Source of the DNA: Bdellovibrio reynosensis | GTDB lineage: Bacteria > Bdellovibrionota > Bdellovibrionia > Bdellovibrionales > Bdellovibrionaceae | NCBI RefSeq assembly: GCF_022814725.1 | Contig: NZ_CP093442.1 | Location: 2,604,001 to 2,668,000 of the forward strand | Direction: 5' to 3' | DNA: 64,000 bases | In this document: one piece after another, positions 1 to 64,000 of the stretch | Layout: each line of letters begins with the position of its first letter | Position numbering within the stretch: position 1 is the first letter of the stretch | Program-made: the position numbers and the translations under genes | The notes under the pieces: model-generated | Told to the model about the DNA's origin: nothing | Seen by the model: the letters and a program-made list of their open reading frames with translations, nothing else | The model's database searches: none

Positions 1-1
1 G

Positions 2-49
2 ATTGAACCCAACTATCACTTAGAACAATACGAAATCTTCTTTGTCTAA
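2..49 (+). CDS. C-terminal end of an unidentified protein (cut by window start)
   Basis: Frame 2 is open from the window edge for 15 codons and ends in TAA. The visible tail is IEPNYHLEQYEIFFV. A strong terminator follows within a few bases, which supports this being the true end of a gene. The fragment is too short to assign a function. Confidence 0.6.
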   Translation: MEPNYHLEQYEIFFV

Positions 50-51
50 AG

Positions 52-83
52 AAAAAGCCTTCATAATCATGAAGGCTTTTTTT
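52..83. terminator. Bidirectional intrinsic terminator
   Basis: A perfect 10-bp stem (AAGCCTTCAT, 55-64, with ATGAAGGCTT, 69-78) has a 4-nt loop. A T-run follows on the plus strand and an A-run precedes it, so it can end both the plus-strand gene at 49 and the minus-strand regulator that stops at 85. Confidence 0.92.
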
Positions 84-84
84 A

Positions 85-381
85 TTACTTTTTCTTTGAG
101 CCGTTTTCTTTAAGCTTTACATTTTCTGCGCCGAATTTTTGTCGCAAAGTTTTTTCGACACCTTCAAGGTGCGCTTGCAGAATGACTTCAAATAAAGCTT
201 CTGGATCGATTTTATAAAGCTTAGCGAGGGTTTTAATCACCGGAACAGGTGGTTCAGAAAGTCCTCGTTCCCAATTAGAAATAAATTGAGAAGTATTATA
301 ACCAAGATGAACCGAAACTTCCTTCTGAGAAAGATTTTGCTTTTCTCTGGAGGCTCGTAAGAAGGTACCACATTTATTCAT
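85..381 (-). CDS. XRE-family helix-turn-helix transcriptional regulator
   Basis: A 98-residue protein starting MNKCGTFLRASREK. The first two thirds match a Cro/CI-type HTH: an RASREKQNLSQKEVS helix pair, a recognition segment around YNTSQFISNWERG, then a short helical C-terminus. The reading frame continues upstream to a TTG at 417, but the ATG at 381 has a GGAG motif 8-9 nt before it and begins just before the fold, so I prefer it. The C-terminal tail (about 30 residues, lysine-rich) has no recognised domain. It may act on itself or on the secreted-protein gene at 854, across a long intergenic region. The target is not visible from sequence. Confidence 0.85.
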   Translation of the reverse strand: MNKCGTFLRASREKQNLSQKEVSVHLGYNTSQFISNWERGLSEPPVPVIKTLAKLYKIDPEALFEVILQAHLEGVEKTLRQKFGAENVKLKENGSKKK

Positions 382-853
382 TCCAAAAATCTCCGTGCCA
401 GAAATTGATTTTTGCAAAGAACAAAGCGGGTGTCCACTACAAGGATTTTGTTTAGTCTAAGTAAATTTAAATAAAATTTAGATTAATAATTTAAATTTTG
501 TTTTTGAAAATTGCATTTTTCACGCAAAACAACCGGAGACACTTTTTCGTCTTCAAATCCTAAAACCCGCTCTAGCAAAGGAAACTGTGGGTCTCAGATT
601 TTTTTGAGTGAATAAAGTAAAGTAAATTTCGATGAAAAATCTTGCAGAAAATATCAGTTTAAAATTCAAAGTAAAAAATTTTTTACTAGCGTAGTTCCGG
701 TTAGTTCATCACTGTTCTTGAGGACGCATGGGTGGGAAAAGTCCTGTTTCAAAATGATTAGTAAACAAAAGCAGAGATAAAAATCTGCGTGATGGCCATC
801 ACTTCTAGACAAAACACCAGCGCGAAGCTGCTTTTTAATTCCGATATCATATT
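382..853. other. Long intergenic region between divergent genes
   Basis: About 470 nt with no convincing ORF or RNA gene. It is strongly AT-rich (notably 455-520 and 600-690). It separates the minus-strand XRE regulator from the plus-strand secreted protein, so it should carry both promoters. I could not pick sigma-70 boxes with good spacing. The one clear structure is the palindrome at 789-802. Confidence 0.6.
789..802. promoter_or_regulatory. 14-bp perfect palindrome, possible operator
   Basis: GTGATGGCCATCAC is a perfect dyad about 50 nt upstream of the start at 854 and downstream of a divergently oriented HTH regulator gene. Position and symmetry suit a dimeric repressor site. Regulator and function are inferred only. 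Confidence 0.4.
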
Positions 854-2314
854 ATGCGTATTCTTTTTTATATCTTCATGCTTGTTAGTTTTTCGTTACC
901 CGCTTTAAGCCAAGAGCTGAGCGTGGCTTGTTCTGCTTATTTAGATAAGTGCGAAAAAGTTCCAGAACCCTTAAAGCTCGCAGCAGATACCTGCGCCATC
1001 GAACAAAAAATTTCTGGATGTGAAGAGCTGGCGAAAAACGATCCTGAAACTGCTCCCTACATTCGTAAGTGCGACGCTAAGTCCGTTTGTGATCAGGCTG
1101 CCAATAAATCCATAGATCAACTCAAAGGATGCTTTTCAGGCACGGTTGAAATTGCCAAAGAATTTTGGGATGCCATAGGTTCTATCCCTGAGCTTGCCGG
1201 CAAAGGTGCGGATGCCATCAAAGCCTGTTGGCAAAGTGAAGAGTGTAGATCACGAGTCTACGATCATTCCGTAAAAAATGCGGCTTACACAACTATGTTA
1301 GTGAATCCGATTTTGGCTCCGCTAATTTTAATTTATATGCGCAAAACAAATCAGGTTAGCGATGATGACCTTAAAAAGTTAGCTGACGTTTCTGAAAGTC
1401 TTATTAAAAAAGGTAAAGAGTATATAGAGAAGCAAGGAATGAAGCTTGCTTGCTACGATGCTAAGACCCAGGCAGAGATGGTTTGTTATGGTGTTTTTTC
1501 CGTCGTAAATCCTGCAGGAGCAGCAGGGATCTTAGCCAAGACCCCAAAGCTAGCAAAGATCATCAAAGCAGCTGGCAGTTCAACTGGAAAGGCTTCAGAA
1601 GCCACAGTGGATTTGGCAAGGGCAGCAAAACTGACCAATGCAGAGCGAGTTGTCGAAGCGGAAAAGATCACAGGTCGCAAACTGACTCCTGATCAAGAAG
1701 CTGCTTTAATCAAAGCCCACGAAGTCGCAAAAGACACCGGCCGAGGATATGGAAGTTATTCTGCTGCAGACCTTAAAGAGAAATCGGAAATTCTTCGCGC
1801 CGCTGGCTTCAGTGACCAGGAAAGAGATCAGCTTTTACGGCAAGGGATCGCCGGAATGTATAGCAATGCCCAACAAGCCCACGTCTATGCAAACACCGCA
1901 CGCCTTCAGGCCGATAAATTGCGCGTGGCGGGTAAGATTGATGAATCTACTGCCAGTTATAGAAACGCTGCTGATTCATATGAAGTTTATATAAAAGATG
2001 CAAAAGTCCAAAAATCAGAGCGCGATTATTTAGTAGGTGCTGGCTTGAACGCCCACGCCGGTCGTTATGACAAGGCAGCGGACTATTATTTAGCCAGCAA
2101 AAACTCGATTTCTCGGTCCGATCAAAAGGCTGAAGCAGTTTTTGAAGCACTAAGACGAGAAAAAGACGAGCTTCGTGTCATAGCCGCTAAAAATCCAGAA
2201 AACCGAGGCGCTAAAAAGGCTTACGACGATCACCGAAAAATGATTGAGGCCGTTGTTAATCATCCACAGTTTAAACTTGGGGATTCTTGGCGCGCCGAAC
2301 TTTTAAAGCCCTAA
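854..2314 (+). CDS. Secreted helical protein of unknown function
   Basis: 486 residues. A signal peptide (MRILFYIFMLVSFSLPALSQ, cleavage near residue 20) is followed by a cysteine-rich segment (about 25-140) with at least eight cysteines, which suggests disulfides in the periplasm or outside. A hydrophobic stretch near 150-165 (TTMLVNPILAPLILIYM) may be a membrane hairpin. The middle carries an ERVVEAEKITGRKLTPDQEAALIKAH-like helical segment, of a kind I associate with large uncharacterised Bdellovibrio secreted proteins. The last 150 residues are alpha-helical and TPR-like (AGKIDESTASYRNAADSY and AGRYDKAADYYLASKN). No catalytic motif is recognised. It stands alone, with no close operon partner, and has no strong ribosome binding site. 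Role in prey interaction is possible but unproven. Confidence 0.75.
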   Translation: MRILFYIFMLVSFSLPALSQELSVACSAYLDKCEKVPEPLKLAADTCAIEQKISGCEELAKNDPETAPYIRKCDAKSVCDQAANKSIDQLKGCFSGTVEIAKEFWDAIGSIPELAGKGADAIKACWQSEECRSRVYDHSVKNAAYTTMLVNPILAPLILIYMRKTNQVSDDDLKKLADVSESLIKKGKEYIEKQGMKLACYDAKTQAEMVCYGVFSVVNPAGAAGILAKTPKLAKIIKAAGSSTGKASEATVDLARAAKLTNAERVVEAEKITGRKLTPDQEAALIKAHEVAKDTGRGYGSYSAADLKEKSEILRAAGFSDQERDQLLRQGIAGMYSNAQQAHVYANTARLQADKLRVAGKIDESTASYRNAADSYEVYIKDAKVQKSERDYLVGAGLNAHAGRYDKAADYYLASKNSISRSDQKAEAVFEALRREKDELRVIAAKNPENRGAKKAYDDHRKMIEAVVNHPQFKLGDSWRAELLKP

Positions 2315-2359
2315 ATAGTACTTAAGTAGTTGTTATTATGAGGCTTATTGCCAACCCTG

Positions 2360-2402
2360 GACCTCCTTGAAATTCTGCAAAATTATTTGCATTTGGGGGG
2401 TC
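2360..2402 (+). promoter_or_regulatory. Nested hairpin upstream of rplU
   Basis: Outer arms GACCTCC (2360-2366) and GGGGGTC (2396-2402) pair with one G-T pair. Inside them lies a perfect TGCAAA/TTTGCA stem (2376-2381 with 2386-2391). No clean T-run follows, so it is a poor terminator. It lies before the likely rplU promoter and may belong to the 3' end of the preceding gene. Confidence 0.4.
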
Positions 2403-2457
2403 TTAAGGCTAACCTCTCTTTTCCCTGAAAAAGCTGAAAAAAATAGCACGTAATAGG

Positions 2458-2487
2458 TTGACAAAGCCTATCGCAAGGTGGCATTTA
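2458..2487 (+). promoter_or_regulatory. Candidate sigma-70 promoter of rplU-rpmA
   Basis: A consensus TTGACA (2458-2463) is followed after 18 nt by an extended -10-like TGG-CATTTA (2479-2487). The -10 match is weak. It lies about 35 nt before the rplU start. Confidence 0.4.
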
Positions 2488-2521
2488 CCATTGGCTTAAT
2501 TCGGGTAGCTGGAGGTATTAA

Positions 2522-3079
2522 ATGTACGCGATTATTCGTACAGGCGGTAAGCAATATAAAGTTCAAGCTGGTGATGTTCTTCAAGTCGATAAGCTTGAGC
2601 AAGCACTTGGCGCAGAGTTTGAAATCAACGACGTATTGATGGTTGGTGGCGAGTCCACTTCTGTTGGTCAACCTCTTGTTAAAGGTGCGAAAGTAACTGT
2701 TGTAGTTACAAAACAAGCTAAAACAAGAAAAGAAATCGTCTTCAAAAAGAAGCGTCGTCAAGGTTACAGAAAGTTCGCAACTCACAAACAAGAGTTCACA
2801 GAGCTTTTCGTTAAAGCAATTTCCTTCGATGGAAAAACTGCTAAATCTGATGATTCTGCTAAAGTAGTAGACGTAGCAGCAGTTCGTGCTGAAAAAGCAC
2901 AAGCTCGCGTAGCAGCTCGTAAAGAGCGCGCAGCGAACAAAGGAACTGCAGAAGTTGTTAAAAAAGCGGCTAAAAAAGTAGCGAAAAAGAAAGTTGCAAA
3001 AAAAGCAGTTAAAAAGACTGCGAAAAAAGCAACTGGCGCTAAGAAAAAAGCAGCTAAAAAAACTTCTAAGAAAGCATAA
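2522..3079 (+). CDS. rplU: Large ribosomal subunit protein bL21, with lysine-rich tail
   Basis: Residues 1-103 are classic bL21 (MYAIIRTGGKQYKVQAGD start, then KKKRRQGYRKFATHKQ near 76-90), which binds 23S rRNA in the large subunit. The protein is 185 residues against the usual 103 or so. The extra 80 residues are an alanine/lysine tail (KKAAKKVAKKKVAKKAVKK style) like eukaryotic H1 tails. A strong GGAGG lies 6 nt before the ATG. It is followed by rpmA after 30 nt, the universal rplU-rpmA pair. The tail probably adds nonspecific RNA or DNA binding; this is inference. The same KATKK style appears in the 36-residue gene at 34429. Confidence 0.97.
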   Translation: MYAIIRTGGKQYKVQAGDVLQVDKLEQALGAEFEINDVLMVGGESTSVGQPLVKGAKVTVVVTKQAKTRKEIVFKKKRRQGYRKFATHKQEFTELFVKAISFDGKTAKSDDSAKVVDVAAVRAEKAQARVAARKERAANKGTAEVVKKAAKKVAKKKVAKKAVKKTAKKATGAKKKAAKKTSKKA

Positions 3080-3109
3080 TTTTTAAATTTCTTCTAAGAG
3101 AGGTTAGTC

Positions 3110-3370
3110 ATGGCAAGTAAGAAGGCCGGTGGTAGTACAAAGAATGGTCGTGATTCACAGAGTAAACGCTTAGGCGTGAAACGCTTCGGTGGTGAAAAAG
3201 TTCTTGCGGGAACAATCATCGTTCGTCAACGTGGAACAAAATTCCACCTTGGTAACAACGTTAAAATGGGTCGTGACTTCACGATCTACTCTGTAATTGA
3301 TGGTCTAGTTAAGTTTGAACGTTTCTCTAAAGAGCGTTTCAAAGTTAGCGTTTATCCTAAAGCTGTTTAA
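3110..3370 (+). CDS. rpmA: Large ribosomal subunit protein bL27
   Basis: 86 residues, normal length. The N-terminus [20 protein letters not shown] and the downstream [25 protein letters not shown] are the diagnostic bL27 blocks. The flexible N-terminus reaches the peptidyl-transferase centre. No cleavable N-terminal extension of the Firmicutes type is present. It has an AGAGAGG ribosome binding site. It is co-transcribed with rplU and ended by the strong terminator at 3412. Confidence 0.98.
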
Positions 3371-3411
3371 TCAGTTTTTTAGATAAGCACTAAGACATTT
3401 TTTCAATACAT

Positions 3412-3442
3412 AAAAAGGAGCCAGTCTTGGCTCCTTTTTTTT
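3412..3442 (+). terminator. Intrinsic terminator after rpmA
   Basis: A perfect 12-bp stem (3412-3423 with 3428-3439, core GGAGCCA/TGGCTCC) has a GTCT loop and eight T residues. It ends only 16 nt before the obgE start codon. Confidence 0.95.
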
Positions 3443-3458
3443 GTTATAAAGTGCTGTT

Positions 3459-4490
3459 ATGAAATTCATTGATGAAGTCAAAATCACTTTAGCTTCTGGT
3501 CGCGGTGGCCCAGGCTGTGTAAGTTTTCGCCGCGAATCTATGCAAGCCCGTGGCGGTCCTGATGGCGGTAACGGTGGTAAAGGTGGGGATGTTATCATCC
3601 GCACATCTCGTCACATCAACTCCCTAGTCGATCTAAGACAAAACAAAAGATACGCTGCTCAAAGTGGTCGTATGGGTGAAGGTCGTCAGAAATCCGGTAT
3701 GGATGGCGAAGACTTCGTACTTATCGTTCCTGAAGGCACTGTTATTCGTAATATGGATGGTGAAATCATCGTCGATATGACGGGCATTTCCGAATACACA
3801 CTTTTAAAAGGTGGCCGTGGCGGAAAAGGAAATGAATTTTTCAAAAACAGTATCAATCAAGCTCCGGAACACGCGCAGCCAGGTGAAGACAACGAAGAAA
3901 TCGAAGTTAAGCTAGAGCTTAAACTTATCGCTGACGTCGGCATCATTGGTTTTCCGAACGCTGGCAAATCAACTTTGGTTTCCCGTATTTCAGCGGCTCG
4001 TCCAAAAATCGCGGATTATCCATTCACAACTTTAACTCCAAATCTTGGTGTGGTTAAAGCGGGTGATTATACTTCATTCGTCGTTGCAGATATTCCGGGT
4101 CTTGTTAAAGGTGCTCACGAAGGTGTTGGTTTAGGAATTCAGTTCTTAAAACACATCGAGCGCACTCGCTTATTCATTCACTTAGTTGATGCTTCAGGAT
4201 TATCAGGCCGTGAGCCACTAGATGATTTCATGGACATTAACAATGAACTAAAAATGTACGACGAAAATAATCAGGACAAAGAAGGGTTTTTCCCTCTAGC
4301 AACACGTCCACAATTTGTCGTTCTTAATAAAATTGACACTTTAAGTGACAATCAGCTCTCTAAACTCAAAAATAAATTCAAAGACGTTACTGGCAGCGAA
4401 CCTTATGCGATTTCTGCAGTAACTGGTAAGAACATTAAAGAGTTCGTCCAAGAGTTAGCTCGTCAAATCTTGAAAGAGGAAGAACAATGA
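3459..4490 (+). CDS. obgE: GTPase ObgE/CgtA, ribosome assembly factor
   Basis: 343 residues. The glycine-rich Obg fold is at 1-158 (GRGGPGCVSFRRE, GGPDGGNGGKGGDV). The G domain carries G1 GFPNAGKS (164-171), G3 DIPG (211-214), G4 NKID (290-293) and G5 SAV near 320. Family role: late 50S assembly and stringent control. It lacks the long acidic C-terminal tail of E. coli ObgE (390 residues). The start is fixed by the conserved MKFIDE. No strong ribosome binding site is visible and the start sits 16 nt after the rpmA terminator. It overlaps nadD-rsfS by 4 nt (ATGA), so translation is coupled. Confidence 0.97.
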   Translation: MKFIDEVKITLASGRGGPGCVSFRRESMQARGGPDGGNGGKGGDVIIRTSRHINSLVDLRQNKRYAAQSGRMGEGRQKSGMDGEDFVLIVPEGTVIRNMDGEIIVDMTGISEYTLLKGGRGGKGNEFFKNSINQAPEHAQPGEDNEEIEVKLELKLIADVGIIGFPNAGKSTLVSRISAARPKIADYPFTTLTPNLGVVKAGDYTSFVVADIPGLVKGAHEGVGLGIQFLKHIERTRLFIHLVDASGLSGREPLDDFMDINNELKMYDENNQDKEGFFPLATRPQFVVLNKIDTLSDNQLSKLKNKFKDVTGSEPYAISAVTGKNIKEFVQELARQILKEEEQ

Positions 4491-5518
4491 AAATAGGTAT
4501 CTTTGGTGGAAGCTTCAATCCTCCTCACATGGGCCACCTTAATGCAATCCAAACGGTTGCAAAAAAAGCGGGACTTGGAAAAGTTCACGTAGTTCCAGCG
4601 GCACAAAATCCATTGAAAACTCCTGTAGAGGGACCGTCGCCAGAGCAGCGTTTAGAGCTGACTCGCATGGCTTTTGAACAATACGGCGATCTTTACTTTG
4701 TTGATGATCAAGAGATGAAACGTGGCGGGATGAGTTACACCATCGACACGGTTTTGAATCTTCGCAAAACATACGATGCTGCTGATTTATACTTAGTAGT
4801 AGGCGCTGATAAGTTTGAAGAGCTTTCTCAGTGGAAAGACTATCAAAAACTTTTGGCTGAAACGAATTTGGTTGTTACGACTCGTCCTGGTTATGACACT
4901 CCAGAATCTTTGGAAGAAATGCCGGGATACCTAAAGCCAATGGTCGCCGACTTTGATTTTAACTTTATCGAGTTAAACACTGGCAGAAATATTCAATTCA
5001 TCACTTTGCGTGATATCGAAATTTCTTCTAGCGAAGTTCGTAAATCTTTGCGCAACGGCAAGCCAGTGGAAAAATATCTTCCACTAGCTGTAGAAACTTA
5101 CATTAAAGAACATAAATTATACCGTAACATCGGTCATCGAATTGGTGATTTCCAAAAGTTCACTGCGTTCTGTGCTGATGTTTTGTTCTCTAAAAAAGGT
5201 ATCAACGTACGTGGCTTTGACTTAACTAAAGTTTCAGCACCTAGCGAATACACTTTGATCGCATCTGGTACTTCAACTCGTCACGCTGCCGCGATGGCTG
5301 AAAACATCGTGCAAGCAGTGAAAGAAGAATACAACGTACATCCACAAAGTGTGGAAGGTATCGACGAAGGCCGTTGGGTTCTAGTGGATTACGGTCCACT
5401 TATCATTCACCTTTTCTATGACTTCGTAAGACAAGAATACAATCTTGAAGGTCTTTGGAGAGACGGAAAAGATTTGGGTCTAAAAGATCCATACGTTGGT
5501 AAGCCAGGGGCTCAATAG
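4487..5518 (+). CDS. nadD: Fused NadD-RsfS: nicotinate-nucleotide adenylyltransferase plus ribosomal silencing factor
   Basis: One uninterrupted 343-residue frame holds two complete proteins. Residues 1-211 are NadD, which makes deamido-NAD from nicotinate mononucleotide and ATP: GGSFNPPHMGH (7-17) is the nucleotidyltransferase motif and ISSSEVRKS (179-187) the second ATP motif. Residues about 222-335 are RsfS (Iojap/DUF143), which binds uL14 and blocks subunit joining: ASGTSTRH (259-266) and WVLVDYGPLIIHLF (297-310), then YNLEGLW. The usual genes are separate neighbours (nadD then rsfS); here the stop between them is gone. It sits between obgE (4-nt overlap) and rlmH (2-nt gap), which is the normal neighbourhood. 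Confidence 0.93.
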   Translation: MKIGIFGGSFNPPHMGHLNAIQTVAKKAGLGKVHVVPAAQNPLKTPVEGPSPEQRLELTRMAFEQYGDLYFVDDQEMKRGGMSYTIDTVLNLRKTYDAADLYLVVGADKFEELSQWKDYQKLLAETNLVVTTRPGYDTPESLEEMPGYLKPMVADFDFNFIELNTGRNIQFITLRDIEISSSEVRKSLRNGKPVEKYLPLAVETYIKEHKLYRNIGHRIGDFQKFTAFCADVLFSKKGINVRGFDLTKVSAPSEYTLIASGTSTRHAAAMAENIVQAVKEEYNVHPQSVEGIDEGRWVLVDYGPLIIHLFYDFVRQEYNLEGLWRDGKDLGLKDPYVGKPGAQ

Positions 5519-5520
5519 TC

Positions 5521-5991
5521 ATGAAATTCATTTTGTACAATCTCGCCACAGCCAAGGAAGACTGGGCCGATGAAGTGAGCGAGTTGTACAAAAAGAAGAT
5601 CTCGTTTTTTATTCCGTTTGATATCCAAGTTCTGAAAGCAAAAAAGTCAGCTCGCGAAGACGCTGACTTTAAACGCAATGAAGAGTCTGAATTAATTCTT
5701 AAAAATCTAAACAGTGATGATTACGTCGTGCTTTTTGACGAGCGTGGTTCTGCATTTGATTCTATTCAGTTTTCTAAAAAGATCGAAAATATTCTGGGAA
5801 GCTCTAAGAAGCGCTGTATTTTTATTATTGGTGGCGCTTTTGGGGTGAACGAAGAAGTTCGTAAAAGAGCAGATCTGAAGGTTTCACTATCACCCATGGT
5901 GATGAATCATCTGATGGCCCAGGCAATGTGCTTAGAGCAAATTTACCGGGCCTTTACGATTATCAAAAAAATTCCCTATCACAATATCTAG
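5521..5991 (+). CDS. rlmH: 23S rRNA pseudouridine-1915 N3-methyltransferase (SPOUT)
   Basis: 156 residues, typical length. The SPOUT SAM-binding knot shows IIGGAFGVNEEVRKRA (about 100-115), followed by the invariant C-terminal LEQIYRAFTIIKKIPYHN. It modifies helix 69 of 23S rRNA in the assembled ribosome. It is the last gene of the obgE operon and starts 2 nt after the nadD-rsfS stop. Its TAG stop interlocks with the TAG of the convergent gene at the palindrome CTAG (5988-5991). Confidence 0.97.
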   Translation: MKFILYNLATAKEDWADEVSELYKKKISFFIPFDIQVLKAKKSAREDADFKRNEESELILKNLNSDDYVVLFDERGSAFDSIQFSKKIENILGSSKKRCIFIIGGAFGVNEEVRKRADLKVSLSPMVMNHLMAQAMCLEQIYRAFTIIKKIPYHNI

Positions 5992-6794
5992 TTCATTAAC
6001 CATGGTGGGAATGCGCCAAGTTCCGCTTGGGGATCTCGTTTTAATTCAATAAGGCGTTCCCATTCATAATCCAAATAAGGCTCCTGCATTTCCAAGGCTT
6101 TTTCTAAAGAAATAGCCTGTATATCTTTACAGTCATCTCTCGGATCAACTGTGTCAGGATGGCAAAGTGAGAAATCAAAACGTTTTTTATCTCCACCCAT
6201 CAAGTGATTCCATTCAGCTAACTTTAATGGACGTGCAGGTTCAATGGCAGGATCTAAAACGTAAGCTTCATCCCCAACACGATAAGTGACAGCAACATGA
6301 TACCACCAGCTAATATCACCATAGCGGGCATTTTTAGAGGAAACCCATAGATCACCGAAGATAAAGATTTTCTTGGGGGCCGGAAGGTGAGCGTCTACCA
6401 GACGAGTTTTCATTAGTTCAGCTCGGGCAAAACATCCGTCATCTGGATACAGCCAAGTAGAGCGGCGTGGGAAGTCAGAGTTCTTATTAATGAACCGTTC
6501 ATCACGAAGGATCTTGAACTGATTTTCTAGATCTGCGTAGGATCCTAGGTCAGGAATTTCCTTAATTTTCAATTTTTTTAGCGGAACCTTCACGTCCCAC
6601 ACATTGTTAGAAGAGCCAATGTAGGGTTCTTCTGGGGATTGAAAAGGGCCCATCGGTTGATTGAATTTTAACGACATGTTGCGAAGGTGGGCTACCTTGT
6701 AAGTCTCTCCACGGTTTCGTTTTGCTGAGATGCCGACAGCAAAAACTGTTGAAGAAAATAATGAAACCAAAAGAATCAGACTTAATTTTTTCAT
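5988..6794 (-). CDS. Secreted protein-glutaminase-like enzyme (putative protein deamidase)
   Basis: With the ATG at 6794 the protein is 268 residues and opens with a signal peptide (MKKLSLILLVSLFSSTVFA). The frame is open further upstream to 6863, but that part is not signal-like. The core has the C-H-D layout of protein-glutamine deamidases: Cys121 in DDGCFARAELM, His166 in SWWYHVAV and Asp181 in YVLDPAI. Known enzymes of this type deamidate glutamine side chains in folded proteins. The family match is from motif recall, not a search. As a secreted enzyme in a predator it could act on prey proteins, but this is inference. It is transcribed towards rlmH with a 4-nt interlock of stop codons and has no operon partner. 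Confidence 0.7.
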   Translation of the reverse strand: MKKLSLILLVSLFSSTVFAVGISAKRNRGETYKVAHLRNMSLKFNQPMGPFQSPEEPYIGSSNNVWDVKVPLKKLKIKEIPDLGSYADLENQFKILRDERFINKNSDFPRRSTWLYPDDGCFARAELMKTRLVDAHLPAPKKIFIFGDLWVSSKNARYGDISWWYHVAVTYRVGDEAYVLDPAIEPARPLKLAEWNHLMGGDKKRFDFSLCHPDTVDPRDDCKDIQAISLEKALEMQEPYLDYEWERLIELKRDPQAELGAFPPWLMN

Positions 6795-6853
6795 AACGAA
6801 AGTTTTAGGACTGGCGATGGGCAGTGTCAAAGATTTTGCATGGTCTATCGGAC

Positions 6854-7522
6854 ATGAAATCATTTAAGCAATTTTTACTTAAACACCTTTCATGCTGTCT
6901 GAATTGCGGATCACTTCTTGTGGCGCGCGGAGCTTACTGCGAGGCCTGTGATTTTGCTTTAATTCCTTTGCGAACGAAGGGTGCCCTTTATGAAGCGCCA
7001 TTAAAAATCCAGGCATATTACTTCTGGAACCCGGGGCAAAGTGATTCCTTATCTCGCTTATTTATAAATTTAAAAGGCGGAAAGGCTAAAGACCTTTGGC
7101 GGTTTTATGCGGCTCGATTTATCAGTCAGGTCCTGCCAAGCCTTCCCGCAGGAAGGCCCCTTTACATCGTGCCAGCTCCATCCCGGGTAAGGGGAAAAAA
7201 GGACCACGCTTACTTATGGGCGGAAGCCTTGGCCGAGGCAAGTGGCGGGGTTTTGGTGCCTTGCTTGGTGAAGGCATCTTATTCCCATCAGCGCTTCGGG
7301 GACAGGGGTGAGCGCGCTTTGATAGAGATGAAGCTTGATGAAATTTATACACAGACTGTCGACTTATCAGACAGGGCGCTATGGATTTTTGCTGACGATA
7401 TCCTAACTACGGGCTCTACAGCGAGGGCGGCTCACAAAGCTTTGGGCCACCCTGCAAATTTTGAAGTTTGGGTACTGGCCCAAAGGGGCCTCTCTTGCGG
7501 AGCGTCCAGGACTCTGTTATAA
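6854..7522 (+). CDS. ComF family protein (phosphoribosyltransferase-like)
   Basis: 222 residues from the ATG at 6854; a GTG at 6824 would add ten residues and cannot be excluded. The N-terminus carries a zinc-ribbon-like cysteine set (CLNCG then CEAC). The C-terminus has the PRPP-binding loop FADDILTTGSTARAA, typical of ComFC/GntX proteins linked to DNA uptake and repair. FGDRGERA-like basic residues precede it, where the family has its Q-x-x-L-x-R region. It is divergent from the glutaminase-like gene, with at most 59 nt between starts. Its 3' end lies 7 nt before the next gene, so it may be co-transcribed with lolA. Confidence 0.85.
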   Translation: MKSFKQFLLKHLSCCLNCGSLLVARGAYCEACDFALIPLRTKGALYEAPLKIQAYYFWNPGQSDSLSRLFINLKGGKAKDLWRFYAARFISQVLPSLPAGRPLYIVPAPSRVRGKKDHAYLWAEALAEASGGVLVPCLVKASYSHQRFGDRGERALIEMKLDEIYTQTVDLSDRALWIFADDILTTGSTARAAHKALGHPANFEVWVLAQRGLSCGASRTLL

Positions 7523-7529
7523 CGGCCGA

Positions 7530-8180
7530 ATGTTTAAACAATTCGGCATCTTGTTATTAGTTCTTACGTTTTCTGCGCAAGTCTTTGCGGCTACAGGAAA
7601 TGGAGCTCTTCAAAAAGTTTCTAAAAAATATCGCTCTACCAAGCTTGTGGAAATGAGCGTGGAAAAGTCGGTGAAGTCTGAACTTCTCGGCAAAGAAACA
7701 AAGTATCAGGGAAAAATGTTTGTCTCTAACGGTAAGTTTCGTTGGGAAAACACGACGCCAGAAAAAACTCTTTTAGTTTTTGATGGAACAACTATTTGGA
7801 GCGAACAAACTCCACCGAAAGAATTCGGCGGACCTGTGCAAGTTGCAAAAGGGAAAGTCGATAAGAAAACTCGTTCCCATGTTTTGATAGCTTCGTTACT
7901 AGGTGCTGATCTAGAAAAGAACTTTAAAATTCTTAAAGAAACTGCAGAAGGTGACAAAGTTAAGTTGGACGTGAAAGCCCTTAACGGCGAAGACTTGACA
8001 GTTAAAGATCTTCAAGTCGTGATCAACTCAAAATCAAACACTTTAGATCAAATCAACTATAAAGACGACATCGGAAATTTGACGACGATGAGTTTTTCTA
8101 AAGTGAAGTTCTTAAGCAAAGCTAAAAAAAGTTTATTTAAATACCAACCGCCAAAAGATGCGCAGGTGACAGATCTATGA
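7530..8180 (+). CDS. lolA: LolA-like outer-membrane lipoprotein carrier
   Basis: 216 residues starting MFKQFGILLLV. A Sec signal peptide ends near AQVFA. The mature part has LolA features: KLVEMSVEKSVKSELLGKETKYQGKMFVSNGKFRWE, then LLVFDGTTIWSEQ and a C-terminal FKYQPPKDAQVTDL resembling the F-x-P-P end of the family. LolA shuttles lipoproteins across the periplasm. The reading frame extends 5' to 7461 inside comF, but the signal peptide fixes the start at 7530. It overlaps rimO by 4 nt (ATGA). Confidence 0.85.
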   Translation: MFKQFGILLLVLTFSAQVFAATGNGALQKVSKKYRSTKLVEMSVEKSVKSELLGKETKYQGKMFVSNGKFRWENTTPEKTLLVFDGTTIWSEQTPPKEFGGPVQVAKGKVDKKTRSHVLIASLLGADLEKNFKILKETAEGDKVKLDVKALNGEDLTVKDLQVVINSKSNTLDQINYKDDIGNLTTMSFSKVKFLSKAKKSLFKYQPPKDAQVTDL

Positions 8181-9550
8181 AACAAGAGACTGCTGAAAAT
8201 AAAAAGGTCCATTTTATTTCCCTTGGTTGCCCAAAGAACCTAGTGGATAGCGAAATCATGGCCGGCACCCTGATGAAAGACGGCTATTCAGTTGTGGGTG
8301 AAGCGGAAGAAGCTGACACAGTGATCGTAAACACTTGCGGTTTCATTGAGGATTCTAAAAAGGAATCCATTCAACGCATTCTTGATATGAGTGACCTTAA
8401 GCAAGAAGGTAAAATCAAAAAAGTTGTTGTCGCTGGTTGCTTAACTCAACGTTATAAAGAAGACCTAGTTGAAGGTTTGCCAGAAGCGGACTTGTTCGTA
8501 GGTTCTGGTGAATTCCAGAATATCGCTAAAATTTTGAAGAAAAATGAAGAAGGCGAAAAGCAAAAAACTTTCTTCAATCTTCCTACTTACCTTCAAGAAG
8601 AAGCAACTCCGCGTGTGAACTCTCAACCGGGTCACCGTGCTTATTTGAAAATCTCTGAAGGTTGCATGAAGCGTTGTGCTTTCTGTGCGATTCCTTTGAT
8701 CCGCGGAAACCTGCAATCTCGTTCTATTGACGCTATCGTTGCTGAAGCAAAGCTTTTAGTGGCCGGCGGAGTTAAAGAATTAATCATCATCAGCCACGAC
8801 TTCACTGATTATGGGTGGGACATCCGTCGTAAAGATCCAACTCGCAAAGAAAGCCCTGTCGAGCTTTTAAAAGCTTTAGACCAAGTTGAAGGCTTACAAT
8901 GGATCCGCTTGATGTATTTGTATCCAGATGGAATCACTCAAGAGATGGTGCAAGTTATTAAAAATAGCACTAAGATCGTTCGTTATTTTGATATGCCTTT
9001 GCAACACGTGAACGATGCAGTTCTTAAATCGATGAACCGCAAAATGACTCGTGATGAAATCGAAACGGCGTTAATGAACATCCGTGAACACTTGCCAGAA
9101 GCGGTGATCCGTACCCAATTCATCGTGGGCTTCCCAGGTGAAACTGAAGAGCAATTTGAAGAGCTACTAAATTTCGTGGCTGATCAACAATTTGACCGCG
9201 TAGGCTGCTTTAAGTATTCACCGGAAGAAAATACTCCAGGTGGAAAAATGGAAGCGCAGATTGACGAAGAAACAAAACAGTACCGTCATGATGCATTGAT
9301 GGAAGTTCAACAAAACATTTCTCGAGAAAAACATCGCGACTTCATTGGTAAAACCATCGAAGTTATCGTTGAAGGTTTCAGTGAAGAGACTGATTTGTTA
9401 TTGCAAGGTCGTTTCTGGGGACAAGCTCCAGACATCGACGGTGTAGTTCTAATCAATGATGGTCAGGCTGAAGTAGGTGACATGGTTAAAGTCCACATCA
9501 CCGACAGTTTAGATTATGACCTTGTTGGTGAGATCGTTGTACAAAACTAG
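8177..9550 (+). CDS. rimO: Ribosomal protein uS12 methylthiotransferase RimO
   Basis: 457 residues with the full methylthiotransferase plan. The N-terminal UPF0004 domain has cluster cysteines C18, C54 and C88. The radical-SAM domain has C163, C167 and C170 in CMKRCAFC, and a TRAM domain lies at about 385-455. HFISLGCPKNLVDSE at the start separates RimO from MiaB. It adds a methylthio group to Asp88 of uS12. Translation is probably coupled to lolA. Its TAG interlocks with the TAG of the convergent TPR gene at CTAG (9547-9550). Confidence 0.96.
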   Translation: MKQETAENKKVHFISLGCPKNLVDSEIMAGTLMKDGYSVVGEAEEADTVIVNTCGFIEDSKKESIQRILDMSDLKQEGKIKKVVVAGCLTQRYKEDLVEGLPEADLFVGSGEFQNIAKILKKNEEGEKQKTFFNLPTYLQEEATPRVNSQPGHRAYLKISEGCMKRCAFCAIPLIRGNLQSRSIDAIVAEAKLLVAGGVKELIIISHDFTDYGWDIRRKDPTRKESPVELLKALDQVEGLQWIRLMYLYPDGITQEMVQVIKNSTKIVRYFDMPLQHVNDAVLKSMNRKMTRDEIETALMNIREHLPEAVIRTQFIVGFPGETEEQFEELLNFVADQQFDRVGCFKYSPEENTPGGKMEAQIDEETKQYRHDALMEVQQNISREKHRDFIGKTIEVIVEGFSEETDLLLQGRFWGQAPDIDGVVLINDGQAEVGDMVKVHITDSLDYDLVGEIVVQN

Positions 9551-10830
9551 AAAGTGCAAGTATCCGAAGCACTTTCGAACTTATCGATCCACTGACCGTT
9601 TTTAGCATTTCTTAAGATTGAAGTGGCCTTGCGAAAGGCCACTGCGTTTTTCTTGTCGTACTTACAGGCGTTTTTGTAAGCAATTAAAGAGAGCTCATAC
9701 TTTCTAATTTCAAATGAAGATGTCGCCAGTCCCAACCACGAACGGGCCGCTTGGCTATCGGCTTCAGTTCCAGCTTTATAAAAGCGCATGGCATCCACAT
9801 AGTTTTTTTGTTCTTCAAGTAAGCGGCCATAATAGTACTGCGCAATTTCAGCTTTTGGGAAATCAAGGGCCGCTTTTTTTAGCGTCTGTAAAGCAATAGC
9901 ATCGTCACCATTGGCTCTTTGCGATACGCCAAGATAGACGAAGGGGTCAGCGACCTTAGTGTCTTTGGCAATGGCCTCTTTGCAGGTCGTGATTGCAGCG
10001 TCATAGGTGCCATCCATAGTGTTAATCTCGCAAAGCTTACGTAAATACTGCGGACGCGGACCGATATTTGCGATCATATCCTGAAATAGGATTCTTAATT
10101 CATACAAGTTGGGCGGTTCGCGTTTTTGATAAAGCTCAATAAGGCCATCATAAGCAGGCTCGTATTTAGGATTTAGCTCTACCGCTTTTTTATAGTTTTC
10201 CATGGCTTCTTTGCTTTTTCTTTGAATCGCGTAAGCCTTGGCCATCAATGTGTAGGCTTCAAAGTCTTTATCGTCTTTTCCTAATTCCACGTTTAAAGCC
10301 CTCATCATTTCAGCGGGCTCGTTGCGTTGTTCGTGGGCTTTGGTCAAAAGAATTATCCCTCGACGATCGATCTTGTCGATGTGTTTCCATAATAGCAGCG
10401 TTACTTTTTCGTACTCTTTTCGTTTGAAAAGTTCTTCGGCTAAATCGGTGATTAGTTTTCCGTCTTTAGGGTTCTTACGAATTTCAGCTTTTAGTTGTTC
10501 AAATTTATCTGTGCTAACCACCGGAGCTTTAGCGGGTTCAGCTTCTGCTTTAGCTGGAACTGGTGGTGCAGCTTCTGGAGCAGAAGGAGTCGCTGTCGGT
10601 GTCGCGACTGGAGGCGTAGGCGTCGCTGTTGGAGCTGGTTTTGCGTCTGGCGCTTTCTTAGATTCGGTCTTCTTTACGGGCTTTTTCTTCGGCGCAGTTT
10701 CAAAGAGGGCAAATTCATCTTGGGTATCATTTGCGACGGCATTACTGCCACCTAGCCCAATGGCTAAAAATGAGACAAAAGACAAGAAGAGGATAATGAG
10801 AGAGCGATTGAAATACAGTCCAGTCATCAT
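9547..10830 (-). CDS. Exported TPR-repeat protein
   Basis: 427 residues. An N-terminal hydrophobic segment (LIILFLSFVSFLAIGLGG) works as a signal or anchor. A lysine/proline/alanine/threonine linker follows (about 50-105, KPAPTATPTPPVATPTATP). From about 110 to the end there are at least six TPR units (for example DFEAYTLMAKAYAIQRKSKEAMENYKKAVELNPKYEPAYDGLIELY). It is a periplasmic scaffold-type protein; the partner is unknown. The pilin-like gene at 10850 starts only 19 nt away on the other strand, so the two share a very compact divergent promoter region. The start could also be the second ATG, 3 nt inside. Confidence 0.85.
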   Translation of the reverse strand: MMTGLYFNRSLIILFLSFVSFLAIGLGGSNAVANDTQDEFALFETAPKKKPVKKTESKKAPDAKPAPTATPTPPVATPTATPSAPEAAPPVPAKAEAEPAKAPVVSTDKFEQLKAEIRKNPKDGKLITDLAEELFKRKEYEKVTLLLWKHIDKIDRRGIILLTKAHEQRNEPAEMMRALNVELGKDDKDFEAYTLMAKAYAIQRKSKEAMENYKKAVELNPKYEPAYDGLIELYQKREPPNLYELRILFQDMIANIGPRPQYLRKLCEINTMDGTYDAAITTCKEAIAKDTKVADPFVYLGVSQRANGDDAIALQTLKKAALDFPKAEIAQYYYGRLLEEQKNYVDAMRFYKAGTEADSQAARSWLGLATSSFEIRKYELSLIAYKNACKYDKKNAVAFRKATSILRNAKNGQWIDKFESASDTCTF

Positions 10831-10849
10831 ATGTTGTATTATGACCTAA

Positions 10850-11722
10850 ATGCTCTTACGAGTGAAGAAATCTCCATTTACATCTAGACTAGGGAATTCC
10901 CAAGGTCAGGCATTGGTTGAATATGTCCTGATGTTGATTATTTCCGTTTCCTTAGTGTTATTGCTAATGAACTCAATATTTAAACCCTTCGGAGATTTCA
11001 TCAATAATTATATGGGAAAGTACACGGCCTGTTTGCTTGAATACGGCGAGCTTCCGTCTTTTAGTGCGCAAAATCCTTCACCGGTTGAAGAAGATAGTGA
11101 ATGTAATAAAAAATTTGCTGATGCCACTTTGACTGCGGGTCGGCCTCCGGTGAATAGCGGAAAAGGCAGTGGCAGCGATTCAAGTAAATCAAACAAGGGC
11201 TCGGGAAGTTCTGATTCTTCCGATTCTTCATCTTCTAGCAGCAGCAATAGCACTTACGCGGGTTCAAATTCTCGACGGGGCGGTTCGTATATAAATCGTC
11301 GACGTCCTTCTTCTGGTGTCGAAGGGGGATCTAAAGCGGCCAACGGAAAAGTTGTAGAAATTGCTTTAGACGGAGGAGCCAACGGCGGATTTTTCAGAGC
11401 TTCAAACAACAACACACGTTCCATCGGCCCAGGAAGAAAAATTTCTTCTATCGCGATTACTGGTTTAACTGATGAAGAAAAAAAGAAGCTTGCCAAGAAA
11501 GCTGACGGAACAGGAAAAACAATTGTTACTAACGACGGAATTTCTCAACCGCCGAAAAAAACAATCGTGAAAAAACCAGAGGCAAAAGTGGAAATTCAAG
11601 AGGAGAAACCACTTACGATTGGAAATTTTATACGTTATTTATTTATCGCCTGTATCGTAATTGCGCTTGTCATTTTCATAGGTGGTCAAGCTTTGCAAAT
11701 GTCGAAGAGCTTAGAAAAATAA
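10850..11722 (+). CDS. Flp/TadE-type pilin-like protein with Ser-rich linker and C-terminal membrane segment
   Basis: 290 residues. The N-terminus NSQGQALVEYVLMLIISVSLVLLLMN has the G-x-x-x-x-E-Y pattern of class III (type IVb, Flp/TadE) prepilin signals, with the Glu at the +5-like position and a hydrophobic helix after it. The middle (about 100-150) is low complexity, mostly serine, glycine and asparagine. A second hydrophobic helix lies near the C-terminus (YLFIACIVIALVIFIGGQAL). Normal Flp pilins are about 50-60 residues, so this is an oversized pseudopilin with two membrane helices. The TadB/TadC-like genes are about 24 kb away. No strong ribosome binding site is visible. Confidence 0.65.
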   Translation: MLLRVKKSPFTSRLGNSQGQALVEYVLMLIISVSLVLLLMNSIFKPFGDFINNYMGKYTACLLEYGELPSFSAQNPSPVEEDSECNKKFADATLTAGRPPVNSGKGSGSDSSKSNKGSGSSDSSDSSSSSSSNSTYAGSNSRRGGSYINRRRPSSGVEGGSKAANGKVVEIALDGGANGGFFRASNNNTRSIGPGRKISSIAITGLTDEEKKKLAKKADGTGKTIVTNDGISQPPKKTIVKKPEAKVEIQEEKPLTIGNFIRYLFIACIVIALVIFIGGQALQMSKSLEK

Positions 11723-11831
11723 CTGACTGCGTTTAGCTTTTTTTCATATAAATTCTTAAGTTGTCTGTCATTGCGTTAATTAGTTGAAACACGCTCTGCT
11801 TTAATAGATACAGCCTTCATCGAACTTGCGG

Positions 11832-12209
11832 ATGGGGGATCTTCAGTTGGAAAATGTGGTTGAAATCAATCGCAAAAATATATTCACGTTACAGGAAGCT
11901 CGCGCGCTCCTGCCGTTGATCTACCGCATGACTGACGATTCATCGCGCGAAGTGAAATCCCAAATAAATAAAATCGAAGCATTTTCTGACAAATCCCACC
12001 CCTCAGTGGGGCTTATTGAACTAGAAATCAACGCCATCATTGATCGTTGGCAGAGAAAATTACAGAAGCTAGGCGCTTCACCCAAGGGCCTTTGGATGGC
12101 GGATTTTGATAATGGTGATGGTTATTTCTGCTGGAAGTATCCAGAAGTTGAAATTAATCACTGGCACGGCTACCAAGACGGCTTTTCTGGGCGTATATTG
12201 GTGGAATGA
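11832..12209 (+). CDS. DUF2203 family protein
   Basis: 125 residues. NIFTLQEARALLPLIYRMTDDS at the N-terminus and GLWMADFDNGDGYFCWKYPE with HWHGYQDGFSGR at the C-terminus match the small DUF2203 family; its biochemical role is unknown. The frame starts at a TTG (11826); I choose the ATG two codons later. A TTG at 11847 with GGGGGAT in front is another option. Its end overlaps nadE by 4 nt (ATGA), so the two are translationally coupled. Confidence 0.8.
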   Translation: MGDLQLENVVEINRKNIFTLQEARALLPLIYRMTDDSSREVKSQINKIEAFSDKSHPSVGLIELEINAIIDRWQRKLQKLGASPKGLWMADFDNGDGYFCWKYPEVEINHWHGYQDGFSGRILVE

Positions 12210-13825
12210 GAATAGCTCTAGCCCAAATAAATCCTGTTCTTGGTGATTTTTCTTCAAATAAAGAAAAAATTTTAAGTTTCATCCAGCAAGCTCAGCAAAG
12301 AAAATGCGAACTTGTTGTATTCCCAGAATGTGCTCTGTTTGGTTATCATCCCTTTGATCTGTTAGAACGCGAAAAAATCGTCGCAAAACAAGAAGCCGAA
12401 TTAAAAGATTTAGTAAAAAAAATTCCCGCTAATATCGGTGTGATTTTCGGTCTGATTACAAAAAACCCTGAAAAAATGGGCCGACCTTACTATAACAGTG
12501 CCGTGTTTGTGGCCAAGGGACAGAAACCTCGTTTCTTTCATAAACAACTCTTACCAACTGGTGACGTTTTTGACGAAGCTCGTTTCATTGAAGTTGGTGA
12601 CGTTTCAAAAAACTACTTCACGTGGAAAGGTAAAAAATTCTTTCTTACGATCTGTGAAGACATTTGGGCCTGGCCAAACGCAAAGGGACAATCCCCTTAC
12701 CGTTATAATCCATTAACCAAAGTAAAAAAGCAGAAGGTTGATTTAGTTATCAACATCAGCGCTTCCCCATATTTTGTTGGTAAAATGAAGCAGCGTGAAT
12801 TTGTTACAGCAAAAACGGCGCAGCACTTTAAAGCACCAATGATGTATGTGAATTTGGTTGGTGCCCAAGATGAAATTATTTTTGATGGCGGCAGCTTTGT
12901 TATTGATAAGAACGGAAAGAAAATTCTTTCTTGTCAGCAGTTTGATGAAGACATCAATGTTATTGATTTAAAAACTTCTGAAACCTGGAACACAACACCT
13001 AAAATTCCAAAAACGGAAGAGCTACGTCGTGCCCTTGTTTTGGGAATTCGCGACTTCTGCATTAAAACCGGTTTAAAAAAAGTGCACTTTGGATTAAGCG
13101 GTGGCATTGATTCAGCAGTGGTTGCTGCTTTAGCGGTCGATGCCTTAGGACCTGCGAATGTTACTGCCATCGCCCTGCCTGGGCCTTTTAATGCTGAAAA
13201 AAGTCTAACCTTAGCAAGGGATCTTGCTGGTAATCTAGGAATTGATTTTAAGATCGTTGAATTAGGCGGACTTTACGAAGACGTGGTGAAGTCATTAGAA
13301 AAAAACTTAGGCCTAAAAGATTTCGGCTTAGTTCATGAAAATCTGCAAGCCCGTCTGCGCGGTATAACGTTGATGGCCTATTCAAATAAAGAAAATAGTC
13401 TGTTGCTTACAACAAGTAATAAAAGTGAGTATGCAGCTGGGTATTCAACTCTTTATGGGGATATGTGCGGGGGTTTAGCTCCCCTGGGTGATTTATTAAA
13501 AAACCAAGTTTACGAACTGGCGCGATTCTATAATCAGCAATCAGAACTTATTCCTCTAGAAATCATCGATCGCGCTCCATCGGCAGAGCTTCGCCCGAAT
13601 CAAACGGATCAAGATTCGCTGCCTCCGTATGATGTTTTAGATAAATCAGTAAGTGATCTTGTCGAAAAATGCGCGCCTACTAAGAATGCAACCGATAAGT
13701 GGTTACTACCGATGTTGATGCGTTCAGAGTTTAAACGTTGGCAGGCGCCTCCAATTTTAAAAGTGTCGCAGCATTCGTTTGGACGAGGTCGCAGATATCC
13801 TATCGCTCATAAAGCAAAGGAATAG
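12206..13825 (+). CDS. nadE: Glutamine-dependent NAD+ synthetase
   Basis: 539 residues, two domains. Residues 1-265 are a nitrilase-type glutaminase with the triad E41, K113 and C150 (PECALFGYHP, HKQLLPTGD, TICEDIWAW). Residues about 275-539 are the ATP-pyrophosphatase synthetase with SGGIDSA (P-loop near 297). It converts deamido-NAD, ATP and glutamine to NAD. With the nadD domain at 4487, the last two steps of NAD synthesis are both in this window. It is downstream of and overlaps the DUF2203 gene. The sequence after its stop is a GC-rich hairpin element. Confidence 0.97.
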   Translation: MRIALAQINPVLGDFSSNKEKILSFIQQAQQRKCELVVFPECALFGYHPFDLLEREKIVAKQEAELKDLVKKIPANIGVIFGLITKNPEKMGRPYYNSAVFVAKGQKPRFFHKQLLPTGDVFDEARFIEVGDVSKNYFTWKGKKFFLTICEDIWAWPNAKGQSPYRYNPLTKVKKQKVDLVINISASPYFVGKMKQREFVTAKTAQHFKAPMMYVNLVGAQDEIIFDGGSFVIDKNGKKILSCQQFDEDINVIDLKTSETWNTTPKIPKTEELRRALVLGIRDFCIKTGLKKVHFGLSGGIDSAVVAALAVDALGPANVTAIALPGPFNAEKSLTLARDLAGNLGIDFKIVELGGLYEDVVKSLEKNLGLKDFGLVHENLQARLRGITLMAYSNKENSLLLTTSNKSEYAAGYSTLYGDMCGGLAPLGDLLKNQVYELARFYNQQSELIPLEIIDRAPSAELRPNQTDQDSLPPYDVLDKSVSDLVEKCAPTKNATDKWLLPMLMRSEFKRWQAPPILKVSQHSFGRGRRYPIAHKAKE

Positions 13826-13830
13826 CTCCG

Positions 13831-13960
13831 CAGACGGAAACGATGAAAAGAAGCCATCCACTTCGTTGCAAAGACATTGTCCTCGCTCCGAGGTAGTGCT
13901 GCTACGCCTGCGCTGCGGGAATATCTTTCCCCCTCGCGGCTGACTGCTTTTGATCGTTTC
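13831..13960. repeat. GC-rich inverted-repeat intergenic element A
   Basis: Outer arms GAAACGATGAAAAG (13837-13850) and CTTTTGATCGTTTC (13947-13960) pair at 13 of 14 positions. Inside are CCTCG/CGAGG (13881-13885 with 13889-13893) and GTAG/CTAC (13893-13896 with 13902-13905) hairpins followed by TACGCCTGCG (13903-13912), the latter shared exactly with element B at 34266. It sits between convergent genes and may also stop transcription. Confidence 0.55.
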
Positions 13961-13973
13961 TATTTTGTGAAAA

Positions 13974-14588
13974 TTAAACCCCGAAAAAATCCATTTGTTT
14001 TGGTTGGCGTACGATCTGTGGGAAACGCAATTCAGGTTTTCCAGTCAACGCCACAAGGTTCACGATTTGTGGTGGTTGACCGCCGATAGAAATTCTTTTG
14101 ATCATTTGGTGAAACAAGTGACCGCAGTAAGAAGCATCTTCTTCAGCTCTATGGAAATCTGTTGTTGGAATTTTTAAGTGTTGAACCAAAGTTCCTAATT
14201 TGTAGTTTGGTAAGCCTGGGAATACTTTACGCGCGATTGGCAAAGTATCTAGGATAAGGCCCTTCGGTGCAGCTGATTCATATTTTTTGATATCAGAAGT
14301 TAAAAACTGCGCATCAAACGGAGCATTGTGAGCGACCAAGATATCATCGCCACAGAACTCTGCAAATGACGGCAGAATGCTTTCAATAAGTGGTTTCCCC
14401 TTAACCATATTATCAAAAATACCATTCACGTTAGAGGCACCAGGAGGAATAGGACGTTGTGGGTCAACCAGTGTTGCGAATATCGCCTCAGGGTTGCCGT
14501 CAACAAAGCGCACGGCTCCGATTTCAACGATTTGATCTACTCCAGGAACTGTACCGGTGGTCTCTAAGTCAAAAGCTATGAATCTCAT
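13974..14588 (-). CDS. DnaQ-like 3'-5' exonuclease (DEDDh)
   Basis: 204 residues from the ATG at 14588; the upstream 13 codons of open frame precede the fold and are dropped. Exo I is FDLETTG with D and E, Exo II is LVAHNAPFDAQFL, and Exo III is HRAEEDASYCGHLF with the general-base His and final Asp. It has the size and layout of a stand-alone Pol III epsilon or a related proofreading/repair exonuclease. No beta-clamp motif is obvious. It is monocistronic, convergent with nadE across element A. Confidence 0.88.
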   Translation of the reverse strand: MRFIAFDLETTGTVPGVDQIVEIGAVRFVDGNPEAIFATLVDPQRPIPPGASNVNGIFDNMVKGKPLIESILPSFAEFCGDDILVAHNAPFDAQFLTSDIKKYESAAPKGLILDTLPIARKVFPGLPNYKLGTLVQHLKIPTTDFHRAEEDASYCGHLFHQMIKRISIGGQPPQIVNLVALTGKPELRFPQIVRQPKQMDFFGV

Positions 14589-14657
14589 GGATTTATTGAT
14601 ACAAAATGGAAAGGGCTGTTTCAACAAAAGAGTGGGTCATTAAAGGAGTTCTTCAGC

Positions 14658-14966
14658 GTGAAGCCTAAGTCTGGAATTTCCATAAGCATTTTGCCTGATC
14701 ACCACGATGTCTTGGTGAGTCAAAAAGACCAAAGCGTTTTAGACGTCGCTCTTCGCCTAAAAATTCCCTTAAATCACACCTGTGGCGGAAACGGAACCTG
14801 TGGAACATGCCTGGTGCATATCGTAAATGGGATTGAATCCCTTGAGCCACGCACCGAAATAGAATCAGAGATGGCCGAGGACCGAAAATTTCCCGACCAT
14901 GAACGTTTAGCCTGCCAATTAAAACCGCACGACCACTTAGTGGTTGAAATCAAAAAATCGAATTAA
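14658..14966 (+). CDS. 2Fe-2S ferredoxin
   Basis: 102 residues with a GTG start and an AAGGAG site 9 nt before it. The plant-type ferredoxin fold is shown by DQSVLDVALRLKIPLNHTCGGNGTCGTCLVHI, with cluster cysteines spaced C-x5-C-x2-C and the fourth in ERLACQLKP. This spacing fits adrenodoxin-like or soluble ferredoxins. No partner reductase is adjacent. Its TAA interlocks with the TAA of the convergent PHP-like gene at TTAA (14963-14966). Confidence 0.9.
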   Translation: MKPKSGISISILPDHHDVLVSQKDQSVLDVALRLKIPLNHTCGGNGTCGTCLVHIVNGIESLEPRTEIESEMAEDRKFPDHERLACQLKPHDHLVVEIKKSN

Positions 14967-16171
14967 GGAAGAACGTAAAAGGGATTCGTGTAAATCCACG
15001 TGATCCATTTTTTTGCATCCGGAAGTGGTAGCATCGGACTGACTCGAACTTGCACACGATAAGTGCCAGGCTCTGTGACGTTAAATTCAACATCTGGATT
15101 ATTCTGTTTTGATACAGCTTCACCATTTTTAAAAATAATGATTTCAAAAAAGTCGCGAGGTTTCGCCGGCAAGCTGACTTTCAGTTTCATGTTCTTTGAA
15201 AACTTGGCTTCACTTCCCATCAGGTAACTTCTACCATCATCTTCAAGTGTGGCAACAAAGCCTTTCGGGTCACCAAGCATATCTAAAGCGACGTATAAGT
15301 TTCCATTTTTTAAAGAGTTAAAAATTTTCGTTCTGTCGTTATTAAAGCTTCCGGTAAGTTCTGACTTAAGCAATATGTGATTGCTCATAAATTCGAAGGA
15401 CCGCTTATAACTTGGAAAACGAATGAAATAATTGGCTAATGGAATTGCCCTGGCAGAGGCTTCAGTTCCTGCATAGACGGAAATTTTTCGTTTCGTGCTG
15501 AGCTTATCTAGCAAAGCGATCTCGTCTGTCGGCTCAGTATAAAGCCGAATAAATGCCAGACGAGGATTGAAGGGATAGATTAATAAACTCCAGATGGTGG
15601 ATAGTTTGGATTCGTCCCAGGCGCGGTTTAATAAGCTTTTTAAATTTAAAAGTTCAAAGCCATCTAATCCTGAAGGAATTTCTCCGCTCCATGAATATCC
15701 GGCCTTATAAGGGTGGGCTAAAATCGTAAGGGTTTCTTTGTTGGCGCCCGTCCTTTGCGAAAGCAAATCGGCAAGTTTGACTTGTGCATCCCCCATGTTC
15801 GCGCCAATGCTTTCTTGATGAAGCGAATAGTAAATCAGGCGTGAATCCAAGTAACTATACTTACCGGAAGAAAAAACCAGAATATTGCCATGGTAGGATT
15901 CAACTGACGTCGACATATCAAACAAATTTAGATCTGTGAAAAATAGAAAATCCAAATTAGCTAATTTTGCCGAAGTGATAACAAACGGAGGTGATGCTGA
16001 TCCGCTACTTAAATCCGTATGAACATTGATGACACCTTTATAGTCGTTGTAACTGCGTGCATGTTCACGGGTGATTTGCGAAGGAATGACGCCCACTTCG
16101 TACTGATTTATGTAAAATCCGTACAAGAAATAAAATACCAAAAGAAATGAAAATATAACTATGGATTTCAT
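14963..16171 (-). CDS. Membrane-anchored PHP-domain-like protein
   Basis: 402 residues with an N-terminal transmembrane helix (MKSIVIFSFLLVFYFLYGFY). The next part resembles a PHP phosphoesterase fold: YKGVINVHTDLSSGSASPPFVITSAKLANLDFLFFTDLN, then HPYKAGYSWSGE and a later YAGTEASA. The usual HxH pair is replaced by HTD, and the later D-H of the fold reads FTDLN, so metal binding may be weakened. The C-terminus (about 300-402) looks like a beta-sandwich. It overlaps the GT39 gene by 4 nt and is the last gene of a five-gene operon. A role in cell-surface sugar metabolism is only suggested by the neighbour. Confidence 0.6.
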   Translation of the reverse strand: MKSIVIFSFLLVFYFLYGFYINQYEVGVIPSQITREHARSYNDYKGVINVHTDLSSGSASPPFVITSAKLANLDFLFFTDLNLFDMSTSVESYHGNILVFSSGKYSYLDSRLIYYSLHQESIGANMGDAQVKLADLLSQRTGANKETLTILAHPYKAGYSWSGEIPSGLDGFELLNLKSLLNRAWDESKLSTIWSLLIYPFNPRLAFIRLYTEPTDEIALLDKLSTKRKISVYAGTEASARAIPLANYFIRFPSYKRSFEFMSNHILLKSELTGSFNNDRTKIFNSLKNGNLYVALDMLGDPKGFVATLEDDGRSYLMGSEAKFSKNMKLKVSLPAKPRDFFEIIIFKNGEAVSKQNNPDVEFNVTEPGTYRVQVRVSPMLPLPDAKKWITWIYTNPFYVLP

Positions 16172-17484
16172 GGCTTATAAAATTCCAACACTACAAAGTC
16201 AGGAGAAATAATCTTAACTTCTCGATACTGCCATTGTTGTTCGGAAAGCCACGAAGGTAAACCATTTCCCTGACGTTTAACTAAATAAAACTTTCTATCG
16301 GAAGGAACCGCTTCTGGAAGAGTGTCAAAAAAATCAAAGCGGCTAATACCTTTTAATTTAAATACAGGAACTTTGCTAAAGTACCATAGGGACGCAGCCA
16401 TTTGATAGGAGCTTGCGTACAGTGGAGAATAATCCCGTGTAAGTGTACTTAATTCTTGAAACACAAACGGTTCAGCAACTTTATCACTTAAATTTCGAAG
16501 CTTTGGAATGAAAAGCGTTGCGATCACCAGCAACGTTATTGTGCCCCAGAAAAATACGTAATATCGAAGCCAGCTGCGAATCTTTGGGTGAAAAACCGCC
16601 AAAGCCAACATTGCCGGGTAAGCGATGATAGGCCAATTGGCTTCAACTAAAGCTCTAAAGGATGTCAAAAGGAAGAAGAGCAAAGGCCCCCAACCAAAAT
16701 ATATTAAACATCTTAAAGGATTTGGAACTTTAGCCTTAACAGCAGCCCAAGCAACAAGTGGGAATAATATAACTATTTGACCCAACACATAGGTGATTGT
16801 CCAACTTGGCGAATATCCTTCTCGCTCTAACCCGTGTTTAAGTTGAAATTCAAATGAAGCAAAATCATTTTGAATATTCCATAATATAACCGGAGCACAA
16901 AAGATAAGCCCCGTTATGATCGTAAGAAGCACGCCTAAAGGTCTTACTTCTTTCCATTTTTTTTCAGCGAATAAATAGGCTAACAGGCACGGCACAAAAA
17001 GGACGATGTGATATTTTGCGCAAAACCCAAGTCCCAAGGCGGCGCCTAAAGCTAGATACTTACCCAATGACTTTTGTTCAAGTGCTTGTATCGCAAATAA
17101 AATTGAAAGAGACCAAAAAAATACGACCGGTAAATCAGGGGTCACGATCAAAGAACCAAAACCTAATAACGGGGAAAACAGAACAAGATAAACCCACAAC
17201 TTCAGTTTTTCTAAATCGATCTTATCTTTAAGAATGAAGTACCATACTGTGATCGTAAGATGCCCCAAGATCACCGCGGGCCAACGAACGGCATGCATCA
17301 GGGGCTCTAGGAATTGCCCGATAGAAAAAAGCCAACTTACCATGGGTGGGTGATCAAAATAACTTAACTGCAAACGCTGGGCCCACACCCAGTAATAAGC
17401 TTCATCTGCGCTTAGTGGGATAAGCGCAGAAAGCACCAACTTAACTAATAAACTTATAAGCCAAAGGCGGCGAAGGTCTTTCAA
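16168..17484 (-). CDS. GT39-type membrane glycosyltransferase (PMT/ArnT-like)
   Basis: 438 residues with about ten hydrophobic helices. The first periplasmic loop has the diagnostic SADEAYYWVWAQRLQLSYFDHPPMVSW, with the paired acidic residues used by lipid-phosphate-sugar transferases. GFCAKYHIVLFVPCL and GLIFCAPVILWNIQNDFASFEFQLKHG are further family blocks. It probably transfers a sugar from a polyprenyl phosphate donor to an envelope acceptor; substrate unknown. It starts 2 nt after the RodZ-like stop and overlaps the PHP-like gene. Confidence 0.85.
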   Translation of the reverse strand: MKDLRRLWLISLLVKLVLSALIPLSADEAYYWVWAQRLQLSYFDHPPMVSWLFSIGQFLEPLMHAVRWPAVILGHLTITVWYFILKDKIDLEKLKLWVYLVLFSPLLGFGSLIVTPDLPVVFFWSLSILFAIQALEQKSLGKYLALGAALGLGFCAKYHIVLFVPCLLAYLFAEKKWKEVRPLGVLLTIITGLIFCAPVILWNIQNDFASFEFQLKHGLEREGYSPSWTITYVLGQIVILFPLVAWAAVKAKVPNPLRCLIYFGWGPLLFFLLTSFRALVEANWPIIAYPAMLALAVFHPKIRSWLRYYVFFWGTITLLVIATLFIPKLRNLSDKVAEPFVFQELSTLTRDYSPLYASSYQMAASLWYFSKVPVFKLKGISRFDFFDTLPEAVPSDRKFYLVKRQGNGLPSWLSEQQWQYREVKIISPDFVVLEFYKP

Positions 17485-17486
17485 GA

Positions 17487-18647
17487 CTAGTAGCTCAATC
17501 TAATTGGTTTCCCAAGGTCGCCAGGAATTCCGACTTCTTTACCATTCAAGATAAGATTGACGGCGCCTCCGTTAGAGAAACCGATTTTTAAACCACTTTT
17601 ACTTTTAAAAGTATGAACTTGTTCTGCTGAGAGTTTTATCTTTTGCGGTTTTCCGTTTGGAGCAGAGTACTCAATTTCAACAGAATCTAAGGCTTCAACG
17701 ATGAGTTCTACAGGTTTTGCCTCTTTTGGTGTGGGGGTCGGCGTTGGAGTTGGTGTCGGAGTCGGTGTCGGTGTCGCTGTAGGAGTCGCAGCTGCCGTTG
17801 TAGTTGGGGTTGGCGACGGCGAAGCCGTGGCCGTCATAGTCGGCTTAGCTGCCGCCGTGGAAGTAGCTGCCGGCGTCGCTGTTGTGGTCGCAGTAGCCGA
17901 GGTCGTCGGAGCTTGAGTAGAAATCGTAGGGGAAGTAGCTGGAGTTGTTAGAGCACTGATTGCCGCACCATTGCTGCTGGGTGAAGCTTCTGTGTCAGCA
18001 TCGACATCGGAGGTTGTATTCTGAGCTTCAGGTACAACCGGAGTTGCGCCTTCCATGGTTTCAGCAACTTCATTGCTTGGTACTTCGGCTTCTTTTGAAT
18101 ATTTATCGATCATCTTTTTGGTGAAAAGAATAAGACCGATTAAAACAACTCCAACGATAATAATGGCTACGTTACGGGTTGTTTTGCTTTCGTTTAAAGA
18201 TTTTAAATCAGATTTTTTTGAAGAAGGCGGTGGGGTCACACGGATAGGCGTTACTGTCGCCTCTTTAGCAGCAACTTCCTTGGCTGGTACTTCCTTCGCG
18301 GGAGCTTCTTTTGCAATTGAATCGGCAGCAGGAACAGTCGGTTGCGGAACCCCCGCTGTCTCTGCAGGTGGGGTCACAGTTTCAGTAGGACGCAGGTAAG
18401 GCTTAGGTTTTGTCGAACCCATTTCTTCATAGAAAATTTCTAAAACTTTATCTGAATCTAAATGTAAAAAGTTTGCGTAGCTTTGTACAAAGCCGCGCAA
18501 AAAAGTTTTTGCCGGAAGATGCACTTCATCGGCTTCTTCAATTGCTTTTAAAACCTTGCTGTTGATTTTAAGAGAAAGGCCGATTTCGTGTAGGGATAAG
18601 CCTTTTTCTTCACGCGCTTTCCTTAAGATTTCACCGGTCTTTTTCAT
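17487..18647 (-). CDS. RodZ-like cell-shape protein
   Basis: 386 residues. The N-terminal HTH of RodZ type covers 1-75 (GEILRKAREEKGLSLHEIGLSLKINSKVLKAIEEAD and the FLRGFVQSYANFLHLD signature). A Pro/Ala-rich linker precedes one transmembrane helix (NVAIIIVGVVLIGLILFTKKMI, about 155-176). The periplasmic part is a very long Thr/Pro/Ala linker ending in eight TP units, then a C-terminal DUF4115-like beta domain (from about 310). RodZ ties MreB filaments to the wall-synthesis machinery. It shares one base with the upstream lipoprotein gene. The linker DNA is a short-period repeat and may vary in length. Confidence 0.85.
   Translation of the reverse strand: MKKTGEILRKAREEKGLSLHEIGLSLKINSKVLKAIEEADEVHLPAKTFLRGFVQSYANFLHLDSDKVLEIFYEEMGSTKPKPYLRPTETVTPPAETAGVPQPTVPAADSIAKEAPAKEVPAKEVAAKEATVTPIRVTPPPSSKKSDLKSLNESKTTRNVAIIIVGVVLIGLILFTKKMIDKYSKEAEVPSNEVAETMEGATPVVPEAQNTTSDVDADTEASPSSNGAAISALTTPATSPTISTQAPTTSATATTTATPAATSTAAAKPTMTATASPSPTPTTTAAATPTATPTPTPTPTPTPTPTPKEAKPVELIVEALDSVEIEYSAPNGKPQKIKLSAEQVHTFKSKSGLKIGFSNGGAVNLILNGKEVGIPGDLGKPIRLSY
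17727..17774 (-). repeat. Threonine-proline codon repeat in the RodZ-like gene
   Basis: Eight consecutive Thr-Pro codon pairs written with ACN and CCN codons, so the DNA is an imperfect 6-bp repeat. Codons at wobble positions differ, which should limit slippage, but copy number could still vary between strains. Confidence 0.75.
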
Positions 18648-19402
18648 TAGTGTCCCTTTCGCAGCAAACTTAGCATACCTTTAGCTTTATCACGGTATTT
18701 GCCATTAGGATAATACTTCACCACTTCTTCAAACCGCGTCTGAGATTTAGATTTTTCGCCAAGGCGGTAGTAAGCTAAAGCACTGTAGTAATGGGGTTCG
18801 TCGTATAAACTTTTTTGACAAAAACTGATGGCGCGGTCCAGCGCCTCACTAGCTCTATGATAATCTTCAGCCTCAAAATAGCTTCGACCAACATATGTGT
18901 TTGAAATGCAATCATCAGGTGTATTTTCAAGCACCTTGATAAAGCTTTTGCGAGCGCCTGAGTAATCCTTTTGATTAAACTTAGCCAAGCCCAAATTTAT
19001 ATAGGCTTTTTCCGGACTGGGATAAGTGAGATCATCTAAAACTATTTTCAGCTCTTTTTCGGCTTCGGCAAATTGCCCCTTTTCAATTAACACACGCGAA
19101 AGATTATTTCGGGCTTCGGTGTACTTAGGATCAATTTCAAGAGCTTTATTCAAATGCTTCGACGCTAAATCTTGGCGATCTCTGAAAAAATAAACCAAAC
19201 CTAAATTGTTTTGAATGACGGCATTGTCAGAATCAAGTTCTTCAGCCTTTAAAAGGTCCCTAAGGGCATAAGGGTAATTGCCACTTTCAAGTTGGGAAAT
19301 TCCCATTCTTAAAAACAGTTCTGCTTTTTCTTTTTTTTGCTTACTTTGACTGGCGCAGCCTAAGAGTGAAAGCAAGCTGATAGCGATAATCCATTTACGC
19401 AT
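18647..19402 (-). CDS. TPR lipoprotein, PilF/PilW-like
   Basis: 251 residues. A lipoprotein signal (MRKWIIAISLLSLLGCASQ, lipobox LLGC) is followed by at least five TPR units from about residue 25 (RMGISQLESGNYPYALRDLLKAEELDSDNAVIQNNLGLVYFF, and so on). Length and layout match type IV pilus stability proteins of the PilF/PilW type, which sit on the inner leaflet of the outer membrane and help assemble secretin. The link to pili is inference, because no pil genes flank it. Its last base is the first base of the rodZ-like start codon, so the two are tightly coupled. Confidence 0.75.
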   Translation of the reverse strand: MRKWIIAISLLSLLGCASQSKQKKEKAELFLRMGISQLESGNYPYALRDLLKAEELDSDNAVIQNNLGLVYFFRDRQDLASKHLNKALEIDPKYTEARNNLSRVLIEKGQFAEAEKELKIVLDDLTYPSPEKAYINLGLAKFNQKDYSGARKSFIKVLENTPDDCISNTYVGRSYFEAEDYHRASEALDRAISFCQKSLYDEPHYYSALAYYRLGEKSKSQTRFEEVVKYYPNGKYRDKAKGMLSLLRKGH

Positions 19403-19426
19403 GAATAAAAAGGTATCATTAGAGGA

Positions 19427-20575
19427 TTAAGAGTCAACCACCAGCTCAGCAATAGTCTCAACATGGTCTGTCTGCGGAAACATCTCGAACGTTTGAACCC
19501 GCGATAGTTTAAATGATTTTCCAAGTTTCTGTGCCCAGGCAAAAAGCCAGTTCAAGTCACGGGCTAAGGAAACGGGGTGACAACTGATGTAGATAATTTT
19601 TCTTGGTGGGGTTTGAGCAAGCTTTTTCATAATTTCTTCACTTGCTCCCGCGCGAGGAGGATCTAATACCACCAGGTCTTCGCGGCCGATGACCGCCTTT
19701 TTCATATAATTTTCTACATCTGAAAGAAAATACTTAATGGGCTTATTTCCAATCCTGGACTTAGCCCTTTCGACTAGTTTTGGATTAAGCTCAACCCCAT
19801 GAATGGTTGCGATAGAGTATTTTGCAGCTAAAGGGAAAGTGAAGTTTCCCGAACCTGCATAAAGATCGAACACGTTTTTATATGAATAATCACCAGCCCA
19901 TTCTAAGGCAGTGGCAACAAGGTCTTCATTTTGAAAACGGTTTACTTGGGAAAAACCAACACCGTCGTCGTCATCAGTGATCAAGCCGTAGCGAATATCA
20001 CCTTCTTCAGCGATATACATTTCTAGTTTTAGCAAATCCTGAGATCGTTTCTGTTCAGCAAAAGCACGCACTTCAGGAAACTTCGCGGTTAGGTCTTCTT
20101 CAGTAATAGGGCAATCTTTAATATCAACTATGGCGTGGGAGTTTCGTGCAAAGAAACCGAAATTTCCATTCTTAAATTTGGGTTGAATTCGATTGCGGTA
20201 ACGTAAACTGCGAGGACTTGCTTTAATCGGAAGATATTCAAACTCAACACCACGGTTGAATTTCTGAATAGTTTCTAATACCAGTTGTTGTTTTTGCGAC
20301 CGTTGTTCTTCTTCAGTAATTTGTTGCCAATTGCACCCGCCACAAACAAGCGCGACGGGACACGGCGGAGTTCTGCGTGAAGGTCCGGGTTTAAGAATTT
20401 TAACTATCTTCGCTTCAGCAAAATTTTTCTTTTTTAAAGTGATCTCAACCGTAAGTTCATCTGCTGGCGCCGCAAGCGGAATGAACAAAACCATTCCCTC
20501 ATGACGAGCGATACCAGCGCCACCGATGGCCATCTTTTCAATGGTGACGTTAATTTGTGAACCGCGGCTTAACAC
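19427..20575 (-). CDS. RNA uracil-C5 methyltransferase (RlmD/TrmA family)
   Basis: 382 residues with a GTG start. A TRAM domain (1-60) is followed by the 4Fe-4S cysteines C72, C78, C81 and C155 and a Rossmann methyltransferase domain. Motif I is FDLYAGSGNFTFPLA (from 236), motif IV is VVLDPPRAG, and the catalytic cysteine is C332 in YISCHPVSLARDL. The iron-sulfur set points to RlmD/RlmC-like 23S rRNA m5U enzymes rather than TrmA. The exact target is not resolved. It is the first gene of the operon that continues into the lipoprotein, RodZ, GT39 and PHP genes (gap 24 nt). Confidence 0.88.
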   Translation of the reverse strand: MLSRGSQINVTIEKMAIGGAGIARHEGMVLFIPLAAPADELTVEITLKKKNFAEAKIVKILKPGPSRRTPPCPVALVCGGCNWQQITEEEQRSQKQQLVLETIQKFNRGVEFEYLPIKASPRSLRYRNRIQPKFKNGNFGFFARNSHAIVDIKDCPITEEDLTAKFPEVRAFAEQKRSQDLLKLEMYIAEEGDIRYGLITDDDDGVGFSQVNRFQNEDLVATALEWAGDYSYKNVFDLYAGSGNFTFPLAAKYSIATIHGVELNPKLVERAKSRIGNKPIKYFLSDVENYMKKAVIGREDLVVLDPPRAGASEEIMKKLAQTPPRKIIYISCHPVSLARDLNWLFAWAQKLGKSFKLSRVQTFEMFPQTDHVETIAELVVDS

Positions 20576-20621
20576 TTAAAATCCTTTACCCGACTGTGAA
20601 ATATGCATTCAGCATAGAAGC

Positions 20622-20649
20622 AAAAAGGGAGCTTGTGGCTCCCTTTTTT
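20622..20649. terminator. Terminator after ndk
   Basis: An 11-bp perfect stem (AAAAAGGGAGC, 20622-20632, with 20638-20648) with a TTGTG loop is flanked by A-run and T-run, so it works in both directions. It lies just downstream of the ndk stop on the minus strand. Confidence 0.93.
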
Positions 20650-20685
20650 ATTAAGAAACAAAAATCTGTATCTTAGTTTTAAAAA

Positions 20686-21111
20686 CTATACGTTGCAGAT
20701 CTCGTGTTTTTCGAAGAACAAAGCAAGTTCGCGAGCTGCAGAAGCTGCGCTGTCAGAACCGTGAACTGCGTTTTCACCAACGTTGTCACCGAATTTAGCG
20801 CGAACTGTTCCGGCGTTTGCTTTTTTAGGATCAGTAGCACCCATGATTTCGCGGTTTTTAAGAACTGCGTTTTCACCTTGAAGGCACATCAAAGCAACTG
20901 GACCAGAAGTCATGAAAGATACTAGTTCACCGAAGAAAGGACGCTCTTTGTGTTCAGCGTAGAATTCTTCAGCTTTAGCTTTAGAAAGAATAGTGATTTT
21001 AGCAGCAGCGATTTTCAAGCCGTTTGCTTCAAACATGCTGATGATGTCGCCGATAGCGTTTTTCTTCATCGCGTTTGGCTTAATGATTGAGAATGTTTGT
21101 TCGATAGCCAT
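20686..21111 (-). CDS. ndk: Nucleoside diphosphate kinase
   Basis: 141 residues. [18 protein letters not shown] begins the ferredoxin-like fold, and ENAVHGSDS carries the catalytic phosphohistidine. Every NDK block is intact, including [14 protein letters not shown] and RAKFG. It equilibrates NTP pools. AAGGAG precedes the ATG by 6 nt. It starts 13 nt after a small secreted-protein gene and probably shares its promoter, an unusual pairing. Confidence 0.97.
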
Positions 21112-21124
21112 GGTATCTCCTTAT

Positions 21125-21421
21125 TTATAAACAGTCTGTTTTTGTGATTTCGAAGAACTTGGGAGTTTTAACGAATTGAGTGACACATGTCCACACATGC
21201 TTCGTTCCATCCACTTTGTTTAAAGTGATTTCGGTTTTCACCGCTAGGTCATGTTCTTTTTCTGGAGTGGTGAAATCTTGGTAAGTGACTTCGTAATTCA
21301 TGAAAGCGTTTAAGCCCAAAGTGAACTCCGCGTCTTCCATAGCCATAATACCGATTTCATCAACTCTTCCAGCCATTGCTGTTGAACCAATGAGAAGAAT
21401 AAAGATGAATAATCTCTTCAT
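21125..21421 (-). CDS. Small secreted protein, unknown function
   Basis: 98 residues. Signal peptide MKRLFIFILLIGSTAMAG, then an 80-residue mature domain with two cysteines (WTCVTQ and the C-terminal TDCL) that could form one disulfide. The content is mostly beta-like (YEVTYQDFTTPEKEHDLAVKTEITLNK). No family is recognised. AGGGACG lies before the ATG. Directly upstream of ndk (13-nt gap), it seems to be the first gene of that transcript. Confidence 0.75.
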   Translation of the reverse strand: MKRLFIFILLIGSTAMAGRVDEIGIMAMEDAEFTLGLNAFMNYEVTYQDFTTPEKEHDLAVKTEITLNKVDGTKHVWTCVTQFVKTPKFFEITKTDCL

Positions 21422-21447
21422 GTTAGCGTCCCTTTTATGAGGGCTCT

Positions 21448-21476
21448 TGGATAAGCTCTTAGCGGGACAGAGTCAA
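21448..21476 (-). promoter_or_regulatory. Candidate sigma-70 promoter for the secreted-protein/ndk transcript
   Basis: On the minus strand TTGACT (21471-21476) and TATCCA (21448-21453) are spaced 17 nt apart, about 26 nt before the ATG at 21421. The -35 is good and the -10 only half matches. Confidence 0.45.
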
Positions 21477-21522
21477 TAAATTTTGCCACAGAAGGTCATT
21501 AAAAAGGCAAATAAAAACGGAA

Positions 21523-22266
21523 TTAGAACCGAAATTTAAGCGCGATAGACAAGCCAAAGCTTTTATCGCTTTTGCAGCCTTTGTCGCAATCCTTAGGCAG
21601 ATCGACCGAAATGGATTTAATGGTGGTAAGAAGCTTTACAATGCTTGGTAGCATATTTCCATCCACAGTAAAGGGCTCTTCTTCTTCAGAGCTTACTTCA
21701 ATATTTTGACCGATGCTTACTGCCTTACGTTCAAGCATTGCTGCGAACTTATTTAACGTTTCAACTTTAGAGCCCTTAGAACGAAGCACGAAAGGCACCG
21801 AGAACAGTTTATAATTTAGAACACTCAAAGCGCTCAATTCAGCCATTCTTATTTGCGATACTGCCTGAGTTTTTTTATGGTTCATGATCTTCAATGTATG
21901 ATCCAGCTCTTCAGTGTCTGAAATCAAAATGAAAGTTTCTTGGTCAATGATTGAAGAATCGCTAAGCTTGATCGCAAGACTGTTTCCTTTTTTTGCCTTT
22001 AAATCTTCCGTTGTAAAATCGAACTCTGATACGGGAGTAGAAACAAGGATGACCGAAATTGGTTTTCTTCCGTCCTGGGCGCAAAGAGCCTTAAGGTCGG
22101 CTTTGGGTGCCATGCTTTTCACTCTTAAGGTCGCCATTTCGCAGGCTTGGTGATCGCGGGTATCAAATGCTAAAAGGATTCCGCGCGTGAATGCGTACTC
22201 TTCAGCTGAAGCGGCTAGCGAAACAAACAGCGATAAAATGGCAGTGAAGAAAGCACGTTTTTTCAT
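21523..22266 (-). CDS. Secreted protein of unknown function
   Basis: 247 residues. Signal peptide (MKKRAFFTAILSLFVSLAASA), then a mixed alpha/beta domain with early cysteines (QACEMATLRVKSM, LKALCAQD) and a cysteine pair near the C-terminus (KDCDKGCKSDKS). It ends with SIALKFRF, whose C-terminal phenylalanine after alternating residues resembles an outer-membrane beta-strand end, but there is no barrel-like repeat before it. No domain is recognised. It stands alone, with about 100 nt of non-coding DNA on both sides. Confidence 0.7.
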   Translation of the reverse strand: MKKRAFFTAILSLFVSLAASAEEYAFTRGILLAFDTRDHQACEMATLRVKSMAPKADLKALCAQDGRKPISVILVSTPVSEFDFTTEDLKAKKGNSLAIKLSDSSIIDQETFILISDTEELDHTLKIMNHKKTQAVSQIRMAELSALSVLNYKLFSVPFVLRSKGSKVETLNKFAAMLERKAVSIGQNIEVSSEEEEPFTVDGNMLPSIVKLLTTIKSISVDLPKDCDKGCKSDKSFGLSIALKFRF

Positions 22267-22398
22267 GCCTTAGTTTTAGCACGGGCCTAAGATGTTCTTA
22301 GATAGTTCTTGTCCCCGAAGGAATAATTTCTAAACCGACAAAAGTTTAAACAATGGCCCAAACAGATGTTTAAGCCAGGTAAGTTAAATGGCTGAAAA

Positions 22399-24072
22399 CT
22401 ATAGGGTTTGCAGGAACATAATCAGGTTCTTTTTGTCTTCGGGTGAAAGGATTTCCACGCCATCTTTGACAAAAATGCGCTCATCATGACCCATGTTTCC
22501 CATGCCTTTCTTGCGAGTATCGAAGTGATGTTCTGCGGTTTTCCATGCCTTTGGCGTCTTATTGCCAAGCGGGTACCCGTTACACTCGAAATCGAAATCG
22601 GTGGCTGGATTTATCGCATCACCTGAATAATAGGCGACAGGTCTTTTTGCCGCTGGGGTTAGAAGCGCACAAAGATTTGGAACTGAGTTGTTATGGAAGT
22701 ATGGCCAGCGTGCCCAGATACCAACTAGTGGTGGGGGCACGTAGCCTTCTTGCGCTTTGATTAGGATGTTGTTTCTTTTAGAAATCTCAAGGTTGTTCAG
22801 TTGCTCAAGGGACTTCATTCCTAAACGGCGATAAGGATCTGTGCCAACATCGACAACTGGAGTCGTTTGTTTGTAACGAACTTTCGTCGTTTTTAACTGC
22901 GCAACTAAAGGCAAATTTTCAGAGCCCGGTGCATTCCAAGCTTTGTCATAATTACCGTGGCATTTTGCGCAATTGGCTTTGAAAATGCCTTCACCGATTT
23001 TAGCGCGATCAAGATCAATCATTTCTGCAGGGAAGAAGTCTGTGATCAGTGGCGCTTCACTTGAAAAAACTGCCGTCGTTAAGTCTTTGATGATTTCTGA
23101 ATTCGCATCAAGCCACTTTTCAAGTTCAACTAAATCAGAACCACGGCCAATTTCATTCCAAATAATATTTGTGAAGATCGGATTACCACTGACCACACTG
23201 CCATCAGATAACCAGCGATTTTTATATTTTAAATTCCACCACACGGCAGGTTTTGAATCGGCCGGTTTATTATCTAAAAAGGCATCACGGCGTGGGAACT
23301 TCGCAAACCATTCGTTAAAGCTTGCGTAACCATCTTGAGAACGACGATTCAACGAAAGACTGACCTGCGCTAAAGAAGTATCTAATCCCAAAGCAATAGG
23401 CTGTTTTAAAGAAACAAAGCGCAGATTATTTTTAGACTCTGCTAACAGATCTCGCTCGGCACTAGTGGCGCCGGTGTAGTACTGGAAAATATGTGGATCA
23501 GTAACTGCCATGACACTTTTAGCTTTTATGAAAAACTCATTGGCCTTCGGAAAACGATTGGTCATTCCTAAAACAGTTTTTCCAAACAGGTTGCTGGAGT
23601 GGCAGGCAGCGCAGCTGAAGGTGAAACCCTTGGCACCGTTTCTTTCGATAATCCCTAAACCCATTAACTCTTCAGGCCGAAAGTTCTGAGGATAAGGGAC
23701 TGCGTAAACACCCGTGTCTGATTCAAGTGGGTAAGGATGAAGTCCTAGGTTTTTTAATACATCGTTAAAGGACTTATATCCGCTGACGTTTTGAATAAGT
23801 CCTTGAATCCAACTTTTAAAGGGATTGCCATTATCTGACTCAATAAGCTTTTTAAATGGTAAATACGGGGGAAGCATTCCCGTGATAGTTACTGGATAGA
23901 TTTGCGCATGAATCTTTCCATTGCGTTGATAGTTTAAGAAATCAGTCTCAGACCATTCATAAATATTTTGGCGACCACCTTCAGGTACCAAGACTCCTTC
24001 AGACCAATCAGGAGAAGCTTGGGTATTGAAGGAAAGACTTACGAAAAGTAATACCAGAATGATTTGTTTCAT
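22399..24072 (-). CDS. Exported di-haem c-type cytochrome (RoxA-like layout)
   Basis: 557 residues from the ATG at 24072, which begins a clear signal peptide (MKQIILVLLFVSLSFNTQA). Two haem c sites are visible: CAACH (154-158) and CAKCH (368-372). The C-terminal block RWPYFHNNSVPNLCALLTPAAKRP and the late MGNMGHDERI resemble di-haem proteins of the RoxA/peroxidase-like group, in which a conserved region around the second haem supplies ligands. Expected location is periplasm or outside the cell. The substrate cannot be told from sequence; rubber cleavage should not be assumed. It is divergent from the K+ channel gene. Confidence 0.8.
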   Translation of the reverse strand: MKQIILVLLFVSLSFNTQASPDWSEGVLVPEGGRQNIYEWSETDFLNYQRNGKIHAQIYPVTITGMLPPYLPFKKLIESDNGNPFKSWIQGLIQNVSGYKSFNDVLKNLGLHPYPLESDTGVYAVPYPQNFRPEELMGLGIIERNGAKGFTFSCAACHSSNLFGKTVLGMTNRFPKANEFFIKAKSVMAVTDPHIFQYYTGATSAERDLLAESKNNLRFVSLKQPIALGLDTSLAQVSLSLNRRSQDGYASFNEWFAKFPRRDAFLDNKPADSKPAVWWNLKYKNRWLSDGSVVSGNPIFTNIIWNEIGRGSDLVELEKWLDANSEIIKDLTTAVFSSEAPLITDFFPAEMIDLDRAKIGEGIFKANCAKCHGNYDKAWNAPGSENLPLVAQLKTTKVRYKQTTPVVDVGTDPYRRLGMKSLEQLNNLEISKRNNILIKAQEGYVPPPLVGIWARWPYFHNNSVPNLCALLTPAAKRPVAYYSGDAINPATDFDFECNGYPLGNKTPKAWKTAEHHFDTRKKGMGNMGHDERIFVKDGVEILSPEDKKNLIMFLQTL

Positions 24073-24226
24073 GACCCTTGAATATTTCCTGGACCCCAAG
24101 TCTGACAACTACATTTTAGGCAATGTATATGCGAAAAAATGCCATGACCTCAGGCCAGTTATATTTGATTTAGGAACCCAAATTTCAAGCCTTTTGCAGA
24201 CTGAATTTGGTGCCGAAAAATAGACC

Positions 24227-25471
24227 ATGAGAAAAATACAAACGTTGAAGGTCTTTTCAGTTATCGGTGCGTTTTTAGTGGGCTTCTGGGTGCCTTTGCG
24301 ATTGATCGGTTATTTGACTGATTCCTCTGTAGAAATCATGTTTGATTTGCTTATTTCGCTGGTAGCCGGGGCAAATATTTATCTCTATTTTTCAACGACA
24401 AAAAGAAGCATCAAAGACTATCGCAGTTGGCTTAATCTTGGCCTTCTTTGCGATGTGATTTGTTTGATGCCTTTGTCGCTTTTTGGATTGTTACTATTCA
24501 ATACGACGTATTCAGGTTTATTACTTTTTAATCTGTTAGCCGCTCGCCACGTAAAACATATCAAAAGTTTTCTTGATCAGTTTGATAACCTGCAACCCAT
24601 CGTTTATCGCTTAGTGCCAATTTTCGTGATGTTACCAATTTTGATTCACTTAGCAGCCTGTGCATGGATTGGCTTAGGCAGTGGTTCGGCGGGTCCTGAT
24701 CCAGATAAACTATTTGAATACGTGAAGGCTATGTACTGGGCATTTACGACTTTAACGACAGTCGGTTACGGAGATATTTCTGCTAAGACTATGTCACAGA
24801 TGATCTTTACATGCGGAGTCCAAGTCATCGGTGTTGGACTATTTGGTTTCATTCTAAGTAACGTGGCAGGCTTGCTTGCTCGTCAAGATGCCGCTCGCGA
24901 ACATCACATGGATAACTTAGATAAAATTGAAACTTACATGGTGTCTCATCACATTCCGAATGAAATGCGCACAAAAGTAAGATCCTATTACCACTACATG
25001 TGGCAGAATAAAAAGGGTTATCAAGATCATTCGATCATTGAAGATCTTCCTAAAAAGATTCAGTCAGAACTTATCTTTCATATCAATAAACCTATTTTGG
25101 AAAAAGTTCCTTTCTTAAAAGGCGCCAGCCGCGAGCTGGTTGAAGAATTGATGAATGAATTAGAAACAAGAGTCTATGTTCCAGGCGAAAGAGTTTTTAA
25201 AGCTGGGGACGTGGGTGATGCGATGTACTTCATCCACAAAGGACAAGTCGATATTCTTACTAAAGACGACAAACTGATTGCGACTCTTGGTGAAGGCTTC
25301 TTCTTTGGCGAAATGGCCTTGATCTTTGAAGGTCCGCGGACGGCGGGTGTCGTGGCGAAGCAATTCTGTGATCTTTATGTTTTAAAGAAAGAATCCTTCG
25401 CGCACGTGTGTGACAAATATCCTGAATTCCTGGATCACATTCATAAAGTTGTTCAGCAGCGAGCGGGTTAG
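24227..25471 (+). CDS. Cyclic-nucleotide-gated potassium channel
   Basis: 414 residues. Six hydrophobic helices cover about 8-215, and the pore loop has the K+ filter TTVGYGD (TVGYGD at 178-183). A C-linker follows (HHMDNLDKIETYMVSHHIPNEMRTKVRSYYHYMW, near 225-260), then a cNMP-binding domain at about 290-405 with the phosphate-binding cassette FFGEMALIFEGPRTAGV, including the Arg that contacts the cyclic phosphate. The layout matches SthK-like CNG/HCN channels. The S4 region has few regular arginines, so voltage sensing may be weak. Its stop interlocks with the convergent PEBP gene at TTAG (25468-25471). Confidence 0.92.
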   Translation: MRKIQTLKVFSVIGAFLVGFWVPLRLIGYLTDSSVEIMFDLLISLVAGANIYLYFSTTKRSIKDYRSWLNLGLLCDVICLMPLSLFGLLLFNTTYSGLLLFNLLAARHVKHIKSFLDQFDNLQPIVYRLVPIFVMLPILIHLAACAWIGLGSGSAGPDPDKLFEYVKAMYWAFTTLTTVGYGDISAKTMSQMIFTCGVQVIGVGLFGFILSNVAGLLARQDAAREHHMDNLDKIETYMVSHHIPNEMRTKVRSYYHYMWQNKKGYQDHSIIEDLPKKIQSELIFHINKPILEKVPFLKGASRELVEELMNELETRVYVPGERVFKAGDVGDAMYFIHKGQVDILTKDDKLIATLGEGFFFGEMALIFEGPRTAGVVAKQFCDLYVLKKESFAHVCDKYPEFLDHIHKVVQQRAG

Positions 25472-25929
25472 TGCTTTAAATAAGTACCCACCAGATCCGT
25501 TTCTGCTAGGATGTGGCCTTCCATGGCTTTTTCTAAATCTTTTTTTGTCACGTTCACCATCTGCGGAAGTACAATATCTAATGCATATAACTTGTGATGA
25601 TAGTGATGTCGACCAATGGGAGGACAAGGGCCTCCGTAACCAACGCTCTTAAAATCGTTCATTCCTTCTTGGGCGCCTTGCGGGGAGTTTCTAAAGTTTT
25701 CAGGAAGTGAATCAATGTTTGGCGGAATATTGTAAACCACCCAGTGCACCCAGGTAAGTCTTGGCGCTGCTGGATCTGGCGCATCGGGGTCATCTACAAT
25801 CAAAGCTAAACTTTTTGTGTTAGTAGGAATCTCACTCCAGCGCAGGGGAGGAGAGATATCATCGCCTTGGCAAGTGTACTTTGCAGGAATTTCGCCGTTA
25901 TTTTTAAATGCATCTGAAACTAATTCCAT
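25468..25929 (-). CDS. YbhB/YbcL family (PEBP) protein
   Basis: 153 residues, the usual length. The phosphatidylethanolamine-binding-protein fold is marked by CQGDDISPPLRWSEIP, then the ligand-site blocks DDPDAPDP and TWVHWVVYNIPP, and GGPCPPIGRHHYHHKLYALD. No signal peptide, so cytosolic. Function of bacterial members is poorly known. AAGAGG lies before the ATG. Monocistronic. Confidence 0.93.
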   Translation of the reverse strand: MELVSDAFKNNGEIPAKYTCQGDDISPPLRWSEIPTNTKSLALIVDDPDAPDPAAPRLTWVHWVVYNIPPNIDSLPENFRNSPQGAQEGMNDFKSVGYGGPCPPIGRHHYHHKLYALDIVLPQMVNVTKKDLEKAMEGHILAETDLVGTYLKH

Positions 25930-26016
25930 TTTTTAGCCTCTTTAGAAAAGATGGCTTAAGAATAAGTTCAATGCTGGAAAGATTTAAGCTGTGTTCCTGC
26001 ACTGGATTTCAGGCAT

Positions 26017-26048
26017 AAAAAAACCCGCAGTTTTTAGGCTGCGGGTTT
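26017..26048 (-). terminator. Terminator of the mdh-sucC-sucD transcript
   Basis: On the minus strand the 10-bp stem (26021-26030 with 26039-26048, core ACCCGCAG) ends in seven T residues. It lies about 50 nt past the sucD stop. Confidence 0.9.
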
Positions 26049-26099
26049 GTCGTTATTTCGACTTCATCGAAGTAACGCAAGCTTAGATACTTTGTAAAA

Positions 26100-26969
26100 T
26101 TACTTAAGCATAGACTTAAGTGTTTTACCCATATCAGCAGGGCTGCGTGAAATTTTGCAACCGGCAGCTTCAAGAGCGGCAAATTTAGCTTCTGCTGTTC
26201 CTTTACCGCCACTGATGATCGCGCCAGCATGACCCATACGTTTACCAGCAGGTGCTGCTGCACCGGCGATGAACGCAGCTACTGGTTTTTTAAAGTGATT
26301 TTTAATGTATTCTGCTGCTTCTTCTTCAGCAGATCCACCGATTTCACCGATCATGATTACTCCGTCAGTGTCTGGATCTTCATTGAACATTTTTAAAACG
26401 TCGATGAAGTTAGTTCCATTCACAGGGTCACCACCGATACCAACGCATGTTGATTGGCCAAGACCTAATGCAGTCAATTGTCCAACAGCTTCATACGTCA
26501 ATGTACCTGAACGTGAAAGAACGCCGATACGACCTGGTTTATGAATGTGTGCTGGCATGATACCAATTTTGCATTCACCTGGAGTGATAACGCCTGGGCA
26601 GTTTGGACCGATCAAACGAGTGCGTTTGCCTTCCATGAAGCGTTTTACTTTTACCATGTCTAATACTGGAATACCTTCAGTGATACAAATCACAAGATCC
26701 AAATCAGCATCTACAGCTTCCATGATTGAATCAGCTGCAAATGGAGGTGGAACGAAGATGACAGAAGCGTTGCAACCCGTTTGTGCTTTAGCTTCTTTTA
26801 CAGTGTTAAACACTGGAAGACCGATGTGAGTCGTGCCACCTTTACCTGGAGTCACGCCACCAACCATTTTAGTTCCATAAGCCAATGCTTGCTCAGAATG
26901 GAATGTACCTTGAGCACCAGTAAAACCTTGGCAAATTACTTTCGTGTTTTTGTTAATAAGAATTGCCAT
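26100..26969 (-). CDS. sucD: Succinyl-CoA synthetase, alpha subunit
   Basis: 289 residues. The CoA-binding N-domain ([32 protein letters not shown]) and the phosphohistidine loop [12 protein letters not shown] (near 245) are intact. The conserved nucleotide/CoA contacts [17 protein letters not shown] are present. It makes succinate and ATP or GTP from succinyl-CoA in the TCA cycle, with SucC. AGGATAAG precedes the ATG. It starts 5 nt after sucC stops and is the last gene of the mdh-sucC-sucD operon. Confidence 0.98.
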
Positions 26970-26974
26970 CTGAC

Positions 26975-28138
26975 TTATCCTTTAATCGCAGCAACGATCT
27001 TTTTAGCTGCATCTTCGAGATTATCAGCAGGAGTGATGTTCAATCCGCTTTCTCTCAACATTTTTTTACCAAGCTCTACGTTTGTACCTTCAAGGCGGCA
27101 AACTAGAGGAACTTTTAAACCCAACTCTTTAGAAGCAGAGATTACACCGTCAGCGATGATGTCACATTTCATGATACCACCGAAGATGTTAACCAGGATG
27201 CCTTTTACGTTTGGATCTTTAAGGATGATTTTGAAAGCTGCTGTTACTTTTTCTTTGTTAGCGCCACCGCCAACATCCAAGAAGTTTGCAGGTTCAGCAC
27301 CGTGAAGCTTGATGATGTCCAAAGTAGACATCGCAAGACCAGCACCGTTCACCAAGCAACCAATGTTTCCATCAAGTTTGATGAAAGCAAGATCGAATTT
27401 CGAAGCTTCGATTTCAGAAGGATCTTCTTCAGCCAGGTCGCGCATCTCTACGATATCTTGATGTCTGTATAGAGCGTTTGAATCGAAATTCATCTTAGCG
27501 TCTAGGCAAAGAACATCGCCCTCTTTAGTAACAACTAGTGGATTGATTTCAGCAATTGAACAGTCCGTCGCGATGAAAGCGTTATAAAGACCTGTCATGA
27601 ATTTAACGGCTTTATTTACGATTTCAGGAGCCATCCCGATTTGGAAAGCTAGATCGCGAGCTTGGAAACCAGAAAGACCGATCACTGGATCGATGTCGAT
27701 TTTTTTAATCGCATCTGGGTTGTGTTCAGCAACTTCCTCGATATCCATACCACCTTCAGAAGAAGCCATCATTGCGACTCGTCCTGTAGCGCGGTCAACT
27801 AGGCACGCAACATAGTATTCTTTAGCGATGTTGCAACCTTGTTCGATATAAACTTTTTGAACAACTTTACCTTCAGGACCCGTTTGGTGAGTCACTAAAG
27901 TCATGCCGATCATTTTTTTAGCTAAGTCACTTACTTCGTCTAAAGATTTCGCGATTTTTACGCCGCCACCTTTACCGCGACCACCAGCATGGATCTGAGC
28001 TTTAACAACCCAAAGGCTTCCACCGATTTCTTTTGCAGCAGCCACTGCTTCCTCAGGGGAATGAGCCACTTTACCTTTTAAAGTGGCAACTCCGAATTTT
28101 CTGAGGACATCTTTGGCCTGATACTCATGAATATTCAT
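26975..28138 (-). CDS. sucC: Succinyl-CoA synthetase, beta subunit
   Basis: 387 residues. The ATP-grasp domain opens with [17 protein letters not shown], and has [18 protein letters not shown] for nucleotide binding. The metal site is in AEINPLVV, and the C-terminal power-helix domain has [11 protein letters not shown]. It forms the alpha2beta2 or alpha-beta enzyme with the adjacent sucD product. AAGGAA is 9 nt before the ATG. Gap to mdh 20 nt. Confidence 0.98.
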
Positions 28139-28158
28139 TTTTTTAAATTCCTTACAGA

Positions 28159-29103
28159 CTAGTTTACAGTTTTAAGAGCAGACACCAATGTACGAACCGC
28201 TTCAACCGACTTTTCAAACTCTGCTTTTTCGTCAGCGTTCAATTTCATGTCGATGATGCCTTCCATACCTTTGCCGCCGATTTTAGCCAGAACGCCAACC
28301 ATCAATTTATCGTTAACGCCGAATTCGCCGTGAAGTTCAACCGCAACCGGAAGAACGCGTTTTTGGTCTTTAAGAATTGCTTCTGCCATTTCAACTGCGC
28401 CACGTGCTGGAGCATAGTAAGCAGAACCTGTTTTTAAGTGGCCACCAATTTCAGCGCCCGCAGTTTTAGTTCTTTGTACGATCGCCGCGATTTTTTCAGC
28501 AGAAAGAAGATCTGTTAAAGGAATACCAGAAACTGAAGTCATACGTACAAGTGGAACCATCGCATCACCGTGGTTACCAACAACGATACCAGTTACGTCT
28601 TTAACAGAAACGTTCAACTCTTCAGCGATGAATGCACGGTAACGAGCTGAATCCAAGCAACCGCCCATACCTAGAACGCGCTCACGAGGGAAGCCAAGAA
28701 GTTGTTTTGCGTAAACAGCCATTACGTCCATTGGGTTACAAACAACGATTACGAATGAATTTGGAGCGTACTTTTTGATGCCTTCGCAAACGTCTTTTAC
28801 GATTTTCGCGTTAACGCCAACTAGTTCATCGCGGCTCATGCCTGGTTTACGTGGCATACCTGCAGTGATGATAACAACATCAGAATCCGCGATGTCTTCG
28901 TACTTGTTAGTGCCTTTTACTTTTGAATCGAACATTTCAATTGGAGCTGCTTGGAATAAATCCAAAGATTTACCGATCGCTGCACCTTCGTTGATATCAA
29001 GAATAACAACGTCGCCGATTTCTTTTTGAGCTGCCCAGTGAGCAGTTGTAGAGCCTACGAAGCCCGCGCCAATGACAGCAATTTTATTTCTTTTGTGAGC
29101 CAT
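28159..29103 (-). CDS. mdh: Malate dehydrogenase (lactate-dehydrogenase-like type)
   Basis: 314 residues from the ATG at 29103, which has AAGGAG 7 nt before it; the open frame beyond is not homologous to the family. NAD-binding [12 protein letters not shown], catalytic loop [14 protein letters not shown] with substrate arginines, [10 protein letters not shown], and the active-site His in [13 protein letters not shown] are all there. The arginine at the specificity position supports malate rather than lactate. First gene of the TCA operon with sucC and sucD. Confidence 0.96.
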
Positions 29104-29246
29104 GATAAATCTCCTTAAGGCTGCAATTTGAATGGAAAAATTTAAAACTTGCGTTGAAGGCCACATTCAATATCAAATTGAATATAGAGACAACCAATAC
29201 TGCTCGGTGCCTAGAGAGATAAGAGCAAGAACTGGACGTAAAAACC

Positions 29247-30002
29247 ATGAGCATGATCAGCCTCAAAGACATAACTGTCGCCTTTGACAGCCACGTTGTA
29301 CTAAAAAACGTGAGCCTTGATATCGCTCCAGGTGAAAGCTTTGTGATAGTGGGTCCGAGCGGGCAGGGGAAAACGACTCTGCTAAAAACGATGTCAGGAT
29401 TGATAACTCCGCAGAATGGCAAAGTTTTTATTGAACAGAGGGAATGGTTGACGCTAAGCAGTAAAGAGCGTCTGCCGCTGCTTAAAAAAATGGGAATTCT
29501 TTTTCAGAAGAATGCTCTTTTTGATTCTTTGACGTGCATTGAAAATATCTGCTTTCCACTGCGCGAAACCACAAAAGCAACGGATTGGGAAATTGCTAAA
29601 AAAGCAGAGTTTTTCCTGGATGCTGTAGGAATTCCCCACGCGCGGGATTTATATCCCGATGAAATTAGCGGAGGCATGCAAAAGAGATTAGGCATTGCCA
29701 GGGCCTTAGCACTAGATCCAGAGATCATTTTCTATGATGATCCAACAGCAGGTTTAGACCCGATCACTTCAAAAAAAATCATCGAATTGATTTTAAAACT
29801 TAAAAAAGAAAAAGGTTCGACAGTCGTAGCAATCACGAATGATATGAATCGTGCTTATCAAATGGCGGATAGAATTGGTGTCGTGGTTGACCAGCAATTA
29901 TTAATCACCGGAACTCCAGAACAAACGCAAGATCATCCAGATCCCCGTGTGCATCAGTTCGTACGCGGGCTTTTGCACGGTCCCCTGACAACCTTAGCTT
30001 GA
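29247..30002 (+). CDS. Mla-type ABC transporter ATP-binding protein (first copy)
   Basis: 251 residues. Walker A GPSGQGKTT (near 32-40), signature ISGGMQKRLGIARA, Walker B EIIFYDDPTAGLDP. The ISGGMQKR form is typical of the MlaF/Mce-associated ATPases, which power lipid movement between the membranes. A second paralogue lies at 30493 (Walker A GTSGTGKS). The ATG at 29253 is an alternative start. It heads a cluster with DUF2784, MlaF, two MlaE and an MCE protein. Divergent from mdh. Confidence 0.88.
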   Translation: MSMISLKDITVAFDSHVVLKNVSLDIAPGESFVIVGPSGQGKTTLLKTMSGLITPQNGKVFIEQREWLTLSSKERLPLLKKMGILFQKNALFDSLTCIENICFPLRETTKATDWEIAKKAEFFLDAVGIPHARDLYPDEISGGMQKRLGIARALALDPEIIFYDDPTAGLDPITSKKIIELILKLKKEKGSTVVAITNDMNRAYQMADRIGVVVDQQLLITGTPEQTQDHPDPRVHQFVRGLLHGPLTTLA

Positions 30003-30074
30003 TTTGTTTTGCTTAATTTCAAACTGCGAAACTATTTGCTGACGGCATAAATACGGCGTTGTGAATATCAATCA

Positions 30075-30461
30075 GTGTCTAAAACTCAGTTGGCCGATCT
30101 TATTCTTTATTTTCATTTTTTGTACGTGGTATGTGTGATCACGCCAGTGCCTTTGATTTTAATCGGCGCAAAACTTCATTGGAGGTGGATCCGCATTCCT
30201 TGGTTAAGACGCCTTCATGTTGCGATGATATTGTTTGTTGTGGTCGAATACTTAATCGGCATGATGTGCCCACTGACTGTTTTAGAAGAATACTTACGCC
30301 AAGAACCTGGACAGAAAAATATCTACCCACTGGGATTTTTCCCCGCTTTGATTTCAAAAATTTTATTTTCTGACTTTGAACCTTGGGTTTATGGTGCGAT
30401 TTACATCACGGGGGCGTCACTCATCGTTCTTCTTTATAGAAAAGTGCCTCCACGTCCTTGA
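30075..30461 (+). CDS. DUF2784 membrane protein
   Basis: 128 residues with a GTG start. Four hydrophobic segments; the opening ADLILYFHFLYVVCVITPVPLILIG, a middle WLRRLHVAMILFVVVEYLIGMMCPLT and a late FEPWVYGAIYI are the marks of this small membrane family. Function is unknown. It interrupts the two ATPase genes of the Mla-like cluster; the gap to the next gene is about 30 nt. Confidence 0.8.
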   Translation: MSKTQLADLILYFHFLYVVCVITPVPLILIGAKLHWRWIRIPWLRRLHVAMILFVVVEYLIGMMCPLTVLEEYLRQEPGQKNIYPLGFFPALISKILFSDFEPWVYGAIYITGASLIVLLYRKVPPRP

Positions 30462-30492
30462 CCCGTGATCTTTTACCCCTCACCATTATTTG

Positions 30493-31224
30493 GTGATTGA
30501 ATTCAGGAACCTCGTAAAGAGATTTGGAACCAGAACTGTGCTTAACGGATTAAGTTTGAAAATCCGTGAAGGTGAAATCATTTTCATTCTGGGGACATCT
30601 GGGACAGGCAAGTCCGTTTTACTTAAAAATCTCGTAGGTCTTCTAACTCCTGATGAAGGTGAAATTTGGATTGATAACCAAGAGGTTTCTAAGTTCACAG
30701 AGGAACAATATCTTCCCATCAGAAAAAAATGCGGAATGGTGTTTCAGCATCCTGCTCTTTTTGATTCCCTCACTATCTTTGAAAACGTGGCTTTTGGTTT
30801 GCGTCGCCACTATCAGCTGGATGAACAAACTATCAAAGACAAAGTGAATAAAGCTTTAAAGCTAGTACATCTAACCGGGATTGAACAAAAAAGACCGGCG
30901 CAAATTTCCTATGGCATGCAAAAACGCGTCAGCCTTGCGCGCACGGTAGCACTTGAACCTAGGATACTTTTGTTCGATGAACCGACAACGGGTTTAGATC
31001 CTGTGACAACTACAGCGGTGAATCAGCTGATTTTAGATTTATCTAGAGAGCTGAAGACAACATCATTAGTGGTTAGCCATGATATGAACTGCGCGCTTTC
31101 GATTGCCGATAGAATCGTCGTTCTAGATAAGGGACAAATCGTCGCCTTGGGAACTCCAGACGAATTAAAAAAGTCCGAGCATCCGTTAGTGAAGGATTTC
31201 CTTTCTGAGGTGCTTAGCGCATGA
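30493..31224 (+). CDS. mlaF: Mla-type ABC transporter ATP-binding protein (second copy)
   Basis: 243 residues from the GTG at 30493; a TTG one codon earlier is also possible. Walker A LGTSGTGKSVLLKNLVGLLTP, signature ISYGMQKRVSLART (SYGMQ rather than the usual SGGMQ), Walker B RILLFDEPTTGLDP, and the H-loop VVSHDMNCAL. The ISYGMQKR variation is unusual for a catalytic signature and may mean it forms a heterodimer with the other ATPase, whose signature is canonical. It overlaps the first permease by 4 nt. Confidence 0.88.
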   Translation: MIEFRNLVKRFGTRTVLNGLSLKIREGEIIFILGTSGTGKSVLLKNLVGLLTPDEGEIWIDNQEVSKFTEEQYLPIRKKCGMVFQHPALFDSLTIFENVAFGLRRHYQLDEQTIKDKVNKALKLVHLTGIEQKRPAQISYGMQKRVSLARTVALEPRILLFDEPTTGLDPVTTTAVNQLILDLSRELKTTSLVVSHDMNCALSIADRIVVLDKGQIVALGTPDELKKSEHPLVKDFLSEVLSA

Positions 31225-32000
31225 CCAAGTTTATCTCTATTTTAGATGAAATCGGGGGGACACTCCTGTTTCTGCAGAAAATTTTAGGCACTCTTTTTAA
31301 GAAAAAACTAAAAACCCACGACGTCTTTGAGCAGATTTGGAAAGTCACAGCTGAAAGCTTTTTTACTACAGCAATGGCAGGATTTTTCGTGGGCGCGATC
31401 ATGACTGTACAGTTTGCGATGCAAATGACGGAATTTGGTGCCTTGGGATATCTTGGTGGTCTAGCTACAAGTGGTACTTTTCGCGAAGTAGGACCCTTAT
31501 TGATTGCTTTCATGTTAAGTGGAAAAGTCGGCGCTTTTACTTCGGCTGAACTTGGTACTATGCGAGTCACTGAACAAATTGATGCCGTCAGATGCCTGGG
31601 TGCTGATCCCATGCAAGAAATCATTGTCCCAAGATTTATCGGCATCATCGTATCAAGCTTTTTCCTTTTAGGTGCAGGCTTGGTGATGTCCGTATTCGGT
31701 GGAATGCTGATGGGACAAGCCTTTGCGGGTGTAAACTTTGAAGAATACCTTCGTCATGTGCCTACAATTGTAAATCCCATTTCTATTCTAAATGGACTTA
31801 TTAAATGCTTTGCATTCGCGGTGGTATTAGCCACTGTTTGTACCTATAAAGGATTTTCTGCAACGGGCGGCGCAAAAGGTGTGGGTCGAGCTGTGGTAGC
31901 AACAGCGGTCACAACAATGATTTGTATCGTGGTGATGGATTGGATGACTAGCTTCTTAGCTGAAATCGTCTTAACAATGGTACGAGGTTACCGCTCATGA
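31221..32000 (+). CDS. mlaE: MlaE-type ABC permease (first copy)
   Basis: 259 residues with five to six membrane helices. Family marks: ESFFTTAMAGFFVGAIMTVQ, GTFREVGPLLIAFMLSGKVGAFTSAELGTMRVTEQIDAVRCLGADPMQEIIVPR. The E-x-G-x-M-x-x-x-E-Q-x-D-A motif in the cytosolic loop touches the ATPase. It moves phospholipid or another lipid with the MCE protein. Overlaps both its upstream ATPase and the next permease by 4 nt. Confidence 0.92.
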   Translation: MTKFISILDEIGGTLLFLQKILGTLFKKKLKTHDVFEQIWKVTAESFFTTAMAGFFVGAIMTVQFAMQMTEFGALGYLGGLATSGTFREVGPLLIAFMLSGKVGAFTSAELGTMRVTEQIDAVRCLGADPMQEIIVPRFIGIIVSSFFLLGAGLVMSVFGGMLMGQAFAGVNFEEYLRHVPTIVNPISILNGLIKCFAFAVVLATVCTYKGFSATGGAKGVGRAVVATAVTTMICIVVMDWMTSFLAEIVLTMVRGYRS

Positions 32001-32716
32001 TCGGTCTTATTGCTGAAACCTTTGCTGGTATCTTTCTTCCTCCGTTTCGCCGTAAAGAATTCATCGAACAACTGCATTTTGTTGGCAATAAAAGTCTAGT
32101 TATTATCGTTTTCTGCGTCAGTTTTGCTGCTGTCGTGACGATCTTAGAATCTTCATTTCACATGAAGCTTGTGATTCAGAATGACTCTATGGTACCGGGA
32201 TTTGCTGCATTACTTATTCTTCGTGAATTAGGGGCGGTGGTAACAGCTCTTTTACTGTGTTCACGGGTGGGCGCTGGATACGCTTCTGAAGTGGGTTCGA
32301 TGCAAATAACTGAACAGATCGATGCGCTTAAGATGCTAGGAATTGATCCGGTTAATTTCTTGGTCGTTCCACGGTTTTTAGCCTGCGTTCTTGGCGGGAT
32401 GATGCTGACTGTGATTGCCAACATGACTTGTATCTTTGCAGCAATGGCAGTGAGTGAAAGTTACCTTGGGTATACACCTTCGATGTTCCTAACCTCTATG
32501 CATCGCTTTGTTCAATTCAAAGATATTATTTTTGCGACGATAAAAGGCGCTTGTTTCGGGGGAGTGATTCCTCTCGTTGCATGCCATTTCGGATTTCGAT
32601 GTCAGCAAGGTGCGGAAGGTGTCGGCCGAGCGACAACAAACACCGTGGTCGTGGCTTCGATAGCAATTATTGTGATTGATTTTATTTTATCCTATACTTT
32701 TAGTCATCTTTACTAG
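31997..32716 (+). CDS. MlaE-type ABC permease (second copy)
   Basis: 239 residues. It carries the same family loop in a diverged form: ILRELGAVVTALLLCSRVGAGYASEVGSMQITEQIDALKMLGIDPVNFLVVPR. The protein is clearly paralogous to its neighbour but not a recent duplicate. The neighbouring pair most simply forms a permease heterodimer, in contrast to the MlaE homodimer of E. coli. The MCE gene starts 8 nt after its stop, with AGGAGA in between. Confidence 0.92.
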   Translation: MIGLIAETFAGIFLPPFRRKEFIEQLHFVGNKSLVIIVFCVSFAAVVTILESSFHMKLVIQNDSMVPGFAALLILRELGAVVTALLLCSRVGAGYASEVGSMQITEQIDALKMLGIDPVNFLVVPRFLACVLGGMMLTVIANMTCIFAAMAVSESYLGYTPSMFLTSMHRFVQFKDIIFATIKGACFGGVIPLVACHFGFRCQQGAEGVGRATTNTVVVASIAIIVIDFILSYTFSHLY

Positions 32717-32724
32717 GAGAACGT

Positions 32725-33501
32725 ATGAAGGTTGAAACCAAGGTTGGTTTGCTAGCTCTTGTATCTGTGATACTTATCGTGGTCTTCGCTTACCTCATGG
32801 GTTTCATCTCTCCTTTTTCCAACACCAAAGAATTAAACGTTATGTACAACTTTGCTGGTGGTATCGAAGAAGGTTCCCCCGTGCGAGTGATGGGTATCAA
32901 GGTTGGAAAAGTTAAAAAGATTTCTTTTGATCCGTCTTTCAAAATGGATAGCGGCGAAGAAGTTAAACTTCGCTTAACCGTGACTATTGATAAAAAAGCC
33001 TGGACCAGTGTCCGTAAAGATTCCAAGTTTTTCATTAACTTAGCTGGTGTAATTGGGGAAAAGTTTCTGGAAATCTCGCCAGGCAGTGCAGATGCCGCAG
33101 AATTTAATAGTGGCGATTTCGTTCGCGGGGAAGATCCTCCAAGAATCGATCAATTGATTTCGCAAAGTTATGGTTTAGCCGGTAAAATCGTTGCATTGGT
33201 TGAAAAAAATGAAGGCTCCATAACAAATATGATTCAACAGCTTGATAAATTGACGACGAATTTTAATAAGACGCTTGTCTTATTAGATAAGGGAACTAAG
33301 AATCGTGATGTAGCTAGATTGCTGGATAATGCGGTCAAAATCAGCGATAACATGGTTTATTTGACAGATAATTTGAGATCTAAAAAAGCGGAAGAAACCT
33401 ACGACCTTGTTCATAAACTTCTTTGGAGGTTGGAACCGCTGGATGGAAAAGCTCTTAAAAAGTTCTTCCAAGAAGAGGGTGTAAAAGCTCGCCTTCTATA
33501 G
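32725..33501 (+). CDS. mlaD: MCE-domain (MlaD-like) lipid-transfer protein
   Basis: 258 residues. One transmembrane anchor (VGLLALVSVILIVVFAYLMGF) and a single MCE domain at about 38-115 (YNFAGGIEEGSPVRVMGIKVGKVKKISFD). The C-terminal 140 residues are helical (LIWRLEPL-type, DKLTTNFNKTLVLLDKGTK), longer than in E. coli MlaD, and could form an extended tube or contact an outer-membrane partner. It is the substrate-binding part of the transporter. Ribosome binding site AGGAGA. Confidence 0.92.
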   Translation: MKVETKVGLLALVSVILIVVFAYLMGFISPFSNTKELNVMYNFAGGIEEGSPVRVMGIKVGKVKKISFDPSFKMDSGEEVKLRLTVTIDKKAWTSVRKDSKFFINLAGVIGEKFLEISPGSADAAEFNSGDFVRGEDPPRIDQLISQSYGLAGKIVALVEKNEGSITNMIQQLDKLTTNFNKTLVLLDKGTKNRDVARLLDNAVKISDNMVYLTDNLRSKKAEETYDLVHKLLWRLEPLDGKALKKFFQEEGVKARLL

Positions 33502-33520
33502 ATCTCCTTTGGAGGTTTCT

Positions 33521-34162
33521 ATGCAAAAACTTTTTATTCGATCTTTAATAGTTCTTTTGGTTAGCGGCGCGGTCCAAGCGCAGGCGTCGGTAAATCTCAG
33601 TGCTGATGCCAACACAGTGTCTGAAAAAGCTCATTCCATCGAATCAGAATACAGCCAAAACATGCGCGATGAGCGTCTTTCGACCTCTTATGCATCTAAT
33701 TTAAAAATGCGTGACCATAGAAAAGTGGGCGCGGGATTCTTTTTCGGCGGTTCCGCTGGAATGGCCGGATTAAACTTGGAACTTAACTTTGAAGATGCTG
33801 ATGGTGTTTTGGCAAGTTTTGGGCAGGGTCCAGGGTATGATGCTTTCCAATTATCATGGAAGCACACATTTGAAGGGGATTATTTATCTCCTTATACAAC
33901 CTTAGGATATTCCCGCTGGTACAATTCTGACGGCGCACGTCTTGATAGTTCCGATATCTTGGACCGCGTTCTAACAACTAAAGAAAAGAAATCCGGTCAG
34001 TTTGGTACGAACTTCATCAATACGACGTTCGGTATTCAATATAACCAGCTTTCTGGCGACTTAGCCGGAATGTCTTTTTATGGTGAGTTAACCGGCATGT
34101 ATGAAGTAAGCAGATCAATGCTTATCCCGAACGGTTCTGTGGGTGCTCTTTATTATTTCTAA
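33521..34162 (+). CDS. Putative outer-membrane beta-barrel protein
   Basis: 213 residues. GGAGG is 7 nt before the ATG at 33521, which starts a signal peptide (MQKLFIRSLIVLLVSGAVQAQA); the earlier TTG at 33509 is discounted. The mature protein has alternating amphipathic strands (AGFFFGGSAGMAGLNLELNFED, LSPYTTLGYSRWYNSD, TTFGIQYNQL) and ends with GSVGALYYF, the C-terminal phenylalanine signature of barrels. It follows the MCE gene by about 19 nt and may be an outer-membrane part or target of the Mla-like system. Confidence 0.7.
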   Translation: MQKLFIRSLIVLLVSGAVQAQASVNLSADANTVSEKAHSIESEYSQNMRDERLSTSYASNLKMRDHRKVGAGFFFGGSAGMAGLNLELNFEDADGVLASFGQGPGYDAFQLSWKHTFEGDYLSPYTTLGYSRWYNSDGARLDSSDILDRVLTTKEKKSGQFGTNFINTTFGIQYNQLSGDLAGMSFYGELTGMYEVSRSMLIPNGSVGALYYF

Positions 34163-34230
34163 ACTTATCTAAAAGCCCAGTGGCATTTATCAATGCGGGT
34201 CGCCGATAAGGGCACATTCGACGCCGTTGT

Positions 34231-34290
34231 CCGGTCTTTCACTTCTCTCCGACGTACCTGACAGGTACGCCTGCGTTTCGCGAAAGATCC
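34231..34290. repeat. GC-rich inverted-repeat intergenic element B
   Basis: Arms GGTCTTTC (34233-34240) and GAAAGATCC (34282-34290) pair with one bulge around a perfect GTACCTG-A-CAGGTAC hairpin (34254-34268). TACGCCTGCG (34266-34275) repeats exactly element A. The structured region may extend to about 34345. No ORF is convincing here. Confidence 0.55.
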
Positions 34291-34372
34291 TCCGCCTTGC
34301 GCCTATACCATTCCCGCCAACCCTAGTTTCCCACCTGTGAAAGTCGCTCAGGGAGCGGGTTTTAGGAATAAA

Positions 34373-34400
34373 AAAACCCCAGAGTTGCCTCTGGGGTTTT
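34373..34400 (-). terminator. Terminator of the lysine-rich small gene
   Basis: A perfect 12-bp stem (34373-34384 with 34389-34400, core CCCCAGAG/CTCTGGGG) has a 4-nt loop. On the minus strand it ends in seven T residues, 29 nt after the stop of the small gene. Confidence 0.93.
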
Positions 34401-34428
34401 CTTTAGAACTAAATTAGTTCCGTAAGAA

Positions 34429-34539
34429 TTACTTCTTAGAAGCTTTTTTAGTAGCTTTCTTTGTAGTTTTCTTAGCGGCTTTTTTAGTAGTTTTCTTAGC
34501 TGCTTTCTTAGTAGCTTTTTTTGCTGCTTTCTTTGCCAT
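34429..34539 (-). CDS. Tiny lysine/alanine-rich (KATKK, histone-H1-like) protein
   Basis: 36 residues: MAKKAAKKATKK then four more AAKKTTKK/ATKK-type units and an ASKK end. The whole protein is a repeat of two lysines and two small residues, like the C-terminal tails of bacterial H1-like proteins (for example Hc1-type and KATKK proteins). A perfect TAGGAGG lies 5 nt before the ATG and a strong terminator follows, so this is a real gene although far below common ORF cut-offs. The overlapping longer frame (34362-34559) is its shadow. Probable nucleic-acid binding by charge. The same style occurs in the bL21 tail at 2522. Confidence 0.8.
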   Translation of the reverse strand: MAKKAAKKATKKAAKKTTKKAAKKTTKKATKKASKK

Positions 34540-34686
34540 GTGCTCCTCCTAGGATGCAAACGTTGTTGTTGTTTCTCTAACTTAAAAACTTTACTTCCTT
34601 AAGTCTTCACAATTTGACCAGCGCGGTCAACAAAAAATTTACCTTGCATATTTTTTGCGAGCGCTAGTTTCCGTGAAGGTGGTTCC

Positions 34687-35424
34687 ATGCTTATCTTTTT
34701 CTCGATTTCGCTGCTCGGATACTCATTAATTGATCGATCTATCACTTCGATCGCGCGAGATTTTGCGTTCTCTCAACAATTGGTTCGATTTCTTTCGATC
34801 TTGAACCTTGTTGTGATCGCTTTAATCACCTTAAGTGGAGTATCCGCACCCTCACTCTGGCTTTTCATCGGCATTCTTTTGATAACTTTAAAGTTTTTTC
34901 CGGATATTTTGCGTTTTTTCTTATTAAGAAGATTGCGAACAGCACTTATTCCACTTCTTGATAGCGTGATACTAAGCTTGCAGACAGGAAAATCTTTCCG
35001 CATTTCTTTGTTAACAGCAATTGAAATTCAAGATGGTTGGATCCGTCATCAGATGATGGAGATGTACGAATCTTTAGCGATGTCGGAAAATGTCATCGCC
35101 GTGAAATCCGCACTGCTCAAGGATTTGCGCCAAGAGTTTTTAGAAATCGATCGATCAGGAACTCGCTGTGTGGAACAAGTTCGCGCACTTCGCAGAGAGC
35201 TTAAGATGCTTGAAGATTTTCGACGTAGGTCCGGACAAGTAACGCAGCAATTGAAGATGCAGGCGATAATTGTCACCGCTCTTTTTCTGGCGCTATTAAC
35301 TTTTGTAATTACGCAATTTGGGTTCCATCAACATCGTGTTTTGATTCTTTTTTCCGCTTTAATCTTTTCAGGTGGGCTTATTTTCATATTTTCTGTGGGT
35401 CGGAGGATGAAATGGAAGGTATAG
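34687..35424 (+). CDS. TadB-like type II/IV secretion inner-membrane protein
   Basis: 245 residues. Two N-terminal hydrophobic helices, a helical cytosolic domain of the T2SF type (IPLLDSVILSLQTGKSFRISLLTAIEIQDGWIRHQM to about 180) and two C-terminal helices. The domain order matches TadB of Flp-pilus systems. The gene overlaps the TadC-like gene by 13 nt. No TadA ATPase or secretin lies in the window, so any Tad machine is spread over the chromosome. There is no strong ribosome binding site. Confidence 0.65.
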   Translation: MLIFFSISLLGYSLIDRSITSIARDFAFSQQLVRFLSILNLVVIALITLSGVSAPSLWLFIGILLITLKFFPDILRFFLLRRLRTALIPLLDSVILSLQTGKSFRISLLTAIEIQDGWIRHQMMEMYESLAMSENVIAVKSALLKDLRQEFLEIDRSGTRCVEQVRALRRELKMLEDFRRRSGQVTQQLKMQAIIVTALFLALLTFVITQFGFHQHRVLILFSALIFSGGLIFIFSVGRRMKWKV

Positions 35425-35849
35425 CACCACCATTACAGCTGTTACTAAGCGTAAAAAGAGCGATTGAAAAGGGTCACTCGGTGAAACAAGGCATTCACAC
35501 GTACTTAAAAAAATCAGAAGGTGAGTTTCCGGAAGTTGTAACGCGCTGGCTGGCGTTATTACAACAGGGGCAAGACCCTAAAATCTGCATTCAAAGCCTG
35601 TCTTCGATCCATCGCCGAACCCTTTTGCAGGTTTTAGAGCGCGGATTAAAAGGTGAATCGATTCACAATATACTTTTGCGGCTTGAAGAAGAGATCATTG
35701 AGGCATGCCATGAGGAGCTAACCAATAAAATTGCCCGCTTGCCATTTATTTTAATGATTCCCCTTTTATTATTTCAATTTCCCGCATTTTTAATGCTCCT
35801 TTTTGGGCCTCTTCTGCAAAATTTTTTTCACTCTTTGGGAGGGGGGTGA
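35412..35849 (+). CDS. TadC-like T2SF-domain protein (short)
   Basis: 145 residues. A helical domain (LLSVKRAIEKGHSVKQGIHTYLKKSEGEFPEVVTRWLALLQQG) followed by a C-terminal hydrophobic hairpin (ARLPFILMIPLLLFQFPAFLMLLFGPLL) corresponds to the last part of a T2SF/TadC protein. Typical TadC proteins are about 300 residues, so it lacks the N-terminal helices. It may pair with the TadB-like product to build one complex. It overlaps the upstream gene by 13 nt. Confidence 0.6.
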   Translation: MEGIAPPLQLLLSVKRAIEKGHSVKQGIHTYLKKSEGEFPEVVTRWLALLQQGQDPKICIQSLSSIHRRTLLQVLERGLKGESIHNILLRLEEEIIEACHEELTNKIARLPFILMIPLLLFQFPAFLMLLFGPLLQNFFHSLGGG

Positions 35850-35876
35850 TAGAGTGGCGGCTGTTGGAGGATAGCT

Positions 35877-36086
35877 ATGGCACAGCCCGATAAAAAGCAG
35901 GAAGCTTTAACAAAACTAGTGGATGAGTTGATGAAAGATCAACCAAGCCGCCAGCTCGTTAAACAACTGACTTCGGAGCTTGGTATCACCTATTCCGTGG
36001 ACCCCTTGACTCAAATGAATACAGTTTTACAGTCCATGAACTCAGTCGTTCTTCGATCCAACAGAAGAAGAGATCTAGAAAGATAG
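35877..36086 (+). CDS. Small protein of unknown function
   Basis: 69 residues, mostly helical and charged, no cysteine, no signal peptide. GGAGG lies 6 nt before the ATG. Ends 6 nt before cystathionine beta-synthase starts, so it is probably co-transcribed with that pair or with the upstream Tad-like genes. No family is recognised. Confidence 0.65.
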   Translation: MAQPDKKQEALTKLVDELMKDQPSRQLVKQLTSELGITYSVDPLTQMNTVLQSMNSVVLRSNRRRDLER

Positions 36087-36092
36087 TTTATC

Positions 36093-37139
36093 ATGTCACA
36101 AATCTACGATTCCATTTTGGAAACTGTCGGAAATACTCCGATGGTGGCGCTTCATAACGTTACTAAAGGTTCAAAACATAAATTCTTTGCGAAAGTGGAG
36201 TATTTTAATCCCGGTGGCAGCATTAAAGACCGCGTTGCTGTGGCAATGATTGAAGAAGCAGAAAAAAGAGGCGATTTAAAACCCGGCGGCACAATCGTTG
36301 AAGCGACATCTGGAAATACCGGTGTAGGTTTAGCTTTAGCAGCGGCTGTAAAAGGTTATAAATGTATCTTTGTAATGCCAGAAAAGATGAGCGAAGAAAA
36401 ACGCGCACTTTTAAGAGCTTACGGCGCTCAAGTGGTCATCACTCCGATGGTTGAACCTGAACACCCCATGAGTCACTATAACGTCTCAAAAAAAATCACT
36501 GAACAAACTCCGGGCGCTTTCTTAGCCAATCAGTTCTTCAATCCTGATAACCCAACTCGTCACTATAAAACAACTGGACCTGAAATCTGGAAACAGATGG
36601 ATGGCAAAATTGATATGCTTGTTGGTGGTGCGGGTACTGGTGGAACTCTTTCAGGCTGTGCGAAATATCTTAAAGAGCAGAATAAAGACGTAAAAGTGAT
36701 CTGTGCAGACCCGATCGGAAGTATTCTTTACGATCTTTTCTATCATAAGAAAATCGTGGATCCTCCAGGCTCTTATAAGGTGGAAGGTATCGGGGAAGAT
36801 ATGCTTCCTGGAAACGTTCATTTAGATATTTATGATGGTTTTGTTCGCGTTGGTGACCCTGAAGCATTCGAAATGACTCGCAGACTTGTTTCTGAAGAGG
36901 GAATTTTGGTGGGTCCTTCAAGTGCTACAGCGTTAGTGGGCGCGATCAAAGCATCTGAAAAGCTAGAAAAACCGTCTAACATCGTAGTTATTTTCGCAGA
37001 TAGCGGTCGTCAGTATCTAAGCAAAGCTTTCAACGATAAATGGATGGTTGAAAACGGTTTACTTAAAGAAGAAGACACAAAAAATGCGTTTAACCGCGTA
37101 GTAACAGCTGACGAAGCTCTTAAAAATTTAAAAAAATAG
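36093..37139 (+). CDS. Cystathionine beta-synthase (PLP-dependent)
   Basis: 348 residues. PLP lysine K45 in NPGGSIKDRV, the phosphate loop EATSGNTGVG and the substrate loop VEGIGEDMLPGNVHL are conserved. The last block and the position next to a cystathionine gamma-lyase favour cystathionine beta-synthase over O-acetylserine sulfhydrylase. No C-terminal CBS domains, so no SAM control. It condenses homocysteine and serine in the first step of reverse transsulfuration. Followed by the lyase after 10 nt. Confidence 0.85.
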   Translation: MSQIYDSILETVGNTPMVALHNVTKGSKHKFFAKVEYFNPGGSIKDRVAVAMIEEAEKRGDLKPGGTIVEATSGNTGVGLALAAAVKGYKCIFVMPEKMSEEKRALLRAYGAQVVITPMVEPEHPMSHYNVSKKITEQTPGAFLANQFFNPDNPTRHYKTTGPEIWKQMDGKIDMLVGGAGTGGTLSGCAKYLKEQNKDVKVICADPIGSILYDLFYHKKIVDPPGSYKVEGIGEDMLPGNVHLDIYDGFVRVGDPEAFEMTRRLVSEEGILVGPSSATALVGAIKASEKLEKPSNIVVIFADSGRQYLSKAFNDKWMVENGLLKEEDTKNAFNRVVTADEALKNLKK

Positions 37140-37149
37140 GTGTTTTTAG

Positions 37150-38313
37150 ATGAAAAAGATGACTGACAACTTAGGTTTCCAAACTCGCGCGATTCATGCG
37201 GGCCAAGCTCCGGATCCTTCAACGGGCGCGATCATGACGCCGCTTTATTTAACTTCGACTTATGTACAGGAATCTCCGGGCGTTCATAAGGGTTGGGAAT
37301 ATTCTCGCACACACAATCCAACTAGAAGAGCTTATGAAAACTGCATGGCAAGTCTTGAAAGCGGTAAGTATGGATTTGCTTTTGCTTCTGGATGCGCGGC
37401 GACGACAACTATTTTGCACCTATTAAAAGGCGGCGATCACGTTGTTGCGATGGATGACATGTACGGCGGTACTTTCCGTTTGTTCGATAAAGTTCTTAAG
37501 CATGACGGGATGGAGTTTTCTTTTGTTGATTTAACTAAAGTAGAAAACTTTGAAAAAGCACTTAAGCCAAATACCAAAATGGTATGGCTTGAAACTCCGA
37601 CGAATCCTACTTTGAAGCTTGTTGATATTAAGAAAATCTCTGAAATTGCTAAGGCTAAAGGCATTATCGTTGCGGTTGATAACACGTTCATGAGTCCTTA
37701 TTTCCAAAGACCTTTGGAATTAGGTGCTGATATCGTGGTTCATTCTGCGACTAAATACATCGGTGGTCATAGTGACGTAGTTGGTGGTGTAGCCGTTACT
37801 TCTCGTGATGATATTGCCGAAAGAATGGCGTTTTTAAGTAACTCGATGGGTGGCATTCAAGGGGCGTTTGATTCTTTCATGTGCTTAAGAAGCTTGAAAA
37901 CTCTTCCTTTACGTATGAAGGCCCATCAGGAAAATGCGATGGCTATCGCGCGTTTCTTGGAATCTCACCCCAAAGTTGAAAAAGTTATCTATCCGGGTCT
38001 TACAAGCCACCCGCAACATGCTTTGGCGAAAGAACAAATGCATGGTTTTGGCGGTATGATCACGTTCTACATCAAAGGTGGAATGGATTCGGCCCGTAAA
38101 TTCCTGGAAAACGTAAATGTTTTCGCCCTGGCAGAAAGCTTAGGCGGGGTTGAAAGCTTGATTGAACATCCAGCGATCATGACGCATGCCTCCGTCCCCC
38201 CGGAAAATCGTAAGGCTTTGGGGATTGATGACTCCCTTATTCGCCTTTCTGTAGGGGTGGAAGATCTAAATGATCTTTTGGCTGACCTAAAATACGCATT
38301 TGATAAAGCCTAA
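37150..38313 (+). CDS. Cystathionine gamma-lyase/synthase (Cys/Met metabolism PLP enzyme)
   Basis: 387 residues. PLP lysine K202 in HSATKYIGGHSD; phosphate contacts in EYSRTHNPTRRAYE and FASGCAATTT. The motif context fits MccB/MetB. With the beta-synthase just upstream it completes conversion of homocysteine to cysteine, so a lyase role is more likely than synthase, but sequence alone does not settle this. The stop codon overlaps the 5' arm of intergenic element C. Confidence 0.9.
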   Translation: MKKMTDNLGFQTRAIHAGQAPDPSTGAIMTPLYLTSTYVQESPGVHKGWEYSRTHNPTRRAYENCMASLESGKYGFAFASGCAATTTILHLLKGGDHVVAMDDMYGGTFRLFDKVLKHDGMEFSFVDLTKVENFEKALKPNTKMVWLETPTNPTLKLVDIKKISEIAKAKGIIVAVDNTFMSPYFQRPLELGADIVVHSATKYIGGHSDVVGGVAVTSRDDIAERMAFLSNSMGGIQGAFDSFMCLRSLKTLPLRMKAHQENAMAIARFLESHPKVEKVIYPGLTSHPQHALAKEQMHGFGGMITFYIKGGMDSARKFLENVNVFALAESLGGVESLIEHPAIMTHASVPPENRKALGIDDSLIRLSVGVEDLNDLLADLKYAFDKA

Positions 38314-38412
38314 CTGCGGCGTCAGCCCAGTTTCTTCCGCGTTGCTCGTCGGCGCGGTACGATGTACAGCTTTCTCCTCGCGCCTTGAATAAACTGGGCT
38401 GCCACCGCAGTT
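38312..38412. repeat. GC-rich inverted-repeat intergenic element C
   Basis: Arms of 22 nt (38312-38333 and 38391-38412) are complementary except for two positions, read AACTGCGG..CAGCCCAGTTT. Inside is a perfect GGCGCG/CGCGCC stem (38351-38356 with 38379-38384) and GTAC/GTAC around GAT (38357-38367). It overlaps the stop of the lyase gene and ends 56 nt before tRNA-Phe. Confidence 0.75.
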
Positions 38413-38468
38413 CTTGTTGACATCAAAGAGGCCAAAAGATACACATTGGTCTCTTTGAACGATCCAGT

Positions 38469-38544
<76 letters not shown>

Positions 38545-38641
38545 TTTTTTCCCTAAAAAAATCCCTACAATTAAATACAGTTCCTACCGCAAACTTGCTT
38601 TATCTTTTGCTTCCTGTTTCTGCGCTATTGATAATCAATTT

Positions 38642-39361
38642 ATGCCTTATATTTTATCGCCGCCGATCACTTCGAAGATGCCTGGTATGTGGATGGAAGG
38701 AACTCCTTATGAAAAAGAGGAACTTTATTCAATCCAACCGGGAAAACTGCCTCCGGTAAATTACGATAAACATATTTTAAAATCCCACAGCTTAACTCAT
38801 GCGGAAGCCCAACTTCATGTTGTGGAAAATGGCCATGGGATTGATCACTACTTTAAAAATCCCGGGTACTATTTCGGGCGAACTATCGTAGTTCGTCTGC
38901 CTGGCAATAACTATAAAGAAGTTGCTACCGGTAACGGTATTTATCACTGGGAAGTTTCTAAGCAAGAATTAGAAGAAAATCTAAATCGAGTGCTAGCGAT
39001 TGTCGGTGGAGAATGCACGAAGCTTATTTTAACTTCGCAGTTCTATCCCTTGAATGAAGAAGGTTTTCACGATCCCAATTATGTTTTAACTCTCTCGGTT
39101 GAAGCAGCTCAGTATCTTATTGGTTTAGAAGGCTTTAATTTGTACGGCACTTCATGGAAGTCATCTGACTTCAAACCAGGCTCACCGGATAGACCGATTC
39201 ATAAAATCCTTTTAGAAAAAGCGGCGATATTTGAACTGTTAGATTTAAAGAATGTACCTGAAGGAGAATACTTCTTCGTGGGTTTTCCGCTGCGAATTCA
39301 GGGCGCCAGCGAATCACCGGCATGCCCCGCTTTATTTACAAAAGAAGAAACTAAGTTCTAG
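38642..39361 (+). CDS. Cyclase-family protein (kynurenine formamidase-like) with altered metal site
   Basis: 239 residues from the ATG at 38642; the frame is open 44 codons further but overlaps the tRNA and lacks homology. The fold of the cyclase family is suggested by THAEAQLHVVENGHGIDHYF (where the family normally has HxGTHxDxPxH), a strongly similar late block PIHKILLEKAAIFELLDLKNVPEG and the C-terminal FPLRIQGASESPACPAL. The metal-binding histidines are only partly kept, so it may not be a formamidase. It lacks a signal peptide. Next to tRNA-Phe, possibly part of an accessory region. Confidence 0.55.
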   Translation: MPYILSPPITSKMPGMWMEGTPYEKEELYSIQPGKLPPVNYDKHILKSHSLTHAEAQLHVVENGHGIDHYFKNPGYYFGRTIVVRLPGNNYKEVATGNGIYHWEVSKQELEENLNRVLAIVGGECTKLILTSQFYPLNEEGFHDPNYVLTLSVEAAQYLIGLEGFNLYGTSWKSSDFKPGSPDRPIHKILLEKAAIFELLDLKNVPEGEYFFVGFPLRIQGASESPACPALFTKEETKF

Positions 39362-39369
39362 TTGAGAAT

Positions 39370-40245
39370 TTATTGAGGGCAGACTTTTTGTCTGACCTCA
39401 GGGCTAAGCTGACGACTGTCTTTATAATGATTTCTTGGAAAGTCTCTAATCTTTTCCATAAAGCTAGAATCCCAGTTGTCATGAATTCTATTTTTTAACC
39501 AATACTGCTGCGCCTGACCTGTTGAATATCCGCAGAACTGCATCAAGACAGCTGCAGAAGCATACCCTGATCGGTGTTCACCACCAGTGCAATGAAGCAT
39601 TATTGGTCCTGGGTCTTTTTGTGAACTAAGGCGCTTGTGAATCAGATCTAAATAAGCGTCAGGACGCGAAAATATAGCGACATCATAATAAAGAGTGTGA
39701 CTGCTGCCATCGGCCTTTTTGCAATGGATGGGCCCGGGTTTTACTTTTGATTTTGTTCCGCGCACGTCAATTGCCTGGGAAAAACCCTCTTTGCAAAGGT
39801 TTTGAAGGGCTTCATAACTGAAAGACTGATAGTCTTCTTTTCCTCCAGAACCACCCCGGTAAATAAATCCTGGAAGTACTTCGCGAACATTGTTCACTCC
39901 AGAAAGTCTTGAAGTCTTAAATGATTTATTTACGCCGGGATTGCCATAGCTTTGCGAGCGTCTTTGCAATGACTCAAAAAAATCACCGCGCGGTTCGGAA
40001 GGAATAGGAGTTTCACCAGTGTCGGCTTCTCTATCGGGGATTTTTATCTCTTCATTTTCTCGGTCGGCGTTGCAATTTGAACAAGGTGGGCTTGCACTTC
40101 GTCTTGAATTTTCTGAAGAGCTTTCATTGGATCTGGAGCTGCGAAATCTATCGCCAGCTCTTTCAATGACTCGTTTAGATTTAGCAAAGCCAGAAAGAAG
40201 TACTAAGGAAAGCACATAGAATAAAAGGACTATCTGTCGAGACAT
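39370..40245 (-). CDS. Secreted tyrosine/dual-specificity phosphatase-like protein
   Basis: 291 residues. Signal peptide (MSRQIVLLFYVLSLVLLSGFA), a basic and serine-rich disordered stretch (25-110, with one CSNC pair), then a phosphatase-like domain. The P-loop is HCTGGEHRSG, a C-x5-R motif, preceded by IDVRGTKSK and a possible general-acid Asp in YYDVAIFSRPD. It would be secreted to periplasm or prey. Its start is 2 nt from the small secreted gene at 40248, which is its upstream partner in an operon. Both leaders end in FAKSK. Confidence 0.7.
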   Translation of the reverse strand: MSRQIVLLFYVLSLVLLSGFAKSKRVIERAGDRFRSSRSNESSSENSRRSASPPCSNCNADRENEEIKIPDREADTGETPIPSEPRGDFFESLQRRSQSYGNPGVNKSFKTSRLSGVNNVREVLPGFIYRGGSGGKEDYQSFSYEALQNLCKEGFSQAIDVRGTKSKVKPGPIHCKKADGSSHTLYYDVAIFSRPDAYLDLIHKRLSSQKDPGPIMLHCTGGEHRSGYASAAVLMQFCGYSTGQAQQYWLKNRIHDNWDSSFMEKIRDFPRNHYKDSRQLSPEVRQKVCPQ

Positions 40246-40247
40246 AG

Positions 40248-40481
40248 TTATTGAACTCCTGGCTGTGTTTCTTCGTCTGTGTGCGGGGCTGGATTTATTT
40301 CTGATGGTAAACGCGTTTTCTTAATTCTTAAGGGACACACGCCACAGCGATTGTTTGTGGTGATGTCGGAACATTCAGTCGCATTGAATCTTTCTTTACT
40401 ATAGTCTTTTGATTTTGCGAAAGACGGAACAACGAAGCATACAATTACAAATGCAGTTAGGCCTATAAGTGAAAGTCTCAT
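40248..40481 (-). CDS. Small secreted cysteine-containing protein
   Basis: 77 residues. Signal peptide (MRLSLIGLTAFVIVCFVVPSFA), then KSKDYSKERFNATECSD and a CGVC pair, ending in charged, proline-rich residues. The start of the mature part (AKSK) and the CxxC with later PSE resemble the N-terminal region of the phosphatase product, so the two may be paralogues by partial duplication. No known family. It precedes the phosphatase by 2 nt. Confidence 0.65.
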   Translation of the reverse strand: MRLSLIGLTAFVIVCFVVPSFAKSKDYSKERFNATECSDITTNNRCGVCPLRIKKTRLPSEINPAPHTDEETQPGVQ

Positions 40482-40539
40482 CTATTGTGTTCCTTGCATC
40501 TTCTTTATAAAATGATGTCAAAGAACACGGCGGAGTAAA

Positions 40540-41991
40540 ATGCAAATCTTAGTCTTATTATTATTTGTAATATGGGGTTCGAACTCGTTGGCTCATATTG
40601 ATACAATCAGCGGATCTTTCATTCAGAGTTTCAATGATTTTACAGAATCACGTCTGGATTTAGACGTTAACCATGTTCGGACATATAACAGTCGTTCGAC
40701 TTTTTCAGGTGGATTCGGCGAAGGCTGGTGTACTGACCTAGATCTTTCAATAAGTGAAAATAATGGTCATCTGTTACTTCGTTATTGCGGCGATGGGAAA
40801 GAAGTAGTTTTTAAAAAAGAAGGCTCGGTCTTTCTAGCAAAGGACTTTCGCGATGGAAGAATACATAAGGAAAATCAATCCTATGTACGCACCCTTATTG
40901 ACGGGACTACTGAAAGATATCAAGGGGGAAAATTAAAATCTATCACAGGGCCCGATACAATAAGGAATCTTCGTTTTATTTATTCTAAAATGAATCAGTT
41001 AGAAAAGATTCAAGACGGATCAGGAAGAAGTCTTTTGTTTGAACGAAACAAAGACCATTTAATCACAAAAATTTCTTTTAAAAGCAATCGGAACCTTGAA
41101 CAAAAGGTAATAGCGATTTTTGAATATTCAAATGCGAAGTTAGTTAGTTCTATGAATTTTGAAGGTGAGCGCTATCACTACTTTTATGATGGAAAGAATA
41201 AACTAAACAAAGTCATCTGGCCTGATAAGGGATGGATTAGTCTAACTTATCACCCAACTACAGGGTGGGTAAGTGATTTAAAGGGAACAGATATCTGTTC
41301 AGAAAATTTTGATTATAAACTTCGCACGGAAGGCAATCCGATAGCTTATAACGTTGACGTTACGAAGACATGTATTGGTAAAGCCCCGATCAAAACAACT
41401 TACACTTACAAATATTCAGCTGATTATAGCCAACTTAATTCGATGACTGTTAAAAATGGTGAAGGCACTTCTGAATATCTTCTTAATAATTCCGAAGAGC
41501 CGATCGAAATTATAAAAACATTAGGCAAAGATGTCTTTAAAACCTCAATTAAGCGCAATGAGTACGGTCAGACCGTTGAGGTATCATCTCCTTATAAAAA
41601 AACTTCTTTTTCTTACAGTAGAGGAAAAGCTGGTCACTTGGTTTCACAGGTTGATTACGAATCTTTCTTAAACGGGGTTTCTTCGGAAAAAGGGGGGTAT
41701 AAATTTACTTATGATAAAGAAGGCCGGTTAGCCTCGGCGACCCCTCTAGATAAAACTTCCATATTATTCAGTTATGATGCGCAAGGAAGACTAAGTAAAA
41801 CTCGGCAAGGAAATATTGAAGTCGAACATTTTTATGAAGGTGATTCAAAGGATGCAAAGGAACTTATTGTAGAGGGCAAGAAAATTCCAAATATTTTGGA
41901 TGAATCGCAGTTGGGGCTTAAGTACAGAACACAAATCGAGCTTTCTCGAGAATATGATTTAGTAATGAATCTTGCGCAACCTAACTATTAG
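40540..41991 (+). CDS. Exported RHS/YD-repeat protein (short, no toxin tail)
   Basis: 483 residues. Signal peptide (MQILVLLLFVIWGSNSLA), then a DUF6531-like opening (HVRTYNSRSTFSGGFGEGWCTDLDLSI, with CGDGKEVVFKKEG). From about residue 105 onward come RHS/YD-type repeats (GGKLKSITGPDTIRNLRFIYSKMNQLEKIQDGSGRSLLF; TYDKEGRLASATPLDKTSILFSYDAQGRLSKTRQG). The canonical core end PxxxxDPxG before a toxin is missing, and the protein ends without a toxin domain. Full-length RHS shells are over 1000 residues. It is likely a small exported shell or adhesin. Divergent from the phosphatase pair. Confidence 0.75.
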   Translation: MQILVLLLFVIWGSNSLAHIDTISGSFIQSFNDFTESRLDLDVNHVRTYNSRSTFSGGFGEGWCTDLDLSISENNGHLLLRYCGDGKEVVFKKEGSVFLAKDFRDGRIHKENQSYVRTLIDGTTERYQGGKLKSITGPDTIRNLRFIYSKMNQLEKIQDGSGRSLLFERNKDHLITKISFKSNRNLEQKVIAIFEYSNAKLVSSMNFEGERYHYFYDGKNKLNKVIWPDKGWISLTYHPTTGWVSDLKGTDICSENFDYKLRTEGNPIAYNVDVTKTCIGKAPIKTTYTYKYSADYSQLNSMTVKNGEGTSEYLLNNSEEPIEIIKTLGKDVFKTSIKRNEYGQTVEVSSPYKKTSFSYSRGKAGHLVSQVDYESFLNGVSSEKGGYKFTYDKEGRLASATPLDKTSILFSYDAQGRLSKTRQGNIEVEHFYEGDSKDAKELIVEGKKIPNILDESQLGLKYRTQIELSREYDLVMNLAQPNY

Positions 41992-42012
41992 ATTTAAATT
42001 TAGTTAAACAAC

Positions 42013-42134
42013 TTTCAAGGATTAGCTGAAGTCCGGTGAATATCTGCTCCGCCAAGTCGGAGTGTCTACAGTCCGGCACTGTGCCGCAACGGTGATAAGA
42101 GGTGTCCTCTTTAAGTCCGATCGCCTTCTTGAAA
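42013..42134 (+). promoter_or_regulatory. Cobalamin (adenosylcobalamin-class) riboswitch
   Basis: P1 arms TTTCAA (42013-42018) and TTGAAA (42129-42134) close the element. The core has GAAGTCCGGTGAA (near 42028-42040), a CTCCG/CGGAG hairpin (42047-42051 with 42058-42062), then CCGGCACTGTGCCGCAACGGTGA (42073-42095; the family's CxCxGxxCCGC-x-AC-x-GT block). It lies directly upstream of a BtuB-like gene, as in many proteobacteria. Expected to shut expression when B12 is plentiful. Confidence 0.9.
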
Positions 42135-42151
42135 CAAACCTCGGAGCAAGG

Positions 42152-43996
42152 ATGAAAAATATCTTCGTCATGGGCCTTCTATTAGGCTCTTTATCAACTT
42201 ACGCGCAAATAAATCCCGTTGTGGTGGAATCTTCAAGTGTCACTGAAGAATCTGCAGACACCTCATCTTGGGTCACGGTCTTAGATGAAACTGAAATCAA
42301 AAACCAAAACAAATCCACAGTAGCCGATTTACTGCGCGATGTTCCGGGTGTGGAAGTCGTAAGGCAAGGTGGGGTTGGACAAACCACTTCGATATTCATT
42401 CGCGGAGCCCGATCAGAAGACACCCTAGTATTAATTGATGGAATCAGAGCCAATGAACTTATGTCACCTGCGGGTGGTTTTGATTTTTCATCTTTGGCTT
42501 CAGTTAATATCGCAAGAATAGAAGTCCACCGTGGTCCACAAAGCGTGCGCTTTGGAAGCGGAGCTATTGGTGGTGTGATAAATATCATCACTAAAGAGGG
42601 TAAAGGTCCGTTGGCAGTTTCTTATGTAGCTGAAGCGGGAAGTTATGATACTTTACGAGCTGGCGTCTCTGTTTATGGCAGACAAAATAATCTTGGTTAT
42701 TCCGCGGGAGTAGAGGGTCTTAAAACGGCAGGATTTTCAGCAGCGGATAAATCCCAAGGAAATACTGAAGCTGATGGTGCGACAGTTGCAACGGTTTCTT
42801 CTAAACTCACTTACCATGCAAGTGAAACTGGTAAGGTAGTGGGCAGTTTGCGCTACTCACAAGCAGAGGTGGATCTCGATTACGCCGGCGGAACTCAAGG
42901 TGATGACCCGAATTCGTCTGCGGTCTTTAAACAACTAATTACAGGCGTAACAGGTGTAAATCATTTCTTTTCGAACACTCTTCGCTCTTCATTAAGTTTC
43001 ACATTTTCAGAAGTGACTCGCTTTGATGAAAACAAGGCGGATCCAGTTCACGTTGATACATCAGAAAACTATTTTATCAGTGAATTGCAACAGATCGAAA
43101 CAGCCCATGAATGGCTGCCGACAAGCACCCAGTCGTTAAAGTTTATTCTTTCCTATCAAGATGAAAGTGGTAAGGGTTACTCGAACTACAGTGGATTTGC
43201 AGCTCCATTTGCACGAGAGCGCCTGAAAAATACGGGGGAAGGGTTCTTCTATTCCTATGATGATAACAAATGGTTATTTGATGCGGGCCTTCGTTATGAC
43301 CAACAAAGTGAAAAAGGACAGGCGGTTTCAGTTCGCTCTTCCGTGGGACGCAGAATAGCTGCATCAGATACATTGGTAAGATTAACATATGGAACTGGAT
43401 TTAAAAATCCTAGTCTGTACCAACTTTATTCAAGCTACGGTGATTTGAGTTTAAAATCCCAGGATGGAAAAGCGCTTGATATCTCAGTTGAACAGCAGCT
43501 TGGCGAACGCCTTGAATTTTCAGCAGATCTATTTAGAACCTTCTATGATGATCTAATCGACTTCGTATCTGGTAAATACAAAAATATAGCTTCAGCACAA
43601 AGCGAGGGTATTGAAGTTCAAGGTATGTACAAAGTACTGAACAGCCTAGCGCTGAAAGCTTCTTATACATACTTAGAAACCAAAGATAACACGACAAACT
43701 TGCGGCTTTTACGCCGACCAATGAATGCTTATTCTGTTTCAGCAATTTATTCACATGAAAAGATTGAAGGAAGTGTGCAGTACCGCTTCAGTGGCGAACG
43801 AGATGATCTTGATCCGAACACGTTTGCTAGAACAGAAAATAGTTCCTATGACGTTGTCAGTGTAAAAGCTAGTTACAAACTTTCCCAAGATCTAAAAATA
43901 ACTGGTAGAATCGAAAATCTTTTGGATCGTCAATATCAGGAAGTATTGGGTTACGGTACGCCAGAAAGGTCCTTCTTCGTCGGAATTAGTAATTAA
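42152..43996 (+). CDS. btuB: BtuB-like TonB-dependent cobalamin receptor
   Basis: 614 residues from the ATG at 42152 (GGAG 5 nt before). Signal peptide (MKNIFVMGLLLGSLSTYA), plug domain about 35-160 (VADLLRDVPGVEVVRQGGVGQTTSIFIRGARSEDTLVLIDGIRAN, then IEVHRGPQSVRFGSGAIGGVINIIT), and a barrel ending in a C-terminal FFVGISN, close to the usual aromatic ending. TonB-box-like start is not obvious. The immediately upstream cobalamin riboswitch supports vitamin B12 as the ligand. The extra open frame from 42062 is the riboswitch itself. Confidence 0.93.
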   Translation: MKNIFVMGLLLGSLSTYAQINPVVVESSSVTEESADTSSWVTVLDETEIKNQNKSTVADLLRDVPGVEVVRQGGVGQTTSIFIRGARSEDTLVLIDGIRANELMSPAGGFDFSSLASVNIARIEVHRGPQSVRFGSGAIGGVINIITKEGKGPLAVSYVAEAGSYDTLRAGVSVYGRQNNLGYSAGVEGLKTAGFSAADKSQGNTEADGATVATVSSKLTYHASETGKVVGSLRYSQAEVDLDYAGGTQGDDPNSSAVFKQLITGVTGVNHFFSNTLRSSLSFTFSEVTRFDENKADPVHVDTSENYFISELQQIETAHEWLPTSTQSLKFILSYQDESGKGYSNYSGFAAPFARERLKNTGEGFFYSYDDNKWLFDAGLRYDQQSEKGQAVSVRSSVGRRIAASDTLVRLTYGTGFKNPSLYQLYSSYGDLSLKSQDGKALDISVEQQLGERLEFSADLFRTFYDDLIDFVSGKYKNIASAQSEGIEVQGMYKVLNSLALKASYTYLETKDNTTNLRLLRRPMNAYSVSAIYSHEKIEGSVQYRFSGERDDLDPNTFARTENSSYDVVSVKASYKLSQDLKITGRIENLLDRQYQEVLGYGTPERSFFVGISN

Positions 43997-44002
43997 ATGA
44001 TT

Positions 44003-44025
44003 AGGGGAGCTGAAAGGCTCCCTTT
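44003..44025. terminator. Terminator between btuB and the Rieske-flavodoxin gene
   Basis: Stem GGGAGC (44005-44010) with GCTCCC (44017-44022), extended by a G-T and an A-T pair; a short T-run follows and an A/T-rich run precedes. It is weaker than the other terminators here because only three T residues follow on the plus strand. Confidence 0.55.
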
Positions 44026-45152
44026 CAAATTTGCGAATTTAAATTGGGATCGTCTTCATGGTCCCGGGTGTTGAAGGCTTTCCTTCCTGCGCGGTTTTGC
44101 AGTGTGCCCGGTGCATTCGCAGCTATCAATGAATGAGATAAAGTAGCACAACGATTTACCAAATCCTTTGTAGCATCTACGAGAACTTTGCTTTGCTGAA
44201 CATAACGGACGTTGTGTTCCATGTTTTCCATACTCCACCCTAAAGAGTGGGCGATAAATGGAAACGGAGGCAGGTGAAAACCTAATTCAGAGAAGAATCC
44301 CATCATACTGCCAGCAACCGCCTGAACATTGTCTTGGCCTCCAGTGATAATAAATCCCGCAACTTTATTGCAGATAAGCTGATTATTATGAATGGTGATT
44401 TGATTTTGAATACAGTTAAGCCGTTCGACCATTTTAAAATAAAGCGCACTGGCGGAACCCCAACGAATCGGTGTGGCAATAAGTATGATATCTGCCCAAT
44501 GCACCAGATCTTCATAGACTTGATCCAACTGATCGTTAGGATCAAGCTGCGTGATCGAACAGGGCCAAATACAGGCATGTGAACTTTTTGAATAAAATCC
44601 CTCGCAGTGCCTGAAATTAAGTTCACGCAGTTTAACCAAATGAGTATCAAATCCCAGAAATTTTGCATGTTTCAAAGAAGATTCCAACAGCATCTCTGAA
44701 GTCGAAGGACGGGGATATTTTAAATCCATAGCTGTGGTAGAAATTCCAGCAACCCGAAGCGGACCTGGGGCCCTCTCTGGTTTTCGCGCCAAGTGCATAG
44801 GTTCATGAAATTTATGATTACGTGTCGTAAGGCGATTTAAACTTAATAACACGCGGCCGTTTTCGGTTTTTACAGGAAAGGTTGGTACGCGATCTTCTTC
44901 AAAACCAGGTTCACCTTCACCTGTTTTCCAGTGAAACTTATAATAATGCCAAGGACAGACGACGTAATCACCTTCAAGGCAACCATCACCCAATGGTCCG
45001 CCGACATGATTGCAAACACCAGAAATTGCACTGAATTGCCCGTCTTTAAAAACCAGAGCAATCTTTTTACCAGCTACTTCAATTTGCTGCAGCGGACGCT
45101 TGCTTAATTCAGCAACTTCGCCAAGGTCATGCCATTCTTCTGATGAAACCAT
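44025..45152 (-). CDS. Fusion of Rieske 2Fe-2S ferredoxin and flavodoxin-like NAD(P)H oxidoreductase
   Basis: 375 residues in one frame. Residues 1-110 are a Rieske domain: C47 and H49 in CNHVGG, C66 and H69 in CPWHYYKFH (spacing C-x-H-16-C-x2-H). Residues about 130-345 form a flavodoxin-type domain of the NADPH-dependent FMN reductase group, with PLRVAGISTTAMDLKYPRPSTSE, IILIATPIRWGSASALYFKMVERLN and VAGFIITGGQDNVQAVAGSMMGFFSELGF. Such domains are usually separate proteins; here an electron path FMN to 2Fe-2S in a single chain is implied. The electron donor and final acceptor are unknown. Confidence 0.85.
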   Translation of the reverse strand: MVSSEEWHDLGEVAELSKRPLQQIEVAGKKIALVFKDGQFSAISGVCNHVGGPLGDGCLEGDYVVCPWHYYKFHWKTGEGEPGFEEDRVPTFPVKTENGRVLLSLNRLTTRNHKFHEPMHLARKPERAPGPLRVAGISTTAMDLKYPRPSTSEMLLESSLKHAKFLGFDTHLVKLRELNFRHCEGFYSKSSHACIWPCSITQLDPNDQLDQVYEDLVHWADIILIATPIRWGSASALYFKMVERLNCIQNQITIHNNQLICNKVAGFIITGGQDNVQAVAGSMMGFFSELGFHLPPFPFIAHSLGWSMENMEHNVRYVQQSKVLVDATKDLVNRCATLSHSLIAANAPGTLQNRAGRKAFNTRDHEDDPNLNSQI

Positions 45153-45261
45153 AGCAGCAGGCTAACAATGCAAAGTCAGGCTGTCTTTGTGTATATATGC
45201 ACTAGCTAACGATGAGCCGAAAAGATAAAGCTATGCTTTTTGCAGGCATATCATGAGTAAA

Positions 45262-46671
45262 CTATTCTTCATCGCTCATATTCAAATCGCGTAAATTTAG
45301 ATGATACGAATACTCTAAATCAGGGATTTTAATATTATTTTTGCAAACAATCGGGATGCTGTTTTGACTAAAAGGTATTACATGAAGATTTTTTTCAAAA
45401 TCTTGCAGGTAGGTACTATATTTTTCTAATCTGTCCTTTTTATCTTCGGTAAATCGAACTTCAGAAAGATTTTTTAAAAGATCAAAAGTCGGAAGATTTG
45501 CCTTAGCCAGTAATGAACCAAGAATATCTAAATACCCGTCGGGGTCGGGTATAACCCCCTGATAGGGGATAAAAATAAGATCAAAGTCACCCTCTTGCAT
45601 AGGCGTCGATAGTTCTTTGCCCTTAACATTTATATGATTAACTTCAAACCCCGCGTCTTCATAGCCTTTAACTATCTTTTCGACGGCGGAAGAAAGAAAT
45701 ATTCCGTACGGAAAAACAATTTTAATTTTCTGTTTGTGTTGAAGCTTTGGGAGATGGGTAGTCGCTGCCGATTTAGCATAATAAGATTCAGGCATTATAC
45801 CGTTAGGTAGATATGTATCTAGAATTCCGTCGAACTTAGTTAATACATTCTGGGTATCTCGGACAAAACGGGCAACGTCGGCCACTAATTTTCTATTCGC
45901 AAAGTCTTTCAGAAATGTATTGTTATGATTAAGGATAATGTGAGTGGTGACCAAACTGAATGTTGGATGACTTTTATACTCTGGTTTTAGATTTCTTGCC
46001 AAAGCCACCTCAAGAGGGGATCCCATTGCTAGGTTTGCTCTGCCGGAATTTAAAGCATCTACAGTAAGATCCACATCTCTTTCGATCTTAAAATAGTAGC
46101 GGTCTATATTTGAAGTAGGAAAGGGATAGGTACGACTTTTTCTTAAGCACCAAGTTTTTGTTTCGCTAGGTTCGAATTCATAGGGCCCTGATCCAATGAC
46201 ATAATTTGAAGTAGATTGATGGCTTATGATCCCGAATCCAGGAAGTGATAGTAGTTCTAAAAACGCGGGGTAAGCACCTTTAAGACAAAATTCGACAGTT
46301 CGATTATCGATCACTAAGATTTTATCTAAAACATTTCGTAGATAGCTTGCCACTACGGATTTTGAATTTTCATCAAGATGTCGTCTCAATGAGAAAGCAA
46401 CATCTTGTGCGAAAATGGGTTCAGCATTATGAAAATGCGCCTGTTCGGATAAAGAAAAAGTATAGGTCCTTTGATCCGCAGAAATTTTCCAGCTTTGTGC
46501 TATTCCGCTGACAATACCTTTTTTAGAATCTTTTTTTACTAAGGTGTCCAAGAAAAGATTTAAAACCTGAAACTGCTGATATCCTCTAGCACAGATGGGG
46601 TCTTGTAAAACACCTTCTGTTGTTAAAATTGCATGGATTTCGCTAGCGGTAATAGGATTATTTAATGGCAC
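45262..46671 (-). CDS. Extracellular solute-binding family 5 (oligopeptide-like) protein without signal peptide
   Basis: 469 residues with a GTG start (AAGGA 6 nt before). The SBP_bac_5 fold is shown by SGIAQSWKISADQRTYTFSLSEQAHFHNAEPIFAQDVAFSLRRHLD and the later PYEFEPSETKTWCLRKSRTY. Normal members begin with a signal peptide, but here the codons just before the start include an in-frame stop, so none exists. It could be a cytosolic peptide sensor, as in SgrR-type proteins, whose SBP-like domain follows an HTH, or an old exported gene that lost its leader. No permease genes lie near. Confidence 0.65.
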   Translation of the reverse strand: MPLNNPITASEIHAILTTEGVLQDPICARGYQQFQVLNLFLDTLVKKDSKKGIVSGIAQSWKISADQRTYTFSLSEQAHFHNAEPIFAQDVAFSLRRHLDENSKSVVASYLRNVLDKILVIDNRTVEFCLKGAYPAFLELLSLPGFGIISHQSTSNYVIGSGPYEFEPSETKTWCLRKSRTYPFPTSNIDRYYFKIERDVDLTVDALNSGRANLAMGSPLEVALARNLKPEYKSHPTFSLVTTHIILNHNNTFLKDFANRKLVADVARFVRDTQNVLTKFDGILDTYLPNGIMPESYYAKSAATTHLPKLQHKQKIKIVFPYGIFLSSAVEKIVKGYEDAGFEVNHINVKGKELSTPMQEGDFDLIFIPYQGVIPDPDGYLDILGSLLAKANLPTFDLLKNLSEVRFTEDKKDRLEKYSTYLQDFEKNLHVIPFSQNSIPIVCKNNIKIPDLEYSYHLNLRDLNMSDEE

Positions 46672-46712
46672 AACAAATCCTTAAAATTTCTAAAGGTGTA
46701 TCTGGTATAAAC

Positions 46713-47351
46713 TTAAGCGATATACATTAATAAGCAAAGGTACTGAAAACCAGTTCCAGCCATCACGCACAAGTGCCACATGCCATGGCCGTGTTTGATT
46801 TTTTCGTCGTTAAGGAAAAAGATCATACCGATTCCATAGGAAATAAAACCGGCTAATACCAACGCAAATCCGATCGGTGGAATTGCATCCATTAAATGTT
46901 TTAAAGCAGGCGCAACTGTTGCAGCCATCACCGCGTAAAGCAATAGTGATGGGGTTCTATTTTTTGGAGATACAACGACCTCCCACATGATACCTAGAAC
47001 TGCGAGCGTCCACACCACACCAAGAATAATCCACCCGGTGGTACCTCGCAAAGCAAGGATCGCATACGGAGTATAGCTACCAGCAATTTTCAAATAAATG
47101 CCGATGTAATCAAGCTTGCGATAAAACTCTTTTTTTTCGGCGCGGGAACCATGATAGATCGTAGAAATGCAGTAAAGCCCCACTGTCGTTAACGCATAAA
47201 CTGTGAACGAAAAAAGTTTCCAGGTATCTTGTTTTTGTGCGGCTAGAAAAAGTAAAAGCACGCAACCCATTAACGCAAGGAAAGCACCGACTGCATGTGA
47301 AGCTGTATTAAATTTTTCCCCGTGCTGGACCTGAGTTATCATTTGTTTCAT
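46713..47351 (-). CDS. Haemolysin III/PAQR family membrane protein
   Basis: 212 residues from the ATG at 47351 (MKQMITQVQHGEKFNTASHAVG). Seven hydrophobic helices and the family signatures HAVGAFLALMG near the start, YCISTIYHGSRAEKKEFYRKLDYIGIYLKIAGSYTP and the late HGHGMWHLCVMAGTG with histidines that bind zinc in PAQR-type proteins. Labels such as haemolysin are historical; most members have unknown activity. Monocistronic. Confidence 0.88.
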   Translation of the reverse strand: MKQMITQVQHGEKFNTASHAVGAFLALMGCVLLLFLAAQKQDTWKLFSFTVYALTTVGLYCISTIYHGSRAEKKEFYRKLDYIGIYLKIAGSYTPYAILALRGTTGWIILGVVWTLAVLGIMWEVVVSPKNRTPSLLLYAVMAATVAPALKHLMDAIPPIGFALVLAGFISYGIGMIFFLNDEKIKHGHGMWHLCVMAGTGFQYLCLLMYIA

Positions 47352-47502
47352 GTTTTTAAATGTTAGCAATTCTACAAACAAATTGCAGCAGTCAAAAATC
47401 TCAAGTCGGGATTCTATTTCACTTTTTTCATAAGCTAAAAATTATCCGCTTTTCACATTTAAAAACCTAAAACGTAAGTCTTGAGATGAAACTGTGATTT
47501 GT

Positions 47503-48081
47503 CTATTTACGAGAGATATAAGGATTGTCTTTTATGTAAAATCTTAAGGGCCACTGCGCGGCTTCGCCCGCATAATCAACCCCCACTCTGGTTGTGGCGA
47601 CGATGTCTTGATTCTTCACTTTAAAATCGTCATCACTTACATACAAAAGTGAGTTCTTTTTCCACAGGCGCAAACCATCATGGTCCTTGGTAATTCCATA
47701 CCGACGGCACAATTTCCCGGGGCCGTTGGTGGTAAGATCTTTTCTTTTCGGTTTTGCATCCGCTTCAAAGGGCTGAACTGCGCGTATCAGCACAGCTTCA
47801 GGATGGTCAGGAGTTCTGGTCACGAAGTTAAGGCAATAGTACATACCGTAAATTAAGTACACATAAGAGTGTCCACCATCTAAGTACATTGATTGAACGC
47901 GTGGTGTTCTTCTGTCGCCAAACGTGTGACAGGCGGGATCTTCTACTCCTAAGTAGGCTTCTACTTCAGTGATTCTTGCACGAAACTTTACGTCCTTAGT
48001 TTTAATATTTAAAACCTTACCCAAAAGCTGTTTTGCAACTTTTGTGGTGTCTTCAAAATAGAATTCCTGGGGAAGGATCAT
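47503..48081 (-). CDS. DNA-3-methyladenine glycosylase (AAG/MPG type)
   Basis: 192 residues. Family marks are ITEVEAYLGVEDPACHTFGDRRTPRVQSMYLDGGHSYVYLIYGMYYCLNFVT, with the catalytic Glu in TEVEAYLG, and ATTRVGVDYAGEAAQWPLRFYIKDNPYIS at the C-terminus, complete. It excises alkylated purines. It overlaps the pgeF gene upstream by 4 nt and is the last gene of the long minus-strand run. Confidence 0.94.
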   Translation of the reverse strand: MILPQEFYFEDTTKVAKQLLGKVLNIKTKDVKFRARITEVEAYLGVEDPACHTFGDRRTPRVQSMYLDGGHSYVYLIYGMYYCLNFVTRTPDHPEAVLIRAVQPFEADAKPKRKDLTTNGPGKLCRRYGITKDHDGLRLWKKNSLLYVSDDDFKVKNQDIVATTRVGVDYAGEAAQWPLRFYIKDNPYISRK

Positions 48082-48776
48082 TGGGTGCGGCAGATAAAGC
48101 TGATTTGCCTGCCGGATTTATCTTTGTCGCGACGGTAAGAATGAAAATCGGGATTGGTCACAGTATCGATGTGCAGATTAAAGACCTTATCAAGATCAAG
48201 ACCCTCTTGCTGAAGCTGAGTCTTCACAACCTCACTAAGATCCACCCGGCACTTGCCTGCAGAAGTTTCTTCAAAATAGGAAGCGCGTTCCGAAGGACTC
48301 AAAGGTCCCAGGCTGGAAAGAATCTGATCGCGCACGTCGTTTTCAACTTCAAAACTTTGTTTTTGAATATGAGGACCGACGATGACCTGCAAATTCTGCG
48401 GAAAACTTCCCAGTTGAATCATTTTCTGAATTGTCTTTGGGATGATTCTTGAAGCAACTCCACGCCATCCGGCGTGGGCGCCAGCAATTAAATTTGTCGC
48501 AGGATCATAAAAGAAAATAGGCACGCAATCGGCGGTAATCACACATAAAGCCAAGCCTTTTTCTTTTGTAAAATGCGAATCAGCAATGACTTGATAATCA
48601 AGTGCGTGGTCTTTGGTTTCAACAACCGCATCACTGTGAATCTGTTTTAGGCGCGTTAGTTTAAAATCAGGATAGGCTTCTGCAAGTTTTGGTAATTGCG
48701 CATGAACTCCCCCTAAAAATACGGTGATGTGCTCTGTGCGCACTTCGTATCCGTATTGGGTTTGTTCTATGTTCAT
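48078..48776 (-). CDS. pgeF: Polyphenol oxidase/LACC1-family purine nucleoside phosphorylase-type protein
   Basis: 232 residues with the ATG at 48776, chosen because it overlaps the rluD-family stop (48773) as ATGA; an upstream ATG gives four extra residues. Zinc-type core: the ITADCVPIFFYDPATNLIAGAHAGWRGVASRIIPKTI block with Cys and His ligands. Members act on purine nucleosides or have been linked to cell-wall editing. It lies right between the pseudouridine synthase and the glycosylase genes. Confidence 0.9.
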   Translation of the reverse strand: MNIEQTQYGYEVRTEHITVFLGGVHAQLPKLAEAYPDFKLTRLKQIHSDAVVETKDHALDYQVIADSHFTKEKGLALCVITADCVPIFFYDPATNLIAGAHAGWRGVASRIIPKTIQKMIQLGSFPQNLQVIVGPHIQKQSFEVENDVRDQILSSLGPLSPSERASYFEETSAGKCRVDLSEVVKTQLQQEGLDLDKVFNLHIDTVTNPDFHSYRRDKDKSGRQISFICRTQ

Positions 48777-49783
48777 TGCAGTCCCCATTTTTTCAAATAG
48801 CCTTGAATGTCTTCAGGCCAATCTTGCTTAAATGACATTCTCTCTTTTGTGCGGGGATGAGTAAACCCTAATTCGGCGGCGTGAAGCAGAAAGCGAGTTA
48901 AACTTTTTAAATCTTCCTGGGTGTTTTTTGCTTCCACGTTCTTAACCTTTTTATCAGCACCGTACAAGGCATCGCCAGCAATCGGAAGTCCATTTTCAGA
49001 AAGATGAACACGGATCTGATGGGTGCGACCTGTTTCTAATTTCAATTTTAAATAACTAAGCCCACTTTTTCTGTGCAGTACTTCGTAATGAGTGACAGCC
49101 CATTTACCAATAGAAGGTGGATCGTCTTTATCTTGAAGTGGTTTTTTGTCATTTCCCAATACAGAGGCATATCTTTTGCGATCAAGAGGATGGCGTGCAA
49201 GGAAGCTTCTAATTGAGCCACTTAGATTTTTAGCAGTTCCAATACAAACTGCGTAATAAATACGGTGAGTGCTGCGCTCTTTAAATTGCGCGGTGAGTGC
49301 TTCATGGGTTTGGTCGTTTTTCGCAATAACAATCAAACCACTAGTTTCTTTATCAAGTCGATGAACAATGCCGGGGCGTTCTTCGCCAAACTTCATGGAT
49401 AAATCATCTGTATGGGCAAGCAATGCATTCACTAAAGTATCTTGCGCATGTCCAGCCGCCGGGTGAACCACAAGGCCCGCAGGTTTATTGATCACTAATA
49501 AATCATCATCTTCAAAAATCACATCAAGCTTAAGATCAAATTTCTGCAATTCAGAAGAAACAGGGGGCGGAAGGGTGACTTGAATAAGATCGTTTTCTTT
49601 CACGGCCACTGAAGGTTTAGCGATCTTGCCATTAAGTGTGACTAAAGAATTTTCGATCAAGTGACTGGCACGCGAACGAGTTCCTACTTCTGCAACTAAT
49701 GCCAAAGCCTTATCAAGGCGCAAGCCATCCATATCTGCAGAAGCAGTGACGGTTATTTTTTGAGTTGAATCTTTATTTTCCAA
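48773..49783 (-). CDS. RluD-family 23S rRNA pseudouridine synthase
   Basis: 336 residues. An S4 RNA-binding domain (about 15-75: LRLDKALALVAEVGTRSRASHLIENSLVTLNGK) is followed by the catalytic domain with HRLDKETSGLIVIAKND holding the catalytic Asp and with GRTHQIRVHL. It matches RluD-type enzymes that modify helix 69; exact sites are not certain. Overlaps the J/HTH gene by 11 nt upstream. Confidence 0.93.
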   Translation of the reverse strand: MENKDSTQKITVTASADMDGLRLDKALALVAEVGTRSRASHLIENSLVTLNGKIAKPSVAVKENDLIQVTLPPPVSSELQKFDLKLDVIFEDDDLLVINKPAGLVVHPAAGHAQDTLVNALLAHTDDLSMKFGEERPGIVHRLDKETSGLIVIAKNDQTHEALTAQFKERSTHRIYYAVCIGTAKNLSGSIRSFLARHPLDRKRYASVLGNDKKPLQDKDDPPSIGKWAVTHYEVLHRKSGLSYLKLKLETGRTHQIRVHLSENGLPIAGDALYGADKKVKNVEAKNTQEDLKSLTRFLLHAAELGFTHPRTKERMSFKQDWPEDIQGYLKKWGLQ

Positions 49784-50399
49784 GACCGTTCTTGAAGTTC
49801 TTCATATAAGAATCAGCGACTTTTTTGTCATCAAGGCCCAGTGCTTTTGCCATTTGCACTACGTAACCTCTAACGAAAACCACAGCCGGAAGATTTCCTG
49901 CATCCATAGCTTCAATCGCCGTGACATAGTAGGAATTGATTTTCGTGATTTCGCTGACTTTTTGAACTGTAAGATTTTTGTATTCACGAACTTTTTTAAG
50001 TAAAGCGCCATCCCAGTTAGCCTGAGCTGCGATTTCTTTTTCAAAAGCTTCGTCTTTTTTATAAGCTGGTACTGACTTATCCGCTTTAGGTTCTGGATAC
50101 ATCTGTTTGCTGGCTTCTAAAATCGAAGCATAAGTAAGGTCATTCAAAGAAGAAAGACCATTACGCAAACGTTGATCATAGATATTTCTAAGAATCTTAT
50201 TACCTAGTACTTGGTAAGCTTCTTCAATCAAAACCAAAAGCTCTCGAGCTTCGTGTTCAGAGAAGATTGTATAGATAGCTGGATTGTCGCCAGAATAGGT
50301 GCTGCGAGCGCGATCATAGGCTACCGTCACCTCGTGTTGAGGCGCGTTTGCTGGTAGCTCAAGAATCTCGTAATAGTTATATCTAGTCGTTGCTTGCAT
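49773..50399 (-). CDS. J-domain-like plus RodZ-type HTH protein
   Basis: 208 residues in two parts. Residues 5-75 look like a J domain (RYNYYEILELPANAPQHEVTVAYDRARSTYS and AYQVLGNKILRNIYDQRL) but the HPD triplet needed to drive DnaK is replaced, so it is probably not an active co-chaperone. Residues about 120-205 are a RodZ-like HTH (LKKVREYKNLTVQKVSEITKINSYYVTAIEA and FVRGYVVQMAKALGLD). Together they may link DNA or a partner to a ParA/MinD-like ATPase, encoded by the gene just before it (8 nt gap). It overlaps rluD-family gene by 11 nt. Confidence 0.75.
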   Translation of the reverse strand: MQATTRYNYYEILELPANAPQHEVTVAYDRARSTYSGDNPAIYTIFSEHEARELLVLIEEAYQVLGNKILRNIYDQRLRNGLSSLNDLTYASILEASKQMYPEPKADKSVPAYKKDEAFEKEIAAQANWDGALLKKVREYKNLTVQKVSEITKINSYYVTAIEAMDAGNLPAVVFVRGYVVQMAKALGLDDKKVADSYMKNFKNGLGK

Positions 50400-50407
50400 C
50401 CTAGATA

Positions 50408-51379
50408 TTATACTACGGCGCGAAGCTCTTCCGGATCAATAAGTTGTTTGCAGGTAGTTAAAAATTGTCCCGCAAGTGGAGTAAATGGCTGCGCTACAAG
50501 AACGTGCTCTCTCGTACGAACTGACTGCCACACAGCGTTGTCGAAGTCGATCGCCCCCAAGAAATCAATACCAAGGTCGTAGTATTTAACACAAACACTC
50601 TTCATCGCATGTCCTAAATCAGAGTTTTTTGGACAACGAGCGGAGTTCACAACCAAGCGAACTGGCTTTTCTGAAAGCGCTTCAAAGAAATTATACTGAA
50701 TTCCACTTTGCTCTTTTAAATAAGAACGGAAAGAAAAAGGCTTCTCAAGTGTACGTTGACGATGATTTCTTAAAGTTGAAATCATTGTGCCAAAGGCGTC
50801 TGGCGTCGAATTTTCTTTTAAAGTATGGCACACGAAAGCTTCCAGGAATCGGTAAGTCTTTTCGATGCTTGTTGGTTCTGGTGAAGTGATAAGGAATTTC
50901 TCATCAGCAGCTTTGAATAACTCTAAGTGCGGTTCCAAAGCGCCAGCACCCATATCCACGATCACATAATCAGCGCGAAGCTTTTTTAATTCAGGCAATA
51001 GTCCGTGAACTTGAGAATATGAGAAATCAGTCGGAGTCCATGAATCCCAGAATCCTTGAACATAAGAAAGATGTGGGAACGGAGTCGGAATTACCAGCTC
51101 TTGCAAAGTTTTAGAACCTTCAAAGAAATGTCTGATGTTCATGTGGGAAGGTGAAAGACCTAAAGAAGTATGAACATTGGCGCCGCTTAAATCCAGATCG
51201 ACGATGACAACTGAATGACCTAGTTTAGAAAGAGTAATACCCAGGCTTGAAGAAACGAACGTTTTACCAACGCCACCTTTGCCGGAAGCAACAACCCAAA
51301 GCTTCGTATCACAGTTTTTTTCTGTGTGCGAAGTTTGGTCAACAGTTTCAAGATAGAGTTTGTGAAGATCTCGTTCCAT
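50408..51379 (-). CDS. MinD/ParA-family ATPase
   Basis: 323 residues. The deviant Walker A GKGGVGKTFVSSSLG, then VVIVDLDLSGANVHTSLGL and YVIVDMGAGALEPH place it in the MinD/FlhG group. The DNA-binding residues of ParA are not visible and no amphipathic C-terminal helix is obvious. It is clustered with the J/HTH protein, so both may act in placement of a cell-pole or flagellar structure; this is context-based inference. The ATG is followed downstream by tsaB after 10 nt on the same strand. Confidence 0.88.
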   Translation of the reverse strand: MERDLHKLYLETVDQTSHTEKNCDTKLWVVASGKGGVGKTFVSSSLGITLSKLGHSVVIVDLDLSGANVHTSLGLSPSHMNIRHFFEGSKTLQELVIPTPFPHLSYVQGFWDSWTPTDFSYSQVHGLLPELKKLRADYVIVDMGAGALEPHLELFKAADEKFLITSPEPTSIEKTYRFLEAFVCHTLKENSTPDAFGTMISTLRNHRQRTLEKPFSFRSYLKEQSGIQYNFFEALSEKPVRLVVNSARCPKNSDLGHAMKSVCVKYYDLGIDFLGAIDFDNAVWQSVRTREHVLVAQPFTPLAGQFLTTCKQLIDPEELRAVV

Positions 51380-51389
51380 CGATGCATCC

Positions 51390-52094
51390 TTATTTCAGCG
51401 GAGAGATGAGTATTCCTTTTTTTGTCTCTTCGGCTTCAGACGCGCGGATATAAAGAGGCACAAATGAATTCCAGTCCAAGGTTAGACCCTTTTTTGCTCT
51501 GGCTTCCGCCATGATGCCAAGAGTGGAAGGCAACGCTTGATCTGGAAAGTTTTCGTCTCGGGTAAACTTCTGTTTTAATTCTTCAGGAAAGTACTCATGG
51601 TAAGCTTCCCAACCATCACCCACGACTAGGCAGTCAGTGTTAATATGATTTTTCAAGTCACGGACGGGGATCGCTTCAGGACCTTTTAGATATTTTGGTT
51701 CCTCACCACTGACATCAAAAAGACCTGTGTAAACCATGTTTTTGTAAGCATTAATAATTGCCAGCACCGGTTTGCCACAGTCTTTAGCTTGCTGAGCTAG
51801 AAGCATCAAGGAATCGATGGTGACCATGGGTTTAGAATAAGCATAAGCAAATGACTTACCCGCATTGGCTGCCACGCGAATACCGGTAAAACTACCTGGA
51901 CCCTGGCCGACTGCGAACACATCGATATCTTCTAGTTTTAACTGAGTTTTTTCTAAACAATTAGCAACAAAGGGGCTGATGATTTCGCTATGGGATTTTT
52001 GCCGCAGTGATGTTTCTTCTGCGGCAACTTTTCCATCAATAACCACAGCGACTCCACCAAGCAGAGTGCTGGTTTCCATAGCTAGTATTTTCAT
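51390..52094 (-). CDS. tsaB: tRNA N6-threonylcarbamoyladenosine biosynthesis protein TsaB
   Basis: 234 residues. MKILAMETSTLLGGVAVV and GQGPGSFTGIRVAANAGKSFAYAYSKP are the ASKHA-fold signatures of TsaB, which with TsaD/TsaE places t6A37 on tRNAs reading ANN codons. The C-terminal part is shorter than TsaD and lacks the metal-binding histidines. Overlaps rseP by 4 nt (ATGA). Confidence 0.94.
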   Translation of the reverse strand: MKILAMETSTLLGGVAVVIDGKVAAEETSLRQKSHSEIISPFVANCLEKTQLKLEDIDVFAVGQGPGSFTGIRVAANAGKSFAYAYSKPMVTIDSLMLLAQQAKDCGKPVLAIINAYKNMVYTGLFDVSGEEPKYLKGPEAIPVRDLKNHINTDCLVVGDGWEAYHEYFPEELKQKFTRDENFPDQALPSTLGIMAEARAKKGLTLDWNSFVPLYIRASEAEETKKGILISPLK

Positions 52095-53764
52095 AATCCT
52101 AATAGACGAGTAAAGTCGTTAAACAAGGCAAAGATCATTAAGCTCATCAACAGAGCTAGACCTACCTGCTGTGCAATTTCCATTTTCTTGATGCTAAGCG
52201 GGGCACCCTTTACCACTTCGATGATGTAGAACACAAGGTGACCACCATCAAGTACTGGGATCGGCATCAAGTTCAGGATGAAAAGGTTCACAGAAATGAT
52301 AGCCATCATCTGTAAGAACTGAGTTAAACCGATTTTAAATGTTTCGCTCGCAGCCTGACCGATGGAAATAACACCACCGATATTTTTCGGAGAAATCATT
52401 CCCTGGAAGAGTTTCACAAAACTCATCACAGTCATGACTGATACTTCCCAAGTTTTTTGCGTACCGCGAACCAAGGCTTCGCCCACGCCAGCAGCTTTGA
52501 CAGTCATTAATTCAGGAACAGCGATGTTAGCAATTGGCGAAATGCCAATTGTATAACGTTTTTCTTCAGTTCCCGCAGCCGTCATTTGTGTCGTCATTTT
52601 TGGCGTGATTTTAAGATTCAATTTTTCGCCGTTACGAAGAACAACCAGATCCACCGGATTTTTTCCGTCAAAAGATTTGATGTTGCTAATAACATCTTCC
52701 CACTTTTGCAAAGTCACGTTGTTGATAGAAACCAAACGATCCATTGAACGTAAGCCAGCAGCTTCCGCTGGAGAGTTTTCAAGAACTTTGCTTAGGTAAA
52801 GTTCAGAACTTTCAAAACCCAAACCTTGCATCGTGAATGAATTCATCGACTCAAGCGGAGCCAACGTCACTGTCAGCGGCTTTTCAGTATTATCACCTTC
52901 ACGAACGCCCATGGCTTCAATCGTCAAAGTCTCTTTAGCATTTAGTTTAGCTAATAGAGGCTCAATTTGACGCCAGTAACTTACTTTTTGTCCATTGATC
53001 GAAGTCAGTGTATCGCCGGTTTTCAAACCCAAAGCATGAAGAGGGGAATTAGGTAAAACTCCCACTGTTGTCCCAGCAGAATAAGGACTTAAGCCATCGA
53101 TGTTCGCGATATAATCAAAATTGCTAAGCACGTTTGGATTGCGCTCTGGTTTTGTATCCATCGCAAATTGCGCAACCTCTTTAGTACCTTCACGCTCAAC
53201 CACAACATCAAGACGCAAATCTTGAGCTTCTTTTAAGCTGATGGTTTTTTGCAAATCTTCCCAAGTTGAAATTGGTTTTTGATTTACAGAAACAATTTTG
53301 TCTCCAGATCTGAAACCCGCTGCATAGGCAGGAGAACTTGCAGTCACATCACCGGCAACCGGCGTTTTAGCATCTTCACCAACCATCGCGACCGTGAAGA
53401 AAATCAAAATCGCAAAAAAGAAGTTCATCAAAGGACCCGCTAAAACGACTGCAATACGTTGCCAGACGTTCTTGTGGGTGAATGAATATTTCTTTTCTTC
53501 TTCCGGAATATTGTCGGCGCCTTGTTCGCCAAACATTTTCACATAGCCACCCAGTGGGATTAGTGAAAGTGCATAGGTCGTGTCGCCTTTTTTAAATTTC
53601 AAAAGTTTTTTGCCGAACCCAAGACTGAATACTTCAACTCTTACTCCGCACCAACGGGCGACAAGAAAGTGTCCAAGCTCATGAACGAAAATTAGGATCC
53701 CGAGCAAAATGACAAATGGAACGATTGCAGACAAACCTTGTTGAAAGTAAGAAAAAATATTCAT
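52091..53764 (-). CDS. rseP: Site-2 protease RseP with three PDZ domains
   Basis: 557 residues. HELGH (28-32) in the first membrane helix and LDGG (505-508) in a late helix form the zinc active site. Between them three PDZ-like modules are readable: about 135-200 (AAGFRSGDKIVSVNQKPI), 228-300 (ALGLKTGDTLTSINGQKV) and 318-388 (AAGLRSMDRLVSINNVTL). E. coli RseP has two and is about 450 residues, so this form has an extra module. It cleaves anti-sigma factors in the membrane. It lies in the normal cdsA-rseP context. Confidence 0.95.
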   Translation of the reverse strand: MNIFSYFQQGLSAIVPFVILLGILIFVHELGHFLVARWCGVRVEVFSLGFGKKLLKFKKGDTTYALSLIPLGGYVKMFGEQGADNIPEEEKKYSFTHKNVWQRIAVVLAGPLMNFFFAILIFFTVAMVGEDAKTPVAGDVTASSPAYAAGFRSGDKIVSVNQKPISTWEDLQKTISLKEAQDLRLDVVVEREGTKEVAQFAMDTKPERNPNVLSNFDYIANIDGLSPYSAGTTVGVLPNSPLHALGLKTGDTLTSINGQKVSYWRQIEPLLAKLNAKETLTIEAMGVREGDNTEKPLTVTLAPLESMNSFTMQGLGFESSELYLSKVLENSPAEAAGLRSMDRLVSINNVTLQKWEDVISNIKSFDGKNPVDLVVLRNGEKLNLKITPKMTTQMTAAGTEEKRYTIGISPIANIAVPELMTVKAAGVGEALVRGTQKTWEVSVMTVMSFVKLFQGMISPKNIGGVISIGQAASETFKIGLTQFLQMMAIISVNLFILNLMPIPVLDGGHLVFYIIEVVKGAPLSIKKMEIAQQVGLALLMSLMIFALFNDFTRLLGL

Positions 53765-53839
53765 TCAAATATTCTAGATGGCAGAAGTCAGACGAGCTAC
53801 AAAATAAAAGTGTTTATGCAAACGGGCTCGACTTTTTGC

Positions 53840-54673
53840 TTACGACAAAAGATGAGACAAAATTAATATTCCTGAAAGAATCACAGGACTTGCGAACAGG
53901 ACCGCGTCGACTCTGTCTAAGACGCCACCATGACCTGGCATGATTTTCCCAGAATCCTTCACATCAGAGACTCGTTTTAATAATGATTCAAAGAAATCAC
54001 CAAACTGCCCAGCAAAGCCCGCAAGAGCTGCCAATATTAATAGTGGCGTAAGGGAAACTTCTGGGAACATTGCTAACCAACAGATAACCGCTGCAAGCAA
54101 AGAACCTACGGTTCCGCCGATCGAACCTTCCCAAGTTTTTTTCGGAGATACTGACGGCATAACTTTATGTCGGCCAATAAGGACGCCAAAAATATAGGCC
54201 ATGGTGTCGCCAGCAAACACAACAGCCAACAAGAAAGTAAACCAAGCAATGCCGTTGTTATGTTCTAAAATTCTGTAAGCAAAAGAAGGCAATAGGCCAA
54301 TATAGAATAGTCCCAAGGCCCCTTTAGCGCAGTAAGTGGCCATTGAATTCAGCTCACCTTGTTTGTGTGAAACTAAAAGCACCGCGATGATGTAAGTAAT
54401 AAGACTTAACGAAAATGCCAATGAGCCAACACTGAGCGAAGAAATAGAAGCGGCAAAAACTGCTAAAGACAGAACGTAGAAAAAATATTTTAAGAACTTT
54501 GAATTTTCATTTTTAAAAAGAATTCCTAAAAGTTCATAGGCGCCAATGGCAACAATAAGACAAACTGCGATTTTAATCCCGTCAACGGCAAGCGTGACAT
54601 AAAGTCCGATGATAAGTGCAAGGGCAATAATTGCGGAAGTAGCTCTAGTTAGGAAACTTTTCCAAGTTGTCAT
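53840..54673 (-). CDS. cdsA: Phosphatidate cytidylyltransferase
   Basis: 277 residues from the ATG at 54673 (AAGG 9 nt before); the upstream codons lie inside uppS. Eight hydrophobic helices and the CDP-diacylglycerol signature region in SVSPKKTWEGSIGG and GDFFESLLKRVSDVKDSGKIMPGHGGVLDRVD. It makes CDP-diacylglycerol for phospholipid synthesis. Its 5' end overlaps the uppS 3' end by 29 nt, so translation is probably coupled. Confidence 0.96.
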   Translation of the reverse strand: MTTWKSFLTRATSAIIALALIIGLYVTLAVDGIKIAVCLIVAIGAYELLGILFKNENSKFLKYFFYVLSLAVFAASISSLSVGSLAFSLSLITYIIAVLLVSHKQGELNSMATYCAKGALGLFYIGLLPSFAYRILEHNNGIAWFTFLLAVVFAGDTMAYIFGVLIGRHKVMPSVSPKKTWEGSIGGTVGSLLAAVICWLAMFPEVSLTPLLILAALAGFAGQFGDFFESLLKRVSDVKDSGKIMPGHGGVLDRVDAVLFASPVILSGILILSHLLS

Positions 54674-55376
54674 TCGCAGAGACCTTGCCAAATCGGCGTT
54701 GTCTCCCTGAAAAAGCGTGTAGGGCTTCATCAAGGTGAGATTCAGTGAAGTTAGGCCACAGTATATCAGTAAAATAAAATTCTGAGTATGCAGCTTGCCA
54801 CATTAAGAAATTAGACAATCTTTGCTCGCCACTCGTGCGAATGATCAAATCAGGATCCGGAGTAGGGTAAGTACTTAGGCTAGAATTGATAACGGATTCA
54901 TCAATTTCATCAGCGGATAATTCACCAGCCTCAACTCGGGCAGCGATCGAGCGCACAGCTTCCGTGATCTCTTGGCGAGACCCGTAACTAAGAGCAAAAA
55001 CAAGGTTTAAGCCTGTGCATTTGGAAGTCGCTTCAATGGATTTACCGATTGTTTCTGCCACGTCTTTTGGAACACGCGACAGATCTCCGATAACAGAGAA
55101 GCGGATATTTTCTTTGATCAGATTTTCAGTTTCACGCTTTAAGTAACGGCGAAGAATCGTCATTAACAAACTGACTTCGGCCTGAGGACGAAACCAGTTT
55201 TCGGTACTGAAAGCGTAAAGGGTCAGATTTTTAATACCCTTTTTAGAACACGCAGTGATGATCTTTTTAGCGACACGAGTCCCTTTGACATGTCCAAACG
55301 TGCGCGGACGGCCCTTGAGCTGAGCCCAGCGGCCATTTCCGTCCATAATAATAGCAATGTGTTTAGGTAGCGTCAT
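54645..55376 (-). CDS. uppS: Undecaprenyl diphosphate synthase (cis-prenyltransferase)
   Basis: 243 residues. Catalytic D12 in IIMDGNGRWAQLKGRPRTFGHVKG, then LTLYAFSTENWFRPQAEV and the later RTSGEQRLSNFLMWQAAYSEFYF with the magnesium and isopentenyl contacts. It makes the C55 lipid carrier for peptidoglycan. No dxr gene between frr and uppS, where E. coli has one. The gene has a plain ATG. Confidence 0.97.
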   Translation of the reverse strand: MTLPKHIAIIMDGNGRWAQLKGRPRTFGHVKGTRVAKKIITACSKKGIKNLTLYAFSTENWFRPQAEVSLLMTILRRYLKRETENLIKENIRFSVIGDLSRVPKDVAETIGKSIEATSKCTGLNLVFALSYGSRQEITEAVRSIAARVEAGELSADEIDESVINSSLSTYPTPDPDLIIRTSGEQRLSNFLMWQAAYSEFYFTDILWPNFTESHLDEALHAFSGRQRRFGKVSANDNLEKFPN

Positions 55377-55400
55377 CGTGTCCCGAACTGAATAAGCAAA

Positions 55401-55961
55401 CTAGATAGTCAAAATCGACTTTTCTTTTTCGTCAGCAACTTGATCGACTTTTTTAATATAATCGTCAGTCAGTTTTTGAACGTCAGCTTCGCCTTTTTTG
55501 CCTTCGTCTTCGCTGATAGCTTTATCTTTTTGAAGTTTTTTAACTTCTTCGTTGGCATCACGACGAGCCATACGAACGGCAACGCGAGCCTCTTCAGCGA
55601 TTTTCTTAACTTGTTTTGCCAAGTCTTTACGACGTTCTTCAGTCAAATCTGGAACTTTCAAACGGATCACTTTACCGTCGTTCATTGGCGCCATGCCAAG
55701 TTCAGACTTGATGATCGCTTGTTCGATATCTTTAAGAATAGAAACTTCCCAAGGCGCGATCAAAAATGATTTTGCGTCAGGGGTAGAGATTGAAGCAACT
55801 TGAGATAGTGGAGATGGAGTGCCGTAGTAGTTCACGCGGATATTATCTAGCATAGAAACCTGAGCGCGACCTGTGCGGATTTTTTTAAGTTCTTCACCTA
55901 AAGCCGCAACACTTTTATCCATCTTAGCTTGAGCATTCTTTTTTACATCAGCGATTGCCAT
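55401..55961 (-). CDS. frr: Ribosome recycling factor
   Basis: 186 residues, exact family size. The two-domain RRF is seen from SVAALGEELKKIRTGRAQVSMLDNIRVNYYGTPSPLSQVASI, IAPWEVSILKDIEQAI and VPDLTEERRKDLAKQVKKIAEEARVAVR. It releases post-termination ribosomes with EF-G. GGAG precedes the ATG by 7 nt. Lies in the conserved rpsB-tsf-pyrH-frr run. Confidence 0.98.
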   Translation of the reverse strand: MAIADVKKNAQAKMDKSVAALGEELKKIRTGRAQVSMLDNIRVNYYGTPSPLSQVASISTPDAKSFLIAPWEVSILKDIEQAIIKSELGMAPMNDGKVIRLKVPDLTEERRKDLAKQVKKIAEEARVAVRMARRDANEEVKKLQKDKAISEDEGKKGEADVQKLTDDYIKKVDQVADEKEKSILTI

Positions 55962-56000
55962 AGTTGTCTCCTTTGAGTGTCCAGTTACGCAAAGCGATTG

Positions 56001-57642
<1,642 letters not shown>

Positions 57643-57707
57643 AAGGAAGGCTCCTTTAAATACATTGGAAATATAAAGATCAAAATCAAAGAGGGACAAC
57701 AAAGCAA

Positions 57708-57727
57708 AGGGTGGCTAGGGCCACCCT
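57708..57727 (-). terminator. Hairpin between rpsB and tsf (attenuator-like)
   Basis: GGGTGGC (57709-57715) and GCCACCC (57720-57726) form a perfect 7-bp stem with an extra A-T pair. On the minus strand the following sequence CTTTGCTTTG is T-rich but not a pure T-run, so partial termination is likely. Confidence 0.6.
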
Positions 57728-57743
57728 CTGTTGAATATTCTGA

Positions 57744-58682
57744 CTACTCAGCAGAGTCGTCAGATTTTTCGCCTTGCTCAAGCTCAGCTTGGATTTCAAC
57801 TTCTTCTGCTGTACCAGCAGCAACAAGTTTACGACCTTTAGTTGCTTTAACAACTGCAGGACCAGCTGATTTCTTAGGAGCTTCTTTACCGCCAGCAGGT
57901 CTTGCACCGCGACGTTTTGGAGCTTCTTCTTTACCTTCAGCTTTAGCTTCTTTAGCAACGTCAGACTGTTTATCAGTCATAGTGCGAAGTTTGCCTTCCC
58001 ACTCTTTCGCGCCTTCAAGATAAGCATCAGCAACTAGGTTAGCGAACAATTTGATAGAACGGATCGCATCGTCGTTACCTGGGATTGCGTATTCAACAGA
58101 CTCTGGATCAGAGTTCGTGTCAGCAATAGCAACAACTGGGATACCCAAGCGTTTAGCTTCAGCAACTGCGATGTGTTCTTTTGGAAGATCCACAACGAAC
58201 ATAGCAGATGGCATTTCTTTCATTTCACGGATACCTGAAAGGAAATCAGTCAAACGAAGGTATTCTTTTTCAAGTTTTGCGCGCTCTTTTTTAGTAAGGT
58301 AATTGAATTCACCTTTTTCTTTCATGGTGTCGATTTTGCGAAGACGATCGATAGATGATTTGATCGTTTCGAAATTCGTCATCATGCCACCCAACCAACG
58401 CTTAGTTACATGGTACTGACCGCATTTTTGAGCCGCTTCAATGATTGGCTCGATAGCTTGCTTCTTAGTTCCAACGAAGATCAAACGACCACCGTTAGCA
58501 GCGATTTCTTTTACGAAGTCAGCAGCTTTGTTTGCGCGTACAACAGTCTTTTGAAGGTCAATGATATGAATGCCTCCGCGAGCTGTGTAAACATAAGGTT
58601 TCATTTTTGGGTTCCAACGCTGTGTTTGATGTCCGAAGTGGACGCCAGCGTCTAGCATTTCTTTCATGGTTACTTGAGCCAT
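57744..58682 (-). CDS. rpsB: Small ribosomal subunit protein uS2, with C-terminal extension
   Basis: 312 residues, about 70 longer than in E. coli (241). The conserved part has MAQVTMKEMLDAGVHFGHQTQRWNPKMKPYV and IHIIDLQKTV, then AVAEAKRLGIPVVAIADTNSDP. The last 75 residues are basic then acidic (KRRGARPAGGKEAPKKSAG; EEVEIQAELEQGEKSDDSAE), probably disordered. AAGGAAG precedes the ATG by 6 nt. First gene of the long housekeeping operon. Confidence 0.97.
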   Translation of the reverse strand: MAQVTMKEMLDAGVHFGHQTQRWNPKMKPYVYTARGGIHIIDLQKTVVRANKAADFVKEIAANGGRLIFVGTKKQAIEPIIEAAQKCGQYHVTKRWLGGMMTNFETIKSSIDRLRKIDTMKEKGEFNYLTKKERAKLEKEYLRLTDFLSGIREMKEMPSAMFVVDLPKEHIAVAEAKRLGIPVVAIADTNSDPESVEYAIPGNDDAIRSIKLFANLVADAYLEGAKEWEGKLRTMTDKQSDVAKEAKAEGKEEAPKRRGARPAGGKEAPKKSAGPAVVKATKGRKLVAAGTAEEVEIQAELEQGEKSDDSAE

Positions 58683-58919
58683 GGTAGTACTTCCTTTCTG
58701 GTTAAACGTCCTCTCAGGTAGAGCCAGCTTCTTTTTTTCGCCGGAAGACCCCCTGTTTCAGTACTTTGGGGGACCAGTTAATGCCTGGGAGTGCTTTATT
58801 GTTGGAGTTTGGGGATATCATAGCGACACATAGGACGCAAGCAGTCTTTGGGTTGTTTCATTCTGGTGCACGGGGATTACAGAACGAAATAATCTCCTTA
58901 CAAAAGTTTAAGCTGCACC
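58683..58919. promoter_or_regulatory. Leader and divergent promoter region of rpsB
   Basis: About 237 nt between rpsB and the histidine kinase gene. On the minus strand a TATGAT (58817-58822) is a fair -10 for rpsB with no clear -35 at 17 nt, leaving about 130 nt of leader that holds a C-run (58764-58773) and G-run able to pair. An S2-type autoregulatory leader is possible but I cannot identify it. No credible ORF. Confidence 0.4.
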
Positions 58920-60284
58920 ATGTCGATGCCGATAAATTCTCTGGATAAGAGGCACATGAGCATCCAGAAAAACCACCCTGGGGTCCTACAAATATTTTCA
59001 GATCAAAATCGAGAGATCGCTTATCGGGTAGATAGGGCTTTTTCATTTCTGATGTTAATTCAATGGCTTGCCTGCATTTTGCTGGGCGGCCTGGTGGCTC
59101 CTCAGACGTGGCTTTCGGCGTCTGTTTCAGCTACTGAGGGGGGCCTGATCGGTGCCGCTTTAGGTGCGGCTCTGGCTTTACCAGCTTTTTATTTTTCATG
59201 GTTTGCACCGGGAGAAAAAGTCACTCGCAACGTCATTACTGTGGCTCAGATGTGCTTTTCAATCCTGCTTATTTTTCTTACGGGTGGTCGAGCTGAAACC
59301 CATTTCCATGTCTTTGTTTCACTGGCTGCTCTTTCTTTTTATAAGGATCTGCAGATTTTATGGGTCGCTTGCTCCATCATCGTTGCCGATAGCATTCTTC
59401 GCGGCGTGTTCCTGCCGATGACTGTTTATGGTGCTTCTTCGGGAACGGATTGGCGCTGGTTAGAAAATACTCTTTGGGTGGTTTTTGAATGCGCTATCAT
59501 GTCATTGGGAATTCAGCGCATACGTTCTGAACTTTTAGAAATGGCCCATTCGAAGTTTTTGCTGATGAGCGCGCGAGAAGCTGCTGATCAAGCCTCACTT
59601 CTTAAATCAAAATTTCTGAATAACATGAGTCACGAAATTCGCACGCCACTGAGCAGTATTATCGGTTTTTCAGACATCTTGCGCGATACCTCGTTAGATC
59701 AAGAGCAAAGAGAATACGTTCACACAATCAATCGATGTTCTGAATCCTTACTTCATCTGATTAATGATATTCTTGATATTTCCAAAATCGAAAACGGGCT
59801 TTTGCAAATTGATAGGCACAACTTCAGTTTCAAAGAGCTGCATGAAGATGTGCATCGCATGTTCATGGTGACTTGCATGCAAAAGAAATTAGATCTGGAA
59901 CTGAATTTAGATTCGAGCATGCATATTCTGGCGCGGGGCGATTCCCATCGTCTTCGTCAGGTGCTGATCAATCTTGTTGGTAACGCTGTGAAGTTCACTG
60001 AAAAAGGCAAAGTAAAAATTGATGTGACTAAAAATTCAGATGGCAGCTATCAGTGGGATATTTGTGATACGGGCCGAGGAATTAGCGCAGAAAATATGGA
60101 AAAACTTTTTCAACCCTTTCAGCAAGGACACCCATCTGTTGCTAGAAAATATGGTGGCTCTGGATTGGGGCTTACGATTTCAAAAAACCTGATTGAGCTT
60201 ATGGGCGGTAATATTAGCGTTCAAAGCACAGAAGGCACGGGCACTACGTTTTCGTTTCATCTGCCTCTGGAAACCGTAAAATAA
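58920..60284 (+). CDS. Membrane sensor histidine kinase
   Basis: 454 residues from the ATG at 58920; the ATG at 58956 (AAGAGG before it) is another plausible start. Six or so N-terminal helices end with the family block AETHFHVFVSLAALSFYKDLQILW and DSILRGVFLPMTVYG. The dimerisation box has the phospho-His H238 in MSHEIRTPLSS, followed by an ATPase domain with RQVLINLVGNAVKFT, DTGRGIS and GGSGLGLTIS. There is no receiver domain and no response regulator gene adjacent, so the partner is elsewhere. Divergent from rpsB. Confidence 0.93.
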   Translation: MSMPINSLDKRHMSIQKNHPGVLQIFSDQNREIAYRVDRAFSFLMLIQWLACILLGGLVAPQTWLSASVSATEGGLIGAALGAALALPAFYFSWFAPGEKVTRNVITVAQMCFSILLIFLTGGRAETHFHVFVSLAALSFYKDLQILWVACSIIVADSILRGVFLPMTVYGASSGTDWRWLENTLWVVFECAIMSLGIQRIRSELLEMAHSKFLLMSAREAADQASLLKSKFLNNMSHEIRTPLSSIIGFSDILRDTSLDQEQREYVHTINRCSESLLHLINDILDISKIENGLLQIDRHNFSFKELHEDVHRMFMVTCMQKKLDLELNLDSSMHILARGDSHRLRQVLINLVGNAVKFTEKGKVKIDVTKNSDGSYQWDICDTGRGISAENMEKLFQPFQQGHPSVARKYGGSGLGLTISKNLIELMGGNISVQSTEGTGTTFSFHLPLETVK

Positions 60285-60317
60285 AAAAGGCGACTTTTCC
60301 GAGCCGCCTTTATCTTT
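60284..60317. terminator. Terminator between histidine kinase and FAD oxidoreductase genes
   Basis: Stem AAAGGCG (60286-60292) with CGCCTTT (60305-60311), and A-runs before and T-rich sequence after, in a convergent gap. The loop is 12 nt and the T-run is broken, so it is weaker than the others. Confidence 0.6.
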
Positions 60318-60337
60318 AAAAACATTTTTTTTGATTT

Positions 60338-61483
60338 TTACAGAACTGCTTCTGCAGGAGCTTCGTTTACTTCGACAACTGTTTCTGGTACAGGCGCTTC
60401 AACTTGGAAACCCAAAGAAGCTACGATCGTTTCAGCTTGCAATAGCGCACCCACAAGATTTCTTTGTTCGTGAACTGTTGGTGAAGCAATCCAAAGGTTT
60501 TCAAGCTCTGGGATCGTCATGTTCGCCTTAAGTTTAATGTCACCGTTACCAGCGATAATTGGCGCAACGAAAATTCTTTCAAGTTTTAAACCGTCAAGAG
60601 CTTCAGGGTAAGCGCGTTTGATTTGGCGTTTGATTTTCTTAAGTGCTAAACCAATCACTTCACTGTCTTCAGTGACTTCATTTTCAATGAAAGTCATCCA
60701 TTGAGAAGATTGAAGTGTTTGGCCTTCAACTTCATTGGCTTGCAAGAAGCGTCCTACGCAAGGTCCGATTTCATCTTGAGTAGTGCCATTTAATACGTGC
60801 ATCGCCTTTGATTCAGTCACAGCTTTGCTATGGCAAAGATCCAAGCACAAAGCTGTCCAGTAAGTATTTTTTGATAACTTAGTTCTGGCGCGAATCGAAA
60901 TTGAATCTTCTGGAAGCAAAACACCAAGGTCTTTCACAGTGCCCGCAAAAATAAAGTTTTGTGCGTGCAAAGTTTTAGATCCATTGATCGTGATGTGAGT
61001 AACCTTTTGATCTTCTTTGTGGAACTTAGTCACGTAAGAGCGAGGCAAGAAGTCGCCTTTAAATTTTTCAAATAAGCTTTGAGTCCACTGGTGTGGCTCT
61101 GAAGCTAGATCAATGCGCTTGCTACCTGTGAAGTAAGCAAGCTCTTCGTAAAATGCCGGTGGATTTTCTCCAAAGCCCAAGAAAGTTTTAAAGCCACCAG
61201 CTTCGTAAGTGATAGGTGCTTCTTCAGAAACATCGGCGATCACTGGCTGGCCCAAAAGATTTTCTAAAAAGCGCATTGCCTTTTCAGAAAGAACGGAATC
61301 AGGAACAAAGCGAAGTCCATTGTTCATCGGGCCGGTTGGGAAATTAACTTTTTTATTAACTCCATTTGGAACATCCATCGCTTCGATCAGCGCGATGTTT
61401 TTAGTTTCGCGACTAAGTGCTGCCGCGATGCTAAGACCAGTTAATCCACTTCCAATAATTGCGTAATCATAGATATGAGCCAT
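60338..61483 (-). CDS. FAD-dependent oxidoreductase, substrate unknown
   Basis: 381 residues. The ATG at 61483 has GGGAAGG before it and starts MAHIYDYAIIGSGLTGLSIAAALSRE, the dinucleotide-binding fold of the family; the 12 codons upstream are not used. The middle (about 120-330) is an amine-oxidase-like substrate domain and the C-terminus closes the FAD cleft (NGDIKLKANMTIPELENLWIASPTVHEQRNLVGALLQAE). The C-terminal region has a Val/Glu-rich tail (VEAPVPETVVEVNEAPAEAVL). Substrate cannot be inferred. Its neighbour upstream is a CFI-box protein, 56 nt away. Confidence 0.8.
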   Translation of the reverse strand: MAHIYDYAIIGSGLTGLSIAAALSRETKNIALIEAMDVPNGVNKKVNFPTGPMNNGLRFVPDSVLSEKAMRFLENLLGQPVIADVSEEAPITYEAGGFKTFLGFGENPPAFYEELAYFTGSKRIDLASEPHQWTQSLFEKFKGDFLPRSYVTKFHKEDQKVTHITINGSKTLHAQNFIFAGTVKDLGVLLPEDSISIRARTKLSKNTYWTALCLDLCHSKAVTESKAMHVLNGTTQDEIGPCVGRFLQANEVEGQTLQSSQWMTFIENEVTEDSEVIGLALKKIKRQIKRAYPEALDGLKLERIFVAPIIAGNGDIKLKANMTIPELENLWIASPTVHEQRNLVGALLQAETIVASLGFQVEAPVPETVVEVNEAPAEAVL

Positions 61484-61539
61484 GCAAATACCTTCCCTCA
61501 AGATGCGGGATCTTTGCAAGCCTCAAAACAGCCCACAAC

Positions 61540-62376
61540 TTAGCTAACGCATTTAATCAAAAGACGGAGAGCTGCTCTGACTGCGGGTTTTAGACGGGGA
61601 TGCTTATCCAGTAAGCATGCAATGCGCGGGGAAATCCTATAGTAATTCGCAATGAATTTTCTGCCTAAACTGGAATTGCGAAGAGTGAAATCGCGGAATT
61701 CACGAAGCTGCATAACTTCATGGGCTTGACCGTCTTCGAAGGCTGCTGTCGCGATGAAACAACGAGGGCGTTCCTTATCCGACATTTTTAAGAACTGTTT
61801 TACGACGTGGGGATTCTTAGCGGTCTTAGAAAATGATTCTGCTTTTTTAATAATATCCGGATAGATCGGCGTGAATTGTATAAATACAGCCAATTGCTTA
61901 GCCGCATTCATCATGCGATCAGCGTATTTTTCATTGGTATCATAAATCCGCAACAAATCCCAATACACTGAAGCTACTACAGTAAGCTCAGTCGTTCGTG
62001 CGCTTTCTTTAAAGGCCTCGGGTTTTAAGCGATCCCCTTTTTTAACTTCAAATACGATGTCCAAAATTTTGAGATATTTTTCGTAATTTAAAGCGGCGTC
62101 GGAATAACCTTTTTGGGTCATCGAAGCGCGAGCTTTTTTAATCAACATCACGCGACTTTTCCAAAGCTGCAAGCGATGTTGTTCTTTGGCGCGCTCTTGC
62201 TGCATCAATACGCCCCCGCTGCTTGTCGCAACGGTTCTGCGCATATCGGAAATACAACCCGCACAAACTTGCGGTGGCAAATTCGTTTCTCCTGAAGCCT
62301 GGAGTCTTGTGATTAAATCCGGGTCAACAGGGTGTAATTCCGTGACTTGAATTCCGCAGCGCGGGCATTGAATCAT
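61540..62376 (-). CDS. Zinc-ribbon and CFI-box C-terminal domain protein
   Basis: 278 residues. N-terminal zinc ribbon CPRCG and CAGC. Middle region is helical. The C-terminal block CFIATAAFEDGQAHEVMQLREFRDFTL and FIANYYRISPRIACLL matches the CFI-box C-terminal domain seen in several proteobacterial proteins (CFIATAAY, LRxFRDxxL, YYxxSPxxA). Function of that domain is unknown. Signal peptide absent, so the protein is cytosolic. The gap to priA is 41 nt. Confidence 0.75.
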   Translation of the reverse strand: MIQCPRCGIQVTELHPVDPDLITRLQASGETNLPPQVCAGCISDMRRTVATSSGGVLMQQERAKEQHRLQLWKSRVMLIKKARASMTQKGYSDAALNYEKYLKILDIVFEVKKGDRLKPEAFKESARTTELTVVASVYWDLLRIYDTNEKYADRMMNAAKQLAVFIQFTPIYPDIIKKAESFSKTAKNPHVVKQFLKMSDKERPRCFIATAAFEDGQAHEVMQLREFRDFTLRNSSLGRKFIANYYRISPRIACLLDKHPRLKPAVRAALRLLIKCVS

Positions 62377-62417
62377 GATTTATCCCTTAGGCATTTATTT
62401 TAAGGGATACTTAAGGT

Positions 62418-64000
62418 CTAAAGCAAACTCATTGGATCGATATCGATCAATATTTTTATTCCTGAAGGGATCCAGTCTTGATCACCCAGTAACTGTCTAG
62501 AAAAGGGATTGGCTGCATTCGCTTGAGTCGATTTTACAAGCAAATGATAGCGAAATTGCCCCCGTAATTTCGATAACGGCGCTTCAGCAGGACCCAGCAC
62601 CTCTATAGAGTTATACTGAGGGTATTGAGCTTTTAAAGCGTACGCTCTTCTGGCTAAAAGTCCTGCAGTTTCTTCAACTTTCCCTAGATGGGGTCCTTGG
62701 ATTCGGAAGCTGACAAGTCTGCCTATCGGAGGATAGTGAAGTTGCGCGCGCATTTCTAATTCGTGTTTCGCAAAACCTTCATAATCGTGATTGCGCGCAA
62801 AAGTAATACTGTCGTGTTCAGCATTGAATGTTTGAATGATTACGCGGCCTGGATTTTCGCCTTCTTTGACGTGACGTCCACTGCGACCACTCATTTGGGT
62901 GATTAACTGAAAACTTCTTTCTGTGGCTCTAAAATCAGGAAGATTAAAACCAACATCAGCAAGAACTAATCCCACAAGTTTCAATTTCGGAAAATCCAAA
63001 CCCTTAGCAATCATCTGGGTGCCGACAAGAATATCAATTTCCCCAGTTTCCATTTGATGAATAAGTTCTTCCAGATCCGCGCGACTTTGAATTTCATCGC
63101 GATCGGCGCGCGCGATTTTCTTTCCCGGGAACAAACGGGTCAAATCTGTTTCTAATAACTCTGTGCCAAGCCCGATGGCTTCAAGCTGTCCTTCGCTGCA
63201 ATCAGGGCACTTGGTTTTAAAGTTTTCATGATAGTCACAGTAGTGACAAACAAGGTGAGAGTGCGCGTGCAAAGTTAAAGAGATATCACAGTTCGGGCAT
63301 TCACGCGTGTGACCACATGAAGGACACACCACCATTTGTGCGACCCCACGGCGATTTAAAAACAGTGCAGCTTGGTCGCCTTGATCTAAAACTTCATGCA
63401 TGCGCTCATAAAGATCTGCACTTAACCAAAACGGCAGATGGGAATATTTCTGCACAATTTTTTTTTGTTCATCGTCGTCGGCTTTTAATTTTCTTAAATC
63501 AATAACTTCAATTTCAGGAAGCGATCGATTGGCAACGCGCTTTTTTAAAGTGTGAAGATGGTATTTTCCTTCAACCGCGTTTTTCCAAGTTTCTAAACTT
63601 GGTGTTGCAGAGCCAAGGACCACAGGGCAATTCATTAATTTACCCATCACAACTGCAGCATCGCGGCCGTTGTATTTTAGCTTTTCATCTTGTTTAAAGC
63701 TGGGCTCATGCTCTTCATCAACGATAATTAAGCCTAAATCTTTAATTGGGCAGAAAAGTGCTGATCTTGCGCCAATAAGAATGGATTTTCTGCCTTCCAC
63801 GATATCCCACCACTGATTGGTGCGTTCACGATCTGTAAGCTGCGAATGCAAAGCTGCAATTTTATCGCCGAAGCGTCGGGCGAATCGCTGAATCAGTTGC
63901 GGGGTTAGCGAGATCTCTGGAACTAGAACAAGCCCGCGCTTTCCTTCGGCCAAAACTTTTTCTAAAAGTCGTAGATAGACTTCGGTTTTACCTGAACCCG
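62418..64000 (-). CDS. priA: Primosomal helicase PriA (N-terminal part cut by window end)
   Basis: The visible part is about 527 codons; the frame runs off the right edge with GSGKTEVYLRLLEKVLAEG, the Walker A region, preceded by missing DNA-binding domains. Present are DEEHE, GSATPSLETW, the zinc cluster (CPSCGHTRECPNCDISLT, then CHYCDYHENFKTKCPDCSEG) and the GTQMIAKGLDFPKLKLVGL helicase block. It restarts stalled forks. Family length is about 730. The 3' end is followed by the CFI-box gene after 41 nt; both are on the minus strand. Confidence 0.96.
   Translation of the reverse strand, partial: GSGKTEVYLRLLEKVLAEGKRGLVLVPEISLTPQLIQRFARRFGDKIAALHSQLTDRERTNQWWDIVEGRKSILIGARSALFCPIKDLGLIIVDEEHEPSFKQDEKLKYNGRDAAVVMGKLMNCPVVLGSATPSLETWKNAVEGKYHLHTLKKRVANRSLPEIEVIDLRKLKADDDEQKKIVQKYSHLPFWLSADLYERMHEVLDQGDQAALFLNRRGVAQMVVCPSCGHTRECPNCDISLTLHAHSHLVCHYCDYHENFKTKCPDCSEGQLEAIGLGTELLETDLTRLFPGKKIARADRDEIQSRADLEELIHQMETGEIDILVGTQMIAKGLDFPKLKLVGLVLADVGFNLPDFRATERSFQLITQMSGRSGRHVKEGENPGRVIIQTFNAEHDSITFARNHDYEGFAKHELEMRAQLHYPPIGRLVSFRIQGPHLGKVEETAGLLARRAYALKAQYPQYNSIEVLGPAEAPLSKLRGQFRYHLLVKSTQANAANPFSRQLLGDQDWIPSGIKILIDIDPMSLL

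Follow-up and report, generated by a model that had tools for sequence, protein, structure and literature searches.

A predicted MCE-type transporter of Bdellovibrio with a heteromeric ABC core and one putative degenerate ATP site

A cluster of tightly packed plus-strand genes at positions 29247-34162 of the window (the whole 64,000 bp stretch of DNA that was analyzed, part of a 3.58-Mb complete genome from the genus Bdellovibrio) encodes two MlaF-type ATPases (A1 and A2), two MlaE-type permeases (PA and PB), one MCE protein, an 8-stranded beta-barrel protein and a DUF2784 protein. The doubling of ATPases and permeases raises the question of whether the locus specifies one transporter with four different core subunits or two transporters built from homodimers. 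A first-pass annotation had listed the same set of genes and proposed an asymmetric ATPase heterodimer with a degenerate site; the open reading frames, the Pfam matches and an AlphaFold2 model of the barrel bear out the gene content. Coordinates are those of the window unless stated otherwise.

Organization of the locus

The cluster begins with A1 (29247-30002; 251 aa; ABC_tran match at 1e-32), followed by the DUF2784 membrane protein gene (30075-30461; 3e-19) and A2 (30493-31224; 243 aa; ABC ATPase match at 8e-37), for which GTG at 30493 is the likely start, the frame being open also from TTG at 30490 (244 aa). The permease genes PA (31221-32000; PF02405, 7e-59) and PB (31997-32716; PF02405, 1e-62) come next, and at both the A2/PA and PA/PB junctions the start of the downstream gene overlaps the stop of the previous one in the four bases ATGA. 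PA contains the coupling-region motif ELGTMRVTEQIDAV (31548-31589) and PB the motif EVGSMQITEQIDAL (32288-32329). The MlaD-type MCE gene (32725-33501; PF02470, 1e-17) and the barrel gene (33521-34162; no Pfam match) complete the cluster; the latter likely starts at ATG 33521, with GGAGG ahead of it, and is open also from TTG 33509. Promoter and terminator scans returned nothing exceeding chance.

The solved structures nearest to A1 include Acinetobacter and E. coli MlaF as well as MceG (PDB), MlaF ranks first for A2, and MlaE and YrbE1A are the closest to PA. The NCBIfam MlaF model is matched, yet under its equivalog cut-off. The MCE protein has an N-terminal transmembrane helix, one MCE barrel, a long helix (141-189), further helices and a conserved C-terminal tail; its structure model (pLDDT 74) has Mce1 chains as its best Foldseek matches, with MlaD also matched. 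The model of the barrel protein has 8 strands (mean pLDDT 90.6), with the OprF and OmpA barrels as best PDB matches, and the protein, predicted to reside in the outer membrane, carries an N-terminal hydrophobic (signal-like) helix and a C-terminal Phe.

Two of these genes are peripheral. The barrel gene, kept in the Bdellovibrio lineage and in certain other classes, is missing next to the MCE gene in distant ones; it is accessory, and is rejected as a universal component. The DUF2784 gene, which had been listed with the cluster, is indeed present in the cluster, but it occupies the position between A1 and A2 in only two close relatives and is regarded as a local passenger, not a transporter component. 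Searched for in the complete genome, MlaA (PF04333) and MlaC (PF05494) both gave no match, whereas the E. coli and Caulobacter controls were positive; the operon contains no STAS protein. Because the genome is without MlaA and MlaC, the system is not an E. coli-type Mla, and the earlier label 'Mla-like' is apt.

The flanking regions contain several recognizable genes. Divergent genes upstream of the operon (26100-29166) correspond to mdh-sucC-sucD, with names assigned from their sequences, and mdh-sucC-type TCA genes lie divergently upstream in distant relatives also (L026 and L156). A dispersed repeat of ~130 bp directly follows the operon (34195-34335). At least 40 sites across the genome resemble it, and its predicted RNA fold is no better than that of shuffled sequence. 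Beyond it are a minus-strand ORF (34431-34541) whose 36-aa product, a lysine/alanine repeat peptide (MAKKAAKKATKKAAKKTT...), is similar to the tail of histone H1-like proteins, and genes for two T2SS-F/Tad-like membrane proteins (34687-35849). Elsewhere in the order, in other families (L035, L038, L042 and L048), the MCE gene is followed by a similar T2SS-F/Tad-like pair.

Further MCE-related genes are located elsewhere in the genome. An MCE locus outside the window (G000:C1:939805-943434) has one permease and one MlaF-like ATPase (940556-941263) that has lost the signature (PGRIR), the catalytic Glu (DDP) and the switch His (SSYD); because all three are lost together, a homodimer of this ATPase would have no consensus site. 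Homologues of it are present in 44 of 60 genomes of the order, with Walker A mostly kept. A two-MCE-domain protein, possibly PqiB/LetB-like, is encoded far from any MlaE gene (G000:C1:2802298-2802825).

ATPase motifs and the composite ATP sites

Each site of an ABC dimer is formed by the Walker A, Walker B and H-loop of one subunit and the signature of its partner (PMC10569789). Placed by alignment with MlaF and MceG, the Walker A (GPSGQGKT; 29352-29375) and the signature (SGGMQ; 29667-29681) of A1 are intact, but its catalytic Glu is replaced by Asp (YDDP for YDEP, in IIFYDDP; 29724-29744) and its switch His by Asn (TNDM, in ITNDM; 29832-29846). A2 has the Walker A GTSGTGKS (30592-30615) and canonical LLFDEP (30967-30984) and VSHDM (31072-31086) motifs, but a deviating SYGMQ signature (30907-30921), as the first-pass annotation had read it. 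Because each site combines both subunits, an A1:A2 dimer would have all three defects in one composite site and a canonical second site, whereas an A1:A1 or A2:A2 homodimer would be damaged at both. The Walker A of A1 is kept, and ATP binding is therefore expected there.

The same asymmetry extends across 76 A1 sequences (75 loci and the window) and 81 A2 sequences, in which the non-consensus residues all fall in one composite site. The catalytic position of A1 is D in 54 and E in 22 sequences, and the switch position is N in 62, S in 10, T in two, G in one and H in one; every A1 is without Glu and/or His, and all 76 have the signature glycine (SGG). Conversely, Glu and His are each present in 81/81 A2 sequences, and the second signature residue is Y in 69, F in 10, H in one and unreadable in one. 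Residues of the predicted dead site thus drift, and those of the predicted live site stay constant. A second, partly overlapping sample (66 A1 and 79 A2 from named genomes) has the same pattern, and the MlaF paralogues from single-ATPase loci of the same order all have the canonical SGGMQ, DEP and H (16/16).

The SYGMQ signature had been taken as the sign of a degenerate site, but a pattern scan of named genomes includes, among the matches listed, SFGMQ in apparently single-ATPase systems with normal E and H. They include MlaF proteins of Cloacimonadota, with the ATPase gene adjoining an MCE gene (L099, 4821-6414) and the permeases elsewhere, and that of a Rhodospirillaceae MAG with one MlaE and one MlaF. 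Since SFGMQ occurs in such systems, Tyr or Phe at this position may be tolerated, and SYGMQ alone is rejected as proof of a dead site. The prediction of a degenerate site itself stands, resting on the loss of E and H in A1, which had been overlooked.

These observations also bear on whether a heterodimer might hydrolyze ATP at both sites, with the substitutions only tuning activity and the asymmetry fitting the shape of the substrate, as proposed for YrbE1A/B. This is the best placed of the alternatives and is nonetheless unlikely: it accommodates the SFGMQ systems and the 22 of 76 A1 proteins that keep Glu, but the Glu-keeping A1 proteins are still without the switch His, A2 never varies at E or H whereas A1 drifts at both, and comparable substitutions define degenerate sites in other ABC transporters (PMC12038006; PMC7544095). 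Residual hydrolysis at the degenerate site is possible, because those A1 proteins keep Glu, and one A1 and that of a Myxococcota-labelled locus (L156) keep His.

Conservation and linkage of the core genes

PA orthologues were sought in 291 genomes of the Bdellovibrionota and split from other MlaE proteins by score; about half of the genomes have a clear, well-separated orthologue. In 80 loci fetched from the phylum and compared, the order A1-A2-PA-PB-MCE is the rule, with most genes at 39-93% identity, and because this core recurs across the phylum the cluster is not a chance association. Conservation of the ATPase pair in relatives, suggested at first pass as a check, is thus found across the sampled loci. 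A1 is not seen whole at four loci: it is ~4 kb further upstream in G109 and on a separate contig, again with the DDP/TND motifs, in G216 and G287, and the locus stops at a contig end in L056. In G094 (L026) PA has neither PB nor MCE as a neighbour, and L067 and L077 have no adjoining MCE gene.

Outside the Bdellovibrionota, where a pattern scan of named genomes gives a lower bound, two of three genomes examined from the candidate phylum around RBG_13_61_14 have the full set. So does a Deltaproteobacteria MAG labelled Myxococcota in the tree (L156); its A1 has DSP and retains His. None of 198 genomes of Desulfomonile's phylum has an orthologue at 1e-40, a cut-off taken from the score gap in the Bdellovibrionota, by which weaker relatives would be passed over.

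In phylogenetic trees PA (100/98) and PB (100/99) are separate clades and A1 forms one group (91/74); A2 is placed apart from it, but its support is weaker and its bootstrap had not settled. The internal branching of these groups is similar, and A1 branches are longer than those of A2. The duplication is thus older than the diversification of the phylum, or the system was transferred early between groups. Direct-coupling analysis of ATPase-permease docking, with 100 non-redundant sets (effective number ~90), gave scattered hydrophobic positions as its top pairs.

A1 with one permease and A2 with the other could in principle form two distinct homodimeric transporters that share the operon and the MCE protein by chance. 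Walker A is intact in either ATPase taken alone, both permeases contain a full MlaE domain, and the other MCE loci of the genome are of the homodimer type. However, an A1 pair would be without the switch His, and mostly without the catalytic Glu, at both sites, and an A2 pair would have Tyr in both signatures; the defects of A1 and A2 are complementary and never swapped (76 A1 and 81 A2 sequences), there is only one MCE protein, and the order kept is A1-A2-PA-PB rather than A1-PA/A2-PB. We consider this arrangement very improbable. Least credible of all is a working A2 homodimer with A1 as a pseudo-ATPase in decay, or as a regulatory subunit standing in for MlaB: A1 does evolve faster than A2 and is unlinked in two genomes, but it is retained even where unlinked, and it keeps Walker A, the Q-loop and a perfect SGGMQ throughout the phylum, a signature that serves only the ATP of a partner ATPase.

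The asymmetric ATPase heterodimer put forward at first pass is the reading that the sequences support, through complementary motif loss, opposite conservation, linkage or at least co-occurrence of the genes and mirrored trees. Also in its favour, each of the three other MlaE loci of the genome has a single permease and a single ATPase.

Relationship to known transporters and a proposed mechanism

With PF02405 in both permeases, a PF02470 protein and MlaF-type ATPases, the system belongs to the MCE (type VIII) ABC transporters; its core is predicted to be heteromeric throughout, with a single degenerate ATP site. It resembles E. coli Mla (MlaFEDB with MlaC and MlaA) in its ATPase, permease and MCE families, and its MCE model matches MlaD; however, it is not a six-component Mla sensu stricto, having neither MlaA nor MlaC and two distinct ancient clades each of ATPase and permease, and in place of the MlaF and MlaE homodimers the locus encodes four core subunits that all differ, with one site predicted to be dead. 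Nor is it an actinobacterial Mce system, which has six MCE proteins and a single MceG with a long C-terminal extension; here there is one MCE gene, and the ATPases are 251 and 243 aa long. In mycobacterial Mce1 a permease heterodimer, YrbE1A/YrbE1B, sits over an MceG homodimer (PMC9882608), so that a permease heterodimer is in itself not new. The likeness is in the two different MlaE-type permeases; Mce1 has one ATPase and six different MCE proteins (Mce1A-F), the Bdellovibrio system two ATPases and one MCE protein. Veillonella MlaEFD similarly works without MlaA and MlaC and has its MCE protein linked to a barrel, but there the outer-membrane barrel is fused to MlaD (PMC10665443), whereas in Bdellovibrio the barrel has a gene of its own, which is missing next to MCE in distant classes.

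The closest parallels for the ATP sites are CFTR, TAP, TM287/288, BmrCD and MsRv1273c/72c, in which one site is without a catalytic Glu, a switch His or a good signature and the other is canonical (PMC12038006, PMC10569789); in MsRv1273c/72c the degenerate site, where Asp replaces Glu and Gln replaces His, has been measured (PMC12038006). All of these have exporter-type membrane domains and none is an MCE (type VIII) transporter. A search of freely accessible papers found no account of a two-MlaF, heterodimeric MlaF or degenerate-site MCE transporter.

The cluster most likely encodes an inner-membrane MCE transporter in which A1 and A2 lie under PA and PB as obligate heterodimers, with slow or no hydrolysis at the degenerate site and a one-ATP cycle. 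We infer its assembly, the loss of hydrolysis at one site, the ring stoichiometry, the lipid substrate and the direction as follows. The obligate A1:A2 heterodimer would drive an obligate PA:PB heterodimer, topped by a ring of the one MCE protein, presumably a homohexamer, that would carry lipid across the periplasm towards the outer membrane; in the Bdellovibrio lineage the small outer-membrane barrel protein may assist. At the degenerate site, formed by the Walker A, Walker B and H-loop of A1 and the signature of A2, ATP would be bound but hydrolyzed slowly or never, and the site would remain closed and serve as a hinge. Hydrolysis at the canonical site (Walker A, Walker B and H-loop of A2 with SGGMQ of A1) would power each cycle with one ATP, as in CFTR, TAP, TM287/288 or MsRv1273c/72c.

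It is likely, with rather less assurance, that this system is the first among MCE lipid transporters to combine a fully heteromeric ABC core with a permanently degenerate, non-hydrolyzing site, and that it is ancient in the Bdellovibrionota and shared with a small candidate phylum. If so, the one-ATP hinge cycle of the CFTR/TAP style arose independently in a trans-envelope lipid transporter. The degenerate-site design probably originated separately in this unrelated type of ABC transporter. Both the direction of MCE lipid transport, inward or outward, and its coupling to ATP are debated. The distinguishable half-sites and membrane halves would permit mutants to be made site by site, which is impossible in homodimeric MlaFE. 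The transporter would be a core envelope system of predatory bacteria, in which outer-membrane lipid homeostasis is not explicable by MlaA and MlaC.

Follow-up and report, generated by a model that had tools for sequence, protein, structure and literature searches.

A conserved Rieske–flavodoxin-like fusion protein with a cysteine triad in Bdellovibrio reynosensis, a candidate flavo-iron-sulfur oxidoreductase

Our analysis confirms that the predatory bacterium Bdellovibrio reynosensis encodes a fusion protein of 375 amino acids in which a Rieske [2Fe-2S] domain precedes a flavodoxin-like domain, and places it in a family scattered over several phyla. Sequence comparison established both domains and the order in which they stand, the ligands of the Rieske cluster, the residues of the flavin site, a cysteine triad and the family-wide conservation of these features. 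Occupancy by FMN and a [2Fe-2S] cluster is likely. We tentatively read the protein as a self-contained soluble flavo-iron-sulfur oxidoreductase, in which the Rieske domain would feed the FMN of a substrate-specific flavin domain, and assign to this reading a probability of roughly 0.4. The gene is located in the window, i.e. the whole analyzed stretch of 64,000 nucleotides, of a host genome that consists of a single contig of 3,582,323 bases. Its features are:

44025..45152, minus strand: whole gene, Rieske–flavodoxin fusion, 375 aa (ORF list, Pfam, family alignments)
44874..45137, minus strand: Rieske [2Fe-2S] domain, residues 6-93 (Pfam, alignments, fold match to the dioxygenase ferredoxins 2qpz and 5bok)
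45012-45014, 45006-45008, 44955-44957 and 44946-44948, minus strand: Rieske ligands C47, H49, C66 and H69, respectively
44760..44837, minus strand: interdomain linker, residues 106-131 (family alignment)
44121..44759, minus strand: flavodoxin-like (FMN_red) domain, residues 132-344 (Pfam, models; closest solved fold RosB)
44697..44741, minus strand: residues 138-152, the loop predicted to hold the FMN phosphate (S138, P147, R148, S150, T151, S152)
44559..44606, minus strand: cysteine triad C183 (44604-44606), C194 (44571-44573) and C198 (44559-44561), a possible second metal site
44424..44474, minus strand: residues 227-232 (TPIRWG) behind strand 3, plus E243, predicted to contact the isoalloxazine
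44328..44345, minus strand: residues 270-275 (TGGQDN) behind strand 4, a loop predicted to belong to the flavin site

The open reading frame 44025-45152 starts with an ATG, and an in-frame TAG lies four codons ahead of it. Pfam recognized the Rieske domain (PF00355, residues 6-93) with an E-value of 7e-15 and 55.2 bits against a curated cut-off of 20.3, and the FMN_red domain (PF03358, residues 149-296) with an E-value of 1.1e-10 and 41.7 bits against a curated cut-off of 24. No Pfam match to Pyr_redox_2 was obtained for the protein at E 0.001. The ligand numbering C47-H49-C66-H69 proposed in the sequence-only reading agrees with the alignment, and its view of a soluble protein is in line with an N-terminus that looks cytoplasmic by inspection. 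Its designation of the second half as an NADPH-dependent FMN reductase-like domain holds for the FMN_red match, while NADPH dependence comes from the Pfam name only.

The family set comprised 52 distinct genes picked by alignment score, with repeats of the same gene dropped. A relaxed pattern found the C-terminal motif in all 52, and no gene was excluded for lack of it. Left out were two duplicates (L030 and L031, of L010 and L006), the weak matches L082 and L076-L078, and the loci L002 and L017-L029, which match the Rieske part only; L043 and L044 were each counted though their flavin domains are identical. The search for the same architecture bore out both domains and the Rieske-first order that had been read from the single sequence: order and all four Rieske ligands are kept in 48 out of 48 intact members. 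Two further members (L046, L080) are cut by a contig end ahead of the Rieske part. In two others (L086, L088) the reading frame is broken and the Rieske half can be read in the adjacent one, including H69 in one case. These broken frames are possibly assembly errors. Since order and ligands are held across a 52-member family spanning several phyla, a chance or local fusion is excluded.

Conservation differs between the parts of the protein. Among the 48 intact members, the Rieske domain shows a mean pairwise identity of 45%, the linker one of 39% and the flavin domain one of 67%, with 81-82% in the cysteine and flavin (FMN) loops. Within the linker (residues 106-131) none of the 26 columns is invariant, and its length is fairly fixed: R133 follows H69 at a distance of 64-65 in 37 out of 49 members and of 63 to 74 overall. 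Cytochrome bc1 Rieske proteins carry an additional cysteine pair beside the ligands. No extra cysteines were found next to the ligands in our family, in which positions 48, 51, 52, 67 and 68 are N, G, G/A, P and W.

Two AlphaFold2 models were obtained, one from 31 sequences (mean pLDDT 84.5, pTM 0.75) and one from 47 sequences (mean pLDDT 87.6, pTM 0.82), the alignment of the latter holding three weak stand-alone relatives. In both, a beta domain resembling Rieske proteins is combined with a flavodoxin-like domain of five strands. RosB (5mji), involved in roseoflavin biosynthesis in Streptomyces davaonensis, ranked first for the two models in Foldseek (E-values of 1.9e-11 and 8.5e-12) and in VIA (Z 22.3 over 206 residues, rmsd 3.0; Z 22.6 over 214 residues, rmsd 3.3). 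The next VIA entries had Z-scores of 19.3 and 19.0; SP1951, ArsH and flavone reductase followed RosB at Z 17.7-19.3, flavone reductase itself at 17.9 and 17.7. The 50 VIA matches listed for the second model span Z 15.5 to 22.6. Since many flavodoxin-like proteins trail RosB by no more than 3 to 7 Z units, similarity in fold does not prove that the chemistry is RosB-like. A C-terminal profile gave four sequence matches, RosB being the best (E-value 8.5e-9) and flavone reductase the second (0.0014). The Rieske half superimposed on the ferredoxins 2qpz, 5bok and 1vck with TM-scores of 0.85-0.89 by target length. Among the structure matches listed, none spans both halves by its description or length.

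For the flavin site, positions of the fusion protein were paired by us with the FMN contacts of the flavone reductase of Flavonifractor plautii (7d38) via HMMER alignments. The available passages on that enzyme name Met10, Ser14 and Asn15 as FMN phosphate contacts and, as further contacts, Ile89, Glu91, Lys92, Val144, Gly146, Ser147 and Trp149 together with Asp103 from the partner chain (PMC7862272). At the equivalents T151, S152, I229, W231, G232, E243, G272, Q273 and N275, between 49 and 52 of the 52 family members share their residue. Hence the loss of flavin-binding residues, which the sequence-only reading had named as evidence that would speak against it, was not seen: the predicted contact positions are near-invariant. 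At several of them the residue differs from that of flavone reductase, as in W231 versus Glu91. Near-invariance with other residues argues for a retained and specialized pocket rather than for identity with flavone reductase.

The triad C183-x10-C194-x3-C198 is invariant in all 52 members, whereas C247, the next most conserved cysteine apart from the Rieske ligands, is present in 41. In the models it lies in the loop between strands 2 and 3, among the least certain inner regions of both (pLDDT of residues 181-190 and 191-200: 60 and 67 in the first model, 69 and 74 in the second). Iron-sulfur flavoproteins (Isf) presumably hold their cluster motif in this same loop. According to the available passages, the Isf motif CX2CX2CX5-7C most likely serves a [4Fe-4S] cluster (PMC3164229). 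This compact motif is absent from our family, as positions 186 and 189 carry no cysteine in any of the 52 members, and the different spacing argues against membership in Isf. The fusion protein may nevertheless work like Isf. The corresponding loop of flavone reductase also holds several cysteines in the alignment; neither 'cysteine' nor 'iron-sulfur' appears anywhere in the text published on that enzyme (PMC7862272). A divergent stand-alone relative (L082, 1471-2223, minus strand; genome G421, from the phylum of a Myxococcaceae MAG) scored 112 bits and matches FMN_red. A Rieske domain is missing from its frame, the TPIRWG loop is lost, and a C-x6-C-x3-C arrangement is kept. In this relative the triad persists while the flavin motif decays. 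Neither the triad nor the broad distribution of the fusion had been pointed out in the sequence-only reading.

The genomic surroundings did not point to a partner. A gene similar to solute-binding proteins (45262-46671, minus strand; SBP_bac_5, E-value 6.9e-34) ends 109 bases before the start of the fusion gene on the same strand and begins 41 bases after a PAQR/HlyIII gene (46713-47381), which lies further upstream in the same orientation. Downstream, a BtuB-like TonB receptor gene (42062-43996) is convergent. The SBP_bac_5 protein has no evident signal peptide by eye and may be cytoplasmic. Elsewhere in the window, 40540-41991 (plus strand) encodes a protein with DUF6531 and RHS repeats that has no recognized C-terminal domain. 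The numbers of promoter-like sites (4 against 4.0 expected) and of terminator-like sites (3 against 1.7 expected, sd 1.3) are close to those of shuffled sequence. Pfam assigned 20 ORFs adjacent to or near family genes to unrelated families or to none. Clustering of ORFs at 24 family loci and at 13 loci of the Bdellovibrio group revealed no conserved neighbor, the largest groups comprising 3 out of 24 and 5 out of 13 loci, and the neighbors found in the window recur beside none of the clustered loci. With shared neighbors confined to such small groups, a functional partner could not be assigned from gene context, and with no shared neighbor cluster a dedicated protein partner is not visible. 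In L043 and L044, a globin-like ORF (5561-5989, plus strand; PF01152, E-value 4.9e-5 in L043) ends where the fusion ORF starts, a layout seen only in these two near-identical loci.

Further candidate roles were rejected. The genome has no match to the oxygenase family PF00848, a search that is validated by matches in 4 of 14 control genomes; a role as donor to a Rieske oxygenase of this type was discarded for this reason. A defense role was discarded as PADLOC gave no match for the fusion protein or two of its neighbors. Three other Rieske proteins are encoded in the genome. One (L002, 127-1755, minus strand) combines an N-terminal Rieske domain with Pyr_redox_2 and a Reductase_C match; the two others (L108, 1423-3009, minus strand; L109, 103-1848, plus strand) join an FAD-dependent DAO domain to a C-terminal Rieske domain of the CPCHG form.

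In the reading that we favor, the C-terminal RosB-like flavodoxin domain would bind FMN, and its tightly conserved active site would be specific for a substrate. At the N-terminus, the Rieske domain of ferredoxin type would act as a built-in one-electron port through which a general donor of the cell supplies the flavin with electrons, and the reduced flavin would then reduce a small molecule. The triad near the flavin loops may form an additional site on the electron path, for a metal or an iron-sulfur cluster, or a group of catalytic thiols. A substrate-specific flavoenzyme is favored by the conservation at flavin and triad, the lack of a partner gene traveling with the fusion, and a nearest fold that is itself substrate-specific; the higher conservation of the flavin domain compared to the Rieske domain is expected if substrate chemistry occurs at the flavin. 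Electron transfer between the two cofactors is likely, although the two domains could also use separate partners. Its direction is a matter of slight preference for Rieske to FMN, the reverse being nearly as likely. In iron-sulfur flavoproteins, electrons pass from the iron-sulfur center to FMN. Many FMN_red proteins, on the other hand, accept hydride directly from NAD(P)H, which would favor the opposite course. The protein would then be a fused reductase and ferredoxin, taking hydride from NAD(P)H at the flavin, splitting it into single electrons and passing these by way of the Rieske cluster to an external protein acceptor. This is the direction, FMN to iron-sulfur, that the sequence-only reading suggested, and Rieske to FMN agrees with the evidence no less well. 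This possibility, which we consider a serious one but short of even odds, is consistent with the FMN_red match and the ferredoxin-type Rieske fold, and L002 provides a precedent for the layout in the same genome. It is weakened by the lack of a PF00848 alpha subunit in the genome and of a conserved neighbor that might serve as acceptor, and by the Rieske domain being the less conserved half.

Compatible with either direction is a protein with three cofactors, in which C183, C194 and C198 bind a [4Fe-4S] cluster or another metal near the flavin. The invariance of the triad, with all other non-ligand cysteine columns at 41 of 52 or below, its position in the loop where Isf proteins carry their motif, and the C-x6-C-x3-C retained by the Rieske-less L082 argue for such a site. 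Three cysteines instead of four, a spacing unlike that of Isf, the low model confidence in the loop, and flavone reductase, which also has several cysteines there and is described without iron-sulfur, make it somewhat doubtful in our view. An oxidative enzyme of the RosB type, with a flavin or flavin-like molecule as substrate, would account for RosB being the best match by fold (Z 22.6) as well as by sequence (E-value 8.5e-9 with the C-terminal profile). At 20% identity, with a sequence match limited to the strand 3-4 core and a RosB chain of 257 aa that cannot also hold a Rieske domain, this is quite improbable. The patchy distribution, e.g. presence in 11 of 23 other congeners, might be expected of a non-functional remnant or chance fusion; retention of the four Rieske ligands and the active-site loops in all 48 intact members contradicts this, leaving it hardly any probability. 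The family might represent an undescribed class of iron-sulfur flavoenzymes with a Rieske [2Fe-2S] cluster, FMN and a C-x10-C-x3-C cluster or metal site, encoded by a single gene moved between phyla and acting on one specific substrate. We regard this full combination as rather unlikely.

Several known systems share parts of the fusion protein. RosB has the flavodoxin-like domain, and its chain is too short for a Rieske domain. It acts on the flavin itself, converting the 8-methyl group of FMN to an 8-amino group, and the fusion protein is likened to it by the modeled fold. The sequence alignment with RosB begins past the triad positions. RosB is described as a substrate-specific enzyme in the available passages (PMC6709556). 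Isf proteins are characterized, again in the passages available, as FMN-binding, with a conserved group of cysteines, and as very similar to NADPH-dependent FMN reductases (PMC3164229). Their CX2CX2CX5-7C differs from the C-x10-C-x3-C of the fusion. Dioxygenase Rieske ferredoxins (2qpz, 5bok, 1vck) resemble the Rieske half but are separate small proteins serving oxygenases. To our knowledge, Isf proteins lack a Rieske domain. Rieske–Pyr_redox_2 proteins such as L002, a layout that we take to be AIFM3-like, also join an N-terminal Rieske domain to a flavin reductase, yet their flavin half is an FAD reductase instead of a flavodoxin fold. Flavone reductase has corresponding FMN-contact positions at 19% identity and differs by a C-terminal substrate arm; no Rieske domain is reported for it in the available passages, which describe assays in which a separate enzyme, the NADH-FMN oxidoreductase Fre, provided the reduced FMN (PMC7862272).

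Among the open-licence PMC papers listed in the searches, no description or tested function of a Rieske–flavodoxin-like FMN fusion with the triad was recognized. Rieske–FAD reductase fusions are already known, one of them in this genome, and the flavodoxin-type version with the triad appears to be a further variant. Its fixed domain order, fixed active-site loops and extra triad make it a compact system for testing electron exchange between Rieske cluster and flavin within one chain. A family member is present in the named strain kdesi of Bdellovibrio bacteriovorus, which opens the family to genetics.

Of the 59 genomes searched, 15, the genome itself among them, have a full-length relative (E-value 1.2e-113 or better); of the 23 other congeners, 11 do. 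Scanning GTDB representatives yielded 23 loci in, by record names, Bdellovibrionota, Myxococcota, Gemmatimonadota, Pirellulales, Gammaproteobacteria and Candidatus Sulfopaludibacter. Sampling per phylum was done with the C-terminal profile, and the counts include the seed or own genome. Strong matches occurred in 7 of 101 genomes in the phylum of the Gemmatimonadetes MAG, with 3 weak ones in addition. For the other phyla, in which a limited number of candidates was scored per genome, the counts were at least 3 of 146 plus at least one divergent match (Myxococcaceae MAG, up to 19 candidates), at least 1 of 398, namely the seed itself (gammaproteobacterial MAG, up to 7), at least 6 of 119 (Sulfopaludibacter MAG, up to 23) and at least 17 of 191 (own phylum, up to 14). 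Plasmids contributed one full-length member, from Methylocystis sp. MJC1. With the C-terminal part alone as query, 129 plasmid records were matched, 128 of these below 60% identity, and those listed were named flavodoxin family protein or NAD(P)H-dependent oxidoreductase. The 5 phage records were partial matches covering at most 48% of the query. From the genome counts and the Methylocystis plasmid, the family appears rare, patchy and wide. In a quick tree, with 20 of 52 inner branches unresolved, the Bdellovibrionota sequences form two separate supported groups, the 12 rows that include the protein from the window (support 99) and a group of 11 rows (support 100). Since the second group includes a congener, this split suggests transfer or an ancient duplication.
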